A DNA stretch of 64,000 nucleotides from an uncultured Coriobacteriaceae bacterium. GTDB lineage: Bacteria > Actinomycetota > Coriobacteriia > Coriobacteriales > Coriobacteriaceae. The notes below the pieces were generated by a model that saw only the letters and a list, made by a program, of their open reading frames with translations, was not told the DNA's origin and made no database searches. Each line of letters starts with the position of its first letter. Within the stretch, counting starts at the first letter, position 1. The DNA is taken from contig CALUOP010000005.1 in the NCBI GenBank assembly GCA_944322305.1, positions 1-64,000 of the forward strand, given 5' to 3'. A program made the translations under genes and the position numbers. Shown one piece after another: positions 1 through 64,000 of this stretch.

Positions 1-55
1 CGGCGCCGCCCCTCGCGCCCGCGCGCCTGCCCGCGCCGGCGCCCCGGCCGGCCGC

Positions 56-86
56 GCGCCAGTTTAGGCGCGGCCTAAGCTGGCGC
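56..86. repeat. Imperfect 14-bp inverted repeat
   Basis: Two 14-base arms (56-69 and 73-86) pair with one mismatch around a 3-base centre. The outer motif GCGCCA-R-YYTAGGC is the same as in the large perfect palindrome at 45991-46071, so both look like members of one dispersed palindromic family. It lies upstream of acpS; its role is unknown. The rest of positions 1-212 is GC-rich non-coding sequence in which I see no gene and no clear promoter. Confidence 0.6.
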
Positions 87-218
87 AGGAGGCCCCCTTA
101 TCGCATAACTCAATACGCTTTTTATAGGCTTGTGCGCCTGCATGCGCTTGACCTGCGTGTGGGGTTATCATAACTGAGTGCGTGTATGGCGCGAACCTAG
201 GGTGCGAAAGGGGTGCAG

Positions 219-851
219 ATGGCAGAGGCGGGCATTGGCGTCGACATCGTTGAGATTGCTCGAATAGAGCGCATCTTGCAGCGCACGCCGGCGTTTGCGC
301 GGCGCGTCTTCACCGACGAGGAGCGCGCGTACTGCGAGTCGGCTCCACGTCCTGCAGCCCACTACGCGTGTCGCTTCGCTGCGCGCGAGGCGGTTCTCAA
401 AGCTCTCGGCACCGGATTCAGCCAAGGCATCGGCAAGGCTGACGTGTCGGTTTCGCGCGATCCCAACGGTCGCCCGCTGGCGGTGCTTACCGGCCGCGCG
501 GCTGAGGTGGCCGAGCAGGCGGGCATCGTGGAGGTCGCGCTGTCCCTCTCGTTCACCTCTGAGCTGGCTATCGCCAACGCCATGGCCATTACGGCCGAGG
601 CTCGTCCCAAGCCCAAGGAGTCCAAAGAGGACGAGCGCGCGGTTATCGCCCGCTCGTTCAGAGAGGCGCGCTCGGTGTTGGACGACCTCGAGCGCGTGCA
701 GGACACCCTGTTAGAGGAGCACGCGGCTCAACCGGCGCCTCAGGCAGCCGATGCCCATGCTGCGGCCGCTTTAGACAATCAACAACCGTCTGTACCTGTT
801 GAGGCGCAGCCTGACGCCGCCGCGTCCGGTGCGCCGACGAACCAAGCATAG
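219..851 (+). CDS. acpS: Holo-[acyl-carrier-protein] synthase with C-terminal extension
   Basis: Transfers 4'-phosphopantetheine from CoA to a serine of acyl carrier protein, activating fatty acid synthesis in the cytoplasm. The protein has 210 residues. The family signature GVDIVEI carries the metal-binding Asp9, and FAAREAVLKALG carries Glu57 and Lys61. The ATG at 219 follows GAAAGGGG at 206-213; an in-frame GTG at 213 overlaps that site and is less likely. AcpS is normally about 120-130 residues, so roughly 80 extra residues (from about 130) form an acidic then Ala/Pro-rich tail with no recognised domain. It is the first gene of a tight co-directional cluster, with nnr 22 bases downstream. 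Confidence 0.95.
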   Translation: MAEAGIGVDIVEIARIERILQRTPAFARRVFTDEERAYCESAPRPAAHYACRFAAREAVLKALGTGFSQGIGKADVSVSRDPNGRPLAVLTGRAAEVAEQAGIVEVALSLSFTSELAIANAMAITAEARPKPKESKEDERAVIARSFREARSVLDDLERVQDTLLEEHAAQPAPQAADAHAAAALDNQQPSVPVEAQPDAAASGAPTNQA

Positions 852-873
852 AGCAAGGGGTGTGATAGCAGCC

Positions 874-2496
874 ATGCAGCCGATCCTCAACATCGACGAA
901 GTCAAACTGCTGGAAGACATCATCGAGAAGGCCGGCACCTCCAAGGCCGAGCTCATGGAGCACGCCGGTGAGTTCACCGCCGAGGTGGTGAAGTCGTACA
1001 ACCCGCAGCGCGTGACGGTTCTGTGCGGCTTCGGCAACAACGGCGGCGACGGCTGGGTGGCCGCCGACGTGCTGTCGCACGAGGGCATCGCCGTTGACGT
1101 GGTGACCCCGATCGAGCCCGACGAGATCCCCAGCGCCCTGGCGCGCCACGTTGCCCGCCGCACGGCCGCCAAGGACGTCACCGTGCACGCCGGCCCCTCG
1201 CGCGACGAGCTTTCCGAGATTCTCTCCCAGGCCGACGTGGTGGTGGACGCGCTTTTGGGGACCGGCTTCCACGGCAAGCTGCGCGCCCCCCTCAACATCT
1301 GGATCGAGACCCTGAACGAGCTGGCGCCCACGGTGGTGTCCGTTGACGTGCCCTCGGGCCTTGACGCCAACACCGGCGAGGTGGCCGACCTGTGCGTCAA
1401 CGCCGACCGCACCGCCACCATGCTCGCGCCCAAGCTCGGCCTGTACAGCGCCGAGGGCCCCAACTACGCCGGCGAGATCTCCTGCGGCATGCTCTACGAG
1501 CACCTCGAAGAGGCCATCGACAACGTGGAGCACACGGCCGAACGCCTCGACCTGGCCGACCTCGTGCAGTTTGCCGAGCCGCTCTCCTCAAACATCGACA
1601 AGTACAGCCGCGGGTCGGTGCTCGTGGTTGCGGGCTCCGCCACCTACCCCGGCGCGGCCATGATGGCGGCCAAGGCCGCAGCCCGCGCCGGCGCCGGCTA
1701 CGTGACGGTTGCCGCCCCCGACGCGTGCGCGAGCCTCATCCGCATGGCGCTGCCCTCGGTGCCGGTGGTGGCCGTGCCGAGCGACGCGCGCGGCGCGTTT
1801 GGCGCGGCGGCGAGCGGCCTCATCTCCAAGCTCGCCATGCGCTACGACTGCGTGCTGTGCGGCCCCGGCATCACCACGGCGGCCGGCTGCGTGCAGGTGG
1901 TCTCCGAGCTTATCGACACCGACGTGCCGCTGGTGCTCGACGCCGACGCCCTGAACTGCCTGGCCAAGCTCGCCGCCGGCAAGCTCGAGGACTTCCCCGA
2001 GATCTACCGACGCGACGCGCCGCTGGTGCTCACCCCGCACTACCGCGAGCTCACGCGCCTTCTGGACGGCGCCACGGTGAGCCATCTCGCGGCGGCCATC
2101 GAGGGCTCGCAGAAGATCCTGTGGGCCTCGGGCTCGAGCGACATGGTCGTGGTCGCCAAGGGCCCCACCACCGCGGTGGTGGGCGTGGAGCGCGCGCTGA
2201 TCCCGCTGGCCGGGCCGGCGGCGCTTGCCACGGCTGGCTCGGGCGACGTGCTGGGCGGCATCATCGCCGGCACCATGGCCCTCGCGCACGGCAAGGCCGA
2301 CGTGTGGGAGCTGCTCGTCTCCTATGCGGTGACGCTGCACTCGCTCGCGGGCTTCATCGCCGCGCAGAAGTTCGGCGAGAAGAGCGTGATCGCCACCGAC
2401 CTTATCGACCTTATCGGCGAGGCCATGAGCCTGTTCGTGTCGAACGCCTTGGAAGAGATGGGTTTCGACGCGGGCAAGTCGGGCGAGGAGGCGTAG
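874..2496 (+). CDS. nnr: Bifunctional NAD(P)HX epimerase / ADP-dependent NAD(P)HX dehydratase
   Basis: Repairs hydrated NAD(P)H: an N-terminal YjeF_N domain (about residues 1-215) epimerises R- and S-NAD(P)HX, and a C-terminal ribokinase-like domain (about 235-530) dehydrates the S form using ADP. Visible motifs are the glycine-rich FGNNGGDGW near residue 52 and GSGDVLGG near residue 455, the usual phosphate-binding motif of the dehydratase. The product is 540 residues, normal for the fused form. I chose ATG 874 preceded by AAGGGG at 855-860; an in-frame GTG at 862 sits only one base from that site. The alr start lies 4 bases after the stop. Confidence 0.95.
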   Translation: MQPILNIDEVKLLEDIIEKAGTSKAELMEHAGEFTAEVVKSYNPQRVTVLCGFGNNGGDGWVAADVLSHEGIAVDVVTPIEPDEIPSALARHVARRTAAKDVTVHAGPSRDELSEILSQADVVVDALLGTGFHGKLRAPLNIWIETLNELAPTVVSVDVPSGLDANTGEVADLCVNADRTATMLAPKLGLYSAEGPNYAGEISCGMLYEHLEEAIDNVEHTAERLDLADLVQFAEPLSSNIDKYSRGSVLVVAGSATYPGAAMMAAKAAARAGAGYVTVAAPDACASLIRMALPSVPVVAVPSDARGAFGAAASGLISKLAMRYDCVLCGPGITTAAGCVQVVSELIDTDVPLVLDADALNCLAKLAAGKLEDFPEIYRRDAPLVLTPHYRELTRLLDGATVSHLAAAIEGSQKILWASGSSDMVVVAKGPTTAVVGVERALIPLAGPAALATAGSGDVLGGIIAGTMALAHGKADVWELLVSYAVTLHSLAGFIAAQKFGEKSVIATDLIDLIGEAMSLFVSNALEEMGFDAGKSGEEA

Positions 2497-2500
2497 GGCC

Positions 2501-3652
2501 ATGCCGCGGAGCAGGTATCCCGAGACGCGCTGGGCTTGGGTTGAGATAGACCAGGGGGCGCTGCGCCGCAACGTGCGGGCCTTCAAGCAGCTGCTGCAGC
2601 CGCGTCAGCGCCTGTGCTGCGTGGTCAAGGCGGACGCGTACGGCCACGGGGCCCTGGCGTGCGCCCAGGTGATGCGCCGCTCGGGCGCCGACCTGTTCGC
2701 CGTCGCCACGGTGGGCGAGGGCGTGGCGCTGCGCGAGGGCGGCATCAAGGAGCCCATCCTGGTGCTGAACGAGCCACCGATAACCGCCATCCCCGAGCTG
2801 CTGCGCTACCAGATCATGCCGAGCGTCTACACGGTTGAGTTCGCCCTGGCCTTGGGCGAGGAGGCCGTGATGCAGCACCAGGTGGCCAAGTACCACATGG
2901 CCGTGGAAACCGGCATGAACCGCATCGGCGTGCGCTCAACCGACGTGGTGGAGTTCCGGCGCGCCATAGACTTCCACCGCGGCATCCAGTGCGACGGCGT
3001 GTTCACGCACTTTGCCACGGCCGACGAGCCGGACGGCTGGGACTTCCAGCTGCAGGTGAAGCGCTTCAACGAGGCGGTCGCCGCCATGCGCGACGCCGGC
3101 TTCGCCTGCGGCATCGTGCACTGCAACAACACGCCGGCCACGGTGCTTTCGCCGGCCACCGGCTGCGACATGGTGCGCGTGGGCATAGGCCTCTACGGCC
3201 TGCAGGCCTGCGAGCGCACGCGGGCGCGCATGACGCTTGAGCCGGTCATGAGCGTGCGGGCGCGCATCACCCGCACCATCCGCCCGGCCATGGGCGAGGG
3301 CGTTGGCTACGGCTTCACCTACCGCGTGCCGCGGGCCGCCGTGCAGATCTGCACGATCCCCGTGGGGTACGCCGACGGGCTTTCACGCACGCTCTCCAAC
3401 CGCATGGAGGTGCTGCTGCGCGGCATGCGCCTGCCCCAGGTGGGCAACATCTGCATGGATCAGTGCATGTTCGCGCTGACGCAGACCTCGCGCCAACCCG
3501 TTGCGGAGGCGGAGGCCGGCGAGGTGGTGACCATTGTCGGGCGCGACGGCGACGCCGAGATCACGCTCGACGAGATGGCACGCCTGCGCGGGACGATCAA
3601 CTACGAGGTGGCGTGCGACTTCGGCATGCGTCTTGAGAAGGTGTATCTGTGA
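2501..3652 (+). CDS. alr: Alanine racemase
   Basis: PLP-dependent interconversion of L- and D-alanine for peptidoglycan stem peptides. The protein is 383 residues, typical length. The PLP lysine is Lys43 in VVKADAYGHG; the second catalytic base should be the Tyr in GVGYGFTY near residue 269, and PVGYADG follows as in the family. GAGGAGG inside the end of the upstream gene serves as ribosome binding site. The stop overlaps the next start (TGATG), which indicates translational coupling with the uracil-DNA glycosylase. D-alanine made here would feed the D-Ala-D-X ligase encoded at 52908. Confidence 0.96.
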   Translation: MPRSRYPETRWAWVEIDQGALRRNVRAFKQLLQPRQRLCCVVKADAYGHGALACAQVMRRSGADLFAVATVGEGVALREGGIKEPILVLNEPPITAIPELLRYQIMPSVYTVEFALALGEEAVMQHQVAKYHMAVETGMNRIGVRSTDVVEFRRAIDFHRGIQCDGVFTHFATADEPDGWDFQLQVKRFNEAVAAMRDAGFACGIVHCNNTPATVLSPATGCDMVRVGIGLYGLQACERTRARMTLEPVMSVRARITRTIRPAMGEGVGYGFTYRVPRAAVQICTIPVGYADGLSRTLSNRMEVLLRGMRLPQVGNICMDQCMFALTQTSRQPVAEAEAGEVVTIVGRDGDAEITLDEMARLRGTINYEVACDFGMRLEKVYL

Positions 3653-4458
3653 TGGGCGTTATGCATATCCCCGGCCATACCAATCAGGCGCCGCGCGAGG
3701 TTTCGCTGGAGGAGATCCGCGCGCTTTTGGGCGATTGCCGCCTGTGCCAGCTCTCCGAGACGCGCACCAACATCGTGTTCGGCGTGGGCGACCCGCACGC
3801 GCGCGTGATGTTCATCGGCGAGGCGCCCGGGCGCAACGAGGACCTGCAGGGCGAACCGTTCGTGGGCGCTGCCGGGCAGAACCTCAACCGCATCTTGTCG
3901 TTTGCCGGGCTTACGCGCGAGGAGATCTACATCGCCAACGTGCTGAAGTGCCGCCCGCCGGGAAACCGCAACCCGCGCCCGGAGGAAGTGCAGGTGTGCG
4001 CGCCGTTTCTGCGCGAGCAGATCCGCAGCATCTGGCCGGACATCATCGTGACCATGGGCAACCCCGCCACCCACTTCGTGCTGAAGACCGAGGTGGGCAT
4101 CACCAAGCTGCGCGGGCGCTTCCACCAGATGGGGCACTTCCGCGTGTTGCCGACCTTCCACCCGGCGGCCGCGCTGCGCAACCCCGCGTGGCAGGAGCTT
4201 ATCGAGCAGGACTTCCACATGCTTGGGCAGTTCTTGGCCGAGCACCCCGCGGGCGAGCCGCTCGAGCCGGTGGCGCGGCGCTCCGATGCGCTGCCCGAGG
4301 TGGAGCTGCCGGCGTCGGCGGGGGCCGCGGCCCAGGCTGCGGTGGCCGGCGCGGCGCAGGCGGGAGGTCCGGCTCCGGCGGTGCCGGGCGCTGCGGCTGC
4401 GGGCGGCTTCGGGGCACCGGCCCCGGGGCAAGAGCATCTGACCTTTGGGGCGCAGTGA
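3652..4458 (+). CDS. Uracil-DNA glycosylase, family 4 (iron-sulfur type)
   Basis: Removes uracil from DNA at the start of base excision repair. Family 4 features are visible: GEAPGRNEDLQGEPFVG (motif A, near residues 60-76), the C-terminal active-site motif HPAAALR, and four cysteines arranged as CRLC near residue 27, a Cys in LKCRPP and a Cys in QVCAPF that should bind a 4Fe-4S cluster. The catalytic domain ends near residue 200; the remaining 65 or so residues are Ala/Gly/Pro-rich and probably disordered. ATG 3652 overlaps the alr stop, with GAGAAGG 10 bases upstream; ATG 3661 is an alternative. Confidence 0.93.
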   Translation: MGVMHIPGHTNQAPREVSLEEIRALLGDCRLCQLSETRTNIVFGVGDPHARVMFIGEAPGRNEDLQGEPFVGAAGQNLNRILSFAGLTREEIYIANVLKCRPPGNRNPRPEEVQVCAPFLREQIRSIWPDIIVTMGNPATHFVLKTEVGITKLRGRFHQMGHFRVLPTFHPAAALRNPAWQELIEQDFHMLGQFLAEHPAGEPLEPVARRSDALPEVELPASAGAAAQAAVAGAAQAGGPAPAVPGAAAAGGFGAPAPGQEHLTFGAQ

Positions 4459-4961
4459 TGGCGCTTGCGCGCACGGGCGCCGGGCGCTTTCGCACGGCCT
4501 GCCCGCAGGACACCGAGCGCCTGGGCGAGCTGATCGCGCCGGCGCTTCTCGACGGCGACGTGCTGGTGCTTACCGGCGGGCTGGGCGTGGGCAAGACCCA
4601 CCTGACCAAGGGCTTGGCGCGCGGGCTGGGCGACACCCACCCGGTGACGAGCCCCACCTTCGCCCTGATGGCCGTGCACGACGCGGGGCGCCTGCCGCTT
4701 TTCCATTTTGACCTGTACCGCCTGGAGCACGCCTTCGAGCTCGAGGACACGGGCATCTACGACGTGCTGGGCTACGAGGGCGCGTGCGTGCTGGAGTGGG
4801 GCGAGCAGTTCCAGGACGAGCTGACCAACGAGTACCTGGGCGTGGTCATACGCCGTGTGGAGGATGACCCGGAGGCCCGGGAGGTTGCGCTCGAGGCCCA
4901 CGGCGCCCGTGCCGAGGAGCTGGCGGCGGCTGTTGACGCGGCGGTGGTCGCGGCCGCGTAG
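4458..4961 (+). CDS. tsaE: tRNA threonylcarbamoyladenosine biosynthesis ATPase TsaE
   Basis: P-loop ATPase that drives the TsaB-TsaD complex during formation of t6A at position 37 of ANN-decoding tRNAs. The product is 167 residues. The Walker A motif GGLGVGKTH lies near residue 37; SPTFALM and the FDLYRLE segment are TsaE signatures, and LEWGEQF matches the conserved C-terminal region. The start overlaps the upstream stop as TGATG. The gene is directly upstream of the fused tsaB-rimI-tsaD gene, so the whole pathway apart from TsaC is encoded together. Confidence 0.95.
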   Translation: MALARTGAGRFRTACPQDTERLGELIAPALLDGDVLVLTGGLGVGKTHLTKGLARGLGDTHPVTSPTFALMAVHDAGRLPLFHFDLYRLEHAFELEDTGIYDVLGYEGACVLEWGEQFQDELTNEYLGVVIRRVEDDPEAREVALEAHGARAEELAAAVDAAVVAAA

Positions 4962-5049
4962 GGCGCCTCTCGCCAAGCGGAGCATGGAGCGCGGCCCGGC
5001 GGCGCGTTGCGCGCGGCCGCGGGTGCGCGGCAGAAAAGGAGCTGCTGAG

Positions 5050-7443
5050 ATGAAGAACCGCAACGACCGGCTTCTGGTGGCCGCCGTTGATACCTCTACG
5101 GACATGCTGGCGTGCGCGGTGGCGCGCGTTGAGTTGGCGGGCGGGCCTGCGGCCGTTGAGCTTTTGGCCTCCGGCGACCATGCGTGCCGCCGTCGCGCAA
5201 ACGTCGAGCTGGTGAACACGCTGGACCGCGCGCTTGCGCGGGCAGGTGCCAGCGTGGCGGGGCTCGACGCCGTGCTGGTGGGGCGCGGCCCGGGATCGTT
5301 CACCGGCGTGCGCATCGGCATCTCCACGGCAAAGGGCCTGGCAGAGGCTGCCAACGTCCCGCTGTACGGGGTCTCCACGCTTGACGCTGCGGCGTGGACG
5401 GCGTGGCGCGCCGGCGTGCGCGGCCTTGTGGGCGTGGCGGCCGACGCCATGCGCGGCGAGCTGTATCCCGCGCTGTACCGCGTGGGTGACGAGGGGATTG
5501 CGCGCCTGTTCGAGCGCGAGCACGTGGTGAAGGCAAGCGAGGCTGTGGCGGCGTGGGCGGCGCGCGCAGACGCGGCGGAGATCCAGCTGACGGGCGACGG
5601 CCTCAAGCGCCACGGCGCCCTGTTCGACGCGGCCGGCCTCACCTCGCGCGTGGACGAGTCGCTGTGGCATCCGTCAGGCGAGGGGCTTTTGCTCGCCGCC
5701 GCCAACCCGGCGGCCGCAGGGGCGCTGGGCTCCGGCGACCCCGCGGGCGTGCTGCCCGTGTACACCCGCCTCTCTGACGCCGAGGAGAACGAGCGCCGCC
5801 GCCTCGGACGTGCGGAGACGGCCTCCGACGCGCTGACCGGCGTGGCGGGCGAGCTTGCCGGCCAGCACTTGCAGCTGCGCCCGATGGCAGCCGCCGACGC
5901 CGAGGCCGCCTCGGCGCTGGAGGCGCGCTGCTTTGCCGAGCGCGAGGCGTGGACGCCTGGCATGTTCCTCTCGGAGTTCGACAACCCCGGCCGCCTGTGG
6001 TGGGTGGCGCACGACACCGGCGAGCTGGTGGGCTTGGCCGGCGGCATGGTGGTCGAGAAGGACTGCCAGATCCTCGACGTGGCGGTTGACCCGGCGCGCC
6101 GTCGTCAGGGCATCGCTCGCAAGCTGCTTGCCCAGGTGAGCTACGACGCGCAGATGCTCGGCTGCACCACGGCCTCGCTCGAGGTGGCCGAGGACAACGC
6201 CGCGGCTCGCGCGCTGTACGAGAAGCTCGGCTTTGCGCAGGTGGGCCTGCGCAAGAACTACTACGCGCCCGGCAAGCACGCGCTCGTGATGGAGGCGACG
6301 TTGCCGCTGGCGCTTCCGGTGGACGCCGCGTCGCCCGAGCCGGTGGCCTGCACGCGCCCGTGGCCCGAGCGCACGCCGCGCCGCACGGCCGAGGAGGCGG
6401 ATGATCTTCTTGGCCGCCAGCTGATCTTGGCGATCGAGAGCTCGTGCGACGAGACGGCCGTGGCGATTATCGACAAGGACGGCACGCTGCTGGCCAGCCA
6501 GGTTTCCACGCAGATCGACTTCCACGCGCGGTTCGGCGGCGTGGTGCCCGAGATCGCGAGCCGCAAGCACGTGGAGGTCATCTGCGGCGTGGTGGACGCT
6601 GCGCGCGAGGAGGCCGGGCGCGCCTTGGGGCTTGCGGACCCTGTGGCGCCCTCGGAGCTTGCGGCTGTGGCGGTGACGCAGGGCCCGGGCCTGGTGGGCG
6701 CGCTGGTGGTGGGCGTGGCGTTTGCCAAGGGCTACGCCTATGCCGCCGGCAAGCCGCTCATCTGCGTGAACCACCTGGAGGGGCACCTGTTCGCCAACCT
6801 GCTCACCACGCCCGACCTCGAGCCGCCGTTCATCTTCACGCTGGTTTCGGGCGGGCATACCATGCTGGTGCACGTGCGCGCTTGGGGCGACTACCAGGTG
6901 CTGGGCGAGACGCTCGACGACGCGGTGGGCGAGGCTTTCGACAAAGTGGCCAAGGCGCTGGGGCTGGGATACCCCGGCGGGCCCATCATCTCGCGCTTGG
7001 CCGAGGAGGGCGACCCGGCGGCCATCGACTTCCCGCGGGCGCTCAACCGCCGCGGCGACTACCGCTTCTCGCTCTCGGGGCTCAAGACGGCGGTGGTGCT
7101 CTACATCGAGCAGGAGACCAAGGCCGGCCGGCCGCTGCACCTGCCCGACATCGCGGCGTCGTTCGAGGCGGCCGTGTTCGACGTGCAGTACAAGAAGGCG
7201 CGCAACGCCCTGCGCGAGACCGGCGCGCGCGAGTACTGCCTGGGTGGCGGCGTGGCGGCCAACAAGCACCTGCGCGAGATGATGGTGAGAAAGCTCACGC
7301 GCCAGGGCATCCGCGTGACGGTGCCGCCGCAGGACGCCTGCACCGACAACGCGGCGATGATCGCCGTGGTGGCGCGCCGCAAGTTCGAGCGCGGCGAGTT
7401 CGCGGACTTCAGCGTGGACGCGGACCCCAACATGACGTTGTAG
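5050..7443 (+). CDS. tsaD: TsaB-RimI-TsaD triple fusion (t6A synthesis plus ribosomal protein acetyltransferase)
   Basis: A 797-residue fusion of three normally separate proteins. Residues 1-about 240 are TsaB (DTSTDMLACA, then GRGPGSFTGVRIG). Residues about 272-420 are a GNAT domain like RimI, which acetylates ribosomal protein S18 (acetyl-CoA loop RRRQGIARKL, then YEKLGF). Residues about 457-797 are full-length TsaD, the threonylcarbamoyl transferase, with AIESSCDET, the metal-binding NHLEGH and the SGGHT loop. Linkers are Ala/Pro/Arg-rich. ATG 5050 has AAAAGGAG 8 bases upstream. The in-frame extension to 4855 lies inside tsaE and is rejected. Fusion fixes TsaB:TsaD stoichiometry at one to one. 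Confidence 0.95.
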   Translation: MKNRNDRLLVAAVDTSTDMLACAVARVELAGGPAAVELLASGDHACRRRANVELVNTLDRALARAGASVAGLDAVLVGRGPGSFTGVRIGISTAKGLAEAANVPLYGVSTLDAAAWTAWRAGVRGLVGVAADAMRGELYPALYRVGDEGIARLFEREHVVKASEAVAAWAARADAAEIQLTGDGLKRHGALFDAAGLTSRVDESLWHPSGEGLLLAAANPAAAGALGSGDPAGVLPVYTRLSDAEENERRRLGRAETASDALTGVAGELAGQHLQLRPMAAADAEAASALEARCFAEREAWTPGMFLSEFDNPGRLWWVAHDTGELVGLAGGMVVEKDCQILDVAVDPARRRQGIARKLLAQVSYDAQMLGCTTASLEVAEDNAAARALYEKLGFAQVGLRKNYYAPGKHALVMEATLPLALPVDAASPEPVACTRPWPERTPRRTAEEADDLLGRQLILAIESSCDETAVAIIDKDGTLLASQVSTQIDFHARFGGVVPEIASRKHVEVICGVVDAAREEAGRALGLADPVAPSELAAVAVTQGPGLVGALVVGVAFAKGYAYAAGKPLICVNHLEGHLFANLLTTPDLEPPFIFTLVSGGHTMLVHVRAWGDYQVLGETLDDAVGEAFDKVAKALGLGYPGGPIISRLAEEGDPAAIDFPRALNRRGDYRFSLSGLKTAVVLYIEQETKAGRPLHLPDIAASFEAAVFDVQYKKARNALRETGAREYCLGGGVAANKHLREMMVRKLTRQGIRVTVPPQDACTDNAAMIAVVARRKFERGEFADFSVDADPNMTL

Positions 7444-7521
7444 CGGCGGGCAAGAAGCGCTGGGGCCGGGCGTGGGGCGGGGGTTCCGGTCCCGGTGCGC
7501 CGCGGCTTCAGGCGCTTCTTG

Positions 7522-7537
7522 CCCCCCCCCCCCCCCC
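7522..7537. repeat. Run of 16 cytosines
   Basis: An uninterrupted C16 homopolymer lies 79 bases after the tsaD stop and about 150 bases before the start of the next gene. Runs of this length are prone to slippage in replication and are also hard to sequence, so the exact count may be variable or wrong. Confidence 0.9.
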
Positions 7538-7620
7538 GTTTGGGCTGGCGCGCTTTTATCGCCGTCCGCCGTATCGGCTGGTTGAAAAAACCATGCCGCA
7601 TCGGCAAGGCGCGCGCGGGC

Positions 7621-7629
7621 TGCTAGACT
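7621..7629 (+). promoter_or_regulatory. Candidate extended -10 promoter
   Basis: TGCTAGACT has the TGn extension and a -10-like hexamer 58 bases before the start codon at 7687. No good -35 is visible, which fits an extended -10 promoter. It is the only promoter-like site between tsaD and the peptidoglycan-binding-domain gene. Confidence 0.4.
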
Positions 7630-7686
7630 ATAGGCGTACAATCTCCCGGGGCCCTGCGCCCCGTTCGCGAAATGAGGGGATCGGCT

Positions 7687-8592
7687 ATGGATCCTATTTG
7701 CCAGGGCATGCGCGGCCCCGCCGTAGAAGACGTGCAGACCCGCCTGGGCCGCCTGGGCTACACCATCTCTGACGCCGAGCTGGCCGAGAAGCGCTTCGGG
7801 CCCTCCACCGCCGAGGTGGTTGCCGCGTTCAAGCGCGACCACAACCTGCCCGCGGGCGAGTGCATCGACCTCGAGAGCTGGAGCGAGCTGGTGGACGCCT
7901 CGTATACGCTGGGCGACCGCACGCTCTACCTGCGCCTTCCCAACCTGCGCGGCAACGACGTGCGGCAGCTGCAGGAGGCGCTCAACGTGCTGGGCTTTGC
8001 CTGCGGCGAGGCCGACGGGTACTTCGGTCCGCACACCGAGGCGGCCCTGCAGCAGTTCCAGGAGAACGTGGGGCTGTTTGCCGACGGCATGGCGTTCCAA
8101 GATACGTTTAGCTACATCAACCGCCTGCGCCACGTGTGGGAGGGCAAGCCCGCCCAGAGCCATACCGGCGCGCACACCGGCTTCGCGCGTGCGGCGAGCG
8201 TGCTGGAGCATTACCGCATCGCCGTGATCGGCGACGACCCCATTGCCCGCAGCGTGGCCTCGCGCATGTGGAACATCGCCAGCGCCACGACCGAGCAGAG
8301 CGGCCTGGTGCTGTGCGACGACTGCGCACCCGACGACGTGGACTTGGTGCTGACGCTGGCCGACGGCAAGCTGCCCGAGGACGCCGCGCCACAGGCGACC
8401 ATCGTCCTTTCCGAGTGCGAGAACCTCTCGGCGCGTCTGCACACCGCCTACCTGGCGGCCAAGCACGCGCCCGCGCGCATCCGCATCGAGCTGACGGGCA
8501 TCACCCGCTACAACGGCACTTTCATGGCGAGCGACGCGCAGACCCTTGCGGTGCGCGTGCTCGACGCACTGTGCGACGCGCTGAGCGCGTAG
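7687..8592 (+). CDS. Protein with two peptidoglycan-binding (PG_binding_1) domains
   Basis: 301 residues. Two PG_binding_1-like repeats occupy about residues 1-65 (GPAVEDVQTRLGRLGY) and 80-140 (GNDVRQLQEALNVLGF, then GYFGPHTEAALQQFQ). The remaining 150 residues look like a compact alpha/beta domain (IAVIGDDP, LVLTLADG) that I do not recognise, without amidase or transpeptidase motifs. No signal peptide or membrane segment is visible, which is odd for a cell-wall binder; it may work inside the cell or leave by another route. ATG 7687 has GAGGGGA 6 bases upstream. Function is not assigned. Confidence 0.85.
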   Translation: MDPICQGMRGPAVEDVQTRLGRLGYTISDAELAEKRFGPSTAEVVAAFKRDHNLPAGECIDLESWSELVDASYTLGDRTLYLRLPNLRGNDVRQLQEALNVLGFACGEADGYFGPHTEAALQQFQENVGLFADGMAFQDTFSYINRLRHVWEGKPAQSHTGAHTGFARAASVLEHYRIAVIGDDPIARSVASRMWNIASATTEQSGLVLCDDCAPDDVDLVLTLADGKLPEDAAPQATIVLSECENLSARLHTAYLAAKHAPARIRIELTGITRYNGTFMASDAQTLAVRVLDALCDALSA

Positions 8593-8712
8593 GGGTGTCG
8601 GCGTCGCGCCGCGGGTGCGCCTGACGCGCCGGTGCGGGCTTGCGCCCGGCGGGCGGCCGCGGCGGGTGGGCGCGGCGCTTGAGCTCAGCGTGTGGGCGCG
8701 GTTAGCGCACGG

Positions 8713-8742
8713 TTAGCGCAAGCGGCGCTCATCTGCTACACT
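8713..8742 (+). promoter_or_regulatory. tRNA-Gln promoter
   Basis: Extended -10 TGCTACACT at 8734-8742 with a weak -35 (TTAGCG, 8713-8718) 18 bases upstream. The tRNA begins 15 bases after the -10. The rest of 8593-8756 shows nothing else. Confidence 0.5.
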
Positions 8743-8756
8743 TATCCTCGCGCTTT

Positions 8757-8831
8757 TGGGGTATCGTCCAGTGGTTAGGACCCGGGTTTTTGGTGCCCGT
8801 CACGGGGGTTCGAATCCCTCTACCCCAGCCA
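8757..8831 (+). tRNA. tRNA-Gln (anticodon TTG), CCA encoded
   Basis: Acceptor arms TGGGGTA and TACCCCA pair fully, the D arm is GTCC/GGAC, the anticodon loop TTTTGGT gives TTG, and the T arm is GGGGG-TTCGAAT-CCCTC with one G-T pair. Discriminator G at 8828 is followed by an encoded CCA. The terminal bases of this tRNA from 8811 on are duplicated downstream at 9004. Confidence 0.97.
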
Positions 8832-8875
8832 AAGAAATCAAGGCCCCGCCGTGTAACGCGGCGGGGCCTTTTTGC
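8811..8875 (+). repeat. 65-bp direct repeat, copy 1 (tRNA-Gln 3' end plus terminator)
   Basis: Starts in the T-loop at CGAATCC, covers the acceptor 3' strand, CCA and the whole terminator hairpin. It is identical over 65 bases to 9004-9068. Confidence 0.95.
8842..8873 (+). terminator. tRNA-Gln terminator
   Basis: GGCCCCGCCG pairs with CGGCGGGGCC around a short loop, followed by five Ts. Confidence 0.9.
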
Positions 8876-9003
8876 GTTGCGGGCAGGGCAAGGGGGATGC
8901 GAACCCCGCTGGGGGCGCTCGCGCCGGGCAAACGCGGAGCGTTTGCAGCGAACGCGCCCGGGCGCGGAGTGCCCGGGCGGATGCGGATGCCGCAGGCAGA
9001 CGC

Positions 9004-9068
9004 CGAATCCCTCTACCCCAGCCAAAGAAATCAAGGCCCCGCCGTGTAACGCGGCGGGGCCTTTTTGC
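9004..9068 (+). repeat. 65-bp direct repeat, copy 2
   Basis: Perfect second copy of 8811-8875 after a 128-base GC-rich spacer. It carries only the last 18 nucleotides and the CCA of tRNA-Gln plus the terminator, so it is not a functional tRNA. This is the pattern left by recombination into a tRNA 3' end, but no integrase is present. Confidence 0.95.
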
Positions 9069-9097
9069 ATTGCAGGCGAAGGCTGGCGCGGAGGCCA

Positions 9098-9247
9098 TGG
9101 GCGAAAACTACGCTGGTACGAGAGCGTTGGGAGAAAACTACGCTGATACGAGAGCGTTGGGCTAAAACCCCGCTGATACGAGCCCCTTGGGCGAAAAGTG
9201 CATTCGTACGAAGCGCATGCGCGAGAAGTGCATTCGTACGGACGCGA
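9098..9247 (+). repeat. Array A, left arm: five 30-bp units
   Basis: Units start at 9098, 9128, 9158, 9188 and 9218, exactly 30 bases apart with no gaps. The shared core reads TGGGCGARAA then YGC or YTC and TACGA, followed by a more variable 6-7 bases. The right arm (9341-9580) carries the same unit in the opposite orientation. The region between the tRNA-Gln repeats and the response regulator at 9928 holds no supported gene. Confidence 0.9.
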
Positions 9248-9340
9248 TCTTATCATCTAAGGTTGGCGGGCGTCTTGAATCGGGCGGGCGAACGGTCGGA
9301 AGCCTCATGTTGGCCGCGCAAATGACATCTAAGCGCGAGG

Positions 9341-9580
9341 ACCCTTTCGCATCAGTTGGATTTTCGCCCAAGACTTTCGTATCAGGTGAGTTTTCGCGCA
9401 CGCGCTTCGTATGAGTGCATTTCTCGCCCAAGCGCTTCGTATGAGCGCGGTTATCGCCCAAGCGCTTCGTATGAGTGTACTTCTCGCCCAGAAGCGTCGT
9501 ATGAGTGCGCTTCTCGCCTGCGGAGTTCGTATGGGTAAGGCTTTCGCCCAGGCAATTCGCACGAACGTGATTTTCGCTCT
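9341..9580 (-). repeat. Array A, right arm: eight inverted 30-bp units
   Basis: Units end at 9370, 9400, 9430, 9460, 9490, 9520, 9550 and 9580, exactly 30 bases apart. Core in plus orientation is TTCGTATGAGTGC then TTCTCGCCCA, the reverse complement of the left-arm unit, often including AAGCGCT. A unique 93-base centre (9248-9340) separates the two arms. The remaining bases 9581-9927 show nothing recognisable except a TTGACA at 9836 and GATAAT at 9854 that are too close together for a normal promoter. Confidence 0.9.
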
Positions 9581-9927
9581 GCGGGGCATTCTTGGGGGAT
9601 GCCGTCTGCGGAGAGCGTCATCGGAACCGTAGCGTCTGCGAGAAAAGCACGACCGAGGCCGTGCCGCCTGCGGAGGTATCGCTGGGGCTTTGCTGCCCGC
9701 GGAGGTCGCCGCGGTCGTATCGCGCAGAGGGGGGCGTCGCCAAAGCTTTGCCGCTTGCGAGGGGCTTGCTCACGGGGACGCTACATGCGGGAACGTCTTA
9801 AAAAACACGGAAAGTCATCCGCCGTTGAGTTTTTCTTGACAATCTCTTGCCAAGATAATGCTGAGGGCAATGGACGAAAAGGGCGCTGTCGGCGCGAGGC
9901 CGGGCGGCGCTTGGCAAGGAGAGGGCG

Positions 9928-10704
9928 ATGGCGGATTACAAGCGGGCATCCAGCATGCACGACGCGGGCAAGGCAAAGCGCTCCGACGGCGGCAAGGCGG
10001 ACGCGTGCCCGCCGCGTCTGCTCGTGGTGGATGACGAGCCCGACATCGTGGAGATGCTTGTGGCGTACTTCCAGCTCAGCGGGATGGAGGTTGTCGGCGC
10101 GCACAACGCCGCCGAGGCGCTGGCCCGCGCCGGCGACGACATCGACCTGGCGCTTCTGGACATCAACATGCCCGGCATGGACGGCCTTGAGCTGTGCCGC
10201 CGCCTGCGCGAGCGCCTGACCTGCCCCATCATATTTCTCACGGCGCGCGTGGAAGACGCCGACCAATTGGAGGGCTTCTCGGCCGGTGCCGACGACTACG
10301 TGCTCAAGCCGTTCTCGCTCGAGGTACTCGGTGCGCGGGTGCGGGCGCATCTGGCCCGCGGGACGCGAATCGGCGCCTCGCGCACCGTGCGCGCCTTCGG
10401 CCCGGTGCGCATCGACTATGCGCAGCGCTCAGTCACGGTGATGGCAAGCGGCGCCGCGCCCGCCGAGGTGCAGCTCACGCGCACGGAGTTCGACATCGTG
10501 GCGCTGCTGAGCAAGAACCCGGGGCAGGTCTTCGACCGCCAGCGCATCTACGAGGAAGTGTGGGGCTGGGACGCCGCGGGCGACGCCTCCAGCGTGACCG
10601 AGCACATCCGTCGCACGCGCAAAAAGCTGACGGCCGCCGGCGCGCCCGAAAACGCTGTTGAGACGGTGTGGGGCGTGGGCTACAAGTGGGGGCTGCAGCG
10701 ATGA
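9928..10704 (+). CDS. OmpR-family response regulator
   Basis: 258 residues. A receiver domain (about 30-145) shows VVDDEPD with the acidic pair, the phospho-acceptor Asp in LALLDINMPG, the switch Thr in FLTAR and Lys in VLKPF. A winged-helix DNA-binding domain (about 160-255) ends with TVWGVGYKW. A 28-residue charged N-terminal extension precedes the receiver. AAGGAGAG lies 5 bases before ATG 9928. The stop overlaps the histidine kinase start as ATGA, so the two are translationally coupled partners. The signal sensed is unknown. Confidence 0.95.
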   Translation: MADYKRASSMHDAGKAKRSDGGKADACPPRLLVVDDEPDIVEMLVAYFQLSGMEVVGAHNAAEALARAGDDIDLALLDINMPGMDGLELCRRLRERLTCPIIFLTARVEDADQLEGFSAGADDYVLKPFSLEVLGARVRAHLARGTRIGASRTVRAFGPVRIDYAQRSVTVMASGAAPAEVQLTRTEFDIVALLSKNPGQVFDRQRIYEEVWGWDAAGDASSVTEHIRRTRKKLTAAGAPENAVETVWGVGYKWGLQR

Positions 10705-12845
10705 GGGGTGCACAGCAAGACGATAAGCACGCGCCCGACAAGCACGCGCACGCCGGCAAGGACCTGGGCGATAAGCGCTCGGAGAGCCGCGCGCAGAGAT
10801 CTGCCGAGGCCCCAGGCGCCGGTACGGCGGGCGCAGCGGCATCTGTCGTGACAGGCGCAGCGGCATCTGGCGCAGCAGCCCCATCGTTCGCCGCCGCGCG
10901 ACCCGCTTCCGCCCCGGGCTTTGCCGACCGCTTGCGCGCGCGGTACCGGCGCGCTCCTCTCGCCGCGGTGTTTATCGCCTACCTGGCGGCGTATCTGCTG
11001 CTTGCGTGCGGCCTTACGTTTGCGGGGATCTGGCTGGTAAACGACGCGTACGAATGGCTGTGGGACGCCGAGATGCCTGTGCACGTGTATAACGGGCCGT
11101 ACCTGTACGACCAAGAGGGCGGCGACATCGTGCCCGCCGCCTCCATAGAGATAGGCGATTACAGCGGGGACCGGTCGCTGTACCTGGGGATCAACCCGGC
11201 GGACACGGGCGCCGAGGCCGAGGCGGCGGGAGAGGACGCCGCGGCGAAGGCGGGCGCGGGCTCGTCCACATCCGGCGGGACGCTGTCCGGCACCGAGCTT
11301 GAGGAGACGCACGAGGTCTACGCAACGCTCGAGATGGTGGCCGACGATCCCACGCTGGCCATCTCGGACTGGGGTGGGAACTTTGCGGATCCGTACGACT
11401 CGGACGCGTACGAGGAGGTCCTCTCTCAGGGTGGCGACAACATAGACCCGGCCGACCTGCCGGCCTACGACGCCCACCAGCGGTCGGTGCGCACCCAGGT
11501 TGACAGCGGCGCCATCGGGCTCAGCACGGATGCCGAGACGCCCTCGTCAAACGTGGCGTATTACATCTCGCAGGACATGGACCTCACGCCGGCGGTGGCC
11601 GCGATGCGCGCGCTGGGCTTTTTGATGCCCTTCATGGTTTTCGGCGTGCTGGCGTGGGTGATGTTCCGGCGCTTTTACCGGCTGCGGCTGGCCGAGCCGC
11701 TGGCAGTGCTGACGGCGGCTACCGACAAGATCGCCGCGCAGGACCTGGACTTTGCGGTGCCGGCAGTGTCGGGACGCGAGTTCGGCCGGCTGGCCGAGGC
11801 CTTTGAGCACATGCGCGCCTCGCTGTTGGCGGCGCAGCGGCGCATGTGGCGCACGGCGGAGGAGCGCAAGCGCCTGAACGCCGCCTTTGCGCACGACCTG
11901 CGCACGCCGCTCACGGTGCTCAAGGGCACGCTCGAGATATCGCGCCTGCGCCTGGAAGCCGATGCGGCGCAGCTGGACGCGTCGGCCGCGGTGGGCGAGA
12001 AGAGCGCGGCGCCAAGCGGGGAGGAGCCAAGCGGGGAGGCGGCGCGCGCGGAGGCCGACGGCGCTGAGCTGCGCGCCTGTGCCGACGGGGCGCGCGAGCG
12101 CCTGGTGCAGGCGTCGCACACGCTGGCGACGCTCGACGCGCAGGTGGCGCGACTGCAGCGCTACGCCGACCTCATGAGCACAGCGAGCAAGCTGGAGGAC
12201 CGTCCGGTGGTTTGCGAGCGCGTTGAGCTGGGCGCGTTTGCGCGCGAGCTCGCCGGCGAGGCCGAGGCGCTGGTGGCGGCCTCGCCCAAGCCGCTGCGCT
12301 TCAGCTGCGCGCTTGCGGTAGACGGCGCCGCGCCGCGCTTGGTTGACGTTGGGGCAGCAGGCGGGTCCGCGGAAGCTGCGACGGGCTGCCGCGACGGCGG
12401 GGTGCCGGAGCTCGGCGGTAAGCCGGCCGCGGGCGCCGGGCCGGACGCAGGAAGCGAGCCGGCCGCGGGCGCCGGCGTTGCGGTGGCGCTCGACCCTGCG
12501 CTCGTGGCCGAGGCGGTGGGCAACTTGCTCAACAACGCCCGGGGCCACGCGGCCGGCGAGGTGACCCTGGCGCTTTCGTACGCAAACGGAGAGCTTGCCT
12601 GCACGGTGACAGACGACGGGGAGGGCTTTACGCCCGAGGCCCTAAGGCGCGGCTGCGAGCCGTTTTACAGCGAGGCAAAGTCGGCCGAGCACTTTGGCAT
12701 GGGGCTCAACATCGCCTCGGTGCTGGCCGAGCTGCACGGCGGGGGGCTTGCGCTTGCCAACGTTCCGCCGCCGGGGCACGGCGCGTGCGTTACGGCGCGT
12801 TTCCGGTGCGGGGAGCCTTCGGCGGGAACGGCCGCGGCGCGGTAG
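10701..12845 (+). CDS. Membrane sensor histidine kinase with low-complexity insertions
   Basis: 714 residues. An Ala-rich cytoplasmic N-terminus precedes membrane segment 1 (about 90-115), an extracellular acidic domain, membrane segment 2 (about 300-320), a HAMP linker, a HisKA domain with the phospho-accepting His in FAHDLRTPL, and an HATPase domain (NNARGHA N box, DDGEGF, GMGLNIA). Two stretches are inserted in the catalytic part: a roughly 40-residue Ala/Glu segment in the HisKA helices and a Gly/Ala-rich segment near residues 555-595 encoded by a 19-base direct repeat at 12421-12439 and 12457-12475. Partner of the regulator at 9928. Confidence 0.93.
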   Translation: MRGAQQDDKHAPDKHAHAGKDLGDKRSESRAQRSAEAPGAGTAGAAASVVTGAAASGAAAPSFAAARPASAPGFADRLRARYRRAPLAAVFIAYLAAYLLLACGLTFAGIWLVNDAYEWLWDAEMPVHVYNGPYLYDQEGGDIVPAASIEIGDYSGDRSLYLGINPADTGAEAEAAGEDAAAKAGAGSSTSGGTLSGTELEETHEVYATLEMVADDPTLAISDWGGNFADPYDSDAYEEVLSQGGDNIDPADLPAYDAHQRSVRTQVDSGAIGLSTDAETPSSNVAYYISQDMDLTPAVAAMRALGFLMPFMVFGVLAWVMFRRFYRLRLAEPLAVLTAATDKIAAQDLDFAVPAVSGREFGRLAEAFEHMRASLLAAQRRMWRTAEERKRLNAAFAHDLRTPLTVLKGTLEISRLRLEADAAQLDASAAVGEKSAAPSGEEPSGEAARAEADGAELRACADGARERLVQASHTLATLDAQVARLQRYADLMSTASKLEDRPVVCERVELGAFARELAGEAEALVAASPKPLRFSCALAVDGAAPRLVDVGAAGGSAEAATGCRDGGVPELGGKPAAGAGPDAGSEPAAGAGVAVALDPALVAEAVGNLLNNARGHAAGEVTLALSYANGELACTVTDDGEGFTPEALRRGCEPFYSEAKSAEHFGMGLNIASVLAELHGGGLALANVPPPGHGACVTARFRCGEPSAGTAAAR

Positions 12846-12988
12846 GGCGCGCGGGCGCTTGGGCCGCAACGCGCGGCCCGGTTGCCCGGCCGTGTGACCT
12901 CTAGACAACAAAACCGCAGGTAGCAAACGGGGTGCGTCAAGCATCCAGCGCGAGCTGTGGCCATAGGCGGCCGCGGTGGGGAGGAACG

Positions 12989-14005
12989 ATGGGACGCAAT
13001 GAAGAGGCCAGGGATTGCGGCCGGCTTTTCTTTTGCATAGACGAAGGCGACGAGCGACGCCTGTTCGGCGGCAAAGAGGCGCCCGCGGCCTCCGGTGCCA
13101 CGGAGGGCGGCACGGGTGCGGTTCGCCCCGGCGTGGCGCGTGCGGCCGGATCGGTGCGTTCCCTGCGCAACGTTCCTGACCTGGCGCGAGGGTCGCGTGC
13201 GGGATCAGTTGGGATGCCGGCGCTAGACCTGGGCGGGGAGGTCTCTTCCGACCTGCCGCATATGCCCGCCGAGCCTGTTGAGCGCCTGCTGCGCGCCCGT
13301 GCGGCGGGGCGCCGCGGGCGGACGCGGATCGGTTGGGGACGGGCGGCGCGCGTGCTCGCCCCGGCGCTCGCGGTGGTCCTTGCGGCCGCGGTGGTGGTTC
13401 TCGCCTGGCGCTACGGGCCGGAGGTCTGGGCATGGGTGGGCAGCCCGGCGGCGGTGCGGGCGTTGGTGGAGGCTCGGCCGGTGCTGGCGCGGCTGGCTAT
13501 CGTGGGCGTCAACGTGGCGCAGATCGTGGTGGCGGTGATCCCCGGCGAGCCGGTTGAGCTTGCCAGTGGCTATGCGCTGGGGTTTTGGGAGGGGACGCTG
13601 TCGTGCCTGGTGGCAAGCGCCGTCGGCTCCACGCTGGTGTTCTTTGCGGTGCGGCGCTGGGGCAAGCGCGTGGTGGGGTTGTTTTTCTCGCCCGAGCGGC
13701 TGGATGAGGTGGCGTGGCTCAAAGACACGGCGCGGCTCGAGCTGGTTATGTTTCTGGTGTTTCTTATCCCCGGCACGCCCAAGGACCTGCTCACGTACGC
13801 GGCCGGGCTTACGCGCATGCGCTACCGAGCGCTGCTGCCCATTGTGACCGTGGGCCGGATCCCGTCGGTTGTCACCTCGACGTTTGCCGCGGCGGCCCTG
13901 GGCGCGGGCAAGTGGGAGATGACCTTGGTGGCGCTCGGCATAGGCGTGGCGCTGGCCCTTGCCGGCGGCGCCGTCTACGCGCTGATCCAGTGCCGGATGC
14001 GTTAG
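12989..14005 (+). CDS. TVP38/TMEM64 (VTT domain) membrane protein
   Basis: 338 residues with a roughly 110-residue disordered cytoplasmic N-terminus, then several membrane segments: about 120-145, two re-entrant hydrophobic regions and a C-terminal helix. The conserved VTT signatures are IPGEPVELASGY with a GxxxG-rich helix after it, and FLIPGTPKDLLTYAAGLT. Members of this superfamily include DedA-like lipid transporters or scramblases; the substrate here is not known. ATG 12989 has GGGGAGGA just upstream. The 143-base gap after the kinase contains no obvious terminator. Confidence 0.9.
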   Translation: MGRNEEARDCGRLFFCIDEGDERRLFGGKEAPAASGATEGGTGAVRPGVARAAGSVRSLRNVPDLARGSRAGSVGMPALDLGGEVSSDLPHMPAEPVERLLRARAAGRRGRTRIGWGRAARVLAPALAVVLAAAVVVLAWRYGPEVWAWVGSPAAVRALVEARPVLARLAIVGVNVAQIVVAVIPGEPVELASGYALGFWEGTLSCLVASAVGSTLVFFAVRRWGKRVVGLFFSPERLDEVAWLKDTARLELVMFLVFLIPGTPKDLLTYAAGLTRMRYRALLPIVTVGRIPSVVTSTFAAAALGAGKWEMTLVALGIGVALALAGGAVYALIQCRMR

Positions 14006-14032
14006 CGCGGGCGCGTTCTGACGTGCCTAGGG

Positions 14033-14157
14033 AAATTGGATGTTGTTTTGCGGGGGTGTCCGAAGTAGACAGCACTCTGCACTCGAGAAAACCGCTGGTA
14101 GAACCCTTGCGCATCGCGGGTGTACTTAGCGCATGCCCACAAAACAACATCCATTTT
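14033..14157. repeat. Inverted-repeat element with 22-bp arms
   Basis: Arms at 14033-14054 and 14136-14157 (core GGATGTTGTTTTG) match at 20 of 22 positions around an 81-base centre. It fills most of the gap between the VTT gene and galE. There is no transposase and no clear target-site duplication. The remaining bases to 14280 show nothing I can name. Confidence 0.75.
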
Positions 14158-14282
14158 CGCGGCGGGCGCCCCTCGGGCGGCCGCTGGCCGCCCAACCGTG
14201 CCAAAAGGGTTGCAAAAGGCGCATCAACATGCCATTTTGCGGCTTGCCGCGCCGGCGGTGCGGGCGGTGCCGGCGCGTGGGG

Positions 14283-14288
14283 TACAAT
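14283..14288 (+). promoter_or_regulatory. galE -10 box
   Basis: TACAAT preceded by GGG, 84 bases before the galE start. The same GGTAYAAT style recurs upstream of many genes in this window without a clear -35. Confidence 0.45.
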
Positions 14289-14372
14289 AGCCTCGTTGCC
14301 GCGCGTGTCGTGCGGCGGCCCGGTTGCGCCATTGCGCCTGCGCGCCGGCACCCCACAACTCGGGAGGCTTTT

Positions 14373-15428
14373 ATGGCTCAAGAACTCGCTGTTCAGGATA
14401 CCTGCGTGCTCGTTACCGGCGGTGCCGGCTTCATCGGCAGCCACACCGTGGTGGAGCTTCTGCAGGGCGGCTACGCCGTTGTTATCGTGGACGACCTCTC
14501 CAACGCGTCGGTAAAGGTGCTCGACCGCATCAAGACCATCGTGGGCGACGAGGCCGCCAACCGCCTGAGCTTCTACGAGGCCGACGTGAACGACCGCGCT
14601 GCGCTCGAGAAGATCTTCTCCGAGAACAAGATCGACCGCGTGATCCACTTCGCCGGCTTCAAGGCCGTGGGCGAAAGCGTCTCCAAGCCCATCGAGTACT
14701 ATTCCAACAACATCGGCAACACCCTCACGCTGGTTGACGTGATGCGCAACCACGGCTGCAAGTCCATCATCTTCTCGAGCTCGGCCACCGTCTACGGCGA
14801 CCCGGACAGCCTGCCGCTCACCGAGGAGAGCCCCAAGAAGCCGGCCACCAACCCCTACGGCTGGACCAAGTGGATGATCGAGCAGATCCTCTCCGACCTC
14901 ACCGTGGCCGATCCGGAGTGGGACGTGGTGCTGCTTCGCTACTTCAACCCCATCGGCGCGCATCCGAGCGGCCTCATGGGCGAGGACCCCAAGGGCATCC
15001 CCAACAACCTTTTGCCCTACGTGGCGCAGACGGCCATCGGCAAGCGCTCCGAGGTGCACGTGTTCGGCGACGACTACCCCACGCCCGACGGCACCGGCGT
15101 GCGCGACTACATCCACGTGATGGATCTGGCCTCGGGCCATGTTGCGGCGCTGGCGTGGATGAACGGCAAGACCGGCGTGGAGATCTTCAACCTGGGCACC
15201 GGCAAGGGCACCTCGGTGCTCGAGATCATCAAGGCCTTCTCCGACGCTTGCGGCCACGAGGTTCCCTACGTGATCGACCCGCGCCGCGCCGGTGACGTTG
15301 CCGAGAACTACGCCGACTGCTCCAAGGCCGAGCACGAGATGGGCTGGAAGGCGCAGTACGGCATCGCCGAGATGTGCCGCGACTCGTGGAACTGGCAGTC
15401 GCATAACCCCAACGGCTACAACGAGTAA
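14373..15428 (+). CDS. galE: UDP-glucose 4-epimerase
   Basis: Interconverts UDP-glucose and UDP-galactose for galactose use and glycan synthesis. 351 residues. The Rossmann NAD motif is VTGGAGFIGSHT near residue 13; the extended short-chain dehydrogenase catalytic set is Ser in SSSATVYG and the Tyr/Lys pair in NPYGWTK. RYFNPIGAHPSG and GTGVRDYIHV are GalE hallmarks. GGGAGG lies 5 bases before ATG 14373. The gene stands alone between an inverted repeat and a strong terminator. Confidence 0.97.
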   Translation: MAQELAVQDTCVLVTGGAGFIGSHTVVELLQGGYAVVIVDDLSNASVKVLDRIKTIVGDEAANRLSFYEADVNDRAALEKIFSENKIDRVIHFAGFKAVGESVSKPIEYYSNNIGNTLTLVDVMRNHGCKSIIFSSSATVYGDPDSLPLTEESPKKPATNPYGWTKWMIEQILSDLTVADPEWDVVLLRYFNPIGAHPSGLMGEDPKGIPNNLLPYVAQTAIGKRSEVHVFGDDYPTPDGTGVRDYIHVMDLASGHVAALAWMNGKTGVEIFNLGTGKGTSVLEIIKAFSDACGHEVPYVIDPRRAGDVAENYADCSKAEHEMGWKAQYGIAEMCRDSWNWQSHNPNGYNE

Positions 15429-15464
15429 CGGGACAGGCGGGACAGAGTCGCTTCATCCCATCGC

Positions 15465-15495
15465 AAGGCGCCCCTCACCGGAGGGGCGCCTTTGT
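15465..15495 (+). terminator. galE terminator
   Basis: Perfect 12-bp stem (AAGGCGCCCCTC with GAGGGGCGCCTT) around ACCG, followed by a short T stretch. Confidence 0.85.
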
Positions 15496-15529
15496 GTGCG
15501 CGTCGCGCGCGCTTGTCGGCTGCCCTGTT

Positions 15530-15535
15530 TATAAT
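15530..15535 (+). promoter_or_regulatory. TATAAT -10 box of the polyprenyl synthase gene
   Basis: Consensus TATAAT 36 bases before the GTG start at 15572; no convincing -35. Confidence 0.5.
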
Positions 15536-15571
15536 GAGGGGGTCAGGTTGGGTCCAACAGAGAGGCATGCC

Positions 15572-16591
15572 GTGGAGAGCCCGTTCGCCGCGTTTCTCGA
15601 GAAGAACATCGATGCGTTCAACGCGTATCTGGCCACGTACTTCGAGGGGCAGACCACCGATCCCGGGATCGAGCGGTACCTGTACCGCCCGCTCGCGGAG
15701 TTCTCGGGCAACGCCGGCAAGCGTCATCGGCCGCTGATCTGCATGCTCGCCGCGCGCGCCGTGGGCGGTGACTTCAACGCGGCCCGCTCGGCTGCGGCGG
15801 CGGTGGAGCACTTCCAGTCGGCCGCGCTTATCCACGACGACATCGCCGACGAGGGCCGGCTGCGCCGCGGCAAGCCGTGCATGTACCTCACCGAGGGCGA
15901 GGGCATTGCCATCAATGCCGGCGACCTGGCGCTTTCGCTGGTAACCGGCGCGGTGCTCGACGACGACACCCTCACCGACACGATGAAGATCCGCCTGCTG
16001 CACGAGCTGGTCGACATGACCACGCGCACCATCGAGGGCCAGGCGCTGGATCTGGGCTGGGCGCGCGACGACCGCTTCGATCTGGTTGAGGACGACTACC
16101 TCACCATGGCCACGCACAAAACGGCGTACTACAGCGGCGCCACGCCGTTGGCGTGCGGCGCCATCATTGGCGGGGGCACCGAGGAGCAGGTTGAGTGCCT
16201 GCGCGCCTTCGGCCTGGACACGGGGCTCGCCTTCCAGATCCAAGACGACCTGCTGAACCTCGTGGGTGCCGCCGAGGCCAAGAAGAAGGACTTCCGCAGC
16301 GACATCACTGAGGGCAAGCGCACCCTCATGGTAGTGCACGCGCTGACCCACGCCGCACCCGAGGCGCGCGAGGAGCTCGTGGGCATCCTGCGGGCGCACA
16401 CCTCCGACGAGGCACTTCTCGCCCGCGCGGTCGAGATCATGGAGGAGGCTGGCTCCATCGCCCATGCCCGCGCCTACTCGCTCGAGCTCACGACGCGCGC
16501 CAAGGAGCGCCTGGAGCCGCTCGAGCTCGATCCCAAGGCCAAGCAGCTGTTTATGAGCATGGCGGACTTTTTCGTAGATCGCCTGAGCTAG
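15572..16591 (+). CDS. Polyprenyl (isoprenyl) diphosphate synthase
   Basis: Trans-isoprenyl chain elongation from IPP, giving prenyl chains for lipid carriers, quinones or other isoprenoids. 339 residues. The first Asp-rich motif is DDIAD within LIHDDIADEGRLRRGKP; the second is reduced to QDDLLN instead of DDxxD, with the nearby KDFRSDITEGKRT still present. Start is GTG 15572, with AGAGAGG 6 bases upstream; the ATG at 15567 is out of frame. Product chain length cannot be told from this. Alone between galE and an RpiR regulator. Confidence 0.92.
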   Translation: MESPFAAFLEKNIDAFNAYLATYFEGQTTDPGIERYLYRPLAEFSGNAGKRHRPLICMLAARAVGGDFNAARSAAAAVEHFQSAALIHDDIADEGRLRRGKPCMYLTEGEGIAINAGDLALSLVTGAVLDDDTLTDTMKIRLLHELVDMTTRTIEGQALDLGWARDDRFDLVEDDYLTMATHKTAYYSGATPLACGAIIGGGTEEQVECLRAFGLDTGLAFQIQDDLLNLVGAAEAKKKDFRSDITEGKRTLMVVHALTHAAPEAREELVGILRAHTSDEALLARAVEIMEEAGSIAHARAYSLELTTRAKERLEPLELDPKAKQLFMSMADFFVDRLS

Positions 16592-16651
16592 GTACCGGCG
16601 GGTTACAGGGCCGACGGGCGCCCGGACGGCAAGAGGCGGGGGAGGGCTTCG

Positions 16652-17539
16652 ATGAACGTGCTGAAGCGGCTGCAGGCCGCGCGCGGCTTTACCGAGCAGG
16701 AGCGCGCCGTGGCGTTCACCATCCTTGAGGACCCCGAGGCCTTTCTGCGCGAGAACGGCAAGCAGCTCGCGCGGCGCAGCTACACCTCGCAGGCAACGCT
16801 GTACCGCCTGTGCGCCAAGCTCGACTGCACGGGGCTCGCCGACCTCAAGCTGCGCGTGTCCGGCGCGCTCGAGTCCTACCGCCAAGAGGACGGCTCGTTC
16901 AACTTCGACTTCCCCATCCTGCCCGACCAGTCCACCGCCGACATCGTCCGCAGCCTGCGCGAGGACTACGCGCAAACGGTCATCGCCACGCAGAACCTCT
17001 TCGATGCCGAGGAGCTCGAGCGCTGCGTGGCGGCCATGTGCGCGGCCGAGCAGATCGACGTGTACACCAGCGCGGGCAACGTGCCCATTGCGCAGAACTT
17101 CCGCTTTCAGATGGCCGAGATCGGCGTAAGGGTGCACGTGCCTGTGGAGGAGTACGAGCAGCGCCTGGCGGTTGGCGACTCGGACGAGACGCATCTGGCC
17201 ATCGTGATCTCGTTTGGCGGCCGGGGGATGCTCGTGCCCGGGGTGGTGCGCGTGCTGCGCGAGCGCAAGACGCCCATCCTGCTCATCGCGTCGGCCGAGG
17301 GCACGCCGGTGGACTCGTTCGCCACCTACCGCCTGAGCTTGTGTGAGCGCGAGAACCACTACCTCAAGATCTCGTCGTTCTCCACGCGCCTCTCGCTGCT
17401 GTACGTGCTGGACTGCCTGTACGCAGCGTATTTCTCGCACGACTACGCGAGCAACTTCTCGCACAAGCTGGCCGTGTACAGCGGTGTGGTCGACGTGAGC
17501 GAGCTCGCGATGGCCAACGCCACCGAGGCCGCGCGGTAG
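16652..17539 (+). CDS. MurR/RpiR-family transcriptional regulator
   Basis: 295 residues: an N-terminal HTH_6 domain (about 1-75, with ARRSYTSQATLYRLCAKLD as the recognition region) and a C-terminal SIS domain (about 110-260) of the kind that binds phosphosugars. Such proteins usually control sugar or amino-sugar catabolism. No sugar gene is adjacent, so the target is unknown. A strong GGGGGAGGG lies upstream of ATG 16652. It converges on the ECF transporter operon. Confidence 0.92.
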   Translation: MNVLKRLQAARGFTEQERAVAFTILEDPEAFLRENGKQLARRSYTSQATLYRLCAKLDCTGLADLKLRVSGALESYRQEDGSFNFDFPILPDQSTADIVRSLREDYAQTVIATQNLFDAEELERCVAAMCAAEQIDVYTSAGNVPIAQNFRFQMAEIGVRVHVPVEEYEQRLAVGDSDETHLAIVISFGGRGMLVPGVVRVLRERKTPILLIASAEGTPVDSFATYRLSLCERENHYLKISSFSTRLSLLYVLDCLYAAYFSHDYASNFSHKLAVYSGVVDVSELAMANATEAAR

Positions 17540-17563
17540 CCGCGGCGCGCGGGTCGGCGCACG

Positions 17564-17592
17564 AAAAAAAGGGCCCGTGTCCGCGAGCCCTT
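17564..17592 (-). terminator. Terminator of the riboflavin ECF operon
   Basis: Read on the minus strand, a GGGC-rich stem closes and runs into seven Ts. It lies about 130 bases past the ecfT stop and faces the end of the RpiR gene, so it may serve both directions. Confidence 0.8.
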
Positions 17593-17721
17593 TGGAGTGG
17601 GTACGCATCTGTTATACCTGCCTGCGCGCACGCTATGCGCATGACCGCGCCGTTCGGAAACCTTTCTCAGGGCGTTGGCCGCACGGGCTCTTCCCGTTGA
17701 GAAATATCTTTCAGCGGCCCT

Positions 17722-18528
17722 TTAGAGCAGCACCGCGCAGGCAACGAGAAGCACCAGGTAGCCTGCGGCAACGGCTACCGCGACGCCGTCGCGCGCGGGC
17801 TCGAAGCGCATGACGTGGTAGCGGGTGCGGTGCGCGCCGTCGGTGTAGCAGCGCGCGTCCATGGCGCGCCCGAGGTTCTCGGCATGGCGCAGCGCGCTGG
17901 CAAACAGCGGCACCACCAGCGGCACGCAGGCGCGGGCGTAGGCGATGGCGCCCTTGTTCTCTAGGTCGGCGCCGCGCGCGGTTTGCGCCGCCACAACGTT
18001 CTCGGCCTCGCGCGAAAGCGTGGGCACGAAGCGCAGCGCGATGCTCATGATCAGCGCCACGTCGTGCACCGGAAGGCCCCAGCGCGCGAAGGGCGCCATG
18101 AGGCTTTCGGCCGCGTCGGTGAGCGCGATGGGCGTGGTGGTGCACATGAGCAGCGCGCCCACTACGAGCAGGAACAAGAAGCGCAGGGAGTACAGCACCG
18201 CCGCCCACGCGCCGTCATAGGTTACGGAGACGGGGCCCAGCTGAACGAGCGGATTGCCGGTGCACACGAAGAACAGGTTGAAGACCGAGGTGAGCACCAG
18301 AAAGAAGAAGATGGGTCTGACTGAGCGCAAAAGCAGGCCGGCCGGCACGCGTGAAAGCCGCACGAGCGCCAGCGCCGCCGCGCCCGCCAGGGCGAGCATG
18401 GCCGGGTTCGCCACGAAAAAGCAGCTCAGCATGTAGGCCAGGGTGAGCGCGAGCTTCACGCGCGGGTCGAGCCGGTGGATGGGGGAGTCGGCCGAGAAGT
18501 ACTGGCCGACGCTAACGCGCAGCGCCAA
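17722..18528 (-). CDS. ecfT: ECF transporter transmembrane subunit EcfT
   Basis: 268 residues with about six membrane segments; the ARG-type coupling signature appears as AQTARGADLENK, which contacts the ATPases. The start is TTG at 18528: AAAAGGAGG lies 8 bases upstream on the minus strand and no ATG or GTG fits. It overlaps the end of the fused ATPase gene by 17 bases. Together with the ATPase and RibU it forms one energy-coupling-factor transporter. Confidence 0.93.
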   Translation of the reverse strand: MALRVSVGQYFSADSPIHRLDPRVKLALTLAYMLSCFFVANPAMLALAGAAALALVRLSRVPAGLLLRSVRPIFFFLVLTSVFNLFFVCTGNPLVQLGPVSVTYDGAWAAVLYSLRFLFLLVVGALLMCTTTPIALTDAAESLMAPFARWGLPVHDVALIMSIALRFVPTLSREAENVVAAQTARGADLENKGAIAYARACVPLVVPLFASALRHAENLGRAMDARCYTDGAHRTRYHVMRFEPARDGVAVAVAAGYLVLLVACAVLL

Positions 18529-20548
18529 GGTGCTCGCCTCCTTTTGCGGCGTCGGGTCGATGCAAGGCGGGGTCCGCGGGGCCCGCGCTTGCAGCGGCCG
18601 CTACGGGCGGTCTTGCGCCGCGCGCCGGGCCGTTCGCCGCGCTAACCACCGCGTCCGCCAAGGCGTCGAGCGTAAGCGGCTGGGCTCCTGGCAGCGGTAC
18701 CCCTGCGGAGGAGAGCTTGTGGGCGATGCGCAGGGCGCTGGGGATGCCGAGGCCCATGCGCCGCAGCTCGCTTTCCTGCGCGAAAACTTCCGCGGGCGTG
18801 CCCTGCAGGGCAACGCGCCCGTGGTCGAGCACCACGAGCTGGTCGGCCAGCGCGGCGGCGTCGTCCATGCTGTGGGTAACCACGAGCATGGCGGTGCCCT
18901 GCTCGTTGAGGCGACGCAGCAGCGCCACGGTGCGCGCGCGGCCTGCCGGATCGAGGCCCGCCATGGGCTCGTCGAGCACCAGGATGCGCGGCTTGAGGGC
19001 CAGCACGCCGGCCAACGCCACGCCCCGCTGCTGCCCGCCAGAGAGCGCGAAGGGCGAGCGACCGCAGATCGCGTCGGCGTCAAGCCCCACGAGCTCCAGC
19101 GCCTCCCGCACGCGCGTGCGCACTTCTTCGTCGGCAAGCCCCAGGTTGCGGGGGCCAAAGGCAACGTCGTCGTAAACCGTTTCGGCAAAGAGCTGCCGCT
19201 CGGGCAGCTGCGCCACGTAGCCGATGGCCCGGCGCAGCTCGCGGCGCTGGGCAAGGTTGTCGGTGTCGATGCCGGCTACGCGCACATGGCCGTGCGTGGG
19301 GGCTTTGAGTGCGCAGGCCAGCTCGATCACCGTTGACTTGCCGGCGCCGGTATGGCCGATGAGCGCGGTGAGCGAGCCGGGAGCCACGGAAAACGAGGCG
19401 TCCTCAAGCGCCCACGGGCCGCGCGCCGCTGCCTCGGCCGCCCTGCGCAGCCGGTTGCGCTTGCGCAGGAAAAGCCCGCGGCGTCGCTTGGGCGCGAGTG
19501 CGGCGTAGCTGAAGGAAACATGCTCAAAGGCGATGGCGGCGGGCTCGGCAGAGGCGCCGGGGCCGATGCCGTCAGGGGAAAGCGCGGCGCCCGTAGCAGG
19601 GTTCTTCTTATCCGCGGCATCCGCTGCGGGAACGGCGTCATGCGGGAGAGACGAGGCAGCCTGGGCTGAGCCACCCTGCCGCGTCTCCACGGCGTCTGCA
19701 ACCGCGCGCGCGAGCTCCGCTTCGCGGGCGCGGTGCGGCACGCGCAGGCCGCGCGCCTCAAGCTTGTCGGCAAGCGTCAGCGAGGCAGGTAGGTCGAGGT
19801 TGAGGCTGCGCACGGTGTCCTCGTGCGCGAAGACCTCCTCGGGCGCGCCGTCGAGCACCACCTGGCCGCGGCTCAGCACCACCACGCGGTCGGCGTCCAA
19901 CACGTCGTCCATGAAGTGGGTCACGTGCACCACGGTGATGCCGCGCTCGTTGAGCTCGCGGCATACGCGGCGAATGCCGCGGCGGCCGCGCACGTCGAGC
20001 ATGGCGGCGGGCTCGTCCAAGATGAGCAGGTCGGGATGCATGGCCAGGGCGCCGGCGATGGCCACGCGCTGCTTTTGCCCGCCCGAGAGGTCGGACGGGT
20101 CGGCCAGCGCGAGGTCGCTAAGCGCCACGGCGGCGAGGGACTCGTCCACGCGCGCGGCTATCTCGGGCTGCGGCAGGGCCAGGTTCTCGGGACCGAAGGC
20201 AACGTCGTCGGCCACCACGCTGGTGACCATCTGGTCGTCGGGGTGCTGGAACACCATCGCGGCACGGGAGCGAATCTCCATCTGCCGCGATTCGTCGGCG
20301 GTGTCTATGCCAAAGGTGCGCACACGCCCGCGAGTGGGAACGATCAGCGCGTTCAGGAGCTGTGCGAGCGTTGACTTGCCCGAGCCGTTGCCGCCGACAA
20401 CGCAGGTGTAAGAGCCCCGCGCGATGGTGAGCGACACACCGCGCAGGGCCTCGGTTCCGTCGGGGTAGGTTACCTGGACGTTCTCCAAGCAGGCGGCGGG
20501 AACGCCCGGCTGAGCTGCAGGAGCGGCTTCCGCGCCGTTACGCGGCAT
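18512..20548 (-). CDS. ecfA: Fused ECF transporter ATPase (EcfA1-EcfA2 in one chain)
   Basis: 678 residues containing two complete ABC ATPase modules. The first (about 20-245) has GGNGSGKST, LSGGQKQR and LLILDEPAAMLD; the second (about 355-625) has GHTGAGKST, LSGGQQRG and ILVLDEPMAGLD. They are joined by an Ala-rich linker with a basic stretch (KRRRGLFLRKR). In most bacteria the two ATPases are separate genes. Start ATG 20548 overlaps the end of ribU by 11 bases. It powers uptake by the neighbouring substrate-binding and EcfT subunits. Confidence 0.94.
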   Translation of the reverse strand: MPRNGAEAAPAAQPGVPAACLENVQVTYPDGTEALRGVSLTIARGSYTCVVGGNGSGKSTLAQLLNALIVPTRGRVRTFGIDTADESRQMEIRSRAAMVFQHPDDQMVTSVVADDVAFGPENLALPQPEIAARVDESLAAVALSDLALADPSDLSGGQKQRVAIAGALAMHPDLLILDEPAAMLDVRGRRGIRRVCRELNERGITVVHVTHFMDDVLDADRVVVLSRGQVVLDGAPEEVFAHEDTVRSLNLDLPASLTLADKLEARGLRVPHRAREAELARAVADAVETRQGGSAQAASSLPHDAVPAADAADKKNPATGAALSPDGIGPGASAEPAAIAFEHVSFSYAALAPKRRRGLFLRKRNRLRRAAEAAARGPWALEDASFSVAPGSLTALIGHTGAGKSTVIELACALKAPTHGHVRVAGIDTDNLAQRRELRRAIGYVAQLPERQLFAETVYDDVAFGPRNLGLADEEVRTRVREALELVGLDADAICGRSPFALSGGQQRGVALAGVLALKPRILVLDEPMAGLDPAGRARTVALLRRLNEQGTAMLVVTHSMDDAAALADQLVVLDHGRVALQGTPAEVFAQESELRRMGLGIPSALRIAHKLSSAGVPLPGAQPLTLDALADAVVSAANGPARGARPPVAAAASAGPADPALHRPDAAKGGEHLGAAR

Positions 20549-21074
20549 CGCGCGCGGTTCCCATGAGGTTCTCGACTGGCTTGATGAGCGCGGCGCCGGC
20601 CACCACGGTAATGATCATCTTAAGCGCGTTGAACGGCAGGAGGATCGGGATGATCATGGCCACGACATCCTGCACCGAGACCGCGGTGTACAGCGGCGTG
20701 ATGACGAGGTTGGCGCCGCAGGCAAGCACCACGGCAACCACAGCGCCGACGACCATGCCAACGAGCGCGCCGGCGTAGGTGCGGCGCTTGCTGTAGATGA
20801 GTCCGGCGATGATGGTGACGGAAAGCGCCACGATGTCTGCCATGAGCATGCCCCACGGATCATAGAAAACGCGCGGCAGCCAGGAGATAACGGTCACGGC
20901 CGTGCCGATTTTGGGGCCAAAGGCCAGGCCCGCCAGCAAGCAGACCACGATGGAGGGGTCGAAGTGCAGCCACGGTGCCGCGGGGAAGATGGGCACCTGG
21001 ATGTAGCTCACCACAAGGGAAGCCGCGGTGAAAAGCGCGGTCAGGGCGAGTTTGCGATTACGGGTAGCGTTCAT
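20538..21074 (-). CDS. ribU: Riboflavin ECF transporter substrate-binding subunit (RibU)
   Basis: 178 residues, almost wholly hydrophobic with five or six membrane segments, starting MNATRNRKLALTALF as in ECF S components. The assignment to riboflavin rests on the FMN riboswitch directly upstream; the sequence alone would only support an ECF S component. ATG 21074 has GGAG 6 bases upstream. It is the first gene of a minus-strand operon ribU-ecfA-ecfT with overlapping reading frames. Confidence 0.9.
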   Translation of the reverse strand: MNATRNRKLALTALFTAASLVVSYIQVPIFPAAPWLHFDPSIVVCLLAGLAFGPKIGTAVTVISWLPRVFYDPWGMLMADIVALSVTIIAGLIYSKRRTYAGALVGMVVGAVVAVVLACGANLVITPLYTAVSVQDVVAMIIPILLPFNALKMIITVVAGAALIKPVENLMGTARDAA

Positions 21075-21095
21075 AGGAATCTCCGTTTCTCCTCT

Positions 21096-21215
21096 CCGGA
21101 CTGTTACCGTCGGCTCTGGAGTTGCACCAGATCCACCGCTTGCGCGGGTTGCGGGCTTCGTCGGCGCCGTTTTGGCGCCACCGTCACCGCCGGTGGGGAA
21201 TTGCACCCCGCCTCG
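21096..21215 (-). promoter_or_regulatory. FMN riboswitch (RFN element)
   Basis: On the minus strand the conserved RFN blocks occur in order: GGCGGGGTGCAATTCCCCAC then CGGCGGT near 21185-21212, AGCCCGC-AA-CCCGCGC near 21145-21156, GGTGGATCTGGTGCAACTCC near 21120-21140, and GAGCCGACGGTAACAGTCC near 21100-21117. It ends about 20 bases before the ribU start codon, next to the ribosome binding site, so control of translation initiation by FMN is likely. Confidence 0.93.
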
Positions 21216-21226
21216 AAACCGCTTCA

Positions 21227-21254
21227 CTATAATCCCGCGGGTAGGTCTGTGCAA
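21227..21254 (-). promoter_or_regulatory. Promoter of the ribU operon
   Basis: Minus-strand TTGCAC (21254-21249) and TATAGT (21232-21227) with 16-base spacing, placing the transcript start just ahead of the riboswitch. Confidence 0.65.
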
Positions 21255-21263
21255 GAGCTGCGG

Positions 21264-21269
21264 TACAAT
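21264..21269 (+). promoter_or_regulatory. murB -10 box, divergent from ribU
   Basis: TACAAT preceded by CGG, about 30 bases from the divergent ribU -10; it would give a leader of roughly 165 bases ahead of murB. Confidence 0.45.
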
Positions 21270-21440
21270 ATGTGACCCTTGTGTAACAAAGCGGGAAAGC
21301 CGCGCGGGCCCGCAGGCGCTTCTGAGTGGTGGCGGACGCTGCGTGCGCCTTGCGGGCGGCGTTGGGCGCGGTGAGGCTGGCTGCGACGAATGGATGCGGC
21401 GGACGCCCCGGTTTTTCTCGCACGGAATGGAAAGGCTGCC

Positions 21441-22454
21441 ATGATGGCCGAGACGTTTGACAAGCACGCATGCGCCGAGGCGCTTGCCGCTTTGGTTGGC
21501 GCTGAGCACGTGCGTGTGGACGAGCCCCTGAGCGCGCACACCACCTTTAAGATCGGCGGGCCGGCCGACGTGTTGGTGGAGCCCGGTAGCGCCGAAGAGG
21601 CGGCGGCGGTGCTCAACTGGTGTGCGGAGGCGGGCGCGCCCACCTTTGTGATGGGCAACGGCTCCGACCTGTTGGTGGGCGACAAGGGCATGCGCGGCGT
21701 GGTGGTGCTGTTCGGCAGCCGGTGCGCGCAGATGACCGTGGAGTTTGCGCCGGTTGACGCCGCGGTGCGAGCGGCGGCCACCCGGGTGAAGGACGCGCCC
21801 CGCGTCCGCCCGACGGGGCGCGTTACGGCAGGTGCCGGCGCGCTGCTGTTCGACGTGGCCGAGCTTGCGGCCGAGGTGGGGCTTTCCGGCTTGGAGCCGC
21901 TCTCGGGCATTCCGAGCAGCGTGGGCGGCGCGTGCTTCATGAACGCGGGCGCGTACGGCGGTGACACGGCGAGCGTGCTGGAAAGCGTTCTTGCTTACGT
22001 GCCCGGCGCAGACGGTATGCCCGGCGAGCTTGCGGTTCTCACGGTGGGCGAGCTGGATATGGGCTACCGCAAGAGCCGCGTGGCCGCCGAGGGCCTGGTG
22101 GTGCTTTCGGCCACGTTTGCGCTGACGCCTGCCGGCTCGGCCGAGGTGCGCGCCGCGATGGACGACTTTGCGGCGCGGCGCGCCGAGAAGCAGCCGCTTG
22201 AGATGGCGAGCGCCGGCTCTACGTTCAAGCGGCCCGAGGGCTACTTTGCCGGCAAGCTCATCATGGACGCAGGGCTGCGCGGCTGCCGCGTGGGCGCAGC
22301 GCAGGTGTCCGAGAAGCACTGCGGCTTCGTGGTAAACACGGGCGGCGCTACGGCGGCCGAGGTCAACGAGCTTATCGCCCACGTGCAGGACGAGGTGCGC
22401 CGCCAGTTTGGCGTGGACCTTGAGCCCGAGGTGCGCCGCGTGGGGGAGTTTTAA
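21441..22454 (+). CDS. murB: UDP-N-acetylenolpyruvoylglucosamine reductase
   Basis: FAD-dependent reduction of UDP-GlcNAc-enolpyruvate to UDP-MurNAc in cell-wall synthesis. 337 residues. The FAD-binding segment has HTTFKIGGPADVLVEP and GNGSDLLVGDKG; GIPSSVGGACFMNAGAYGG and SAGSTFKRP (with the catalytic Ser region) are diagnostic of MurB. Two adjacent ATGs (21441, 21444) follow GGAAAGG at 21429. The stop overlaps by two bases the stop of the convergent gene at 22451. Confidence 0.96.
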   Translation: MMAETFDKHACAEALAALVGAEHVRVDEPLSAHTTFKIGGPADVLVEPGSAEEAAAVLNWCAEAGAPTFVMGNGSDLLVGDKGMRGVVVLFGSRCAQMTVEFAPVDAAVRAAATRVKDAPRVRPTGRVTAGAGALLFDVAELAAEVGLSGLEPLSGIPSSVGGACFMNAGAYGGDTASVLESVLAYVPGADGMPGELAVLTVGELDMGYRKSRVAAEGLVVLSATFALTPAGSAEVRAAMDDFAARRAEKQPLEMASAGSTFKRPEGYFAGKLIMDAGLRGCRVGAAQVSEKHCGFVVNTGGATAAEVNELIAHVQDEVRRQFGVDLEPEVRRVGEF

Positions 22455-23194
22455 GAGTTGTCATGCCCTGGCGCGGAACTCACTGGGTGTATAGACGCCT
22501 GACGAAGCGCTTCCGCGCGCCGCGCCAAGGCATAGGCAGAGAAGAGGGCATGCTCTTCCGCGTAGTATGTTGCTGCTGCACGGACGGCGGCTGCCATCGG
22601 GTCAGCTCCGGGTTCGTCGCAGTTCCGTAAGAGTTCATCGAAGTGGTTCTCGCCTACGCTTACAATGCGGCCGTTGGTAACTATGCGGTATGGTGAGTTT
22701 TCCTCGCAGAGCCTGTTCCACAGCACAGCACCTGACGCAACGTCGCAGGGTTCAGCGGAAAGCGCGTGTGCTGCGATATCTTGCGGATCAGACGCGCCGA
22801 CTGAGGAAACGTTACCTTGCTTGGACATGTTGACCATGGTTATACGCGGTGCGGTGGCACCGCACGTGACGCAAGAGCAAACATATGCAGCACCGACAGC
22901 TTCGTGCGGGCTGTTTGACATCCAGATTCTCACGGTGTCTGCTTTGCTTATGCGGGCGCCAAACGCCGCGTAACGTTTCTCCATGTCTTCGGGAACGCGT
23001 CCGTCGTAGGCAAGAAGTTCACGCTTTCTCTGAGCGGGCGAGAAGGGCCTTAGCCTTCCTACGGCTAAGTTGTCAGGCAAAAGGAGCGGTTCTCCAAGGG
23101 CAGGGCTCAGCCACTTTGCCATAGTGAGGGCACCGTCGGCGTTTTCGTCAAAGCAGGCCTCGACAATCATGGAGCGTCTTGCCGGCAAATTCAT
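22451..23194 (-). CDS. DUF1835/DUF3658-like protein of unknown function
   Basis: 247 residues, soluble. The middle-to-C-terminal stretch W-x-x-L-CEENSPYRIV-TNGRIVSV resembles the DUF3658 segment usually found behind DUF1835. Two closely spaced cysteines occur in YVCSCVTCGA. GGAAGAG lies 7 bases before ATG 23194. Codon use is less GC-biased than its neighbours, and a decayed copy of its 3' part lies upstream at 23454, so it may be acquired. Function unknown. Confidence 0.8.
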   Translation of the reverse strand: MNLPARRSMIVEACFDENADGALTMAKWLSPALGEPLLLPDNLAVGRLRPFSPAQRKRELLAYDGRVPEDMEKRYAAFGARISKADTVRIWMSNSPHEAVGAAYVCSCVTCGATAPRITMVNMSKQGNVSSVGASDPQDIAAHALSAEPCDVASGAVLWNRLCEENSPYRIVTNGRIVSVGENHFDELLRNCDEPGADPMAAAVRAAATYYAEEHALFSAYALARRAEALRQASIHPVSSAPGHDNS

Positions 23195-23453
23195 AAAGGA
23201 TCTCTTCCAGGTTGGATAACTCTATCTGATTTTGCGAATACACCATCAAGGTTACTGTTTCAATAACGGTGGTGGCACCATCCGTAGCCGGCGGATTGTC
23301 TCGGCGAACGCTCTTGCTCTTAGCGAGCCAACTCCTTTTACATTAAATGCCGCGGAGCAAGGATTGCTCATCTGAATGTCCTGTCTGGCATATTTCACGC
23401 CCTTTACGATCCACATAGATCACGCACGTGCGAACAAACGCGGTACCATGGAT

Positions 23454-23515
23454 GATATGTTGCCGCAGCATGGACGACGGCTGTTATCGGGCCAGTTCCC
23501 CGGTTTGTCGAAGTC
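23454..23515 (-). pseudogene. Decayed fragment of a second copy of the DUF1835/DUF3658-like gene
   Basis: The 62 bases match, with substitutions and at least one frame-shifting change, the stretch 22566-22627 inside the neighbouring gene (shared words include GGACG-CGGCTG and ATCGGG-CAG-TCC). No open frame is preserved. The rest of the 23195-23530 gap holds nothing recognisable. Confidence 0.6.
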
Positions 23516-23530
23516 TTGAATGAGCCAGTA

Positions 23531-24748
23531 TTACTGCGCGCTGAGCTCGTCCCAGCGGGTGCTGGCCGTCTCGGCGTTGGCTTCGTCTAAAAAGAGCGCG
23601 GCGGTGCCCTCGTGCTCGTCGGCAAGCGCGCACCCCGCCTCGATCCCCGCCACGAACAGCGTGGTTGAGAGCGCGTCGCCCGCCGTTGAGGTGGGGGAGA
23701 TCAGCGTGTCGCTCACCACGTCGGTCTCGACGGGGTAGCCGGTGCGCGGGTCCAGGATGTGCCAGTAGCGCTGGCCGTCCTGCTCAAAGGTGCGCTCGTA
23801 AAGGCCGCTTGTCACCACGGAGCAGCTGCGCACGGTCACGGTGTTCACTACCTTGGTGCCGCCCGGCTCGTTGGGGTCGCGGATACCCACGGCCCAAGCG
23901 CTGCCGTTGGGCTTTGAGCCCACAGCCAGGATGTTGCCGCCCAGGCTCAACAGAGCGCTTTCCACACCGCGCTCGCGCAGCGCCTCTGCCAGCTTGTCGG
24001 CGATGTATCCCTTGGCGATGCCGCCCAGATCGAGCTTGGCCGCCGGGTCCGCCAGCTGCACGGTGGTGCCGTTTACGCTCACGTTCTCCCAGCTCACATG
24101 AGGAAGCGCGGCGGCTATGTCCGCGTCGGCGGGGCGTACGCCCTCGTCGAAGTCCCACAGCGTGGAGACCGCGCCGATGGTGACGTCGAAGCGCCCTGCG
24201 CTCTGCGCGCTCCACTCCACGCCCGCCTGGATCACCGCGGCGGTTTCGGGGTCCACCTCCACCGGCGCGCCGCCGGCAGCGTTGACGCGCGCGATGTCCG
24301 AGGCGCTGTCGTACAGGTCGAACAGCTTGTCGTAGCGGTTGCACAGCCGCCCCAGCTCGGCGATGGCGCCTTCGTCGTCGTACACGGTGAACTGGCAGAA
24401 CGTGTCAAAGGCAAAGGTCGAGCCGGTGTAAGGATCGCCGGGGGTATGGGCGGCTTGTCCTTGCGAACCTGCGCCCGAGTTTGCCCCGTCGTGCGCGCAG
24501 CCAACAAGTCCTGGGGCGAGAAGCGCTCCGGCTCCCAGGGTGGCCAGCGCGCCCACACGGCGGATAAGCGCCCGGCGCGAGAGGGGCGCGCAGGCGGGGA
24601 GGGGGCGTGCGGCTGCCGCTTTGCGAGAAGAACCCGGCACGTCCACCACCATGTCGAGCGCGCTGGGGACGCTGCGGCAGCTTCTGTTGGCGTCGCCGTT
24701 TCCGAGGGGGGCCGTTACCTGGGCAAAACGGGGGCGCGTGCTTCTCAT
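23531..24748 (-). CDS. apbE: FAD:protein FMN transferase lipoprotein
   Basis: Attaches FMN to a Thr/Ser of target flavoproteins outside the membrane. 405 residues. After a basic N-terminus and a hydrophobic stretch comes the lipobox LVGC, so it should be an anchored lipoprotein. ApbE signatures are FDTFCQFTVY, DLGGIAKGYIADK, LLSLGGNI and HILDPRTGYPV. The ATG at 24748 overlaps the stop of the upstream Gx transporter (ATGA), with GGGAAGG 6 bases upstream. The N-terminus before the lipobox is unusually long (about 75 residues), so the true start could be further inside. Confidence 0.93.
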   Translation of the reverse strand: MRSTRPRFAQVTAPLGNGDANRSCRSVPSALDMVVDVPGSSRKAAAARPLPACAPLSRRALIRRVGALATLGAGALLAPGLVGCAHDGANSGAGSQGQAAHTPGDPYTGSTFAFDTFCQFTVYDDEGAIAELGRLCNRYDKLFDLYDSASDIARVNAAGGAPVEVDPETAAVIQAGVEWSAQSAGRFDVTIGAVSTLWDFDEGVRPADADIAAALPHVSWENVSVNGTTVQLADPAAKLDLGGIAKGYIADKLAEALRERGVESALLSLGGNILAVGSKPNGSAWAVGIRDPNEPGGTKVVNTVTVRSCSVVTSGLYERTFEQDGQRYWHILDPRTGYPVETDVVSDTLISPTSTAGDALSTTLFVAGIEAGCALADEHEGTAALFLDEANAETASTRWDELSAQ

Positions 24749-25347
24749 GGCAACCTTCCCTGCGGTACGGCGCGCAGCGCGAGCGAGGTCAGTGCGCCCA
24801 CGGCAAGGCCCGCCACCACGCCTGACACGGCGAGCATCGGCGCATTCACCAGCGCCACCGCCGGCGAGAGTAACGCCGCCACGAGCGCGAGCTGCCCGGC
24901 GTTGTGCGCCACACCGCCGATAACCGACACCGCAACGAGCGAGAACCACCCGCTCTTCTCGGCTAGGATCATAAGTGCCAGCGAGAGAAAGCCGCCGGCA
25001 AGGCTGTACAGCATCATGGAGGGGTTTGCGAACAGCAGCCCCGTGCACAGCACCTTGGCGAGCATGAGGTAAAAGGCCGGGCGCTCGCCCAGGCGCTCCA
25101 GCGCGAAAAGCACCACCGCGTTGCCCAGGCCGAGCTTGACGCCGGGCACCGTCACCGGCAGGGGGATAAGCGCCTCAACGTAGGCGGCCACTAGCGCCAC
25201 GCAGGTGAGCAGGCCGTACAGCGCGATGCGCTGCCCGTGCGAGGCTGCCCGCGCCGGGCGTGCCGGACGCTCCGTGCCGCGCGCTGCGGGCTCGGCCGCG
25301 TCGGGTGCGCCTTTGGTTTTCCGGTATGTCTGGTCTGCTCTGGTCAT
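24745..25347 (-). CDS. Gx transporter family membrane protein
   Basis: 200 residues with five or six membrane segments after a roughly 40-residue basic tail. VKLGLGNAVVLFAL and ANPSMMLYSLAGGFLSL are typical of the Gx transporter family, often annotated as heptaprenyl diphosphate synthase component I and related to ECF S components. It is co-transcribed with apbE. Minus-strand TATAAT (25360-25355) ends 7 bases before the ATG at 25347, so the mRNA probably starts at or very near that ATG; the ATG at 25356 overlaps the -10 box and cannot be used from this promoter. Confidence 0.88.
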   Translation of the reverse strand: MTRADQTYRKTKGAPDAAEPAARGTERPARPARAASHGQRIALYGLLTCVALVAAYVEALIPLPVTVPGVKLGLGNAVVLFALERLGERPAFYLMLAKVLCTGLLFANPSMMLYSLAGGFLSLALMILAEKSGWFSLVAVSVIGGVAHNAGQLALVAALLSPAVALVNAPMLAVSGVVAGLAVGALTSLALRAVPQGRLP

Positions 25348-25354
25348 GGGCGCC

Positions 25355-25360
25355 ATTATA
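25355..25360 (-). promoter_or_regulatory. -10 box of the Gx transporter-apbE operon (possible leaderless mRNA)
   Basis: TATAAT with an upstream GG on the minus strand, only 7 bases before ATG 25347 and with no ribosome binding site between. Confidence 0.55.
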
Positions 25361-25517
25361 CCGGTATGCTTGGAGGGAATCGACCGTTTCCCGCAGCGCT
25401 TTGGCGGCGCGGCGTGCCGGGGTGCCGGCTGCGTTCGCGCGCGTTTGCGCTTGCTGGCTCCGCGCGCCGTCGCCGCAAGGCTCTGCCCGCTGCGAGGTAC
25501 GCCAGAAAGGATGCCCC

Positions 25518-25889
25518 ATGGCCGTGTTGTTTATCGAGTACCCGCCCTGCTCCACCTGTAAAAAGGCCAAGAAATGGCTGGACGAGCACGGGATTGCCCA
25601 CGTTGACCGCCATATTGTGGAGGAGCCGCCCACCGCGGAGGAGATCGCCACCTGGCGCGAGCGCTCTGGTCTGCCGCTGCGCCGCTTCTTCAACACGAGC
25701 GGCATGAAGTACCGCGAGCTCGGCGTGAAGGCCCAGCTCGATGCAGGCATGTCCGACGAGGACGCTTACGCCCTCTTGGCAACCGACGGCATGCTGGTGA
25801 AGCGCCCCATCGTGGTGAGCGACGAGGGCGCCGGCACCACCGTGCTCGTTGGCTTCCGCGAGAAGGGCTGGGAGGCGGCGCTGCTGTAA
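25518..25889 (+). CDS. ArsC/Spx-family thioredoxin-fold protein
   Basis: 123 residues. The N-terminal redox motif is PPCSTCKKAKKWL, a CxxC as in Spx and many ArsC-like proteins. FFNTSG-KYRELG and LVKRPIV are conserved in the family. It could be a glutaredoxin-dependent arsenate reductase-like enzyme or an Spx-type regulator; no ars genes are adjacent. AGAAAGG lies 7 bases before ATG 25518. It is divergent from the Gx transporter. Confidence 0.88.
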   Translation: MAVLFIEYPPCSTCKKAKKWLDEHGIAHVDRHIVEEPPTAEEIATWRERSGLPLRRFFNTSGMKYRELGVKAQLDAGMSDEDAYALLATDGMLVKRPIVVSDEGAGTTVLVGFREKGWEAALL

Positions 25890-25942
25890 GAGGGCCGTTG
25901 CAAATGTGACCGCCTGCGCGGCAAGCGGATGCGTGCCCAACA

Positions 25943-26008
25943 GGGCCGGGGTGGCAAGGATCCGAAATCCGATATCGGGCGGATTTCGGGTTCTTGCCAC
26001 CCCGGCCC
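25943..26008. terminator. Large GC-rich hairpin after the ArsC-like gene
   Basis: Arms beginning GGGCCGGGGTGGCAAG and ending CTTGCCACCCCGGCCC pair, and inside them CCGAAATCC pairs with GGATTTCGG. No T run follows, so it may be a terminator without one or a member of the window's palindromic elements. A single array-A-like unit lies just downstream at 26019. Confidence 0.6.
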
Positions 26009-26018
26009 ACGCGTTTCG

Positions 26019-26040
26019 CTGCACTTCTCGCCCATGCGCT
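26019..26040 (-). repeat. Solo unit of the array A/B family
   Basis: The 22 bases containing GCACTTCTCGCCC and GCGCT match the right-arm unit of arrays A and B at about 20 of 22 positions. It stands alone between the hairpin and proC. Confidence 0.55.
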
Positions 26041-26164
26041 GGAAGGCGTTTTTGTCACGTCCGCCGCGTCTGCGGCCTTAAGCGCGCGCCTCCTGCTAAG
26101 CTGGAGAAGACTCGGCATGAACGCGCGGCACCGCATCGCCGCGCTCGGCGGAAAGGGTGGGAAC

Positions 26165-26980
26165 ATGGCTATCAGCAAGGCGGAGACCGTCGTGCGCTCT
26201 GACAGCGCGCGCGTTGGCTTTATCGGGTTCGGCAACATGGCCACGGCCATGGCGGAGGGCTTCATCGCCTCGGGCAAGGTGGCGGCGAGCCGCATCTACG
26301 CGTGCGCCGGCAACTACCAGCGCCTCATCAAGCGCGCCGAGGCCATGGGCGTGCGTCCGCGCAAGGACGCAGAGAGCCTGGTGGCCTCGTCCGACGTGAT
26401 CATCGTGGCCGTGAAGCCTCACGTGGTTCCCGAGGCCCTGGCGCCGGTTGCCAAGAAGCTGGGCGACAAGCCCATCATCTCGGTGGCGGCCGGCTGGTCG
26501 TGCGCGCGCTACGAGGAGCTGCTGCCCGGCACGCACCACATCTCCACCATGCCCAACACTCCCGTGGCGGTGAACGAGGGTATCGTGGTGTGCGAGAGCA
26601 CCCACACGCTCACTGAGCGCCAAGAGAAGCTGGTGCGCTCGCTTCTGGAGTCGCTCGGCACGGTGCAGGACATCGACAGCAGCCTGATGAGCATCGCCGG
26701 CACGATCTCGGGCTGCTCGCCGGCGTTTGTTGCCATGGTGATCGAGAGCCTGGCTGACGCTGCGGTGAAGTACGGCATCCCGCGCGCGCTGGCCTATCCG
26801 CTGGTGAGCCAAACGGTTGCCGGCACCGCCAAGCTGCAGCTCGCAAACGGCACGCATCCCGGCGCCATGAAAGACGCCGTGTGCTCGCCGGGCGGCACCA
26901 CCATCCGCGGCGTGGCGGCGCTTGAGGAGGCAGGCCTGCGCTCGGCCTTCATCAAGGCGATCGACGCCATCGAGGGGTAG
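26165..26980 (+). CDS. proC: Pyrroline-5-carboxylate reductase
   Basis: Last step of proline synthesis, NAD(P)H-dependent. 271 residues. The Rossmann motif is VGFIGFGNMATAM; VKPHVV, MPNTPV and the C-terminal signature CSPGGTTIRGVAALEEAGLR are all present. ATG 26165 follows GGAAAGGGTGGG. An in-frame ATG at 26117 with GGAGAAG upstream would add 16 residues and cannot be excluded. Confidence 0.95.
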   Translation: MAISKAETVVRSDSARVGFIGFGNMATAMAEGFIASGKVAASRIYACAGNYQRLIKRAEAMGVRPRKDAESLVASSDVIIVAVKPHVVPEALAPVAKKLGDKPIISVAAGWSCARYEELLPGTHHISTMPNTPVAVNEGIVVCESTHTLTERQEKLVRSLLESLGTVQDIDSSLMSIAGTISGCSPAFVAMVIESLADAAVKYGIPRALAYPLVSQTVAGTAKLQLANGTHPGAMKDAVCSPGGTTIRGVAALEEAGLRSAFIKAIDAIEG

Positions 26981-27062
26981 CGCGCCGCTTTCGCGCGCTT
27001 AGCCGCACGGTGGCGGCGGTGGCGGGCGGTTGCCCGCGGATATGACAGGTAAGATAAGAAAA

Positions 27063-27130
27063 GGTTGGTCGCTCCAACGTCAGCTTAGAGGCCGAAAAAG
27101 GCGATTAAGTGGTCGTTGGGGCGACCAACC
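27063..27130. repeat. 68-bp inverted element, GGTTGGTCGC family
   Basis: Arms GGTTGGTCGCTCCAACG (27063-27079) and CGTTGGGGCGACCAACC (27114-27130) match at 16 of 17. The same motif, at the same 68-base outer distance, forms the centre of array C (63420-63487). It lies in the 257-base gap after proC, where I see no gene. Confidence 0.85.
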
Positions 27131-27237
27131 GCGTTTTGGATGACGAACATGCGGGCAACGGGCCCGATGTGCGGACGGCATGCCGGGCGATCGGGATGGT
27201 CGGGCGACCGGGGCGGCCAGCCAGGGACAGCGGCGCC

Positions 27238-27420
27238 TTAGCCGAAAAGCCCGCCCCAACCGTCGTCGTCCTTGTCGGACTTGGGGCCGCGGTCTACGTA
27301 GAGCTTGCGGGTCTTGCGCTCAGACAAAAACGCCACCAGCGCGAACAGCGCGATGCCGCCGATGAAGAGAATCGCCACGCCAGCGCGCGTGCCGAACAAA
27401 AAGTTAAAGAAAGCGTCCAT
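27238..27420 (-). CDS. Small single-pass membrane protein
   Basis: 60 residues: one membrane helix (about 12-33, VAILFIGGIALFALVAF), then a basic stretch SERKTRK and an acidic Gly-ended tail (DKDDDGWGGLFG). A good ribosome binding site (AAGGTAGGGA) precedes the ATG on the minus strand. It is divergent from serS. No family is recognised; the layout suggests an N-out membrane anchor with a short cytoplasmic tail. Confidence 0.75.
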   Translation of the reverse strand: MDAFFNFLFGTRAGVAILFIGGIALFALVAFLSERKTRKLYVDRGPKSDKDDDGWGGLFG

Positions 27421-27458
27421 TCCCTACCTTTTCACCTGTGGGCATATTTGCATCAGTA

Positions 27459-27464
27459 TATACT
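27459..27464 (+). promoter_or_regulatory. serS -10 box
   Basis: TATACT 83 bases before the serS start; no T-box antiterminator elements are visible in the leader. Confidence 0.45.
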
Positions 27465-27546
27465 GGCGTGAGGTCACGAGAAGCGCCAAATGCGCGAGGA
27501 GGCTAAACGAAACGTTTGCCCGCGGGCGCTTGTTGGAAGGATCGCT

Positions 27547-28833
27547 ATGCTAGATATGAAGTTTGTCCGAGAGAACCCTGACGCGGTTGACGAGGCCATG
27601 CGCTCGCGCAACACCACGTGGGACCGCGAGCGGTTCTTCTCTCTTGATAACGATCGCCGCGCCGTGATCGTGGAGGTCGAGGAGCTGCAGGCCAAGCGCA
27701 ACAGCACGTCCAAGGAGATCGGCCAGCTCATGAAGGCGGGCGACAAGGACGCTGCCGAGGCTGCCAAGGCCAGCGTGCGTGCCATCAACGACCGCGTGGC
27801 CGAGCTCAACGCGCGCCGCACCGAGCTGGAGGCGGCCCTGACCGACCTCATGGCGCACCTGCCCAACCTGCCGTACAAGAACACCCCCGTGGGCAAGGAC
27901 GAGACCGAGAACCCCGAGCGCCGTCGCTGGGGCACCCCGCGCGATTTCGCAGCCGAGGGCTTCGAGCCCAAGGCGCACTGGGACCTGGGCACCGAGCTGG
28001 GGATTCTGGACTTCGACCGCGGCTCCAAGCTCTCCGGCGCGCGCTTCACCGTGCTGGCCGGCGCCGGCGCCCGCCTAGACCGCGCGCTGCAGAACTACTT
28101 CTTGAACACGCACATAGCGCACGGCTTCAAGGAGTTCATCCCGCCGGTGATCGTGAACCGCGAGATCATGTACGGCACGGGTCAGCTGCCCAAGTTCGAG
28201 GACGACGCCTACCACACCGGCGAGGATCAGTTCCTGATCCCCACGGCCGAGGTCGTGCTCACCAACCTGCATGCCGGCGAGGTGCTCGACGCCAAAGACC
28301 TGCCGCTGCACTACACCGCGGGCACCCCGTGCTTCCGCGAGGAGGCCGGCTCGGCTGGCCGCGATACGCGCGGCATCATCCGCCAGCACCAGTTCACCAA
28401 GGTCGAGATGGTGAAGTTCGCCACGCCCGAGACCTCCGACGACGAGCTCGAGAGCATGGTGGCCGAGGCCGAGTTCATCCTGCAGCAGCTTGAGCTGCCG
28501 TACCGCGTGATCAGCCTGTGCACCGGCGACCTGGGCTTCTCGGCCCGCCAGACCTACGACATCGAGGTGTGGCTGCCGAGCTACAACGCCTACAAGGAGA
28601 TCAGCTCGTGCTCAAACTGCGGTGACTTCCAGGCGCGTCGCGCGCAGATCAAGTACCGCGACCCCGAGCACTTCAAGGGCACGCGCTTCGTGCACACGCT
28701 GAACGGCTCCGGCCTGCCCACGGGCCGCACCATGGCCGCCATCATGGAGAACTACCAGAACCCCGACGGCTCCATCACCGTGCCCGAGGTTCTGCGTCCC
28801 TACATGGGCGGCATGGAGAAGATCGAGGCGTAA
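27547..28833 (+). CDS. serS: Serine-tRNA ligase
   Basis: Charges tRNA-Ser. 428 residues. The N-terminal antiparallel coiled-coil arm spans about 30-100 ([18 protein letters not shown]). Class II motif 2 is [21 protein letters not shown] and motif 3 is [18 protein letters not shown]; the ATP and Ser site [13 protein letters not shown] is also present. GGAAGGA lies 4 bases before ATG 27547. Its substrate tRNA-Ser(GCT) lies 6 kb away at 34632. Confidence 0.97.
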
Positions 28834-28873
28834 CCGGCTTCCGGCAGCCTTTCTGGACACGCTGCCGCTTGCG

Positions 28874-28908
28874 GGCCCCGCGCGCTTTTCGGCGTGCGGG
28901 GCCTTTTC
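28874..28908 (+). terminator. serS terminator
   Basis: GGCCCCGC-rich stem with a TTTT loop followed by TTTTCTT. Confidence 0.85.
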
Positions 28909-29033
28909 TTGTGCTGAGACAGCGCGGCCAGACGAGAGGGATCACGGAGCGCGGCAGTGCCGGGTCGCGCAGCGGCACCGGCGGAGAGGCGCGCCGGGGT
29001 GTGCGGTGGCGCCAACGAGGGAGGCGCCGGGCG

Positions 29034-30041
29034 CTAGTTGGCCCAGCGCTCGAAGAAGGCCAGGGCGTTTTCGGCACAGAGCTTGCGCGTGATCTTCTCG
29101 CCGAAGCGCTGGGCGAGAAGCTCCTGGAACGCCGGCATGTCGGCGGCCGTGGCGATGCAGGGCGGGGTGTCGCATCCGTCGAAGTCGCTGCCGAGGGCGA
29201 TGACGTCCTCGCCGCCGAGCGTAAGCCAGCGGTCCAGATGGCGCGAGATGTCGTCGAAGGTGGGCGTGCCGGACTCTGTGATGAACAGGTCGGCGAAGTT
29301 GAAGCCCACGAGGCCGCCGCGGTCGCGGATCTCGGCAAACTGCGCGTCGGTGAGGTTGCGCGGGGCGGGACACACGGCGCGGCTGTTGGAGTGGCTTGCC
29401 ACGAAGGGGCGCTCGGCGTGCTCGACCACGTCGGAGAAGCACGGGTCGTTGAGGTGCGACACGTCTATGACGATGCCGGCGCGCTCGAGGGTGCCGAGCA
29501 CGCGGATGCCCGTGTGGCTTAAGGGACGCTCGGTGTCGTGGCCGCTGGCAAGCGGCCCGGCCCCGTTCCACGAGAGGGACGCCATGAGGACGCCCTCGCG
29601 GGCGAGCGCCCCCACCAGCGCCGGCTCGAAGCCGAGCATGCGCGCGTTCTCGATGGTGCGGACGCCAACGATGAGGCCCTGTTCGAGGGCGGGGCGTATC
29701 TCGCGGGCGCTGGAGACCAGACGCAGACGGTCGCTGTGCTGCTCGGCCTGGGCGGCGAGGTTGTCCATCACGTGGCGGTAAAAGCCCTGCGCCTGCTCGG
29801 GCGTTATCTCATCGGGAATGAAGCAGGCAAAGCACTGTGCCCACGGCGTCTGCGCTATGCCGTCGAGCGAGACGTGGCAGCGGTTGCGGGCGATGCTGCG
29901 CACGCCGGCGGGGTCCTGCTCGTCGCCGGGGCCGTAGGCGGCTAACCCCGTGGCGCGTTTGAGCGCGTCGGGCAGCGTGGGCCAGGCGAGACGATCGGCG
30001 GTGTCGCAATGCAGGTCGAACACGGGGTAGGGGGCGGGCAT
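29034..30041 (-). CDS. Membrane dipeptidase (peptidase family M19)
   Basis: 335 residues. Zinc ligands and active-site motifs of the renal dipeptidase family are present: DLHCDT near the N-terminus, DVSHLND, ASHSNSRAVC-PRNLTD and GSDFDG. These enzymes hydrolyse dipeptides, including some with a C-terminal D-residue. No signal peptide is seen, so it is probably cytoplasmic. AGAAAGGAG lies 5 bases before the ATG at 30041. It shares its divergent upstream region, with a LexA-box-like site, with the gene at 30248. Confidence 0.93.
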   Translation of the reverse strand: MPAPYPVFDLHCDTADRLAWPTLPDALKRATGLAAYGPGDEQDPAGVRSIARNRCHVSLDGIAQTPWAQCFACFIPDEITPEQAQGFYRHVMDNLAAQAEQHSDRLRLVSSAREIRPALEQGLIVGVRTIENARMLGFEPALVGALAREGVLMASLSWNGAGPLASGHDTERPLSHTGIRVLGTLERAGIVIDVSHLNDPCFSDVVEHAERPFVASHSNSRAVCPAPRNLTDAQFAEIRDRGGLVGFNFADLFITESGTPTFDDISRHLDRWLTLGGEDVIALGSDFDGCDTPPCIATAADMPAFQELLAQRFGEKITRKLCAENALAFFERWAN

Positions 30042-30177
30042 GCGGGCTCCTTTCTATGCGGGCGAGAAGCGCGGGCGCGGAATGCGAGTTGGCGGGTGCG
30101 AGGCCGGGCTGGGGCCCGGGCACGGCAAACCCCTCACCATCATAAAACTCCGTGCGGACACGTTCACAAAATGAAAA

Positions 30178-30189
30178 GAACAAATGTTC
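30178..30189. promoter_or_regulatory. LexA (SOS) box-like palindrome
   Basis: GAACAAATGTTC fits the Gram-positive/actinobacterial LexA consensus GAAC-RNRY-GTTC exactly in the core; the flanks are AA and GT. It sits 59 bases before the start of the gene at 30248 and 137 bases before the divergent dipeptidase. Confidence 0.5.
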
Positions 30190-30247
30190 GTATTGTGGCT
30201 CCGCCCATGCTATGGTAAAGCCGTAAACCACGTTGCGAGGAGGGGCC

Positions 30248-30595
30248 ATGAGCACGCAGTATCCCATCGAGGCCATCTTGTTCCAAAGCGCGGATGACGA
30301 GGAGGAGCTTACGGTTTCATGCAGCTACGACGCCTACGGCTTGCGGGTGCGTCAGGAGAGCGCCGGGGATCTCACCCAGTGGTGCTTTGAGGAGTCGCCG
30401 CACGTGCTTTCCGTGAGCGTTCCCACCTTTGAGCTCAAACCGCTGCTCGATTACCTGCATGTGGACGATCCCGCGCTGCTTCCGCCGCTTTTGGCTGCGG
30501 CGTACGGCGACTACGACGCGTCCCAGCGCGTACGCGATCTGCTGCGCCGGCTTCACGTGCCCTACGAGGTTGCCGAGAGCCCCATCGTGCGGTAG
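30248..30595 (+). CDS. Small acidic protein of unknown function
   Basis: 115 residues, soluble, acidic (start EAILFQSADDEEELTV; end YEVAESPIVR), with no recognised domain. GGAGGGG precedes ATG 30248. TGCTATGGT at 30208-30216 could be an extended -10, and the LexA-like palindrome lies 18 bases upstream of that, so damage control is possible but inferred only from the site. Confidence 0.7.
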   Translation: MSTQYPIEAILFQSADDEEELTVSCSYDAYGLRVRQESAGDLTQWCFEESPHVLSVSVPTFELKPLLDYLHVDDPALLPPLLAAAYGDYDASQRVRDLLRRLHVPYEVAESPIVR

Positions 30596-30613
30596 GCGGG
30601 TTCGCGCGTACCG

Positions 30614-30619
30614 TATACT
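30614..30619 (+). promoter_or_regulatory. -10 box of the FAD oxidoreductase gene
   Basis: TATACT preceded by CCG, 55 bases before the start codon at 30674. Confidence 0.45.
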
Positions 30620-30673
30620 GGTTGCCTGGCTAGGTTACGGGCTTTGCGTCACGCAGCGAAAGGCGGCTTGTGC

Positions 30674-31822
30674 ATGAAACCTCAATGGCAGACGCGGTAC
30701 CGCTCGGTATCGCACCGGGAGTACGCGGAGAGCTACGACGCGCTGGTGGTTGGCGCGGGCCCCGCCGGCATCATGGCAGCCGTGGAATGCGCGCGCGCCT
30801 GCAAGAGCGTGCTGTTGGTGGAGGCCGGTTCGCTTCCGCGCGAGAAAAGCTGCGGCGGCATGCTCAACCGCTATTCGCTGAGGGCGCTTGAGCCGTACGG
30901 CGCCGTTCCGGAGTGCATGGTGCTTGACCCGCGGTGGATCACCTTTCGCTACTTCCACATGGATCGGCGCGTGAAAAAAGCTACGAACGTGCGCTTTCTC
31001 AACGTTGACCGCACGCTGTTCGACGCTTGGCTTTTGAGCTTGCTGCCCGAGAACGTGAGCGTGCTTGCGCAGGCGCCCGTGGCGTCGGTGAGCCAGACGC
31101 CGCGCGGAGTGGAGGCGTACGTGCGCGTGCGCGGGGAGCGCGAGCCGGTGCTGCTGCGTGCGTCGTACCTTATTGCGGCGGACGGGCCGCGCGCCACGGT
31201 GCGCGAGTGCCTGGGGCTGCGCCCGTTCGACCGCTACCTTACCGTGCAGGAGTACATGCGCATCGAACCCGGTGCGCTCGAGCCGTGTTTCGACTGCGTG
31301 TGCTCGCACGCCTTCCCGCGTGAGTACGGCATCGGCTACCTCATGCCCAAGGGGCCCGTAGCCATTGTGGGGTCGGTGTTCTACCCCGGGACCAAGCACG
31401 CGGAGCGCAAGCACGAGGAGGTGCTCGAGGCTCTCAAGCGCACCTACCCGCTGGGGGAGGCCGTCAAGCGCGAGGTGTGGATGGCCGCGCACGTGCGCCG
31501 CCCGGCCGACCTCGTGGCGGGACAAGGTCGCATCTTGCTTGCGGGCGAGGGCGGCGGGTTCCTCTCGTGCACCTCGGGCGAGGGCATTTCGTTTGCGTTG
31601 AACTCAGGGATACGGGCGGGTAAGGCGGTTGCCGCTGCGGTGGCCTCCGGCGAGCGCGATGCCGACGGGGCCCTTGCGCGCTACGAGCGGGCGCTTGCGC
31701 CCATGAAGCGCAACCTGGCGTTTAGGATGGCCATGTTCCCGTTCATGAACAGCGCGTGGGGCAAAGACGTTGCCTGCGTTATTCCTACGCCGCTGGTGAG
31801 CAAGGCAACCGAGCATCTGTAA
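30674..31822 (+). CDS. FAD-dependent oxidoreductase, geranylgeranyl reductase-like
   Basis: 382 residues. N-terminal dinucleotide-binding motif VVGAGPAGIMAA near residue 23, then KSCGGMLNRY; LIAADGPRATVR is the middle FAD motif and LLAGEGGGFLSCTSGEGI the C-terminal FAD-contact motif. This arrangement is typical of the geranylgeranyl reductase / FixC-like group acting on prenyl chains or quinones. A polyprenyl synthase is encoded 15 kb away, but no substrate can be assigned. AAAGGCGG precedes the start. Confidence 0.85.
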   Translation: MKPQWQTRYRSVSHREYAESYDALVVGAGPAGIMAAVECARACKSVLLVEAGSLPREKSCGGMLNRYSLRALEPYGAVPECMVLDPRWITFRYFHMDRRVKKATNVRFLNVDRTLFDAWLLSLLPENVSVLAQAPVASVSQTPRGVEAYVRVRGEREPVLLRASYLIAADGPRATVRECLGLRPFDRYLTVQEYMRIEPGALEPCFDCVCSHAFPREYGIGYLMPKGPVAIVGSVFYPGTKHAERKHEEVLEALKRTYPLGEAVKREVWMAAHVRRPADLVAGQGRILLAGEGGGFLSCTSGEGISFALNSGIRAGKAVAAAVASGERDADGALARYERALAPMKRNLAFRMAMFPFMNSAWGKDVACVIPTPLVSKATEHL

Positions 31823-32006
31823 GCTGGGACACCGCCCTGTCCGTGCCTGGGTGACAGCCGGAAGGCTGCCGGGAGCCTGTAAGCTGCAAGCCTGCGGATG
31901 GGCTGCAGCTGGCATGCTGGTGAGTTGGGGCCGGCGCGTTCCTGGATGTTGCTTGGGAGCGCCTGGGGGCGGCTGGCGGCCTGAGAAATTTTTTTTGAAA
32001 TGACGC

Positions 32007-32038
32007 TTGACACACGGTGGGGTGGATGCGATTATATT
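32007..32038 (+). promoter_or_regulatory. tRNA-Arg promoter
   Basis: A perfect -35 TTGACA at 32007-32012 and an AT-rich -10 region (GATTATATT, 32030-32038) 17-20 bases later; the tRNA starts at 32048. The 225-base gap after the oxidoreductase otherwise shows only GC-rich sequence and an A/T stretch at 31986. Confidence 0.6.
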
Positions 32039-32047
32039 CCTCGCGTC

Positions 32048-32124
32048 GCGCCGTTACCTCAGCTGGATAGAGGGACTGACTACGAATCAGTACGTCACAG
32101 GTTCGAATCCTGTACGGCGCACCA
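32048..32124 (+). tRNA. tRNA-Arg (anticodon ACG), CCA encoded
   Basis: Acceptor GCGCCGT/ACGGCGC, D arm CCTC/GAGG, anticodon arm ACTGA-CTACGAA-TCAGT giving ACG (A34 expected to become inosine), T arm ACAGG-TTCGAAT-CCTGT. Discriminator A at 32121, CCA at 32122-32124. Confidence 0.97.
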
Positions 32125-32137
32125 GCTGAAAGGACAA

Positions 32138-32167
32138 GCCCGGAGCCTTCAAGGTTCCGGGCTTTTT
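32138..32167 (+). terminator. tRNA-Arg terminator
   Basis: GCCCGGAGCCTT and AGGTTCCGGGC form the stem, followed by TTTTT. Confidence 0.85.
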
Positions 32168-32334
32168 CCGTATATGGGCGCTGTGTTGGTGATCGCATGG
32201 CTGCGGCCAGCGTGATCAACCTGAGCTTGCGTGTCGTCATCGCTGCCGACCGGCCAGCGGCGTTCTGATCTTCGAGATTTCCATGGCAAAAATGCGCTGC
32301 GTCTAACTTCTCTGTTTGGGTCCGGACAGGCGGG

Positions 32335-32340
32335 TATACT
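32335..32340 (+). promoter_or_regulatory. Ferritin gene -10 box
   Basis: TATACT with GGG upstream, 45 bases before the ferritin start. Confidence 0.45.
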
Positions 32341-32384
32341 GTGCGTGTTATATTCGCGCACGCCTCACGAAAGGAAGATGCCTC

Positions 32385-32903
32385 ATGGCGCTTACAGAGC
32401 AAGTTACCTCCGTTTTGAACGAGCAGATCAACAAGGAGCTGTACTCCGCTTACCTCTACCTCACCTTTGCCGACTACTACGAGGACCGCGGCCTCAAGGG
32501 CTTTGCCAACTGGTACGAGATCCAGGCCAAGGAGGAGATGGACCACGCCATGGCCATCCGTCGCTACCTGCTGGACAACGACTTCGCGCCCACGATGGAG
32601 GCCATCGCTAAGCCCGACAAGACTTTCGCCAACGATCTCGAGCCGCTGGAGGCTGGCCTCGAGCACGAGGAGTACGTCACCGGCTTGATCCACCACTGCT
32701 ACGAGGTGGCGCACGAGGTGCATGACGTGCGCACGATGAAGTTCCTGGATTGGTTCGTGTCCGAGCAGGGCGAGGAGGAGACCAACGCCCGCGACATGAT
32801 CACCAACATGAAGCTCTTCGGCTGCGACCCCAAGGGCCTGTACGATCTGGATCGCGAGTATCAGGCGCGCGTCTACACCCAGATGACCGCCCTGCCGCTG
32901 TAA
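32385..32903 (+). CDS. Ferritin (non-haem)
   Basis: 172 residues, the length of bacterial ferritin subunits that assemble into a 24-mer iron store. Ferroxidase ligands are visible: Glu in NKELYSAYLYL, the EEMDHA motif (Glu and His), and later glutamates in LEAGLEHEE and SEQGEEE. No Met ligand at a two-fold axis is evident, so it is FtnA-like and not a bacterioferritin. GAAAGGAAG lies 7 bases before ATG 32385. It likely limits Fenton chemistry by oxidising and storing Fe2+. Confidence 0.95.
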   Translation: MALTEQVTSVLNEQINKELYSAYLYLTFADYYEDRGLKGFANWYEIQAKEEMDHAMAIRRYLLDNDFAPTMEAIAKPDKTFANDLEPLEAGLEHEEYVTGLIHHCYEVAHEVHDVRTMKFLDWFVSEQGEEETNARDMITNMKLFGCDPKGLYDLDREYQARVYTQMTALPL

Positions 32904-33004
32904 GGCGCTGCCGCCTCAACGCGTTGGCGCATCTGCGTCCGCTTAGTTCACGTTGCGGCGTTGCTCGTCACACTTGCAGTAAAGCCGTCTCGCCATCTTG
33001 AACT

Positions 33005-33056
33005 GCCTCCCATTTCTTGGACTGGAACATAGCGTCCGAGTGATGGGAGGCTTTTT
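33005..33056 (+). terminator. Ferritin gene terminator
   Basis: GCCTCCCAT pairs with ATGGGAGGC, with an inner GGAC/GTCC stem, followed by TTTTT. Confidence 0.8.
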
Positions 33057-33215
33057 CGTGCGGCGGGGTCAAGTGTAGGTTGCTCGTTGAAGGACGCCGC
33101 CTATCTGGTTGCCCACCTGTCCGTCCCGTTTCATCTCTCTCGCCTCCTCCCGCCCCGCTTTGTTTCCGTTGCTTGCGCCTTTGGGTTCAGGGCATTTGCA
33201 GCGAGATGTTCGGGG

Positions 33216-33221
33216 TACAAT
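33216..33221 (+). promoter_or_regulatory. -10 box of the small membrane protein gene
   Basis: TACAAT preceded by GGGG, 61 bases before the start at 33282. The rest of 32904-33278 holds only the ferritin terminator. Confidence 0.45.
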
Positions 33222-33281
33222 CCACCGTAAGGCGACTTTCAGCTCGGCTCGCCCAACGCACCTGCGCAATAGGGGGTCATG

Positions 33282-33413
33282 ATGGATCTTACGCCCACGT
33301 ACTATCTTTTCGGCTTGCTGCCGGTGGGGGTTTCGGTGATCAAAACGATCCTGGAGCTGGTGTTTCTCGTCCTGGGGATTGTGTGCATGGTTCGCTGGCT
33401 CCGCAAGAAGTGA
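33282..33413 (+). CDS. Very small single-pass membrane protein (43 residues)
   Basis: Starts MDLTPTYYLFGLLPVG and ends in a strongly hydrophobic helix (about 18-36, LELVFLVLGIVCMV) followed by RWLRKK. AGGGGG lies 5 bases before ATG 33282 (an ATG at 33279 directly precedes it). It has its own TACAAT box and sits just ahead of gluQ, whose TACAAT lies 10 bases after this stop. The positive C-terminus suggests N-out, C-in topology. No family recognised. Confidence 0.6.
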   Translation: MDLTPTYYLFGLLPVGVSVIKTILELVFLVLGIVCMVRWLRKK

Positions 33414-33422
33414 CGTCTTCGC

Positions 33423-33428
33423 TACAAT
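33423..33428 (+). promoter_or_regulatory. gluQ -10 box
   Basis: TACAAT 35 bases before the gluQ start. Confidence 0.4.
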
Positions 33429-33462
33429 CGGTTGGCAGGCAACCAACTGAGAGGCGGGCAGG

Positions 33463-34500
33463 ATGGTCGAGATGCGGGATGCGGCATGCCAGGCGGTGGC
33501 TAGCCCGGAGCGCGTTATCGGGCGCTTTGCGCCGTCACCTTCGGGGCGCATGCATCTGGGCAACGTGTTCTCGGCGCTTCTCGCATGGCTTTCGGCGCGT
33601 GCGCAAAACGGCCGGCTGGTGCTGCGCATAGAGGACCTGGACCCGCGGTGCGCCGATCCCGAGCGGGCCCGCCAGATCATGGACGATCTGCACTGGCTCG
33701 GCCTTGGCTGGGACGAGGGCCCCGTGTACCAGCATGACCGGCTCGACCTGTACGAAAACGCGCTCAAGCGTTTGCAGGCCATGCGAACGAGCTCCGCGTC
33801 GCAGGAGCCGGGCGCGCAGACGGCCGGTGAACCGCTTGTGTACCCGTGCTTCTGCAGCCGCGCCGAGCTGCACGCTGCGAGCGCGCCCCATGCAAGCGAC
33901 GGGACGCCCATCTATGCCGGCACGTGCCGCCGCCTTACCCCTGATCAGGTGCGCGAGAAGAGCGCGCGCCGCCCGCCGGCCCTGCGCCTGCGAGTGCCTG
34001 AGGCGAACGACCCGGCGGGAGAGATCGCGTTTGAGGACCGTGTGTACGGGCTGCGCCGCGAAGTGCTCGCCGCGGAGTGCGGCGACTTTTTGATCCGCCG
34101 GAGCGACGGCGTTTTTGCCTATCAGCTTGCGGTGGTGGTTGACGACGCGGAGATGGGCGTAACCGAGGTGGTGCGCGGACGCGACCTGCTGGGATCGGTG
34201 CCGCGGCAGATCTACCTGCAGCGGTTGCTGGGGTATGCGCAGCCCGATTACGCGCACGTGCCCATGCTTGTGGCACCGGACGGCCGGCGGCTCTCCAAGC
34301 GCGAACACGATTGCGACCTAGGCGAGCTCAAGCGCCTGTTCGGCACGCCGGAGCGCCTGCTGGGACGGTTGGCGCATGCAGCGGGGCTGGCGCCGAGCGG
34401 CGAGCCTACAAGCGCCGAGCGGCTGGCAGAGACGTTTACGTGGGAAACGGTGCGCGACCATGCCGGCGACATCGTGATAGACGAGGCGTTTTTCGCGTAA
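33463..34500 (+). CDS. gluQ: Glutamyl-queuosine tRNA(Asp) synthetase
   Basis: Truncated GluRS-like enzyme that attaches glutamate to the queuosine base at position 34 of tRNA-Asp. 345 residues. The class I motifs are RFAPSPSGRMHLGN (HIGH-like) and RLSKR (KMSKS-like); the anticodon-binding half of GluRS is absent. The zinc site expected in this family is seen as CFCS with a later AGTC. RIEDLDPRC and GRDLLGSVPRQIYL match the family. It implies that queuosine is made or salvaged by this organism. A TACAAT box lies 35 bases upstream. Confidence 0.93.
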   Translation: MVEMRDAACQAVASPERVIGRFAPSPSGRMHLGNVFSALLAWLSARAQNGRLVLRIEDLDPRCADPERARQIMDDLHWLGLGWDEGPVYQHDRLDLYENALKRLQAMRTSSASQEPGAQTAGEPLVYPCFCSRAELHAASAPHASDGTPIYAGTCRRLTPDQVREKSARRPPALRLRVPEANDPAGEIAFEDRVYGLRREVLAAECGDFLIRRSDGVFAYQLAVVVDDAEMGVTEVVRGRDLLGSVPRQIYLQRLLGYAQPDYAHVPMLVAPDGRRLSKREHDCDLGELKRLFGTPERLLGRLAHAAGLAPSGEPTSAERLAETFTWETVRDHAGDIVIDEAFFA

Positions 34501-34631
34501 GGGGTTTGTCGGGGTGAGAGCAGTGCGTAGCGCCATGCCGCCGCGAGGCGTGGTGGGCGTGTGGTTGTGGAGCGGAAATATTTCGCTTGCACCGGGCAAC
34601 GCATCTGCGGTATCATTCTGAGCACTGTCCC

Positions 34632-34723
34632 GGAGAGCTGACCGAGAGGCCGAAGGTGCTCGCCTGCTAAGCGAGTATACCCCGCAAAGGGTATCTGGGG
34701 TTCGAATCCCCAGCTCTCCGCCA
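34632..34723 (+). tRNA. tRNA-Ser (anticodon GCT), CCA encoded
   Basis: Class II tRNA with acceptor GGAGAGC/GCTCTCC, anticodon loop CTGCTAA (GCT), and a long variable arm (about TATACCCCGCAAAGGGTAT) ahead of the T arm CTGGGG-TTCGAAT-CCCCAG. Discriminator G at 34720, CCA at 34721-34723. Confidence 0.97.
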
Positions 34724-34735
34724 GTAGCAAACGCA

Positions 34736-34767
34736 AGCCCGCATCCCTTTTGGGATGCGGGCTTTTT
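34736..34767 (+). terminator. tRNA-Ser terminator
   Basis: Perfect AGCCCGCATCCC/GGGATGCGGGCT stem with a TTTT loop, followed by Ts. Confidence 0.9.
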
Positions 34768-34910
34768 GCATGAATGGGCTGGGGGTTCGAGCCTCGTTTA
34801 GGGTGGGCGGCGGTCTCGCTCTTATGTATATTTTACTGTGACAAGATACAATAATTAATCAATATAGTATTTTATCAATATAAAAATATATTGAAAGAAC
34901 GGGGTAGATT

Positions 34911-35920
34911 ATGGATGCTTTCGAAAAGATGACGTATGACCGGCTCGTTGAGAAGACGCAGGAGGCATTCCTTCTTGCTGTTGAGCTGTATAACAGGCCC
35001 ACAATCAAGTACCACGTCGAAGGGTGCGCTTATTTCCTTTGCAACGCGTGGGAGCCATGCTTAAGGCGTATTTGATACGAGAGAAAGGTATGGTATCCAT
35101 CTACTATCCGAAGAGCGATCGCACGCTCTCGCTCGAGGACTGTTTCAAGAGGATTTTCACAAATAGCTCAGACCCCTTACGCCGAAACATGGACAAGGTG
35201 ATTGAGGTCAGGAACACGAGCACACACTTCATCGTTCCTGAGTACGAGTCGTTCTATGTGTCCTTGCTGCAGGCAAGTGTTGAGAATTACGATGCGCAGA
35301 TGCGCCGACTTCTTGGTGTCGAGATAAGCGATCACATACCGGAGAATTATCTCATGCTTTCTGTTCGCAGGGGGTCGGTTGACGAGGATGAACGCCGCGC
35401 ACGTTATGACCCCATCGTACTTAACAGAATGCTCGACCGAATGGAAGGTATTAGAACTACGGAAGACGAGCTCGAAAGCCGCCGTTTCGCCTGCACGTAT
35501 GTTACCGAGCTTCGTGTAACGAAGCGAAAGTCTGCAGACCTCACGGTTCGCGTGTCGCGTGATGGTGATACGGTTGCCATGGTAAAGAGTCTTGTTGAGG
35601 CGAAGAACCGTTATCCATACCGGCCCAGTGGTGTTGTTAAGGAGATATGTGCCCGCGCGCGTCGTGAAGGTATCACCATTCTGCAGATGGGGGTCGATAC
35701 GCGTGAGAGGACGAAGAGCGGGCGGCCCTTCAACATGTATATGTTTGGACTTTTTACGGCGTATTATTCGATGAAAGGGGACGTGCGGTATTCCTATGAC
35801 GCATCCATGGAGGGAGAAGAGCCAACGTATATCTACTCTCAGCAGGCGGTCGATCTTATCTGGGAGAAGATAAAAGAAAGCCCGAGCGGTGTCATAGACA
35901 GGCTCAGGTCTGAACTTTAG
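34911..35920 (+). pseudogene. DUF3644 (Abi-like) gene split by a frameshift
   Basis: The first frame (34911-35075, 54 codons) encodes the conserved DUF3644 start, LAVELYNRPTIKYHVEG and FLCNAWE, then hits TGA. The family continues in another frame from ATG 35057 (MLKAYLIREKG) to 35920. One missing base at about 35055, in the CC before ATG 35057, reconciles the two into a protein of about 335 residues. DUF3644 proteins belong to the HEPN-type, abortive-infection-associated group. The gene and its leader are clearly AT-richer than the surroundings and begin just after tRNA-Ser, so it is probably acquired. It could be a pseudogene, a sequencing error, or a shortened product from 35057. Confidence 0.75.
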
Positions 35921-36084
35921 ATATGAGCCGACCCCAGGAGCAAGGGAATTCTAAGCAACATTGCCTACTCCCATTCGGGAACCCAGCTTTGTTCCACCCA
36001 AGTCGGCAAAAAACATTTTAGCAGGTTGGACAAGAAAAGAAAAATACATGTATGAAGGAGGCTGCGCCAACTTGCCCCATCGCA

Positions 36085-36099
36085 CCCCCCCCCTTTTTT
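36085..36099. repeat. C9-T6 homopolymer tract
   Basis: Nine Cs followed by six Ts in the spacer 81 bases before the DUF2207 gene; may slip or be miscounted. Confidence 0.8.
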
Positions 36100-36179
36100 C
36101 ACCCCGCCGCCGGCATGGGGTGCCGGGTTCCTGGGGTACCATAGGCGCAGTTGCTTTCCCTTACCTGAAAGGACGCGCC

Positions 36180-38132
36180 ATGACGGGTCAGCGCATTGCC
36201 CTGCGGGCGTTTTCCGCCCGCCTCGCCCGCCCCACCTGCTTTTCCCGCGTTGCCTGCGCGGCCGCGCTGCTCGTCATGCTCGCGCTGGCCTTTGCCGCCG
36301 CGCCGCGCCGCGCCTACGCCGACGACTACACCACCGGCCCGGTGAACATCACGGCAACGGTTGGCGCCGACGGCGCGCTCACGGTGGTTGAGCAGCGCAC
36401 CTTTGACTTTGACGGCAGCTTCAACGGCGTGTACTGGGACATCCCGCTGGCCACCAACCAACAGGGCGTCGCAAGCGGCGTGGAGGTGCTCTCGGCGCGC
36501 GACGTAACCGACGGCGCCGTGTTCGAGAACGCCGGCGCCCCGGCGTCCGCCCAGGTGGGCGATGTCAACAAATACACCGTTGAGGTTAAGCAGGCCGCTT
36601 CTGGCAGCATATGCGAGGTCATGCTCTACAAGCCTCAGGAGGACGCCGAGGCAACCTACGAGCTCACCTACCGCCTCACCGGTGCGGTGATGGCTTGGGC
36701 CGACACGGCCGAGCTGTACTGGCAGTTCGTGGGGCCCGACTGGCAGGTGGACTCAACGGACGTGACGCTTACCGTGCGTCTGCCCGCAAGCGGCTCCTTC
36801 ACCGTGGGAGACAACCTGCGCGCCTGGGGTCACGGCCCCTACAACGCCACGGTCGAGCTGGACGACGCCACCGCCGCGGTAACCTACCGCGTGCCGCGCG
36901 TCGCGTCCGGCTCCTTCGCCGAGGCGCGCATCGCCTTCCCGGCCTCGTGGGTGCCCGGGCTGACGCCGGCGGGCGAGGAGCGCCTGCCCACCATCCTTTC
37001 CGAGGAAGAGGTCTGGGCTGACCGCGCCAACGCCGAGCGCGAGCAGGCGCGAACCGTTCAGCTGGCTTCCAGCGTGGCGGCGGTAGCGGCGCCGGCGGTG
37101 TTTCTCGCCATCGTGGCCGCCCTCAAGCTCACGCGCAAAAAGCCGCAGGTTCCGCACCTCGACTACTTCCGCGACGTGCCCTCGGCCGACCATCCGGCCG
37201 TCATCGCCGCGTTCACGCACAACAGCACCGTGAGCAACGAGGCGTTCATCTCCACGCTCATGAAGCTCACCGACGACCGCGTGATCAAGCTCGAGCAAGA
37301 GCGCCGCGAGGAGAAGCGCCTCTTCGGCACCAAGGAGGTCGAGGAGTACCGCATCGAGCTGGTGGACCCGTCTGGCGCCTCCAACCCCATTGACCGCGCC
37401 GCACTCGCGCTCTTCTTTGGCGCGGAGCCCGCGGCGGGCGCCGCGCAGGCCTTCGGCGCCATGCGCGACGCGGCAAAGCACGACGCCAAGGGCTACAACA
37501 AGCTGCACGAGAACTTCCGTTCCGAGGTGACCGCCGCGCTCGAGCAGCGCAACCTGGTGGCCTCCAGCGGCACCGGCGCGAGCGTCGCAAGCGTCGTCAT
37601 AGCCTTTTTGCTGATTATCCTGGGCTTGGCGCTCTGGCTGGAAAACGACGCCAACCCGCTGGCGTTCGCCGCGGGGGTGGCGCTTGCCATCGCCGGCGGC
37701 GCCCTCGGCTGCACGTTCAAGCGCCTGACGCAGGAGGGTGCCGAGCTGGACGCGCGCTGCCAGGCGCTCAAGCGCTGGCTCGAGGACTTCACGCGTCTGG
37801 GCGAGGCGGTGCCCGGCGACTTGGTGCTGTGGAACAAGCTGCTGGTGCTGGCCGTTGCCCTGGGCGTTTCCGACGAGGTGCTGCGCCAGCTGGCCGACGC
37901 CGTGCCGCCCGAGCAGCGCCAGGACGCCTACGGCGGCTACTACTACCCGGTGTACTGGTGGTGCTACCCGCATCGCGGCATGGCGTCGCCGGCGCACGAG
38001 ATGGGCGAGACCTACAAGCTTACCGTGGGCGAGCTGGCCTCGAGCGTGAACAGCTCCGGCGGCGGCCTGGGCGGCGGCTTCTCCGGCGGCGGGGGAGGCG
38101 GCGTGGGCGGAGGCGGTGGCGGCGCGTTTTAG
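36180..38132 (+). CDS. DUF2207 membrane protein
   Basis: 650 residues. A signal peptide (hydrophobic 22-42, cleavage near RAYADD) leads to an extracellular beta-rich DUF2207 domain (about 45-275, FNGVYWDIPL). A membrane helix follows (about 290-315), then a cytoplasmic region with LMKLTDDRVIKLE, two further helices near residues 462-505, and a Tyr-rich plus Gly-rich tail (YYYPVYWWCY; GGGFSGGGGGG) typical of this family. The function of DUF2207 proteins is unknown. GAAAGGA lies 6 bases before ATG 36180; GGTACCAT at 36136-36143 may be the -10. Confidence 0.92.
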   Translation: MTGQRIALRAFSARLARPTCFSRVACAAALLVMLALAFAAAPRRAYADDYTTGPVNITATVGADGALTVVEQRTFDFDGSFNGVYWDIPLATNQQGVASGVEVLSARDVTDGAVFENAGAPASAQVGDVNKYTVEVKQAASGSICEVMLYKPQEDAEATYELTYRLTGAVMAWADTAELYWQFVGPDWQVDSTDVTLTVRLPASGSFTVGDNLRAWGHGPYNATVELDDATAAVTYRVPRVASGSFAEARIAFPASWVPGLTPAGEERLPTILSEEEVWADRANAEREQARTVQLASSVAAVAAPAVFLAIVAALKLTRKKPQVPHLDYFRDVPSADHPAVIAAFTHNSTVSNEAFISTLMKLTDDRVIKLEQERREEKRLFGTKEVEEYRIELVDPSGASNPIDRAALALFFGAEPAAGAAQAFGAMRDAAKHDAKGYNKLHENFRSEVTAALEQRNLVASSGTGASVASVVIAFLLIILGLALWLENDANPLAFAAGVALAIAGGALGCTFKRLTQEGAELDARCQALKRWLEDFTRLGEAVPGDLVLWNKLLVLAVALGVSDEVLRQLADAVPPEQRQDAYGGYYYPVYWWCYPHRGMASPAHEMGETYKLTVGELASSVNSSGGGLGGGFSGGGGGGVGGGGGGAF

Positions 38133-38241
38133 CGCCACGGCGCTGGGCCGCCTGCGTGAGCGGAATGCCAACGCGCCCGGCATCTCGGCGTCATGCCGCG
38201 GTGCCGGGCGCTTGCGTAAGCGGGTTAGCAGGCGGAGGTGC

Positions 38242-38877
38242 TCAGTCCGAAAGCTCCATGCCGTACAGGTAGTACTCGCTTGCCAGCACCTTGCGGCTGG
38301 CGCGCGGCGTTTTGTACGCGGCGCGACGCTTGAGACCGCGCTTCTCGTAAAAGCGCCAGGAGCAGGTGGTGTCGGTGAGCAGGTAGGCGTCCGCGGCGCC
38401 TTCGGAGCGCAGGTACGAGGCGGCGGCGTCGAGCAGCAGGCTGCCTGCGCCGGTTCCGCGCGAGCGCTCGGCCACGGCCAAGAGCACCACCTCGTAGGTG
38501 TCGGGAAGCTGGCTTTGCGCCACCAGCTCGGCGTTGATGCGGTCCTCGCCCTGGGCGTAGCGGTAGAACTCCTGCACCGCGCCCGGGTCCTTCTCGACCA
38601 TGAGCGCCAGGGCCGACGCCTGGCGCGAGAGCCAGGTGAGCCGGTCGGTTTCGCGCGGTTGCCCGGCGCGGGCCAGCACTACGCCGACCACTTTGTTGTT
38701 TACCACGGCTACCTGTGAGAACGTTGAGCGGGCCAGGCAAAAGGCCAGATCGGCCTGGGCTTCCAGGCGCGCGTACGAAAGGGAGGGGCACTCCGCGTGC
38801 CACGCCTCGCACACGATGGCGGCAACGGCGTCGAAATCGTCTTCTTCAAACGGGCGGTACTGCGCACTTGAGACCAT
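38242..38877 (-). CDS. GNAT-family N-acetyltransferase
   Basis: 211 residues with one GNAT fold. The acetyl-CoA loop reads RSRGTGAGSLLLDAA, followed by YLLTDTTCSWRFYEKRGL. The N-terminal half has an extra helical stretch (LTWLSRQASALALMVEKD). GAAAGGAAG lies upstream on the minus strand. The substrate is unknown. The 109-base gap to the DUF2207 stop contains an imperfect GC hairpin that may end both genes. Confidence 0.88.
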   Translation of the reverse strand: MVSSAQYRPFEEDDFDAVAAIVCEAWHAECPSLSYARLEAQADLAFCLARSTFSQVAVVNNKVVGVVLARAGQPRETDRLTWLSRQASALALMVEKDPGAVQEFYRYAQGEDRINAELVAQSQLPDTYEVVLLAVAERSRGTGAGSLLLDAAASYLRSEGAADAYLLTDTTCSWRFYEKRGLKRRAAYKTPRASRKVLASEYYLYGMELSD

Positions 38878-39078
38878 GGGGCCTTCCTTTCATAGCTATC
38901 TTGTTCTATCACGTGCGGCCCCGGCTCGTGTGAAGGTGGGATGTGCTTCGGATTGTCCGTCGTTTCTCCTTAGTTGTGGATAAAAAGGGGCGGCGCGCAA
39001 CAACGCTTGCGCACGTTGTCCGGCCGTGCTTTCGCGGCGGCACCCCCTGTTCTCGGGCGCTTGAGGGGCGGGGTGCGG

Positions 39079-39084
39079 TACAGT
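39079..39084 (+). promoter_or_regulatory. purH -10 box
   Basis: TACAGT preceded by CGG, 92 bases before the purH start. Confidence 0.4.
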
Positions 39085-39175
39085 AGGTGTACCGCCGTTT
39101 CTGCCCAGCGGGGCATTGGCGCGGCGGGCGTGGTTGCCGGGGCGCGGTGCCCCGGCTCGAACAAGAGGGGGTTTT

Positions 39176-40897
39176 ATGGCCACAGATCCGACCATCCGTC
39201 GCGCGCTCATCTCGGTGACGGACAAGACCGGCGTCGCCGCGTTCGCGCGCACGCTCGCCGACGAGTTCGGGGTTGAGATCATCTCGACCGGAGGCACGGC
39301 TAAGGCGCTTGAGGAAGCCGGCGTGAAGGTTCGCCCCATCGAGGACTTCACCGGGTTCCCCGAGATGATGGACGGCCGCGTCAAGACCCTGCACCCCAAG
39401 GTTCACGGCGCGCTTCTCGCCCGCCGCGACTCCGAGAAGCACATGGCCGAGGCCGCCGCGCACGACATCGAGCTCATCGACCTGGTGGTCGTGAACCTGT
39501 ACGAGTTCGAGAAGACCGTGGCCAAGCCCGACGTGACCTTTGCCGACGCCATCGAGCACATCGACATCGGCGGTCCCAGCATGCTGCGCTCGGCCGCCAA
39601 GAACGCCGACTCGGTGACCGTGGTTATCGACCCGGACGACTACGACGCGGTGCTCGCCGAGATGCGCGCCAACAACGGCGCCACCACGCTGGCAACGCGC
39701 CGCTGCCTGCAGTACAAGGTCTACAGCGCCACCGCCCGCTACGACGCCGCCATCTCCGACTGGATGGCCGAGCAGCTGGTGGCCGAGGAGAACTTGCCGC
39801 AGGACCGCGGGCTGGCCAACGTGGTGCTTTCGGGCGGCGTGCTGGTTGACCCGGACGCCGACGGCTCCGATACCGCCGACGACGCCTTTGACGAGCTGGC
39901 GATCGACGCCGAGGAGTGGAAGACCGCCCCCGACGACCAGATGCTCGTGGTGCTGCGCAAGCAGCAGGACCTGCGCTACGGCGAGAACCCGCACCAGGCC
40001 GCGTCGTTTTACCGCACGCCCGGCGCCACCGAGCACGCGCTCGTGAACGCCGAGCAGCTGAACGGCAAGCCGCTCTCGTACAACAACCTGCTGGACACCG
40101 ACGCCGCGTGGAACCTCGCGCGCGAGTTCGACGAGCCGGCCGTGGTGATCCTGAAGCACCAGAACCCCTGCGGCTCCGCCATCGCCGCCGACGCCGTCAC
40201 CGCTTACGACCGCGCCTTCGCGTGCGATCCCAAGAGCGCCTTCGGCGGCATCATCGCGGTGAACCGCGAGGTCGATCTGGCGTTCGTGGAGCACATCAAC
40301 GCCAACAAGCAGTTCGTGGAGGTGCTTATCGCCCCGTCGTACGCGCCCGACGCGCTGGAGCTTTTGCAGCAGAAGAAGAACCTGCGCGTGCTCGCCACCG
40401 GCGGCATCGACGCGCCCACCTCGCTGGAGTTCCGCTCGGTAGACGGCGGCATGCTCGTGCAGACCGTCGACCGCGTGGCCGAGGACCCGGCAACCTTCAC
40501 CGTGCCCACCAAGCGCAAGCCCACCGACGCCGAGATGGACGACCTGCTCTTTGCCTGGCGCGTGTGCAAGGGCGTGAAGTCCAACGCCATCCTCATCGCC
40601 AAGGACAAGATGGGCATCGGCATGGGCCCCGGCCAGCCCAACCGCGTTGACTCGGCGCTTCTGGCCTGCCAGCGCGCGCACGAGGTGTGCGAGCGCGAGG
40701 GTCTGGGCACCGACGGGCTGGTGTGCGCTTCCGACGCGTTCTTCCCGTTCCGCGACAACATCGACACGCTGGCGGCTCAGGGCGTGAAGGCCATCATCCA
40801 GCCTGGCGGCTCCATCCGCGACGACGAGTCCATCCAGGCTTGCGACGAGTACGGCATCGCGATGGTGTTCACCGGCACTCGCCACTTCCGCCACTAA
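39176..40897 (+). CDS. purH: Bifunctional AICAR transformylase / IMP cyclohydrolase
   Basis: Catalyses the last two steps of purine synthesis: formylation of AICAR and ring closure to IMP. 573 residues. The N-terminal IMP cyclohydrolase (MGS-like) half shows [17 protein letters not shown] and [12 protein letters not shown]; the C-terminal transformylase half shows [26 protein letters not shown] and the final QPGGSIRD. These are full-length, unbroken domains. GAGGGGG lies 4 bases before ATG 39176. Confidence 0.97.
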
Positions 40898-41092
40898 GCC
40901 TTTCTGCCGAGCGTTCGCTTTGATTTTCGCGTGCCCGGGTTCTGCGCAGACGCGCGGGGCCCGGGCAGCGCGCTTTTTGTGTCTGTCGCGCGGTGGGCGC
41001 GGGTGGCAAAGCGTGCGGAGCGCCCCGGTGTCCGCGCCGCCCCATGGCGGGCGCGTATCGGCACAGCTCGCTTTCAGCTTGGGGCGCGCGGG

Positions 41093-41098
41093 TATAAT
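41093..41098 (+). promoter_or_regulatory. TATAAT -10 box ahead of the 41150 gene and bceRS-like pair
   Basis: Consensus TATAAT preceded by GGG, 51 bases before the start at 41150. Confidence 0.55.
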
Positions 41099-41149
41099 GG
41101 CCTGGACACGTTGGTCGGGACGATTCGCCGTTGCAAGGGGTGTGGGTCT

Positions 41150-41785
41150 ATGTGCGATAAGAACGCAGGAGATTCCCAGGAAACCTTCGAGCTTGCCGAG
41201 CCGGCGCTGGTGTGCCGGTGGCGCCTTGCCCGCAAGCATGTCCCGCTGCTGAACCGGCACGTGCGCGCCCTTTCGGCGCGGCGCGTCAACGGCGGGCCGC
41301 TGGGGACCAACATGCTCTCGTGGGTGAAGCAGCACGTTGAGTGGTCGGTTGCGGAAGGGTCGTACCCCGAGGCCGACGGCGTGCTGATGCTGGTGGTGGA
41401 CGTGAACGGCCAGGCGGCCATGAGCGTGGGCGCCTATGAGCCGCTGCCGAGCACGGAGGCCGCCGCGCTGGTTGAGCGCGCGGCGAGCGCCCGCGTTGAG
41501 CAGGGCGAGACGGGCGTGGCGCCGGAGCTTCTGGCCTACGCCGGCCCCGACGGGCTGACGCTGGTGGCCGGGGAGGACGAGGCGCTCTGCGGCGCGGCGT
41601 CGCTTGCGGCCCAGCTGGCCGAGACGCGCGGCATGGCGGTGGGGCGCGCGGCGGCGTGGGACAAGGACGCGCCCGAGCTCCTGCTTATCTCGGACGAGCA
41701 CGGCGTGGTGAGCGCCGACGGCTTCGAGGGCCCGGTGGGGGCGTTTTTGTCGCAAGGCTTCGAGACGCTGCGCGCAAAGGCCTGA
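41150..41785 (+). CDS. Conserved-looking soluble protein of unknown function
   Basis: 211 residues, no membrane segment. It opens with a basic helical region (CRWRLARKHVPLLNRHVRAL) followed by an alternating alpha/beta C-terminal part (VLMLVVDVNGQAAMSVGAY). I do not recognise a family. AAGGGG lies 9 bases upstream. It is followed after 67 bases by the response regulator at 41853 and probably shares its transcript, so a link to that two-component system is possible. Confidence 0.75.
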   Translation: MCDKNAGDSQETFELAEPALVCRWRLARKHVPLLNRHVRALSARRVNGGPLGTNMLSWVKQHVEWSVAEGSYPEADGVLMLVVDVNGQAAMSVGAYEPLPSTEAAALVERAASARVEQGETGVAPELLAYAGPDGLTLVAGEDEALCGAASLAAQLAETRGMAVGRAAAWDKDAPELLLISDEHGVVSADGFEGPVGAFLSQGFETLRAKA

Positions 41786-41852
41786 CGCAAGCGGTTGCAG
41801 CGCCTGCGCGGTGCCTTGGCGCGGACTGCAGCCTGAGGTGGGAGGGGGCGCT

Positions 41853-42521
41853 GTGCCCAAGATCTACATCGTGGAGGACGACGAGCCCATCCGCGCCGAG
41901 CTGGCACACCTGCTTGAGCGCAACGGCTTTCGGGTGGCGTGGTGCGAGCGCTTCGACAACGTGGCCGACGAGGCGCTGGCCGCCCAGCCCGACGTGGTGC
42001 TGCTCGACCTCACGCTGCCGGGAACCGACGGGCAGCTGGTCTGCCGCGAGTTGCGCCAGCGCTCGGACGTGTTCATCATCATCCTCACCTCGCGCGTGAC
42101 CGAGGTGGACGAGGTCATGGGCATGACCATGGGCGCGGACGACTTCATTCCCAAGCCCTACAGCGCCCGGGTGTTGGTGGCGCGCATCAACGCGCTGCTG
42201 CGCCGCCGCGCCGCGGACGCGCCGGAGCGCAACGTGCTGGCGCACAACGGGCTCACGCTCGACCTTTCGCGCTCGGAGGCGCATGCGGCGGGCGGCACCG
42301 TGGAGCTCACCAAAAACGAGCTGCGGATCCTCGCTTTGCTGATGCGCCACGCCGGCTCCATCGTGTCGCGCGAGGCCATCATGCGCGACCTCTGGGACTC
42401 CGACGCCTTTGTGGACGACAACACCCTCACGGTGAACATCAACCGGCTGCGCCGCTCGCTGGCAAAGATCGGCGTCGAGGGGTATCTGGTGACGCACCGC
42501 GGGCGCGGCTACGCGGTGTAG
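41853..42521 (+). CDS. OmpR-family response regulator, BceR-like
   Basis: 222 residues from GTG 41853, which has GGAGGGGG just upstream. Receiver domain: IVEDDEPIR, phospho-Asp in VVLLDLTLPG, LTSR and the Lys in FIPKPYS. The C-terminal winged helix ends THRGRGYAV. Paired with the kinase 48 bases downstream, whose architecture is that of BceS, so this is a BceR-type regulator. Such systems usually control peptide-antibiotic ABC exporters, but none is adjacent. Confidence 0.93.
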   Translation: MPKIYIVEDDEPIRAELAHLLERNGFRVAWCERFDNVADEALAAQPDVVLLDLTLPGTDGQLVCRELRQRSDVFIIILTSRVTEVDEVMGMTMGADDFIPKPYSARVLVARINALLRRRAADAPERNVLAHNGLTLDLSRSEAHAAGGTVELTKNELRILALLMRHAGSIVSREAIMRDLWDSDAFVDDNTLTVNINRLRRSLAKIGVEGYLVTHRGRGYAV

Positions 42522-42569
42522 GCCGCGCGCCTGCGCTTCTCGGCCGCCCGCGTCGCGAGGGAGGATCTC

Positions 42570-43625
42570 ATGGGATTTTGGCGCTTTGCGCGCTCGTACG
42601 CGTTCGTCGCGGCGCTCGCATGCGTGCTGTGCGCGACGCTGGCGCTCATGCTTGCGGTGGCGGGGGTGTCGGCGGCGCTTATCGTGCTGGCGTGCCTGCT
42701 GGTTGCCGCCGCGTTTGCGCTTGCCGTGGCGCTTGACTACGCGCGGCGGCGCTCGTTTTACGCCGACCTGGCCGATCTTTCCGAGTGCCTGGAGAACCCG
42801 CGCTTTGCCATAGAGATGCTGGAGCGCCCCGCGTACGCCGACGGCGCCGTAGCTTACGACGCGCTTGCGGCCGTCTCCAAGGAGGCCAGCGACGAGATCG
42901 CGGCGTTTCGCCGGCAAGCCGAGGATTACCGCGCCTACATCGAGACCTGGGTGCACGAGGCGAAGTCGCCCCTGGCGGCGGCCCACCTCATGCTGGAGAA
43001 CCTCGCCGCCGAGGCCGACGGCGCCTCGTGGGAGCGCCTGGACGCGCTGGCCGAGGAGCTGCGCCGCGTTGAGCGCTACATAGAGCAGGCGCTGTTCTAC
43101 GCCCGCTCGGAAACGGTCGAGAAGGACTACCTGGTGCGCCGGCACAGCCTGCGCGACCTGGTGGGCGCGGCGGTGCGGGCCAACAGCCACGCGCTTATCG
43201 CCGGGCACGTGGCCGTGTTTTTGCAGGGGCTCGACCGCGAGGTGTACGCTGACGACAAATGGGTTGTCTTCATGCTGGGCCAGGTGATCCAGAACAGCGT
43301 GAAGTACGCGCGCGAGACGGGCGCCGAGATCACCTTCGAGGCGCGCAGCGTGGGCGAGGGCTTGGCCGACGAGCATGTGGAGCTTGCGGTGCGCGACAAC
43401 GGCTGCGGCATCTCGGCAGCCGACCTGCCGCGTGTGTTCGAGAAGGGCTTCACCGGCAGCAACGGGCGTGCTGCCCGCACCGGCAAGCGCGCCACGGGCC
43501 TGGGGCTGTACCTGGTGAGGCAGCTGTGCGGTAAGATGGGCCTAGGCGTTTCGGCGTCTGGCCGGGAGGGCGAGGGCTTCGCCGTGACGTTCTCGTTCCC
43601 GGTGAACCGCATGCACCTGATATAG
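42570..43625 (+). CDS. Intramembrane-sensing histidine kinase, BceS-like
   Basis: 351 residues. Two membrane helices (about 10-30 and 34-55) are separated by only a few residues, leaving almost no extracellular sensor, the mark of intramembrane-sensing kinases. The phospho-His lies in YIETWVHEAKSPL, matching the BceS W-V-H-x-x-K-x-P pattern. The ATPase has NSVKYA, DNGCGI, KGFTGSNGR and TGLGLYLV. In known systems the signal comes from a partner BceAB transporter; none is encoded nearby. Confidence 0.93.
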   Translation: MGFWRFARSYAFVAALACVLCATLALMLAVAGVSAALIVLACLLVAAAFALAVALDYARRRSFYADLADLSECLENPRFAIEMLERPAYADGAVAYDALAAVSKEASDEIAAFRRQAEDYRAYIETWVHEAKSPLAAAHLMLENLAAEADGASWERLDALAEELRRVERYIEQALFYARSETVEKDYLVRRHSLRDLVGAAVRANSHALIAGHVAVFLQGLDREVYADDKWVVFMLGQVIQNSVKYARETGAEITFEARSVGEGLADEHVELAVRDNGCGISAADLPRVFEKGFTGSNGRAARTGKRATGLGLYLVRQLCGKMGLGVSASGREGEGFAVTFSFPVNRMHLI

Positions 43626-43714
43626 GCGCGCTCTATTGAGGGGCGGGTGCGTGTGGCGGGCGCCGAGCATGCCTGCCGGGGATGTCCGCCTCCCATGGCA
43701 GGTGGGCTGTGCGC

Positions 43715-45088
43715 CTACTTCTCGGCGCGCTGCTTGAGCACGTCTTCCACGGTCTCGCCTTCCTCGGCGGCGAGCGAGCGACGCTTGGGCGTCACGATGC
43801 GCTGCGCGGGGTACACGCCGCGGTGGCCGGCCACCAGGTAGCTCACGAACGCGGTGATCACGAAGAAGGGCGCGCCTTGGCCGCCGAACATGTCGAGGGC
43901 GAGCATGACGGTGGTGATGGGCACGTTGAGCGCGGCGCCGAAGACGCCCGCCATGCCGAGCGCCGCCATGAAGCTGGGTTCGAGGCCGGTGACCGTGCCG
44001 AGCCATCCACCCAGCGCGGCTCCGATGCCGAACAGCGGCGTGACCTCGCCGCCCTGAAAGCCCGCACCTAGCGTGAGCGCCGTCATCACGAGTTTGAGCG
44101 CGGCGTCTGCCCAGCTGGCGGTGCCCGCGAAGCCGGCGGAGACAAGCCACTCCGAAAGCCCGCCGTAGCGGAAAAGCCCGAAGGCGGCGTAGGTGCCCAA
44201 AAGAACCAGCGAGCCTACCAGCGCTGCTACCAGGTAGTTGGTGAAGCGCGTGCCGTAAAAGCACTTGACCGCGCGGATGGCGAGCGAGAAGAGCCGCGCC
44301 ACCAGCCCAAAGCCCACGGCCGCTGCGGCCACGAGCGCCACGGTGGCGGGCTCGAGCGCGGGTACGGCGCGGATGACGTTGAAGGCGTGCTCGGTGCCCA
44401 GGGCCCGCGCCACGGCGTCGCCGGTGAAGGCGGCTATCAGGCAGTAGAGCCCGGCGCCATAGTTGAGCTTGCCGATCGTGCACATCTCCATGCCGAAGAA
44501 CGTGCCGGCCAGCGGCGTGCCGAAGACCCCGCCGAAAGCCGCCGAGATCCCCGCGAGCATGAGGTCCTGCCGCTCGCGCCCGGCAAGGCCCGCGCGCTCG
44601 GCCACGTTGCTGGCGATGGTGCCGCCGATCTGCACCGCCGTACCCTCGCGGCCGGCCGAGCCGCCGGCCAGATGCGTCGCCACCGAGCATGCGAACGTGA
44701 GGGCGGCCATGCGCGCGCGGATGGGTGTGCCGGTGACCGAGCTGTCGATTACCAGGTTGTTGCCGCGGGCGGCGCGCAGGCCGTGGTTGCGGTAGATCCA
44801 GGCGGTGGCTACGCCCACCACCGGCAGCAGGCAGAAGAGCCAGGCGTGCTGCTCGCGCGCGCCGGTCACCAGGTTGAGCGCGGCGAGGAAGGCCCAGGCC
44901 GCCACGCCCATGGCGGCGGAGACCACCAGGGTGAGCACCAAGGTGCGCAGGCTGGCGCGCATGTTGCCCAGGTCGCGTCGGGTGTCGGCGGCAAGCTGGC
45001 GCTCGGTGCGCACCAGGCTTGCGCTCAAGGGGGCGAGGATGCCGGTGCCGCGCGGGCGGTCGCGGCCGGATAACGTAGACGGGCGCAT
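43715..45088 (-). CDS. CLC-family anion channel/antiporter, probably the fluoride (CLC-F) type
   Basis: 457 residues with about ten hydrophobic segments. The selectivity loop lacks the GSGIP serine of chloride CLCs and reads GNNLVID; the second motif is GSAGREGTAVQ and the third GAGFQGGEVTPLFG. That combination resembles CLC-F fluoride/proton antiporters, which protect cells from fluoride; chloride transport cannot be excluded. No fluoride riboswitch is evident in the short leader. AGAAGGAA precedes the ATG; a TATAAT lies at 45129-45124. Confidence 0.88.
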   Translation of the reverse strand: MRPSTLSGRDRPRGTGILAPLSASLVRTERQLAADTRRDLGNMRASLRTLVLTLVVSAAMGVAAWAFLAALNLVTGAREQHAWLFCLLPVVGVATAWIYRNHGLRAARGNNLVIDSSVTGTPIRARMAALTFACSVATHLAGGSAGREGTAVQIGGTIASNVAERAGLAGRERQDLMLAGISAAFGGVFGTPLAGTFFGMEMCTIGKLNYGAGLYCLIAAFTGDAVARALGTEHAFNVIRAVPALEPATVALVAAAAVGFGLVARLFSLAIRAVKCFYGTRFTNYLVAALVGSLVLLGTYAAFGLFRYGGLSEWLVSAGFAGTASWADAALKLVMTALTLGAGFQGGEVTPLFGIGAALGGWLGTVTGLEPSFMAALGMAGVFGAALNVPITTVMLALDMFGGQGAPFFVITAFVSYLVAGHRGVYPAQRIVTPKRRSLAAEEGETVEDVLKQRAEK

Positions 45089-45123
45089 GCGGGTTCCTTC
45101 TGCCGGATGGGTGTTCCGCAGGC

Positions 45124-45129
45124 ATTATA
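45124..45129 (-). promoter_or_regulatory. -10 box of the CLC gene
   Basis: Minus-strand TATAAT 35 bases before the start codon at 45088. Confidence 0.5.
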
Positions 45130-45202
45130 GTCTCCGTCTCCTGACTTTTTGCCCTACACGACGCGATTGACGCGGCTGTCCCGGTTTGGACTGCACGGAG
45201 GT

Positions 45203-45381
45203 GTGCAAATATTTGAGCTATGAACGATTGACGGCAGTGGTCTCTGTCGGGCCTTTGGAAAAATGCATACGCATGGCAGGCTATCAGGTACAACAATGAT
45301 CGTTATGCATAAAAGCGACCCTCGAAGCAGGGAGGGGACGCAGCCCGGACCGGAAATCGTTCATAGCTCGAATATTTGCAC
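45203..45381. repeat. 179-bp inverted-repeat element with 27-bp arms
   Basis: Arms 45203-45229 (GTGCAAATATTTGAGC and on) and 45355-45381 match at 26 of 27 positions; the 125-base centre holds further TGCAT-rich words. Arms are AT-richer than the surroundings. It fills most of the gap between the divergent CLC and GNAT genes. It could be a MITE-like remnant or a transcribed hairpin; no transposase or clear target duplication is seen. Confidence 0.8.
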
Positions 45382-45533
45382 GGCGCGTGGACCGCGTGCG
45401 GCCACGCCGTTACCTTGGCGTACCCATGGCTGCGCCGCCGCTCGATTCTGTGACCGGCATCTTCGGAAAAACGCGTCCACGGGGTATAACATATGTATCT
45501 GTGTCTATGCGGCAACGCCGCAGAGAGGGTGTT

Positions 45534-45980
45534 ATGAACTTCGAGATACGCCTCAACTGCGAGGACGACGCCTACGAGGTGCGCCAGCGCGTGTTCATGG
45601 AGGAGCAGGGCTACCGAAACGAGTTCGACGAGATCGACGAGGACGCCACGCATCTCACGATCTACACCGACGGGGAGCTGGTGGGCTGCGCGCGCCTGTA
45701 TCCGAGCGAGCCGGGGTCGCCCCACTTCATCTTGGGGCGCGTGGCGGTGCTGCCCGAGTACCGCGGACAGGGTTTTGCCACCGAGCTTATCTGCGCCGCG
45801 GAGGACGTGGCGCGCGAGCTGGGGGCCGACACCATCCGCCTGCACGCCCAGGAGTACATCCAGGGGCTCTACGGCAAGCAGGGCTACGTGCCGGTGACTG
45901 CGGTTGATTTTGAAGACGAGGGCCAGCCGCACGTGTGGATGGAGAAAGTCATCGACGCTACCGACGATCACGCCGTGTAG
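45534..45980 (+). CDS. GNAT-family N-acetyltransferase, ElaA-like
   Basis: 148 residues. Typical small GNAT: YEVRQRVFMEEQGY near the start, the acetyl-CoA loop VLPEYRGQGFATELI, and YGKQGYVPV near the end, as in ElaA-type acyltransferases. The substrate is unknown. AGAGAGGG lies 4 bases before ATG 45534, and a TATAAC at 45485 could be its -10. Confidence 0.9.
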   Translation: MNFEIRLNCEDDAYEVRQRVFMEEQGYRNEFDEIDEDATHLTIYTDGELVGCARLYPSEPGSPHFILGRVAVLPEYRGQGFATELICAAEDVARELGADTIRLHAQEYIQGLYGKQGYVPVTAVDFEDEGQPHVWMEKVIDATDDHAV

Positions 45981-45990
45981 CCGCGATCCG

Positions 45991-46071
45991 TGCGCCAATC
46001 TAGGCCGTGCTTAATTTGGCGCATTACGTAAGACAGAATGCGCCAAATTAAGCACGGCCTAGATTGGCGCA
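45991..46071. repeat. Perfect 35-bp palindrome arms with 11-base loop
   Basis: Arms 45991-46025 and 46037-46071 (starting TGCGCCAATCTAGG) are exact reverse complements around ACGTAAGACAG. It begins 10 bases after the GNAT stop and ends just before the ribosome binding site of the next gene. No T run follows. Outer motif shared with the repeat at 56-86. Confidence 0.95.
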
Positions 46072-46085
46072 GTGGGGAGGAAGCA

Positions 46086-47150
46086 ATGGCAGACCGTGTT
46101 TTGAACCTGGCGTTTATCGGCAACGGCAAGAGCACCAACCGCTACCACGCGCCGTTCGTGCTCACCCGGCCGGAAGAGTTCCGCATCACCCACGTGTACG
46201 AGCGCCACCTGGGCACTTCGCCGTGGAAGGCGCTGCCCGGCGTCACCTACACCGACGACCTCGAGGCGCTTCTCGCCAACCCGGGCGTCGACGTGGTGGC
46301 GGTGTGCACGCCGGTGGGCCCGCACTACGAGCTGGCGCGCAAGGCGCTTGAGGCCGGCAAGCACGTGATCGTAGAGAAGCCCTTCACCGAGACGGTGGCC
46401 CAGGCCGAGGAGCTCTTTGCGCTGGCGCGCGAGAAGGGCCTGTACCTCTCTGCCTACCAGAATCGCCGCTTTGACGCCGACTACCTGACCATGCAGAAGG
46501 TCATCGCCTCCGGCAAGCTCGGACAGGTGTACGAGATCGTGGCCACCTACGACTACTGGCGCCCCGAGGTTCCTGAGGCTGCGCAGGGCTTCGACCCGTA
46601 CAACTCCTTTGTGTACGGTCACGCGGTGCACCTGCTCGACCAGGCGGTGGGCTACCTGGGATCGCCCGACGCCGTGCAGGCCGACGTGCGCCAGATCCTG
46701 GGGCCGGGCCGCATGAACGACTACTTCGACTTTGCGCTGAACTACGCGCCCGACGCCCGCGCCGACCTGCCCATCGCTCCTGACGGGCTGCGCTACGAGG
46801 TGAAGGCCAGCTACTTCCGCGCCCAGCTGCGGCCGAGCCTGGCCGTTTACGGCACGCGCGGCTGCTTCGTGAAGCAGACCAAGGATCGCCAGGAAGAGCA
46901 CCTCAAGGTGTTCTATATGCCTGGCGAGCCCGGCTTTGGCGAGGATCGCCCGGAGGACTTCGCCACCGTGACCTATTACGACGAGAACGGCTACCACGAG
47001 GAGAAGGTCGTAAGCGTCCAGGGCGACTACGCGCGCTTGTACGACACGGTGTACCGCGCCATCGTCAAGGGCGAGGCACCTTTCGTGAAGCCCGAGCAGA
47101 CGCTCGCCGTGATGCGCATCATGGCCGACGCGGTGGCTGGTCTGGCGTAA
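46086..47150 (+). CDS. Gfo/Idh/MocA-family oxidoreductase
   Basis: 354 residues. NAD(P)-binding Rossmann start NLAFIGNGKSTNRYH, and the conserved EKPFTETVAQAEEL with the catalytic-site Lys; AYQNRRFDADY and FVYGHAVHLLDQAVG follow as in this family. These enzymes oxidise or reduce sugars, inositols or related cyclic polyols. No partner gene points to a substrate. The ribosome binding site GGGGAGGAAG follows directly after the big palindrome, so a folded hairpin could mask translation. Confidence 0.92.
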   Translation: MADRVLNLAFIGNGKSTNRYHAPFVLTRPEEFRITHVYERHLGTSPWKALPGVTYTDDLEALLANPGVDVVAVCTPVGPHYELARKALEAGKHVIVEKPFTETVAQAEELFALAREKGLYLSAYQNRRFDADYLTMQKVIASGKLGQVYEIVATYDYWRPEVPEAAQGFDPYNSFVYGHAVHLLDQAVGYLGSPDAVQADVRQILGPGRMNDYFDFALNYAPDARADLPIAPDGLRYEVKASYFRAQLRPSLAVYGTRGCFVKQTKDRQEEHLKVFYMPGEPGFGEDRPEDFATVTYYDENGYHEEKVVSVQGDYARLYDTVYRAIVKGEAPFVKPEQTLAVMRIMADAVAGLA

Positions 47151-47221
47151 GGACCGCCGGCCGCTGGCGGGTTCAGCGGGCCGTTTGCGCGATACGCTGG
47201 CGCCGCGCAGCCAGATGCGCG

Positions 47222-47227
47222 TACAAT
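47222..47227 (+). promoter_or_regulatory. -10 box of the serine hydrolase gene
   Basis: TACAAT preceded by CG, 41 bases before ATG 47269. Confidence 0.45.
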
Positions 47228-47268
47228 TTACTCTATTTCACAGGAAGCCGGGGAACGCAGGTACGCTC

Positions 47269-49314
47269 ATGAGCCATAACGAGAACAGCGGACGGGAGCG
47301 CGCGCCGCGCGGTGCCAACCGTCGCGGTGACCGCGGGGCGCGCGCCTCTGCCGGTGCGCGCGGGGCGGACGCAGCCCGGTCCGTGCTGGGAAAGGTTGGC
47401 TCGGGGGCCCGCAAGGTGGGGTCGCAGGCACGCAAGGCCGGCTCTGCCGTTGCCCCGCACTTCAGGCGGGCCTCCAAGGCGGATGTGCGCGCCCAGGCCG
47501 AGGAGCGCGACGCCGCGCGCGGGCAGGGGCGCCCCGGCGGGCGTCCGCACGGTCCCCGCGCACCGCGTGACGCGCGGAACGCTGCGGCGCAGAACGCGCG
47601 CGGATCGCAGCGCGGATACGGCGAAGACGAGCAGCGCTTCTCGAGCGCCGGCGCGTACGGCCGTGACGCGTCTGCCGCCCCAGGCGGGCGCAACGTGGCG
47701 CTTGCCGGTGGTGCCGGTAGGAGCAGTGCGCGCAGCGGGTTCACTGCCGTAGACGGCGGGCGCAGCGACGCGTACGACTACGGTAGTGCCTATCGGGACG
47801 ATTACGCGGCTGGCCGCGACGCGTACGGCTATGGCGCTGGCCGCAGCGGTTACGGCTCTGAGCAGGGTGCGTACCGCGCAGGCGCCAACGGTTACGGGCG
47901 GGACGAGCGCGCCGGCGGCTACGATGACGTATATGGCCAGGGTGGCTACGATTCTGGCTACGGCCCCGACTACGACGACGGTTACAGCTACGGCTCCGAC
48001 CGCTCGGGCGCGCGCCGCGGCGGGTATCGCGCTGCCGGCTCCGAGGGCCCGTACGACGCATATGACCCGTATGACGACGGTGGCTACGATCGCGACGACG
48101 CATATGACTCCGGTTACGGCTCGTACGCCGCAGGCGAGCCCGACCGGATCGTGCCCGACGAGCCGCGCAGGCCCCATCGCTACGTCCGGCCCGACCTCGG
48201 CCCGGTGCCCGGCTCTCCCTCGCGTCGTCCCGGCGGTGCCGCCGCAGCGCGGCGCCGCAGGAACAATCACCGCCTCATCTTGGCGCGGCACCAGCGCCGC
48301 TCGTTTGCGCCGTGGGCGCTTGCGGGCGTGGTGGTGGTTCTCGCCGTGGTGCTGGGCGTGAACTTTGTGAACGGACGCATGGAGGCGCAGCGCCAGGCGG
48401 AGGAGGCCGCAGCCGCCGAGGCCGCGGCCCAAGAGGAGGCGCGCGAGCAGCGCCGCATGATTGAGAGCTTCTCGATCGCCAACGCCGACCTGGACAGCAT
48501 CCCGGCGGCCCAAACTGATCCGGAGCTGTTCTCGCTTTCCGGTGCCGACGCGCCCGAGCTCACCGACAACGAGCTCAAGGCCCTCTCGACGGCGCTCGCC
48601 CCGGTGAGCGAGCTGGGTGAGGCGGGCTACGTGCTCATCAACCTGGAGACGGGCTTCGGGCTGGCCTACAACGCCGACGAGCGCATCTACGGCGCCAGCT
48701 CGTTCAAGTTTCCCTACGCCGTCTACCTGTGCCAAGACCTGGTCGACGGCGGCAAGCTCGCGCTTGACGACGAATGTCCGGAAAGCGCAAGCGGCCTGAG
48801 CGTCTCGGAGCTCATCCGGGCGTCCGTGGTCGACTCGGACAACGACTCGTTCGTGGCGCTGCGCGACGCCTACGACGCCGAGGACTTCGACACCTGGATC
48901 GAGGACCTGGGCGTAACCGACGCGCGGTACGACCAGGAGAGCTTTCCCACGCTGAGCACGCGCAGCCTCGTGAAGCTGTGGGCCAACGCGTACCAGTACT
49001 TCCAGACCGGCGGCGACACGGCTACCTGGCTCAAGGGTCTGTGCGGGAAAACCACCACGTCGTTTCTCCGCGACGGCATCACGCAGCCGGGCATAACCGT
49101 GTACGACAAGGCCGGCTGGTACCCGAGCGAGGACGAGGCGTACTGCAGCGTCACGGACGCGGGCATTGTGGAGGACGCGGACGGCACGCCGTACCTCATG
49201 GCCGTGATGACGAGCATGTCGTACAGCGACGAGGCGGTCGAGGCGTTCGAAGGGCTCGCCAACATCATCTTCAGCACGCGCGGCGCCCTCGCCGTCGACG
49301 CGACGGAGGAGTAG
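47269..49314 (+). CDS. Membrane-anchored beta-lactamase-fold serine hydrolase with long low-complexity cytoplasmic tail
   Basis: 681 residues. About 340 N-terminal residues are disordered: an Arg/Ala-rich part (to about 130), then a Tyr/Gly/Asp-rich part with repeated GYG, GYD and DDGY words. A membrane helix follows (FAPWALAGVVVVLAVVLG, about 345-365). The outer domain has the active-site SxxK in GASSFKFP, an SDN in VVDSDNDSF, and KAGWYPS in place of KTG. The fold is that of class A beta-lactamases and PBP-like hydrolases; whether it cleaves beta-lactams or wall peptides is unknown. The ribosome binding site is weak. Confidence 0.85.
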   Translation: MSHNENSGRERAPRGANRRGDRGARASAGARGADAARSVLGKVGSGARKVGSQARKAGSAVAPHFRRASKADVRAQAEERDAARGQGRPGGRPHGPRAPRDARNAAAQNARGSQRGYGEDEQRFSSAGAYGRDASAAPGGRNVALAGGAGRSSARSGFTAVDGGRSDAYDYGSAYRDDYAAGRDAYGYGAGRSGYGSEQGAYRAGANGYGRDERAGGYDDVYGQGGYDSGYGPDYDDGYSYGSDRSGARRGGYRAAGSEGPYDAYDPYDDGGYDRDDAYDSGYGSYAAGEPDRIVPDEPRRPHRYVRPDLGPVPGSPSRRPGGAAAARRRRNNHRLILARHQRRSFAPWALAGVVVVLAVVLGVNFVNGRMEAQRQAEEAAAAEAAAQEEAREQRRMIESFSIANADLDSIPAAQTDPELFSLSGADAPELTDNELKALSTALAPVSELGEAGYVLINLETGFGLAYNADERIYGASSFKFPYAVYLCQDLVDGGKLALDDECPESASGLSVSELIRASVVDSDNDSFVALRDAYDAEDFDTWIEDLGVTDARYDQESFPTLSTRSLVKLWANAYQYFQTGGDTATWLKGLCGKTTTSFLRDGITQPGITVYDKAGWYPSEDEAYCSVTDAGIVEDADGTPYLMAVMTSMSYSDEAVEAFEGLANIIFSTRGALAVDATEE

Positions 49315-49473
49315 CGAGCGACGCGCGACGCGCCGCAGGCTGTTCGCCGCTGCCTTCGCCTCTGCACTTCTCGCATGAAGAAAATCTAAGTCTTTCTCGC
49401 TTAGGTTATATGAGCGCAGATAGGGGTAAGATAGCTTCCGTTCTGCACGTAGTTGAAAGGAAGCGTTTTTCTC

Positions 49474-51489
49474 ATGCGCAAGTTCAAGACAGAGAGCAAA
49501 AAGCTGCTCGACCTCATGATCAACTCGATCTACACCAACCGCGAGATCTTCCTGCGCGAGCTCATCTCCAACGCCTCGGACGCCATCGACAAGCTCTACT
49601 TCAAGAGCCTGACCGACAGCACCGTGGCGCTCAACCAGGACGACCTGGCTATCCGCATCTCCGTTGACAAGGACGCCCGCACGCTCACCGTCTCGGACAA
49701 CGGCATCGGCATGACGGCCGAGGAGCTCGAGCGCAACCTGGGCACCATCGCGCACTCCGGCTCCGAGGAGTTCAAGGCCGAGAACGCCGAGGCCCAGGGC
49801 GACGCTGTGGACATCATCGGCCGCTTCGGCGTGGGCTTCTACTCGGCCTTCATGGTGGCCAAGGAGGTCACGGTTGTCACGCGCGCCTACGCCACCGGCC
49901 AGACGTACCGCTGGACCTCCGACGGCGTGGAGGGCTACACCATCGAGGAGGTTCCCGCTACCGACCCGGCCTACAAGTTCGAGAGCGGCACCGACGTCAT
50001 CCTCACGCTGAAGGACGACACCGACGACGTCTCCTACGACGAGTACCTCTCGGAGTGGCAGCTCAAGGACCTGATCAAGCGCTACAGCAACTACGTGCGC
50101 TACCCCGTTAAGATGATGGTTACCAAGAGCCGCCAGAAGCCCAAGCCCGAGGACGCGGGCGACGACTACCAGCCCGAGTACGAGAGCTACGAGGAGCTGG
50201 AGACCATCAACTCCATGACCCCCATCTGGAAGAAGAAGGCCTCGGAGGTCACGGACGAGGAGTACCACGAGTTTTACAAGTCCACCTTCCACGACTACAC
50301 CGACCCGGTGCGCACCTTCAGCCTGCACGCCGAGGGCGCGCTGGAGTACGACGCGCTGATGTTCATCCCGGGCCGCGCGCCGTTCGACCTGTACAGCAAG
50401 GATTACGAGAAGGGCCTGGAGCTCTACAGCTCCAACGTGCTCATCATGGAGAAGTGCGCCGACCTGCTGCCCGACTACTACAACTTCGTGCGCGGCGTGG
50501 TCGACTCGGCCGACGTGCACCTGAACATCAGCCGCGAGACCCTGCAGCAGACCCGCCAGCTCACCGCCATGGCCAAGCGCATCGAGAAGAAGATCACCTC
50601 CGAGCTCGAGCGCATGCGCGACGACGACCGCGAGGCGTACGAGAAGTTCTTCGAGAACTTCGGCCGCGGCATCAAGTACGGCATCTACCAGAGCTACGGC
50701 ATGAAGGCCGCCGAGCTGGGCGACCTGCTTCTGTTCTGGAGCGCCAAGAACGAGAAGATGGTGACGCTCGCCGAGTACGCCGCCGCCATGCCCGAGGGCC
50801 AGAAGGCCATCTACTTCGCGGCGGGCGACGACCGCGACCGCTTGTCCAAGATGCCGGTGGTCAAGTCGGTGCTCGACCGCGGTTACGACGTGCTGCTGTG
50901 CACCCAGGACGTGGACGAGTTCTGCTTCCAGGCCATGCGCGAGTACGTGTTCACGCCGGTGGTCGAGGCGGATGCGGGCGCGGAGGGCGCCGAGGCCGAG
51001 GGCGAGACGCCGGCCGAGCCCGAGGAGAAGCGCCTGGAGCTCAAGAACGTGGCGTCGGGCGACCTGGACCTTGCCACCGAGGACGAGAAGAAGGCCGCCG
51101 AGGAGGCTGCCAAGGCCAACGAGGGCCTATTCAGCGCCATGAAGGACGCGCTGGGCGAGGGTGCGGTCACCAAGGTCACCGTGTCGGCGCGCCTGACCGC
51201 GGCCGACGACGCGCCGGCTTGCATCACGGCGGAGGGCCCGGTTTCGCTTGAGATGGAGAAGGTCCTGAACGCCGGCCCCATGCCCGAGGGCGTGAAGAGC
51301 CAGCGCGTGTTGGAGCTCAACGCGCAGCACCCGGTGTTCGCCAAGCTGCAGGCTGCGCAGGAGGGCGAGGACGCCGACAAGCTCAAGCTGTACACCGAGC
51401 TGCTGTACGACCAGGCGCTGCTCATGGAGGGTATCGACGTGCCCGACCCGGTGGCGTTCGCGCAGAACGTGTGCAAGCTGATGGCGTAG
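49474..51489 (+). CDS. htpG: Chaperone HtpG (Hsp90)
   Basis: 671 residues. N-terminal GHKL ATPase with LRELISNASDAIDKL, DNGIGM and GRFGVGFYSAFMVA; middle domain with FSLHAEGALEYDALMFIP and NISRETLQQ; C-terminal dimerisation part ending in LCTQDVDEFCFQAM and an acidic stretch. ATP-dependent folding and remodelling of client proteins in the cytoplasm. GAAAGGAAG lies 10 bases before ATG 49474; TAAGAT at 49427 may be its -10, and a short CTAAG-N9-CTTAG palindrome lies upstream of it. Confidence 0.97.
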   Translation: MRKFKTESKKLLDLMINSIYTNREIFLRELISNASDAIDKLYFKSLTDSTVALNQDDLAIRISVDKDARTLTVSDNGIGMTAEELERNLGTIAHSGSEEFKAENAEAQGDAVDIIGRFGVGFYSAFMVAKEVTVVTRAYATGQTYRWTSDGVEGYTIEEVPATDPAYKFESGTDVILTLKDDTDDVSYDEYLSEWQLKDLIKRYSNYVRYPVKMMVTKSRQKPKPEDAGDDYQPEYESYEELETINSMTPIWKKKASEVTDEEYHEFYKSTFHDYTDPVRTFSLHAEGALEYDALMFIPGRAPFDLYSKDYEKGLELYSSNVLIMEKCADLLPDYYNFVRGVVDSADVHLNISRETLQQTRQLTAMAKRIEKKITSELERMRDDDREAYEKFFENFGRGIKYGIYQSYGMKAAELGDLLLFWSAKNEKMVTLAEYAAAMPEGQKAIYFAAGDDRDRLSKMPVVKSVLDRGYDVLLCTQDVDEFCFQAMREYVFTPVVEADAGAEGAEAEGETPAEPEEKRLELKNVASGDLDLATEDEKKAAEEAAKANEGLFSAMKDALGEGAVTKVTVSARLTAADDAPACITAEGPVSLEMEKVLNAGPMPEGVKSQRVLELNAQHPVFAKLQAAQEGEDADKLKLYTELLYDQALLMEGIDVPDPVAFAQNVCKLMA

Positions 51490-51542
51490 CAGCGGCACGC
51501 GGAAGCGCAGGGCGGCGCTGAGCTAGCTGCATAGGCAGGTTA

Positions 51543-51578
51543 ACGGGGCTCGCCGGCGATGATGCCGGCGGGCCCCGT
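51543..51578 (+). terminator. Hairpin after htpG
   Basis: ACGGGGCTCGCCGGC pairs with GCCGGCGGGCCCCGT with one mismatch; only two Ts follow. The rest of 51490-51856 holds a second inverted pair (GTTGCGCGC at 51639 and GCGCGCAAC at 51710) and no gene. Confidence 0.6.
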
Positions 51579-51856
51579 TCGCGTGGCGCGGCGGTCGCTT
51601 TTCCGGCGGCTCTGTTTGGAGCCTGCCTGCCGAGATGGTTGCGCGCGCATAAGGATGTTTAGCCAGTAAAGGTAGCTCTGCGAGCACAAGCGCCGTGTAA
51701 AAACGCTGTGCGCGCAACAGTTTCCTTGCAGCGGCCTATTTCGACTCGTGAGGGGAACGTTTTACGGACGGACGGCGCTGCGATGACAAAACGGCTGGCA
51801 GAGGACGCCGCGGTGCTTCCTTTGCGCTGCCTCGGGCGTTTTCCCGCCGCGGGGCG

Positions 51857-52354
51857 TTAGCAGCCGATGCGGTTCTCGCGCGGGGCGTCGCCGGGTTCGG
51901 TATCAAGCGGCAGCGTGAACTTGTAATGCGAGTTGAGCATGCCCTTGCGCGCGTAGAAGCGGTGCGCGTCGTGGCGCAGCTGGTTGGTGGTGAGCTCGAT
52001 CTGCTGGCAGCCGTGGGCGCGGGCCTCTTCGCACGCGTGGTCAAACAGCGCCCCGCCCAGACCGTGGCTGCGCTCGGCGGGGTCAACTACCAGCTCAAGC
52101 ACTTCGGCTATGCGGGCGGCATGGTGCAGCTGGTCTTCGTAGCGCAGGTTGATAAACGCTGCCACGCGTTCGTCGCCGAGGTTCTCGGCCGTGTCGTCTG
52201 GCCCCGAGGTGGCTACGATGCCCTGCAGAGCAGGGGAGGCCACCTGCGCGCGGTAGATGCGCGCGAAGTCGTCGTAGGGGAGCGCACGCTCCTCCAGCGC
52301 ACACATCAGGCGGTACACGGCGTCCAGGTCGCTCTCGACGGCGTTGCGAAACAT
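51857..52354 (-). CDS. GNAT-family N-acetyltransferase
   Basis: 165 residues, single GNAT domain. The acetyl-CoA loop is ERSHGLGGALFDHA, followed by IELTTNQLRHDAHRFYARKGM, a common layout for GNATs of unknown substrate. AGAGAGGA lies 5 bases before the ATG at 52354 on the minus strand. Divergent from the D-Ala-D-X ligase across a 553-base repeat-bearing gap. Confidence 0.9.
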   Translation of the reverse strand: MFRNAVESDLDAVYRLMCALEERALPYDDFARIYRAQVASPALQGIVATSGPDDTAENLGDERVAAFINLRYEDQLHHAARIAEVLELVVDPAERSHGLGGALFDHACEEARAHGCQQIELTTNQLRHDAHRFYARKGMLNSHYKFTLPLDTEPGDAPRENRIGC

Positions 52355-52451
52355 CTCGGATCCTCTCTGCCCAACGGGCGAACAGGTGCTTGCGGCGGAT
52401 AATCCCAGCGCTATCGTACGCGCGTTTTGCCGGGTCCGGCTCGGCAGTTCT

Positions 52452-52645
52452 CGCGTACGTGGCGGTTACGCATGCCTTTGCGCGGCTCGCTTCGGACAAG
52501 TAACGGTTACGCATGCCTTTGCGTGGCCGGTGGTCCTGTGATTCTCGCACAAGTGGCGGTTACGCATACTTTTGCAAGGCCCGCTTCACGCAAGTGACGC
52601 TTATGCGTGTCTTTGCGTGAGATTTGATGCGGCATAACCGTTACT
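52452..52645. repeat. Degenerate repeat array, AAGTNACGGTTACGCATGCC family
   Basis: Four direct units sharing GGTTACGCAT-CCTTTGCG lie with GGTTAC anchors at 52464, 52505, 52558 and (GCTTAT) 52599, that is 41, 53 and 41 bases apart. An inverted piece (CATAACCGTTACTT) follows at 52632. Units are about 30 bases with 11 or 23 bases between. The rest of 52355-52907 holds a 13-bp inverted repeat (next entry) and the ligase promoter. Confidence 0.75.
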
Positions 52646-52736
52646 TCTTACGTTTCCGCAGGTAGAAGGCTTGGAAATTCCAGGTGTTATACAAAACGGT
52701 CTGGCAAAGAGATGTGTAACCGTTGTTTCCCCTTGG

Positions 52737-52784
52737 ACGACAAAAGCGCGGGCGTCCGGCACGCGATGCTTGCGCTTTTGTCGT
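52737..52784. repeat. 13-bp perfect inverted repeat
   Basis: ACGACAAAAGCGC (52737-52749) and GCGCTTTTGTCGT (52772-52784) with a 22-base centre, ahead of the ligase promoter. May be a terminator-like hairpin or operator. Confidence 0.7.
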
Positions 52785-52811
52785 AAAAGCGTGGGCGCCG
52801 CCGCTCGGATT

Positions 52812-52838
52812 TTGACGCCTGCGGCAAGTGGGTATCAT
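52812..52838 (+). promoter_or_regulatory. Promoter of the D-Ala-D-X ligase gene
   Basis: TTGACG (52812-52817) and TATCAT (52833-52838) with 15-base spacing, 69 bases before the start codon. Confidence 0.5.
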
Positions 52839-52907
52839 GAGGGCTGGCAAATTGCTGCCCGCAAAACGCAGCTCGAAAAACGCAGCCCAGCAAAGGAGCG
52901 TGTTCCT

Positions 52908-53996
52908 ATGATTAACGTGGCGATTCTCTTTGGCGGCATCTCAACCGAGCACGACGTGTCCTGCAAGTCGGCCGACAACGTGGTGCGCTCGCTCGACCGC
53001 GCAAAGTTCTACCCGGTGCTTATCGGTATCACGCGCGAGGGCCGGTGGCTGCGCTACGCCGGCGACGCGTCCGACATCGCGCGCGGTCAGGACGCGTGGG
53101 CTGCGCACGACTGCCAGCCCGTGGTGCTCGTGCCCGGCCGGGCGGGCGAGAGGGGCGGCTTGGCCGTGGCCGACGGCGCAGGCCTGCACCCGCTTGCCAT
53201 AGACGTGGCCTTCCCGGTGCTGCACGGCCAGGGCGGCGAGGACGGTACCGTGCAGGGCGTGCTCGAGACCTGCGGCATCCCGTACGTGGGCTGTGGCGTC
53301 ATGGCCAGCGCTGTCTGCATGGACAAGGACGCCTCGCACCGGCTGGCAGCGGCGGCCGGCGTGCGCTCGCCGCGCTGCGCGGTGCTGTACCGCAACGCCT
53401 GCGGTACCGCCGACGAGGCCGCCGTTGCCGCGGCGCTCGAGGCTTGCGGCGGCTTCCCCGTGTTCGTGAAGCCCGCGCGCGGCGGCTCGTCCATCGGCGT
53501 GTCCAAGGCCGCCGACGCCCCCGCGCTGGCTGCGGCGCTCGAGCAGGCCTTCGCGCTGGACGAGAAGGTTGCGGTCGAGGAGGCCATCGCGGGCGTTGAG
53601 GTTGGCTGCGCGGTTGTCGGCGACGCGGTAAGCGGCATCGAGATGGGCGCGGTTGACGAGATCGTGATCTCCGGCGACGGCTTCTTCCGCATCCACCTGG
53701 AGAAGAACCCCGGCCAGAACACCCAGCTGCGCTGCCCGGCCGAGCTCGACGAGAACCTGCTCGCGCGCGTGCGCGCCGCCGGCCGCGCCGTGTACGAGGC
53801 GCTGGGGTGCTCGGGCTTCGCGCGTGTGGACCTGTTCGTGACGCCGGAGGGCGAGGTCGTTTTCAACGAGGTCAACTCAACGCCGGGCCTCACGTATTAC
53901 TCGCGTTTCCCGCAGATGATGCGCGCGGCGGGCCACGACTTCACCGAGGTTCTCACGCGCCTCATCGAATCCGAGCTTGCCCGCGCGGGTAAGTAA
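52908..53996 (+). CDS. ddl: D-alanine-D-X ligase of the Van type, omega loop suggests D-lactate
   Basis: ATP-grasp ligase, 362 residues, joining D-alanine to a second D-amino or hydroxy acid for the peptidoglycan stem. LFGGISTEHDVS, LHGQGGEDG, CMDKDASH, FVKPARGGSSIGV and FNEVNSTPG are ligase signatures. The omega loop reads FFRIHLEKN (His263), resembling VanA FRIHQE and unlike the YDYEAKY-type loop of D-Ala-D-Ala enzymes; the rest resembles the VanA/VanG clade. D-Ala-D-Lac synthesis is therefore plausible, but vanH and vanX are not nearby. AAAGGAG lies 9 bases before ATG 52908. Confidence 0.9.
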   Translation: MINVAILFGGISTEHDVSCKSADNVVRSLDRAKFYPVLIGITREGRWLRYAGDASDIARGQDAWAAHDCQPVVLVPGRAGERGGLAVADGAGLHPLAIDVAFPVLHGQGGEDGTVQGVLETCGIPYVGCGVMASAVCMDKDASHRLAAAAGVRSPRCAVLYRNACGTADEAAVAAALEACGGFPVFVKPARGGSSIGVSKAADAPALAAALEQAFALDEKVAVEEAIAGVEVGCAVVGDAVSGIEMGAVDEIVISGDGFFRIHLEKNPGQNTQLRCPAELDENLLARVRAAGRAVYEALGCSGFARVDLFVTPEGEVVFNEVNSTPGLTYYSRFPQMMRAAGHDFTEVLTRLIESELARAGK

Positions 53997-54044
53997 CCAA
54001 TGCGCGCAGCGAACGGAAGCGCGCCCCGCGAGAAAGGAGCCGCC

Positions 54045-54284
54045 ATGGCCCATGAGTATATGCTGTACGTGATGCCCGGATGCCCCTTCTGCCACAAGGT
54101 CCTGCGTTTCATGGCCGAGAAGGGCATCGAGTTGCCGCAGGCCGACATCACCGCCGACCCTGCCGCACGCGAGGAGCTCAAGCGCGTGGGCGGCAAGGTG
54201 CAGGTGCCGTGCCTGTTCATAGACGGCGAGCCGCTCTACGAGTCGGACGGCATCGTGGCGTACCTCGAGAAGAACCTGGCATAG
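54045..54284 (+). CDS. Glutaredoxin-like thiol-disulfide protein
   Basis: 79 residues. The redox site CPFC near residue 10 is followed by HKVLRFMAEKG, then QVPCLFIDG with the cis-proline, and ESDGIVAYLEKN: a compact glutaredoxin or glutathione-S-transferase-N fold. GAGAAAGGAG lies 5 bases before ATG 54045. It follows the ligase by 48 bases on the same strand. Confidence 0.9.
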   Translation: MAHEYMLYVMPGCPFCHKVLRFMAEKGIELPQADITADPAAREELKRVGGKVQVPCLFIDGEPLYESDGIVAYLEKNLA

Positions 54285-54456
54285 CGGCACCGCCGGCCGG
54301 CGTCTGCGCCGAGCGAGAAGAGCGCGGGCGCGGCGGCCGAGAAGAGCGCGCAGCTTGCAGCTGAGAACGGCCCGCGCCCTGTTGCGGCGCCGTTGCCGCG
54401 CAGAGCGTGCGGATTGCAACGGGGCGCAGCGTCGCGGTACCGCGCCGGCTCATGAG

Positions 54457-54500
54457 AACGGACCCCGATCCGGATGTGCCGGGTCGGGGTCCGTTTCGTT
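54457..54500. terminator. Bidirectional hairpin between glutaredoxin and upp
   Basis: AACGGACCCCGA-CCGG pairs with CCGG-TCGGGGTCCGTT between convergent genes; TTTCGTT follows on the plus strand. The rest of 54285-54580 shows no gene. Confidence 0.8.
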
Positions 54501-54580
54501 ATGCGCTTCAGCTGCGGCTGGCGCCTGCGGACAGCGTGGTCAAAGCTGGGCCGCCCGCACGTATCGCCCAGCAAGCGAGC

Positions 54581-55228
54581 CTACTTGGTGCCGAAGATGC
54601 GGTCGCCGGCGTCGCCCAAGCCGGGCAGGATGTAGGCGTTCTCGTTGAGGCAGCGGTCGATGGCGCAGGTGTAGATGCGCACGCCAGGATCGTGCTCGAG
54701 CACGGCGGCCAAGCCCTCGGGGGCGGCTACCAGCACCAGCAGGCGAATGTCTTTGGCGCCTTGCTCGCGCAGGTACGTGATGGCCGCCGTGGCCGATCCG
54801 CCGGTGGCGAGCATGGGGTCCACGATGAGGCAGGTGCGCTCGGCGATGCCGGCCGGAACCTTGCAGTAGTACTCGTGCGGCTCATGGGTGACCTCGTCGC
54901 GGTACATGCCGATGTGGCCCACGTGCGCGGCGGGGATGAGCTGCAAGATACCGTCAACCATGCCCAGGCCTGCGCGCAAAATGGGCAGCACGGCTACCTT
55001 GCGGCCGGCGATGCGCTTGCACACGGTGTCTTCCAGCGGGGTGGAGACGGGTGCGTCTTCCAGCGGGAAGTCGCGCGTGGCCTCGTAGCCCTCAAAGAGC
55101 GCAAGCTCGCTCACGAGCTCGCGGAACTGTTTGGTAGTGGTGTTCTTGTCGCGCAGGATAGCGAGCTTGTGCTGCACCATCGGGTGGTCGACCACGGTCA
55201 CGCGCGATTCGTCGTACGTAACTGCCAT
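54581..55228 (-). CDS. upp: Uracil phosphoribosyltransferase
   Basis: Salvages uracil to UMP with PRPP. 215 residues. [16 protein letters not shown] at the start, [13 protein letters not shown], and the PRPP loop [11 protein letters not shown] are diagnostic; [18 protein letters not shown] is the uracil-binding C-terminus. AAAGGAAG precedes the ATG at 55228, and a minus-strand TACAGT lies at 55276-55271. Confidence 0.97.
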
Positions 55229-55379
55229 AGGGCTTCCTTTCGCCTCAAGGATAATCGCCATGCACCTCTTACTGTACCCGCTCGGCGCCCAGAGGAACAG
55301 GTGCCGCGCGGTCGGTGGTCGGAGCGAGTAACTTGGCGGGGCAAGATGACGTGAGCCACGGGGCAGGGCGGAGGCCGTC

Positions 55380-55651
55380 TGCGCTGAACATGCGCTCATG
55401 CAAGACTTTCGGGCGAGAATCACACTCATACGAGCATCGTTGCGCGAGAACTGTGCTCATACGAAACTCTTGTGCGAGAAGCTCACTCATACGAAATCCC
55501 TGCGCGAAATGAGCGTTCATGTGCCGTGTTTGGGCGAGAAACGCATCCATACGAAGCCGTTGCGCGAAACGAGCACTCATACGACATCACATGGGCGAGA
55601 AGCGCGCTCGTACGAGTGCCGTGGGCGAAAAGTGTACTCATACGAGCGTGT
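55380..55651 (+). repeat. Array B, left arm: eight to nine 30-bp units
   Basis: Clear units start at 55410, 55441, 55471, 55501, 55531, 55561, 55592 and 55622, spaced 30 bases (31 twice); a decayed one starts at 55380. Core TGSGCGAGAA then CTCATACGA is the same as array A, 46 kb away. The two 31-base steps break any reading frame, arguing against coding. Confidence 0.9.
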
Positions 55652-55700
55652 TTCGTGTCGTACATGTCGTTCGGGCGCCTAATTCCTATGCGTTTGGATT

Positions 55701-55880
55701 GCCGCTGTCGTATGAGTGCACTTCTCGCCCGATCCGTTCGTATGGATGCAATTCTCGCCCAAGGTGCTCGTATCAACGCGCTTCTCGCCCAGGGGGTTTC
55801 GTATCAGCGCACTTTTCGCACGCGTCTGTCGTGTGAGTGCAGCTCTCGCGCCATTCCACCGCATCGACGATTTCTTGCCC
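55701..55880 (-). repeat. Array B, right arm: six inverted 30-bp units
   Basis: Units end at 55730, 55760, 55790, 55820, 55850 and 55880, each 30 bases apart, with TCGTATGAGTGC then TTCTCGCCC, the reverse complement of the left arm. The centre is about 50 bases. From 55881 to the ATPase stop at 56234 I see no gene or clear signal. Confidence 0.9.
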
Positions 55881-56233
55881 GCGGATAGGGGCATCGATGG
55901 TTCTCTTGAGGGGCTTGCGGTGTGAGGGCGGCGCAGCAAAGACCGTCTTTTCCGATGACGTAAGCTGCTTGGATGCGTCGATGACAGGCAGAGCCGGAGC
56001 TGGTGAAAAGCGTGGCCGCCACGCGACCGACGCGAGGCTGTTCTCCATGTTTTTGGACGAGGCGCCCTGATGGGCAGTGCGGCTGGCCAAGGGTAAGGCA
56101 CCTCGGTCAGCCGCATGGTTACCTCCGGGCTTTTGGCTTCAGGGCCGGTTGGCGATGGTGTGAAAAGCGACTAACTGCTATCAGGTTAACGTTTTCCCTC
56201 TTTATGAAGCCTTAATCACCTGGCTCGGGAACG

Positions 56234-58141
56234 CTAGCTGTTCTTGACCCGCATGGCGCGCATGGCGTTCAAGATCGCGATGATGGCCACGCCCACGTCG
56301 CCGAATACGGCGAGCCACATGTTGGCGATGCCGAGCGCCGCCAGGATTAGGATGGCGATCTTCACGCCGATGGCGAACACGATGTTCTGCCACACGATGC
56401 GCATGGTCTTGCGGGCAACGCGCATGGCCAGCGCGATCTTGCTGGGCTTGTCGTCCATGAGCACCACGTCGGCGGCTTCGATGGCGGCGTCAGAGCCCAT
56501 GGCCCCCATGGCGATGCCCACGTCGGCGCGCATGAGCACCGGGGCGTCGTTGATGCCGTCGCCCACGAAGGCCAGCTTGCCGCCGTTGCTCTCGGCTGCC
56601 AGGAGCTCCTCCACGGCGTTGACCTTGTCTTCGGGCAGGAGCTGCGCGCGCACCTCGTCCAGGCCGAGCTTCTTGCCCACAGCTTGGGCCACGTCCCTGC
56701 GGTCGCCGGTGAGCATGACGCATTTCTTCACGCCGGCCGCGCGCAGGCCCTGGATCGTTTCAGCCGCGTCATCCTTCACCACGTCGGCGATCACGATGTG
56801 CCCGGCGTAAGCACCGTCCACCGCCACGTGCAGGATGGTGCCGGTGAGATCGCAGTCGTGCCACGAGGTGCCGTGCTCGGCCATGAGCTTGTCGTTGCCA
56901 ACGACAACCACGTGCTCGTCAACTGTGGCGGACACGCCGTGTCCCGACTCCTCGCGCGCGTCGCGGATGCGCTTCTCGTCGATCTCGCCGGCGTAGGCCT
57001 GCTTGATCGAGACGGCGATGGGATGGTCGGAGAAGGCCTCGGCGTACGCGGCGTTGCTGAGCAGGTAGTCGGGGTCAACACCGGTCTCGGGGTGCACGGC
57101 CACCACGTTGAAGGTGCCCGAGGTGAGCGTGCCGGTCTTGTCGAACACCACGGTGTCAACCTTGGAGAGCAGCTCCAGGTAGTTGGAGCCCTTCACGAGA
57201 ATGCCCAGCTTGGAGGCGCCGCCGATGCCGCCGAAGAAGCTGAGCGGCACCGAGATCACCAGCGCGCACGGGCAGCTGACCACGAGGAACGTGAGGCCGC
57301 GCAGCACCCAGTCGGTCCACGGGCCCATGCCCAGCACGGGCGGCACCACGGCGAGCACCACGGCGGCCAGCGTGACGACGGGGGTGTAGACGCGAGCGAA
57401 GCGCGTGATGAAGTTCTCGGTCTTGGCCTTCTTCTCGCTGGCGTTCTCCACCAGCTCCAGGATGCGGCTCACGGTTGACTCGCCGAAGGGCTTGGTGGTC
57501 TGGATGTGCAGGAGGCCCGTCATGTTGATGCAGCCCGAGATGACCTCGGCGCCGGGCTCAACGTGGCGCGGGATGCTCTCGCCGGTGAGCGCGGCGGTGT
57601 CGAGCTGGCTCGCGCCCTCTACGACCACGCCGTCGATGGGCACGCGCTCGCCGGGCTTCACCACGATGACGTCGCCCACGGCCACCTCGTCGGGATCGAC
57701 CTCAACGAGCTCGCCCGCGCGCTCGACGTTGGCGTAGTCGGGGGCGATGTCCATCAACGCGCTGATGGACGAGCGGCTCTTGCCCACCGCGTAGCTTTGG
57801 AACAGCTCGCCGACCTGGTAAAAGAGCATGACGGCGCAGCCTTCTGCCGACTGCGGCTCGGTGTCGGGGAACAGGATCGTGGCGAAGGCGCCGAGGGTGG
57901 CCACGGTCATGAGGAAGGCCTCGTCGAAGGCCTCGCCGCGGCGGATGTTGCGCGCCGCCTTGATGAGCACGTCGTAGCCCGAGATGAGGAAGGGCACGAG
58001 GTACAGGACGAAGGCGGCGTACGGCTCGTACGCGCCGAACGCCATGGCGAGCACGCCGGTTTGCTCGAGGGCCATGACGACGGCAAACAGGGCGATCGCC
58101 AGCACGATGCGGTTGCGCCAGCGTTTTTGCTTCTTGTTCAT
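56234..58141 (-). CDS. Heavy-metal P1B-type ATPase (Zn/Cd/Pb-type exporter)
   Basis: 635 residues with eight predicted membrane helices. Intramembrane metal site SCPCALVIS, phosphorylation site DKTGTLTSG, actuator TGES, and GDGINDAP in the hinge; the sequence SDHPIA is the nucleotide-domain HP motif. It lacks an N-terminal metal-binding domain; a separate 72-residue HMA protein is encoded upstream. CPC with a later K-rich region and an ArsR partner point to Zn, Cd or Pb export. ATG 58141 is preferred over GTG 58150 by the spacing from AGGTG. Confidence 0.93.
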   Translation of the reverse strand: MNKKQKRWRNRIVLAIALFAVVMALEQTGVLAMAFGAYEPYAAFVLYLVPFLISGYDVLIKAARNIRRGEAFDEAFLMTVATLGAFATILFPDTEPQSAEGCAVMLFYQVGELFQSYAVGKSRSSISALMDIAPDYANVERAGELVEVDPDEVAVGDVIVVKPGERVPIDGVVVEGASQLDTAALTGESIPRHVEPGAEVISGCINMTGLLHIQTTKPFGESTVSRILELVENASEKKAKTENFITRFARVYTPVVTLAAVVLAVVPPVLGMGPWTDWVLRGLTFLVVSCPCALVISVPLSFFGGIGGASKLGILVKGSNYLELLSKVDTVVFDKTGTLTSGTFNVVAVHPETGVDPDYLLSNAAYAEAFSDHPIAVSIKQAYAGEIDEKRIRDAREESGHGVSATVDEHVVVVGNDKLMAEHGTSWHDCDLTGTILHVAVDGAYAGHIVIADVVKDDAAETIQGLRAAGVKKCVMLTGDRRDVAQAVGKKLGLDEVRAQLLPEDKVNAVEELLAAESNGGKLAFVGDGINDAPVLMRADVGIAMGAMGSDAAIEAADVVLMDDKPSKIALAMRVARKTMRIVWQNIVFAIGVKIAILILAALGIANMWLAVFGDVGVAIIAILNAMRAMRVKNS

Positions 58142-58200
58142 GGGGTTCACCTGCTTGGTCTATACTGGAGGGCAATCAACGGTTTCACACCGCTTGAACA

Positions 58201-58240
58201 GCGCCCCTTCCGTGGTCGAGACGGGAGGGGCGCGTCTTTT
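58201..58240. terminator. Hairpin between the HMA gene and the ATPase
   Basis: GCGCCCCTTCCG pairs with CGGGAGGGGCGC. It lies between two genes read on the minus strand, yet the T run (TTTT) is on its plus-strand side, so for the operon it may act as a processing or attenuation structure and not as a full terminator. Confidence 0.6.
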
Positions 58241-58302
58241 CCGTAGGTTCGGGCGCTGCCTGTCGCGTTCAGGCGCGCCCGGACGCCCCGGTGCGACAGG
58301 CG

Positions 58303-58521
58303 TTAGCGCAGGATCTCGCAGTCGGGCTCGATGTCGGCGGTGAGCTTGACTACGCGGTCGAGCACCTCGTCGAACCGGTCGTCGGGGGCGGTGAGCGTGA
58401 GCTTCTGCGTCAGGAAGTTAACGGACACCTTCTCAACGCCGTCGAGCTTGGCGAGGGCGTCCTGAAGCTTGTTGGCGCAGTTGGCGCAATCGATCTCGTC
58501 AAGCTTGAAAGACTTACGCAT
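58303..58521 (-). CDS. Heavy-metal-associated domain protein (metallochaperone)
   Basis: 72 residues, one ferredoxin-like HMA domain. The metal site is CANC within DEIDCANCANKL. Usually such proteins bind a soft metal and hand it to the cognate ATPase, here encoded 161 bases downstream. The ATG at 58521 has AAAGGAA 6 bases upstream; an upstream in-frame ATG at 58548 would add nine residues. Confidence 0.92.
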   Translation of the reverse strand: MRKSFKLDEIDCANCANKLQDALAKLDGVEKVSVNFLTQKLTLTAPDDRFDEVLDRVVKLTADIEPDCEILR

Positions 58522-58691
58522 GGTGGTTCCTTTCGTGTTCAGGCGCACCGGGGCCGGCGCGCGCCTTTCCGGTGGAGAAGACCTCCTGCTGCGGCGCTCG
58601 CGCGAGGCGAGCTCGGAGCGCGCGGGGACGATGCGGCTCGGCGGCCGTGCGCGCGCCGTAGCAGGGGCTCTTCTTGCCCGGGGCTGCGGGC

Positions 58692-59138
58692 TTACTCGCA
58701 GATGTGGGTCATGCCCTGGGCGAGCATGGTGTGCACGTGGTCGTCGGCGAGCGAGTAGATGACGCTGCGGCCGTCGCGGTTGAAGCGCACGAGGCGCGCC
58801 TGCTTGAGGATGCGCAGCTGGTGGCTCACGGCGCTTTGGGTGGCGCCGACGGTTTCGGCGATGTCGCCCACCGAGAGCGGGGCGTCCATGAGGGAGTAGA
58901 GGATCTTGATGCGGGTGGTGTCGCTGAAGACCTTGAAGAGGTCGGCGAGGTCGTAGAGCAGCTCCTCGTTGGGCATGCAGCGCTCGCCGGGGTCGGCGGG
59001 CTGGACCGCGTCGGCGTGCGCGGCGGGGCCGTCCGCGGGTGCCGCACGGTGGTTCTCGGCTGCATGGCCGGCAGGGCGCGTGCCTGCTCCGAGATGCTCG
59101 GCCGCGATCCGCGCTGAGCGAGATGGTTCCTGCGCCAT
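58692..59138 (-). CDS. ArsR/SmtB-family metal-responsive repressor
   Basis: 148 residues. The winged helix (about 65-140) has LFKVFSDTTRIKILYSL and VGATQSAVSHQLRILKQARLV (recognition helix). About 50 N-terminal residues are His/Ala/Pro-rich and may bind metal; the C-terminal helix has DDHVHTM with further histidines and a final HICE. AAAGG lies 7 bases before the ATG at 59138. It is the first gene of the operon and lies next to two palindromes, so autorepression relieved by metal is likely. Confidence 0.93.
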   Translation of the reverse strand: MAQEPSRSARIAAEHLGAGTRPAGHAAENHRAAPADGPAAHADAVQPADPGERCMPNEELLYDLADLFKVFSDTTRIKILYSLMDAPLSVGDIAETVGATQSAVSHQLRILKQARLVRFNRDGRSVIYSLADDHVHTMLAQGMTHICE

Positions 59139-59155
59139 ATCAAAACCTTTCAACG

Positions 59156-59205
59156 TATGAACAACTGTTCATATATCATTATGTGAATGTATGTTCATAT
59201 GTCAA
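59156..59205 (-). promoter_or_regulatory. Metal operon promoter with two ArsR-type operators
   Basis: Minus-strand TTGACA (59205-59200) and CATAAT (59183-59178), 16 bases apart. A perfect palindrome TATGAACA-AC-TGTTCATA lies at 59156-59173 over the likely start site, and a second, looser one (ATGTGAA-N6-TTCATAT) at 59181-59200 fills the gap between -35 and -10. This is the layout expected for repression by the adjacent ArsR protein. The rest of 59206-59495 is GC-rich with a TATGGT at 59429 that may be the -10 of the next gene. Confidence 0.8.
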
Positions 59206-59495
59206 GGGTAATTTTGAGAAACACCAAGGTTTTCGCCCAGCGTGCGGTTTTACGGTGCAGGCGTGTGGAACCGGCGCGCGCTTTGCCTGGCAGCGTGAAA
59301 CGAGACCTGCAGACTTGCTGCTTCCTGCTGGCCGACAAGGGCGCCGCGCCGGCCGCCTGGCGCGGCGTTTGCAGTCCGCGTGGGCATGCGCGCGCTGCTC
59401 CGGCCGCGCCGTTTTCGCGCAGGGTGACTATGGTAGAGTAGCGCAGGAAAGCGCGGCGCCGCGGCGGCGCTCGCACGCAGAGGGGAAGGATCCGC

Positions 59496-60374
59496 ATGCC
59501 CGCAGACAACGAGCTGTTTACGCCCACCGACCTGGCTGGTTTGACGACGCCCGAGGGGCGCACGCTGGCCGACGTGAAGCTTATCGCGTCGGACATGGAC
59601 CGCACGCTGCTCGACGACGACGGCGAGCTGCCCGCAGGGTTCGGCGAGCTTATCGAGCGCCTGCACGACGAGGGGATCTACTTCGTGGCGGCGAGCGGCC
59701 GGCCGGTCTACACGCTGCGCAACATGTTCCGCAACTACCTTGACCGCGTGGTGCTGATGGGTGACAACGGCGGCCTCATCATGCTGGGCGACCAGGTGCT
59801 CTACAAGAGCGCCATGCCCACCGAGGTGTACCGCCGCCTGGCGCGCTACGTGCACGAGACGGCCGGCTCGGGCAACGTGTGCGGTTACGACGCCGCCTAC
59901 ATCGAGAAGCGCGACGAGGCCTTCGAGCCCAACTACCGCACGTTCTACCACGAGATCAAGTTCGTGGACGACCTTGAGCAGCTGGACGTGCCGGCCAACA
60001 AGTTCACGATCTTCTTCATTGACAACAGCGCGCCCGAGCACTTCGAGAAGCTGAAGGAGACAGGGCTGGTAGACGGCCTGTCCGCCGCTACGAGCGGTCC
60101 CATGTGGATCGACGTGATGATGCCCGGCGTCAACAAGGGCGAGGGCCTCAGGCACGTGGGCGAGGCGCTGGGGATCGGCGTTGAGGACATGATGGCCTTC
60201 GGCGACACGTTCAACGACAAGGAGATGCTCGCCACGGCCGGCTTCGGCTTCATGGTGGCCAACGCCACGCCGGGCATGGAGGCGTACGCGCGCTACGTGG
60301 CGCCCGCCAACACCGAGGCCGGCGTGGTTGCGGTGGCCGAGCGCGTGCTTGCGGAGAAGGCAGGCGCGCGATGA
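59496..60374 (+). CDS. HAD-superfamily hydrolase, Cof type
   Basis: 292 residues. HAD motifs: SDMDRTLLDDDG (nucleophile Asp and general acid), AASGRPVYT, the Lys in GVNKGEGL, and FGDTFNDKEML. The cap domain is of the large Cof/type IIB class. Substrate is probably a sugar phosphate or nucleotide, not assignable. GAGGGGAAGGA lies upstream of ATG 59496. The stop overlaps murI (ATGA). Confidence 0.9.
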   Translation: MPADNELFTPTDLAGLTTPEGRTLADVKLIASDMDRTLLDDDGELPAGFGELIERLHDEGIYFVAASGRPVYTLRNMFRNYLDRVVLMGDNGGLIMLGDQVLYKSAMPTEVYRRLARYVHETAGSGNVCGYDAAYIEKRDEAFEPNYRTFYHEIKFVDDLEQLDVPANKFTIFFIDNSAPEHFEKLKETGLVDGLSAATSGPMWIDVMMPGVNKGEGLRHVGEALGIGVEDMMAFGDTFNDKEMLATAGFGFMVANATPGMEAYARYVAPANTEAGVVAVAERVLAEKAGAR

Positions 60375-61279
60375 CGCTGGCCGCTGCGGATCTCGGGCAT
60401 CTTCCGGTTGACCGCCGCCCCATCGGCGTGTTCGACTCGGGGCTGGGCGGGCTCACGGTGGCGCGCGCCATCGCCACGGCGCTGCCGCGCGAGTCCATCT
60501 ACTACGTGGGCGACACCCAGCGCTGCCCGTACGGCACGCGCACGGAGGAGGAGGTCCGCGCTTACACGCTGCAGGCGGGGCGCTGGCTGGTTGAGCGCGG
60601 GGTCAAGATCATCGTGATCGCCTGCAACACCGCCACGGCCTCGGCGCTCACGGTGGCGCAGCGGACCTTCGACGTGCCGGTGATCGGTGTGATCGCCCCG
60701 GGTGCGCGAGCCGCCGTGCACACCACGCGCTCGCGCCGGGTGGGTGTGCTCGCTACGAACCTCACGGTGCGCTCGGGCGCCTACACGCGCGCGATCCAGG
60801 CCATCGACGCCGGCGTGCGGGTGTTCGGTTGCCCGGCGAGCGTGTTCGTCGACGTGGTGGAGGACGCGCTGGCGTCGGGTGACCGCCTCAACCAAGATTG
60901 GTTCGAGGACAAGGGCGTGTTCATGACGCCGGCGGTGCGCGGGCTCGTGCAGCAGGTGGTCCGCCCGCTCGAGGGCCACGGCATCGACACGGTGGTGCTG
61001 GGCTGCACGCATTTCCCGCTGCTTGCGGCGCCCATCCAAGAGGCGCTGGGGTCTGACGTGCGCATCGTGTCGTCGGCGGAGGAGACCACCTCCGAGCTTA
61101 TCGAGACGCTGCGCCGGCGCGAGCAGCTGGCCGGTTCGGATGCCGTCGCGCGGCACCGGTTTGCCACCACGTCCGAGAACATCGCGTCGTTCGCGGTGGC
61201 GGGCAGCTTCATCTTCGGCAAGCCGCTGCGCAGCATCGAGCACATTGAGCTCAACGAGCTGGAGGAGCTGCGGGGGTAG
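60371..61279 (+). CDS. murI: Glutamate racemase
   Basis: Makes D-glutamate for peptidoglycan. 302 residues. The two catalytic cysteines are in ACNTATA and GCTHFPL; IGVFDSGLGGLTV at the N-terminus and GDTQRCPYG are family marks. It starts inside the stop of the HAD gene and is therefore coupled to it. rph follows after 104 bases. Confidence 0.96.
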   Translation: MTLAAADLGHLPVDRRPIGVFDSGLGGLTVARAIATALPRESIYYVGDTQRCPYGTRTEEEVRAYTLQAGRWLVERGVKIIVIACNTATASALTVAQRTFDVPVIGVIAPGARAAVHTTRSRRVGVLATNLTVRSGAYTRAIQAIDAGVRVFGCPASVFVDVVEDALASGDRLNQDWFEDKGVFMTPAVRGLVQQVVRPLEGHGIDTVVLGCTHFPLLAAPIQEALGSDVRIVSSAEETTSELIETLRRREQLAGSDAVARHRFATTSENIASFAVAGSFIFGKPLRSIEHIELNELEELRG

Positions 61280-61383
61280 CGCGGCGCCGGCCGCTCGGTG
61301 CGGCGAGCGTCGCGTCGCGGCTTTGCGGCGGCAAGGGCCGGCCGGGCGGCTGGCCGCTTACAGGGCGAGAGAGGGGACAACCC

Positions 61384-62127
61384 ATGGCAGACATCTCAAG
61401 CATCAAGGCCGAGCGCGCCGGCGGGCGCGCGGAGGATGCGCTGCGTTCGGTTAAGCTGACGCGCGGCGTGATGAAAAACGCGCTGGGCTCGTGCCTGGCC
61501 GAGTTCGGCGACACGCGCGTGCTGTGTGCCGCCACCATCGAGGACGGCGTGCCGGGTTGGCGCAAGGCCAGCCGGCAGGGCTGGGTCACGGCGGAGTACG
61601 CCATGCTCCCGGCGAGTACCAACCGCCGCACCAAGCGCGAGGTCGGTCAGCGCAAGGGCCGCAGCCAGGAGATCGAGCGCCTCATCGGCCGCAGCCTGCG
61701 CACCGTGGTGAACATGCGGGCGCTCGGCGAGTGCACCGTCACCGTTGACTGCGACGTGATCCAGGCCGACGGCGGCACGCGCACGGCCAGTATCACGGGC
61801 GCATGGGTGGCGCTGCACGACGCGCTGTGGACGTGGGTCGAGGCCGGGCGCATCCCGCGCCTGCCGCTCACCGGCCAGGTGGCTGCGGTGTCCATGGGCC
61901 TGGTTGACGGGCGCGTGCTTCTCGACCTGGACTACCGCGAGGACAGCCACGCCGAGGTTGACATGAACCTCGTGGGCACCGAGACCGGCGAGTTCATCGA
62001 GATCCAGGGCACCGGCGAGCGCACGCCGTTCTCGCGCGAGTGCCTGAGCACGCTGCTCGACTTCGGCCAGAAGGGCATCGCCGAGCTTATCGCCCTGCAA
62101 AACGAAGTGACCGGCTTCAGGAGCTAA
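61384..62127 (+). CDS. rph: Ribonuclease PH
   Basis: Phosphorolytic trimming of the 3' ends of tRNAs. 247 residues, full length. GSCLAEFGDTRVLCAAT, the STNRRTKREVGQRKGRSQEI region and VIQADGGTRTASITG are signatures; the phosphate-binding region is intact. rph is often followed by rdgB, but here a HAD phosphatase follows instead. It belongs to a co-directional run with murI. Confidence 0.96.
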   Translation: MADISSIKAERAGGRAEDALRSVKLTRGVMKNALGSCLAEFGDTRVLCAATIEDGVPGWRKASRQGWVTAEYAMLPASTNRRTKREVGQRKGRSQEIERLIGRSLRTVVNMRALGECTVTVDCDVIQADGGTRTASITGAWVALHDALWTWVEAGRIPRLPLTGQVAAVSMGLVDGRVLLDLDYREDSHAEVDMNLVGTETGEFIEIQGTGERTPFSRECLSTLLDFGQKGIAELIALQNEVTGFRS

Positions 62128-62147
62128 GGCAAGACCGACCAGCCATG

Positions 62148-62215
62148 CGCCATTGGGGACGGGTGCAAATGACAGGACACGTGGCTTGTGCCATCCGTAC
62201 CCGTCCCCAATGGCG
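62148..62215. repeat. 17-bp perfect inverted repeat, GGGGACGGGT type
   Basis: CGCCATTGGGGACGGGT (62148-62164) and ACCCGTCCCCAATGGCG (62199-62215) with a 34-base centre. The GGGGACGGG core resembles REP-like palindromes known from other bacteria; no RAYT transposase is in the window. Confidence 0.85.
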
Positions 62216-62279
62216 GGCGAGGTGCTGTGCCCGGTGCGGCCTTTTTGCTCCCGGGGGTGCCCGCGCCGGCGCAGACCGG

Positions 62280-62285
62280 TAGAAT
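62280..62285 (+). promoter_or_regulatory. -10 box of the HAD gene
   Basis: TAGAAT preceded by GG, 31 bases before ATG 62317. Confidence 0.4.
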
Positions 62286-62316
62286 GAGGGGGCAAACCGC
62301 AACGAAAGGACCGCCC

Positions 62317-63273
62317 ATGTCCGGAACCGCCGCATCCGCCGCCGAGCTTCTCGCCCCGTCCCAGTTGCCCGCCCGCCCCGAAGGCGAGCTCAAGGAGCGC
62401 CTCGCCAAGGTGCGCTACGTCTTCACCGACCTGGACGGCACCATGCTCGCGCCGGGTTCCACCGTGATGGCCGACAGCGCCGGCAACCCCTCCTCGGCCC
62501 TGCCCGAGGTGCTGTGCGAGCTCAAGCGCGCTGGCATCGAGGTTATCCCTGTTTCCGGGCGCAACCGCTCCATGCTGCACGAGGACTGCCGCATCCTGGG
62601 GCTCAACGCCTACATCGGCGAGATGGGCGGCCTCATCGTGACCGACGTGCGCGCCAACCGCTGGTCGTACTACACCGCCGAGATGCACTACGACCCCGCA
62701 AGCGGCATCACGCCGCACCAGGTCATCGAGAACACGGGCATCTGCCACAAGATCCTCGAGCGCTGGCAGGGCCTCATCGAGTACCACAACGACATGGGCC
62801 CCGGCTACAAGCACCGCGAGGTCACGGTAACCTTCCGCGGCGACGTGCCCGACAGCGAGCTCGAGGCCATGATCGACGCGTCGGGCCTGGCGCTCGAGCT
62901 GGCGGACAACGGGTACGTGAACCGCATCTCCAAGCCCACCACGCTGGCCATCCCCGACGACGGCACGCGCTGCCGCAGCCTGCACATCATCCCGCGCGGC
63001 CTCACCAAGGGCAAGGGCGTGCGCCGCTGCATGGAGATCATGGGCGTCAAGCCCGAGGAGGGCCTGGCCATCGGCGATGCGCCGTCCGACTTCCTCATGG
63101 GCCGCAAAGTGAATAACTTCATCTTGATGGAGAACGGCCTGCCGCATCCCGGCGTGCAGAAGGCGCTCGACCACGAGATGCGCCATCACCCCGGCCGCAC
63201 CCTGCTTTCGCGCGGGGCGACCATCGACGGCTGGGTTGCCAGCATGCGCGCCCTGCTCGCTGCCAAGGAGTAG
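62317..63273 (+). CDS. HAD-superfamily phosphatase, Cof-like
   Basis: 318 residues, second HAD hydrolase in the window. Motifs: FTDLDGTMLAPG, VSGRNRSM, GLTKGKGVRRCM and AIGDAPSDFLMG. The long cap region is again of the Cof/mannosyl-3-phosphoglycerate phosphatase-like group. Substrate unknown. GAAAGGA lies 6 bases before ATG 62317. Confidence 0.9.
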   Translation: MSGTAASAAELLAPSQLPARPEGELKERLAKVRYVFTDLDGTMLAPGSTVMADSAGNPSSALPEVLCELKRAGIEVIPVSGRNRSMLHEDCRILGLNAYIGEMGGLIVTDVRANRWSYYTAEMHYDPASGITPHQVIENTGICHKILERWQGLIEYHNDMGPGYKHREVTVTFRGDVPDSELEAMIDASGLALELADNGYVNRISKPTTLAIPDDGTRCRSLHIIPRGLTKGKGVRRCMEIMGVKPEEGLAIGDAPSDFLMGRKVNNFILMENGLPHPGVQKALDHEMRHHPGRTLLSRGATIDGWVASMRALLAAKE

Positions 63274-63328
63274 GCGAGAAGCGCGAGGTGGGTTGCTGCG
63301 ACAGGGCTGCAGCGGTGGCTGGTGAGCC

Positions 63329-63517
63329 GGTTGGGCGCGATAAGGTCGCACAGGCGTCGGTTGGTCGCTGCGGCTGCAGATAAGTTTCTGGTTAGTCGCG
63401 ATAATTGCGGGTTGATTCAGGTTGGTCGCTCGGACGACGCGTAACTTCCGGATTTCCGGGATTTGGCTGTCGTTAGGGCGACCAACCGCTTTTAACGTGA
63501 CGTTTCAGCGATCAACC
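63329..63517. repeat. Array C: 30-bp head-on units, GGTTGGTCGC family
   Basis: Left-arm units start at 63329, 63359, 63390 and 63420 (30, 31, 30 bases apart) with GGTTGGTCGC or close variants. The right arm carries the reverse complement GCGACCAACC/GCGATCAACC ending at 63487 and 63517 (30 apart). The 68 bases from 63420 to 63487 match the minimal copy at 27063-27130 in length and ends. The rest of 63274-63553 holds no gene. Confidence 0.85.
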
Positions 63518-63553
63518 GAGGCCTTGCAGGACATATTCGCGGGTAACCGGAGC

Positions 63554-63680
63554 GGCAACGGCTCCGCCGTTCCCTCAGCTCCGCGCCCTTGCGGGTTCGA
63601 ATCCCCGCGCGCCGCCCGGGCATGAAAACGGCCCCGTCGCCGGGGCCGTCGCAGTCAAGCTGGTGGGCGATGAGGGATTC
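63554..63680. repeat. 127-bp direct repeat, copy 1 (tRNA-Val 3' end, terminator and a tRNA-like tail)
   Basis: Identical over 127 bases to 63747-63873. Read on the minus strand it begins with the last 19 bases of tRNA-Val (from GAATCCC), then a terminator hairpin with TTTT, then a stretch with a plus-strand TTCGAATCCCC motif that looks like a T-loop but has no tRNA body. Confidence 0.95.
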
Positions 63681-63746
63681 CGCGTGCGGCTGGCGCCGCC
63701 CGTGCTCCGCTGCGGAGGCCTGCCGGCCTCCTTGCGCGCTACGCTG

Positions 63747-63873
63747 GGCAACGGCTCCGCCGTTCCCTCAGCTCCGCGCCCTTGCGGGTTCGAATCCCCG
63801 CGCGCCGCCCGGGCATGAAAACGGCCCCGTCGCCGGGGCCGTCGCAGTCAAGCTGGTGGGCGATGAGGGATTC
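63747..63873. repeat. 127-bp direct repeat, copy 2 (contains the true tRNA-Val 3' end)
   Basis: Second perfect copy after a 66-base spacer; its end lies inside the functional tRNA-Val T-loop. Confidence 0.95.
63817..63842 (-). terminator. tRNA-Val terminator
   Basis: Minus-strand ACGGCCCC/GGGGCCGT stem followed by TTTT; an identical copy lies at 63624-63649. Confidence 0.85.
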
Positions 63874-63929
63874 GAACCCCCAACCTTGTGCGTGTAAAGC
63901 ACCTGCGCTGACCGTTGCGCCAATCGCCC
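63854..63929 (-). tRNA. tRNA-Val (anticodon TAC), CCA encoded
   Basis: Minus strand: acceptor GGGCGAT/ATCGCCC, D arm GCGC/GCGC, anticodon loop TTTACAC (TAC) on a stem with one G-A mismatch at its base, T arm GGGGG-TTCGAAT-CCCTC with one G-T pair, discriminator A at 63857, CCA at 63856-63854. Confidence 0.95.
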
Positions 63930-64000
63930 GCGGGTTTGCAGTGTAACACAGAAACGTTGCGCGCTGCCAGCAAAAGGCACACAACCCGCGTGTTACTTGC

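Follow-up and report, generated by a model that had tools for sequence, protein, structure and literature searches.

The array family described here resembles the REPIN/RAYT systems in several respects: both consist of dispersed, extragenic, non-coding multicopy elements with two inverted halves (PMC3116915, PMC8049555, PMC2817692), in both a single resident enzyme gene is flanked by the repeat (here in all four species of the genus) and the repeat type is specific to the lineage, and the enzyme gene is inherited vertically within the genus. The differences concern the enzyme, which is here a predicted nuclease of the Vsr/DUF559 type (profile matches to DUF559, REase_MTES_1575, 3hrl and 3r3p) instead of a Y1 (HUH) transposase, the halves, each of which is a tandem arm of 2-12 units and which are devoid of compensatory pairing, and the copy number, about 19 as against hundreds. 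Because it departs from REPIN/RAYT in the two defining tests, enzyme class and hairpin compensation, we do not file the array system under that name; the best reading would be that it works in a similar manner, with another enzyme class and another repeat architecture. The minisatellite MITE BrickBuilt of Porphyromonas gingivalis shares with the arrays a number of about 19 intergenic copies, contiguous short tandem units and a limited host range, but its 23-nt units lie in one orientation between short inverted ends with no facing arms, and its abstract mentions no linked enzyme (PMC4596501). The ends of IS21, Mu and Tn7 also carry several bipartite transposase sites, direct within an end and inverted between ends, although the sites are few per end and a DDE transposase lies between them, neither of which was found for the arrays (PMC10122671). 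In Drosophila, the Foldback and Galileo transposons possess inverted repeats containing tandem subrepeats; these elements are, however, eukaryotic and long, and Galileo has a P-superfamily transposase (PMC3573991). The linked protein itself is comparable to the Vsr/DUF559 (EDxHD) nucleases, including I-Bth0305I (3r3p; PMC12350094), in the sequence and fold of the catalytic domain and in its invariant acidic and histidine residues. In the open-access literature searched, which leaves out most subscription journals, no family member turned up with dispersed head-on arrays of its own, and no described match to the array-nuclease system came up; the position of the gene between two arrays in all four species suggests that the system is an undescribed one.

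Array A is located at 9098-9580 of the window, the whole 64-kb stretch of DNA analysed, in the 2.35-Mb genome (G000) of an uncultured member of the Coriobacteriaceae, akin to the gut bacterium Collinsella, whose named relatives are Coriobacteriaceae, mostly Collinsella and uncultured kin. Its five direct and eight inverted 30-bp units stand head-on, with a period of exactly 30 bp, and the features of the locus are as follows:

8757-8831, plus strand: tRNA-Gln gene, upstream of array A
9098-9241, plus strand: left arm with five direct units of 30 bp each, detected by repeat finder and by position-weight scan
Starts 9101, 9131, 9161, 9191 and 9221, plus strand: 21-bp cores of the left arm (repeat finder, position-weight scan)
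9234-9254, minus strand: weak inverted unit (12.9 bits) paired with the innermost unit of the left arm at an offset of 13 bp; such partners recur at many other loci
9242-9346, no strand: centre, 105 bp separating the innermost cores
9347-9580, minus strand: right arm with eight inverted units of 30 bp each, the cores being at 9347, 9377 ... 9557
Facing units: 126 bp start to start, that is 12.0 turns of 10.5 bp

The number, exact length and facing arrangement of the units given by a first-pass annotation of this DNA were confirmed by the repeat finder and the position-weight scan, and the annotation was correct in placing the array between a tRNA-Gln gene, upstream, and a two-component system, of which a response regulator gene lies downstream. 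It had also described a centre of 93 bases; the centre is present, but the innermost cores are 105 bp apart, the value of 93 depending on where the units are cut. Beside array A, at 8892-9015, the window carries a G+C-rich dispersed repeat (GGGGGCGCTCGCGCCGGGCAAACGCGGAGCG...) of a kind found next to tRNA genes, with many further copies in G001 and G002, and the tRNA-Gln terminator is duplicated around it.

About 19 arrays were counted in G000 from the searched patterns and fetched stretches on which all genome-wide results for G000 are based; all are intergenic and all are head-on, with direct units on the left and inverted units on the right. The unit consists of two conserved boxes, TGGGCGARAA and CRYYSRTACGA, with three weak positions between them; six further weak positions precede the first box as a spacer. 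This two-box pattern has 90 forward and 98 reverse matches in the whole genome, an abundance far beyond chance: when read backwards, the pattern gives no match in either orientation. Arms hold 2-12 units per half and vary widely in length within and between loci, and at many loci an inverted partner, shifted by 13 bp, overlaps the innermost unit on one side of the centre. The window contains a second array of the same kind, array B (55411-55850):

55411-55645, plus strand: left arm of array B, eight direct units, one of them degenerate
55646-55707, no strand: centre of array B, 62 bp; 83 bp start to start, that is 7.9 turns
55708-55850, minus strand: right arm of array B, five inverted units

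Apart from the nuclease gene discussed below, the genes beside the arrays are ordinary and their functions differ from locus to locus. In G000 and G003, a second species of the genus, their orientation is near random (22 codirectional, 7 divergent and 7 convergent pairs); a promoter or terminator role of the arrays was rejected on this lack of bias and because no promoter-like site was found. A CRISPR array was likewise rejected, since the units are contiguous, degenerate and in two facing orientations, whereas the repeats of a CRISPR array are near-identical, all point the same way and are separated by unique spacers of about equal length.

The first-pass annotation had proposed that related genomes be searched for paired arms, for conservation of their position and for a co-occurring protein. 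Arrays are present in all four species of the genus, with differing unit sequences: G003 has about 18 arrays of the G000 unit type, G002 about a dozen (~12) of the unit type GCRARAA-N6-CGATACGG, and G001 about 7 of a different unit, GCGAGAA-N7-GATCCTA, together with a few arrays of the G002 type. As to position, the site after tRNA-Gln that is occupied by array A carries an array in all four species. G000 and G003 have only some of their array sites in common: four further arrays agree in both flanks and a fifth in one. Two arrays coincide with breaks in synteny. At a tRNA-Glu site, an array is found in G000 and G001 and the site is empty in G002 and G003; between G001 and G002 a single block of 534 bp differs there, and the flanking sequence agrees at 75 of 78 bases. 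This one full/empty pair shows no clear target duplication, so insertion and deletion are indistinguishable at the site. The centres are not all unique, as about 8 of the 17 arrays in G003 have homologous ones. A CAGGTAA motif, or a near form, is common to several centres of G000, G003 and G026, the last from another family of the order (e.g. L012, L020, L022, L193), and spans genera whose units are unlike. A search with the conserved-box pattern, from which other unit types would escape, detected arrays in this genus only among 199 relatives, and the exact two-unit pattern had no match in a collection of genome contigs that possibly lacks G000 and very near genomes. No phage, plasmid or viral relatives of the arrays were matched. 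Further out, unlike arrays with 31-bp units are found in Collinsella tanakaei An791 and in G026. Those of An791 are head-on with the core GGTGCACTTTC (L095 7160-7560; L126-L129); one of them also follows a tRNA-Gln gene, and in three the facing distance is exactly 105 bp.

A co-occurring protein was also found: in each of the four species, a gene for a predicted nuclease has a complete array on either side. It was first spotted post hoc among the genes situated between arrays, and G002, G001, G026 and a second paralogue were checked afterwards. In G000 the gene is on contig C7 at about 90807-91877 and its product has 356 residues; the closest homologues of this protein in G003, G002 and G001 likewise have complete arrays on both sides. 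The locus reads rpsI-array-gene-array-nagB in G001 and G002, where rpsI and nagB are names given to the neighbours from their sequences, but has different neighbours in G000 and G003. The C7 protein has no significant Pfam match of its own; members of its family match DUF559 and REase_MTES_1575, and the family profile matches 3hrl (endonuclease-like), the homing endonuclease I-Bth0305I (3r3p) and PvuRts1I. The catalytic domain matches 3r3p in sequence (E 0.0066), and a fold search with the predicted structure (pLDDT 86.6, pTM 0.86) returned 3r3p with a probability of 0.80-0.87 and weak E-values. Among 26 proteins, S206, E209, D254, E265, H272, D281 and R284 are invariant or nearly so, a set that fits the EDxHD pattern. 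The linked protein is thus predicted to be a Vsr/DUF559-type (EDxHD) nuclease, with the catalytic residues and the fold of the family present. Judged by a dN/dS of about 0.2 between G000 and G003, it is under purifying selection. The family gave 3-8 matches in 12 of the 13 genomes searched.

The four nuclease genes form one clade with 100/100 support, the topology of which is that of the species tree. At the nuclease locus of G001 and G002, the flanks are 98% identical on the rpsI side and 89% on the nagB side; the nucleases between them share 54% protein identity with a dS of 1.70, compared with a dS of 0.38 and 97.7% protein identity for a control gene, and the surrounding arrays are built of different units. 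The high dS of the nuclease suggests that the cassette was exchanged, as opposed to having evolved fast in place. This joint difference in nuclease and unit type is the strongest hint that unit and nuclease belong together.

The distances between facing units, measured start to start, range from 32 to 197 bp and have a best period of 10.5 bp (R 0.81 pooled over 42 loci of G000, G003 and G001). By genome, R is 0.80 in G000 (18 loci), 0.83 in G003 (17) and 0.88 at 10.5 bp in G001 (7); with G002 added (53 loci) the best period is 10.45 bp, the signal of G002 alone being weak. The loci are partly related by descent, which makes a test on unique distances safer than the pooled R, and the classes near 135-136 bp may correspond to 105 bp plus one degenerate unit, for which reason the test was repeated on the 24 unique distances: the observed value was reached in 0.02% of jitter trials (p 0.0002). 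Such phasing is expected of proteins meeting face to face on duplex DNA. Together with the bipartite conserved unit, it supports the protein-binding array that the first-pass annotation had listed among its possibilities, and the arrays resemble places at which a DNA-binding protein docks.

We propose, as the moderately probable account, that the arrays are non-coding elements, dispersed in the genome, of a repeat system linked to a nuclease, in which the nuclease would both bind the elements and take part in their copying. Array A would be one copy of such an element, with two facing arms of 30-bp protein-binding units and a helically phased centre. The Vsr/DUF559-type nuclease encoded on C7 is most likely, we infer, the protein that recognises the units, and it would bind the bipartite sequence TGGGCGARAA ... 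CRYYSRTACGA, probably by its N-terminal part. With successive units occupied, each arm would carry a row of bound protein, and the two rows could meet face to face because the facing sites are on one face of the helix. The action of the nuclease at this protein-array complex may then promote the copying of elements, or their replacement, in intergenic regions. The homologous centres in G003 and the 534-bp full/empty pair fit dispersed copies, and the same observations lend support to the selfish repeat that the first-pass annotation had considered. It is also possible, with a probability somewhat below even, that this is a new kind of bacterial intragenomic element, in which the EDxHD nuclease gene sustains and propagates a population of head-on binding-site arrays of its own; upon exchange of the cassette between species, arrays of the new unit type would take the place of the old ones.

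The first-pass annotation had further considered a structural RNA, and a rival account would be that the element functions as one long hairpin, formed by a read-through transcript or by a single strand. A read-through RNA is indeed able to fold, and its computed fold is far stronger than that of shuffled sequences (z -9.85); this strong fold follows from the head-on architecture. At variable positions, however, units of opposite arms agree to 0.386 in the hairpin register and to 0.384 out of register, whereas agreement is highest between adjacent units of the same arm (0.446) and lowest between units of other loci (0.356); the arms therefore lengthen through local duplication, and complementarity between them is not maintained. 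The wide differences in arm length, two terminator-like stems between tRNA-Gln and the array, and the absence of an Rfam match at array A speak against the hairpin as well, and helical phasing is a property of duplex DNA: with no register-specific complementarity, it points to a DNA-bound protein, and the RNA account is extremely improbable. The phasing and the bipartite units require just some binding protein, and could also be read as docking sites for a host DNA-binding protein serving looping, nucleoid organisation or two-sided roadblocks, with the nuclease lying between two of them by history only. Such an architectural role would suit the head-on symmetry and the random orientation of the neighbouring genes. 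It is nevertheless unlikely, given that sites are only partly common to G000 and G003 and that the nuclease is found between arrays at two different genomic places, changing jointly with the unit type.

Decaying miniature transposons of a DDE transposase of the IS21, Mu or Tn7 type, with multiple terminal sites and a lost autonomous element, are a still less likely origin. The ends of such elements hold several direct repeats that are inverted between ends (PMC10122671), and foldback-like elements with subrepeats inside inverted repeats are known in eukaryotes (PMC3573991), but both boxes of the unit stay conserved in all species and the one full/empty pair shows no clear target duplication. 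An origin from IS21 was rejected, as the IS21 copies in G000 and G003 carry different repeats at their ends and no rve-family transposase was matched in G001 and G002. The resemblance of the catalytic domain to the homing endonuclease I-Bth0305I (3r3p) could also suggest an ordinary homing endonuclease that uses the arrays as a landing site, their function being unrelated to it. This is very improbable, since both neighbours of the gene are complete head-on arrays and not the halves of one split array, and since the nuclease clade tracks the species tree.

The nuclease-linked repeat system, which we continue to favour, has further cases and exceptions. A homologue in G026 is 61 bp from a 31-bp head-on array, and the second G000 paralogue (C4:183.4k) has upstream nine direct units, roughly 30 bp long and different in sequence, and downstream a head-on set. 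On both sides of this second paralogue lies a second G000 array family with the unit core TTCTCGACAGGTGCAA (L176 4538-4811 and 6690-7120), which occurs once more elsewhere in the genome (L019 8838-9275). The link between nuclease and array is not universal, as no nuclease homologue was found near the arrays of Collinsella tanakaei An791 and the same detector found no array near about 45 other nuclease paralogues. G001 retains arrays of the G002 type without the matching nuclease between them.

If true, the account would represent a second, independent solution to the REPIN/RAYT arrangement, based on a Vsr-type nuclease and protein-bound duplex DNA instead of hairpins, and would provide a candidate role for a little-annotated nuclease family of Coriobacteriia. 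The paired difference in protein and unit between the sister species G001 and G002 makes the specificity directly testable. Elsewhere in the window, a tandem repeat with a period of 94 bp and 1.8 copies lies at 52448-52619, and an FMN riboswitch is present on the minus strand at 21080-21224 (Rfam RF00050, 88.4 bits).
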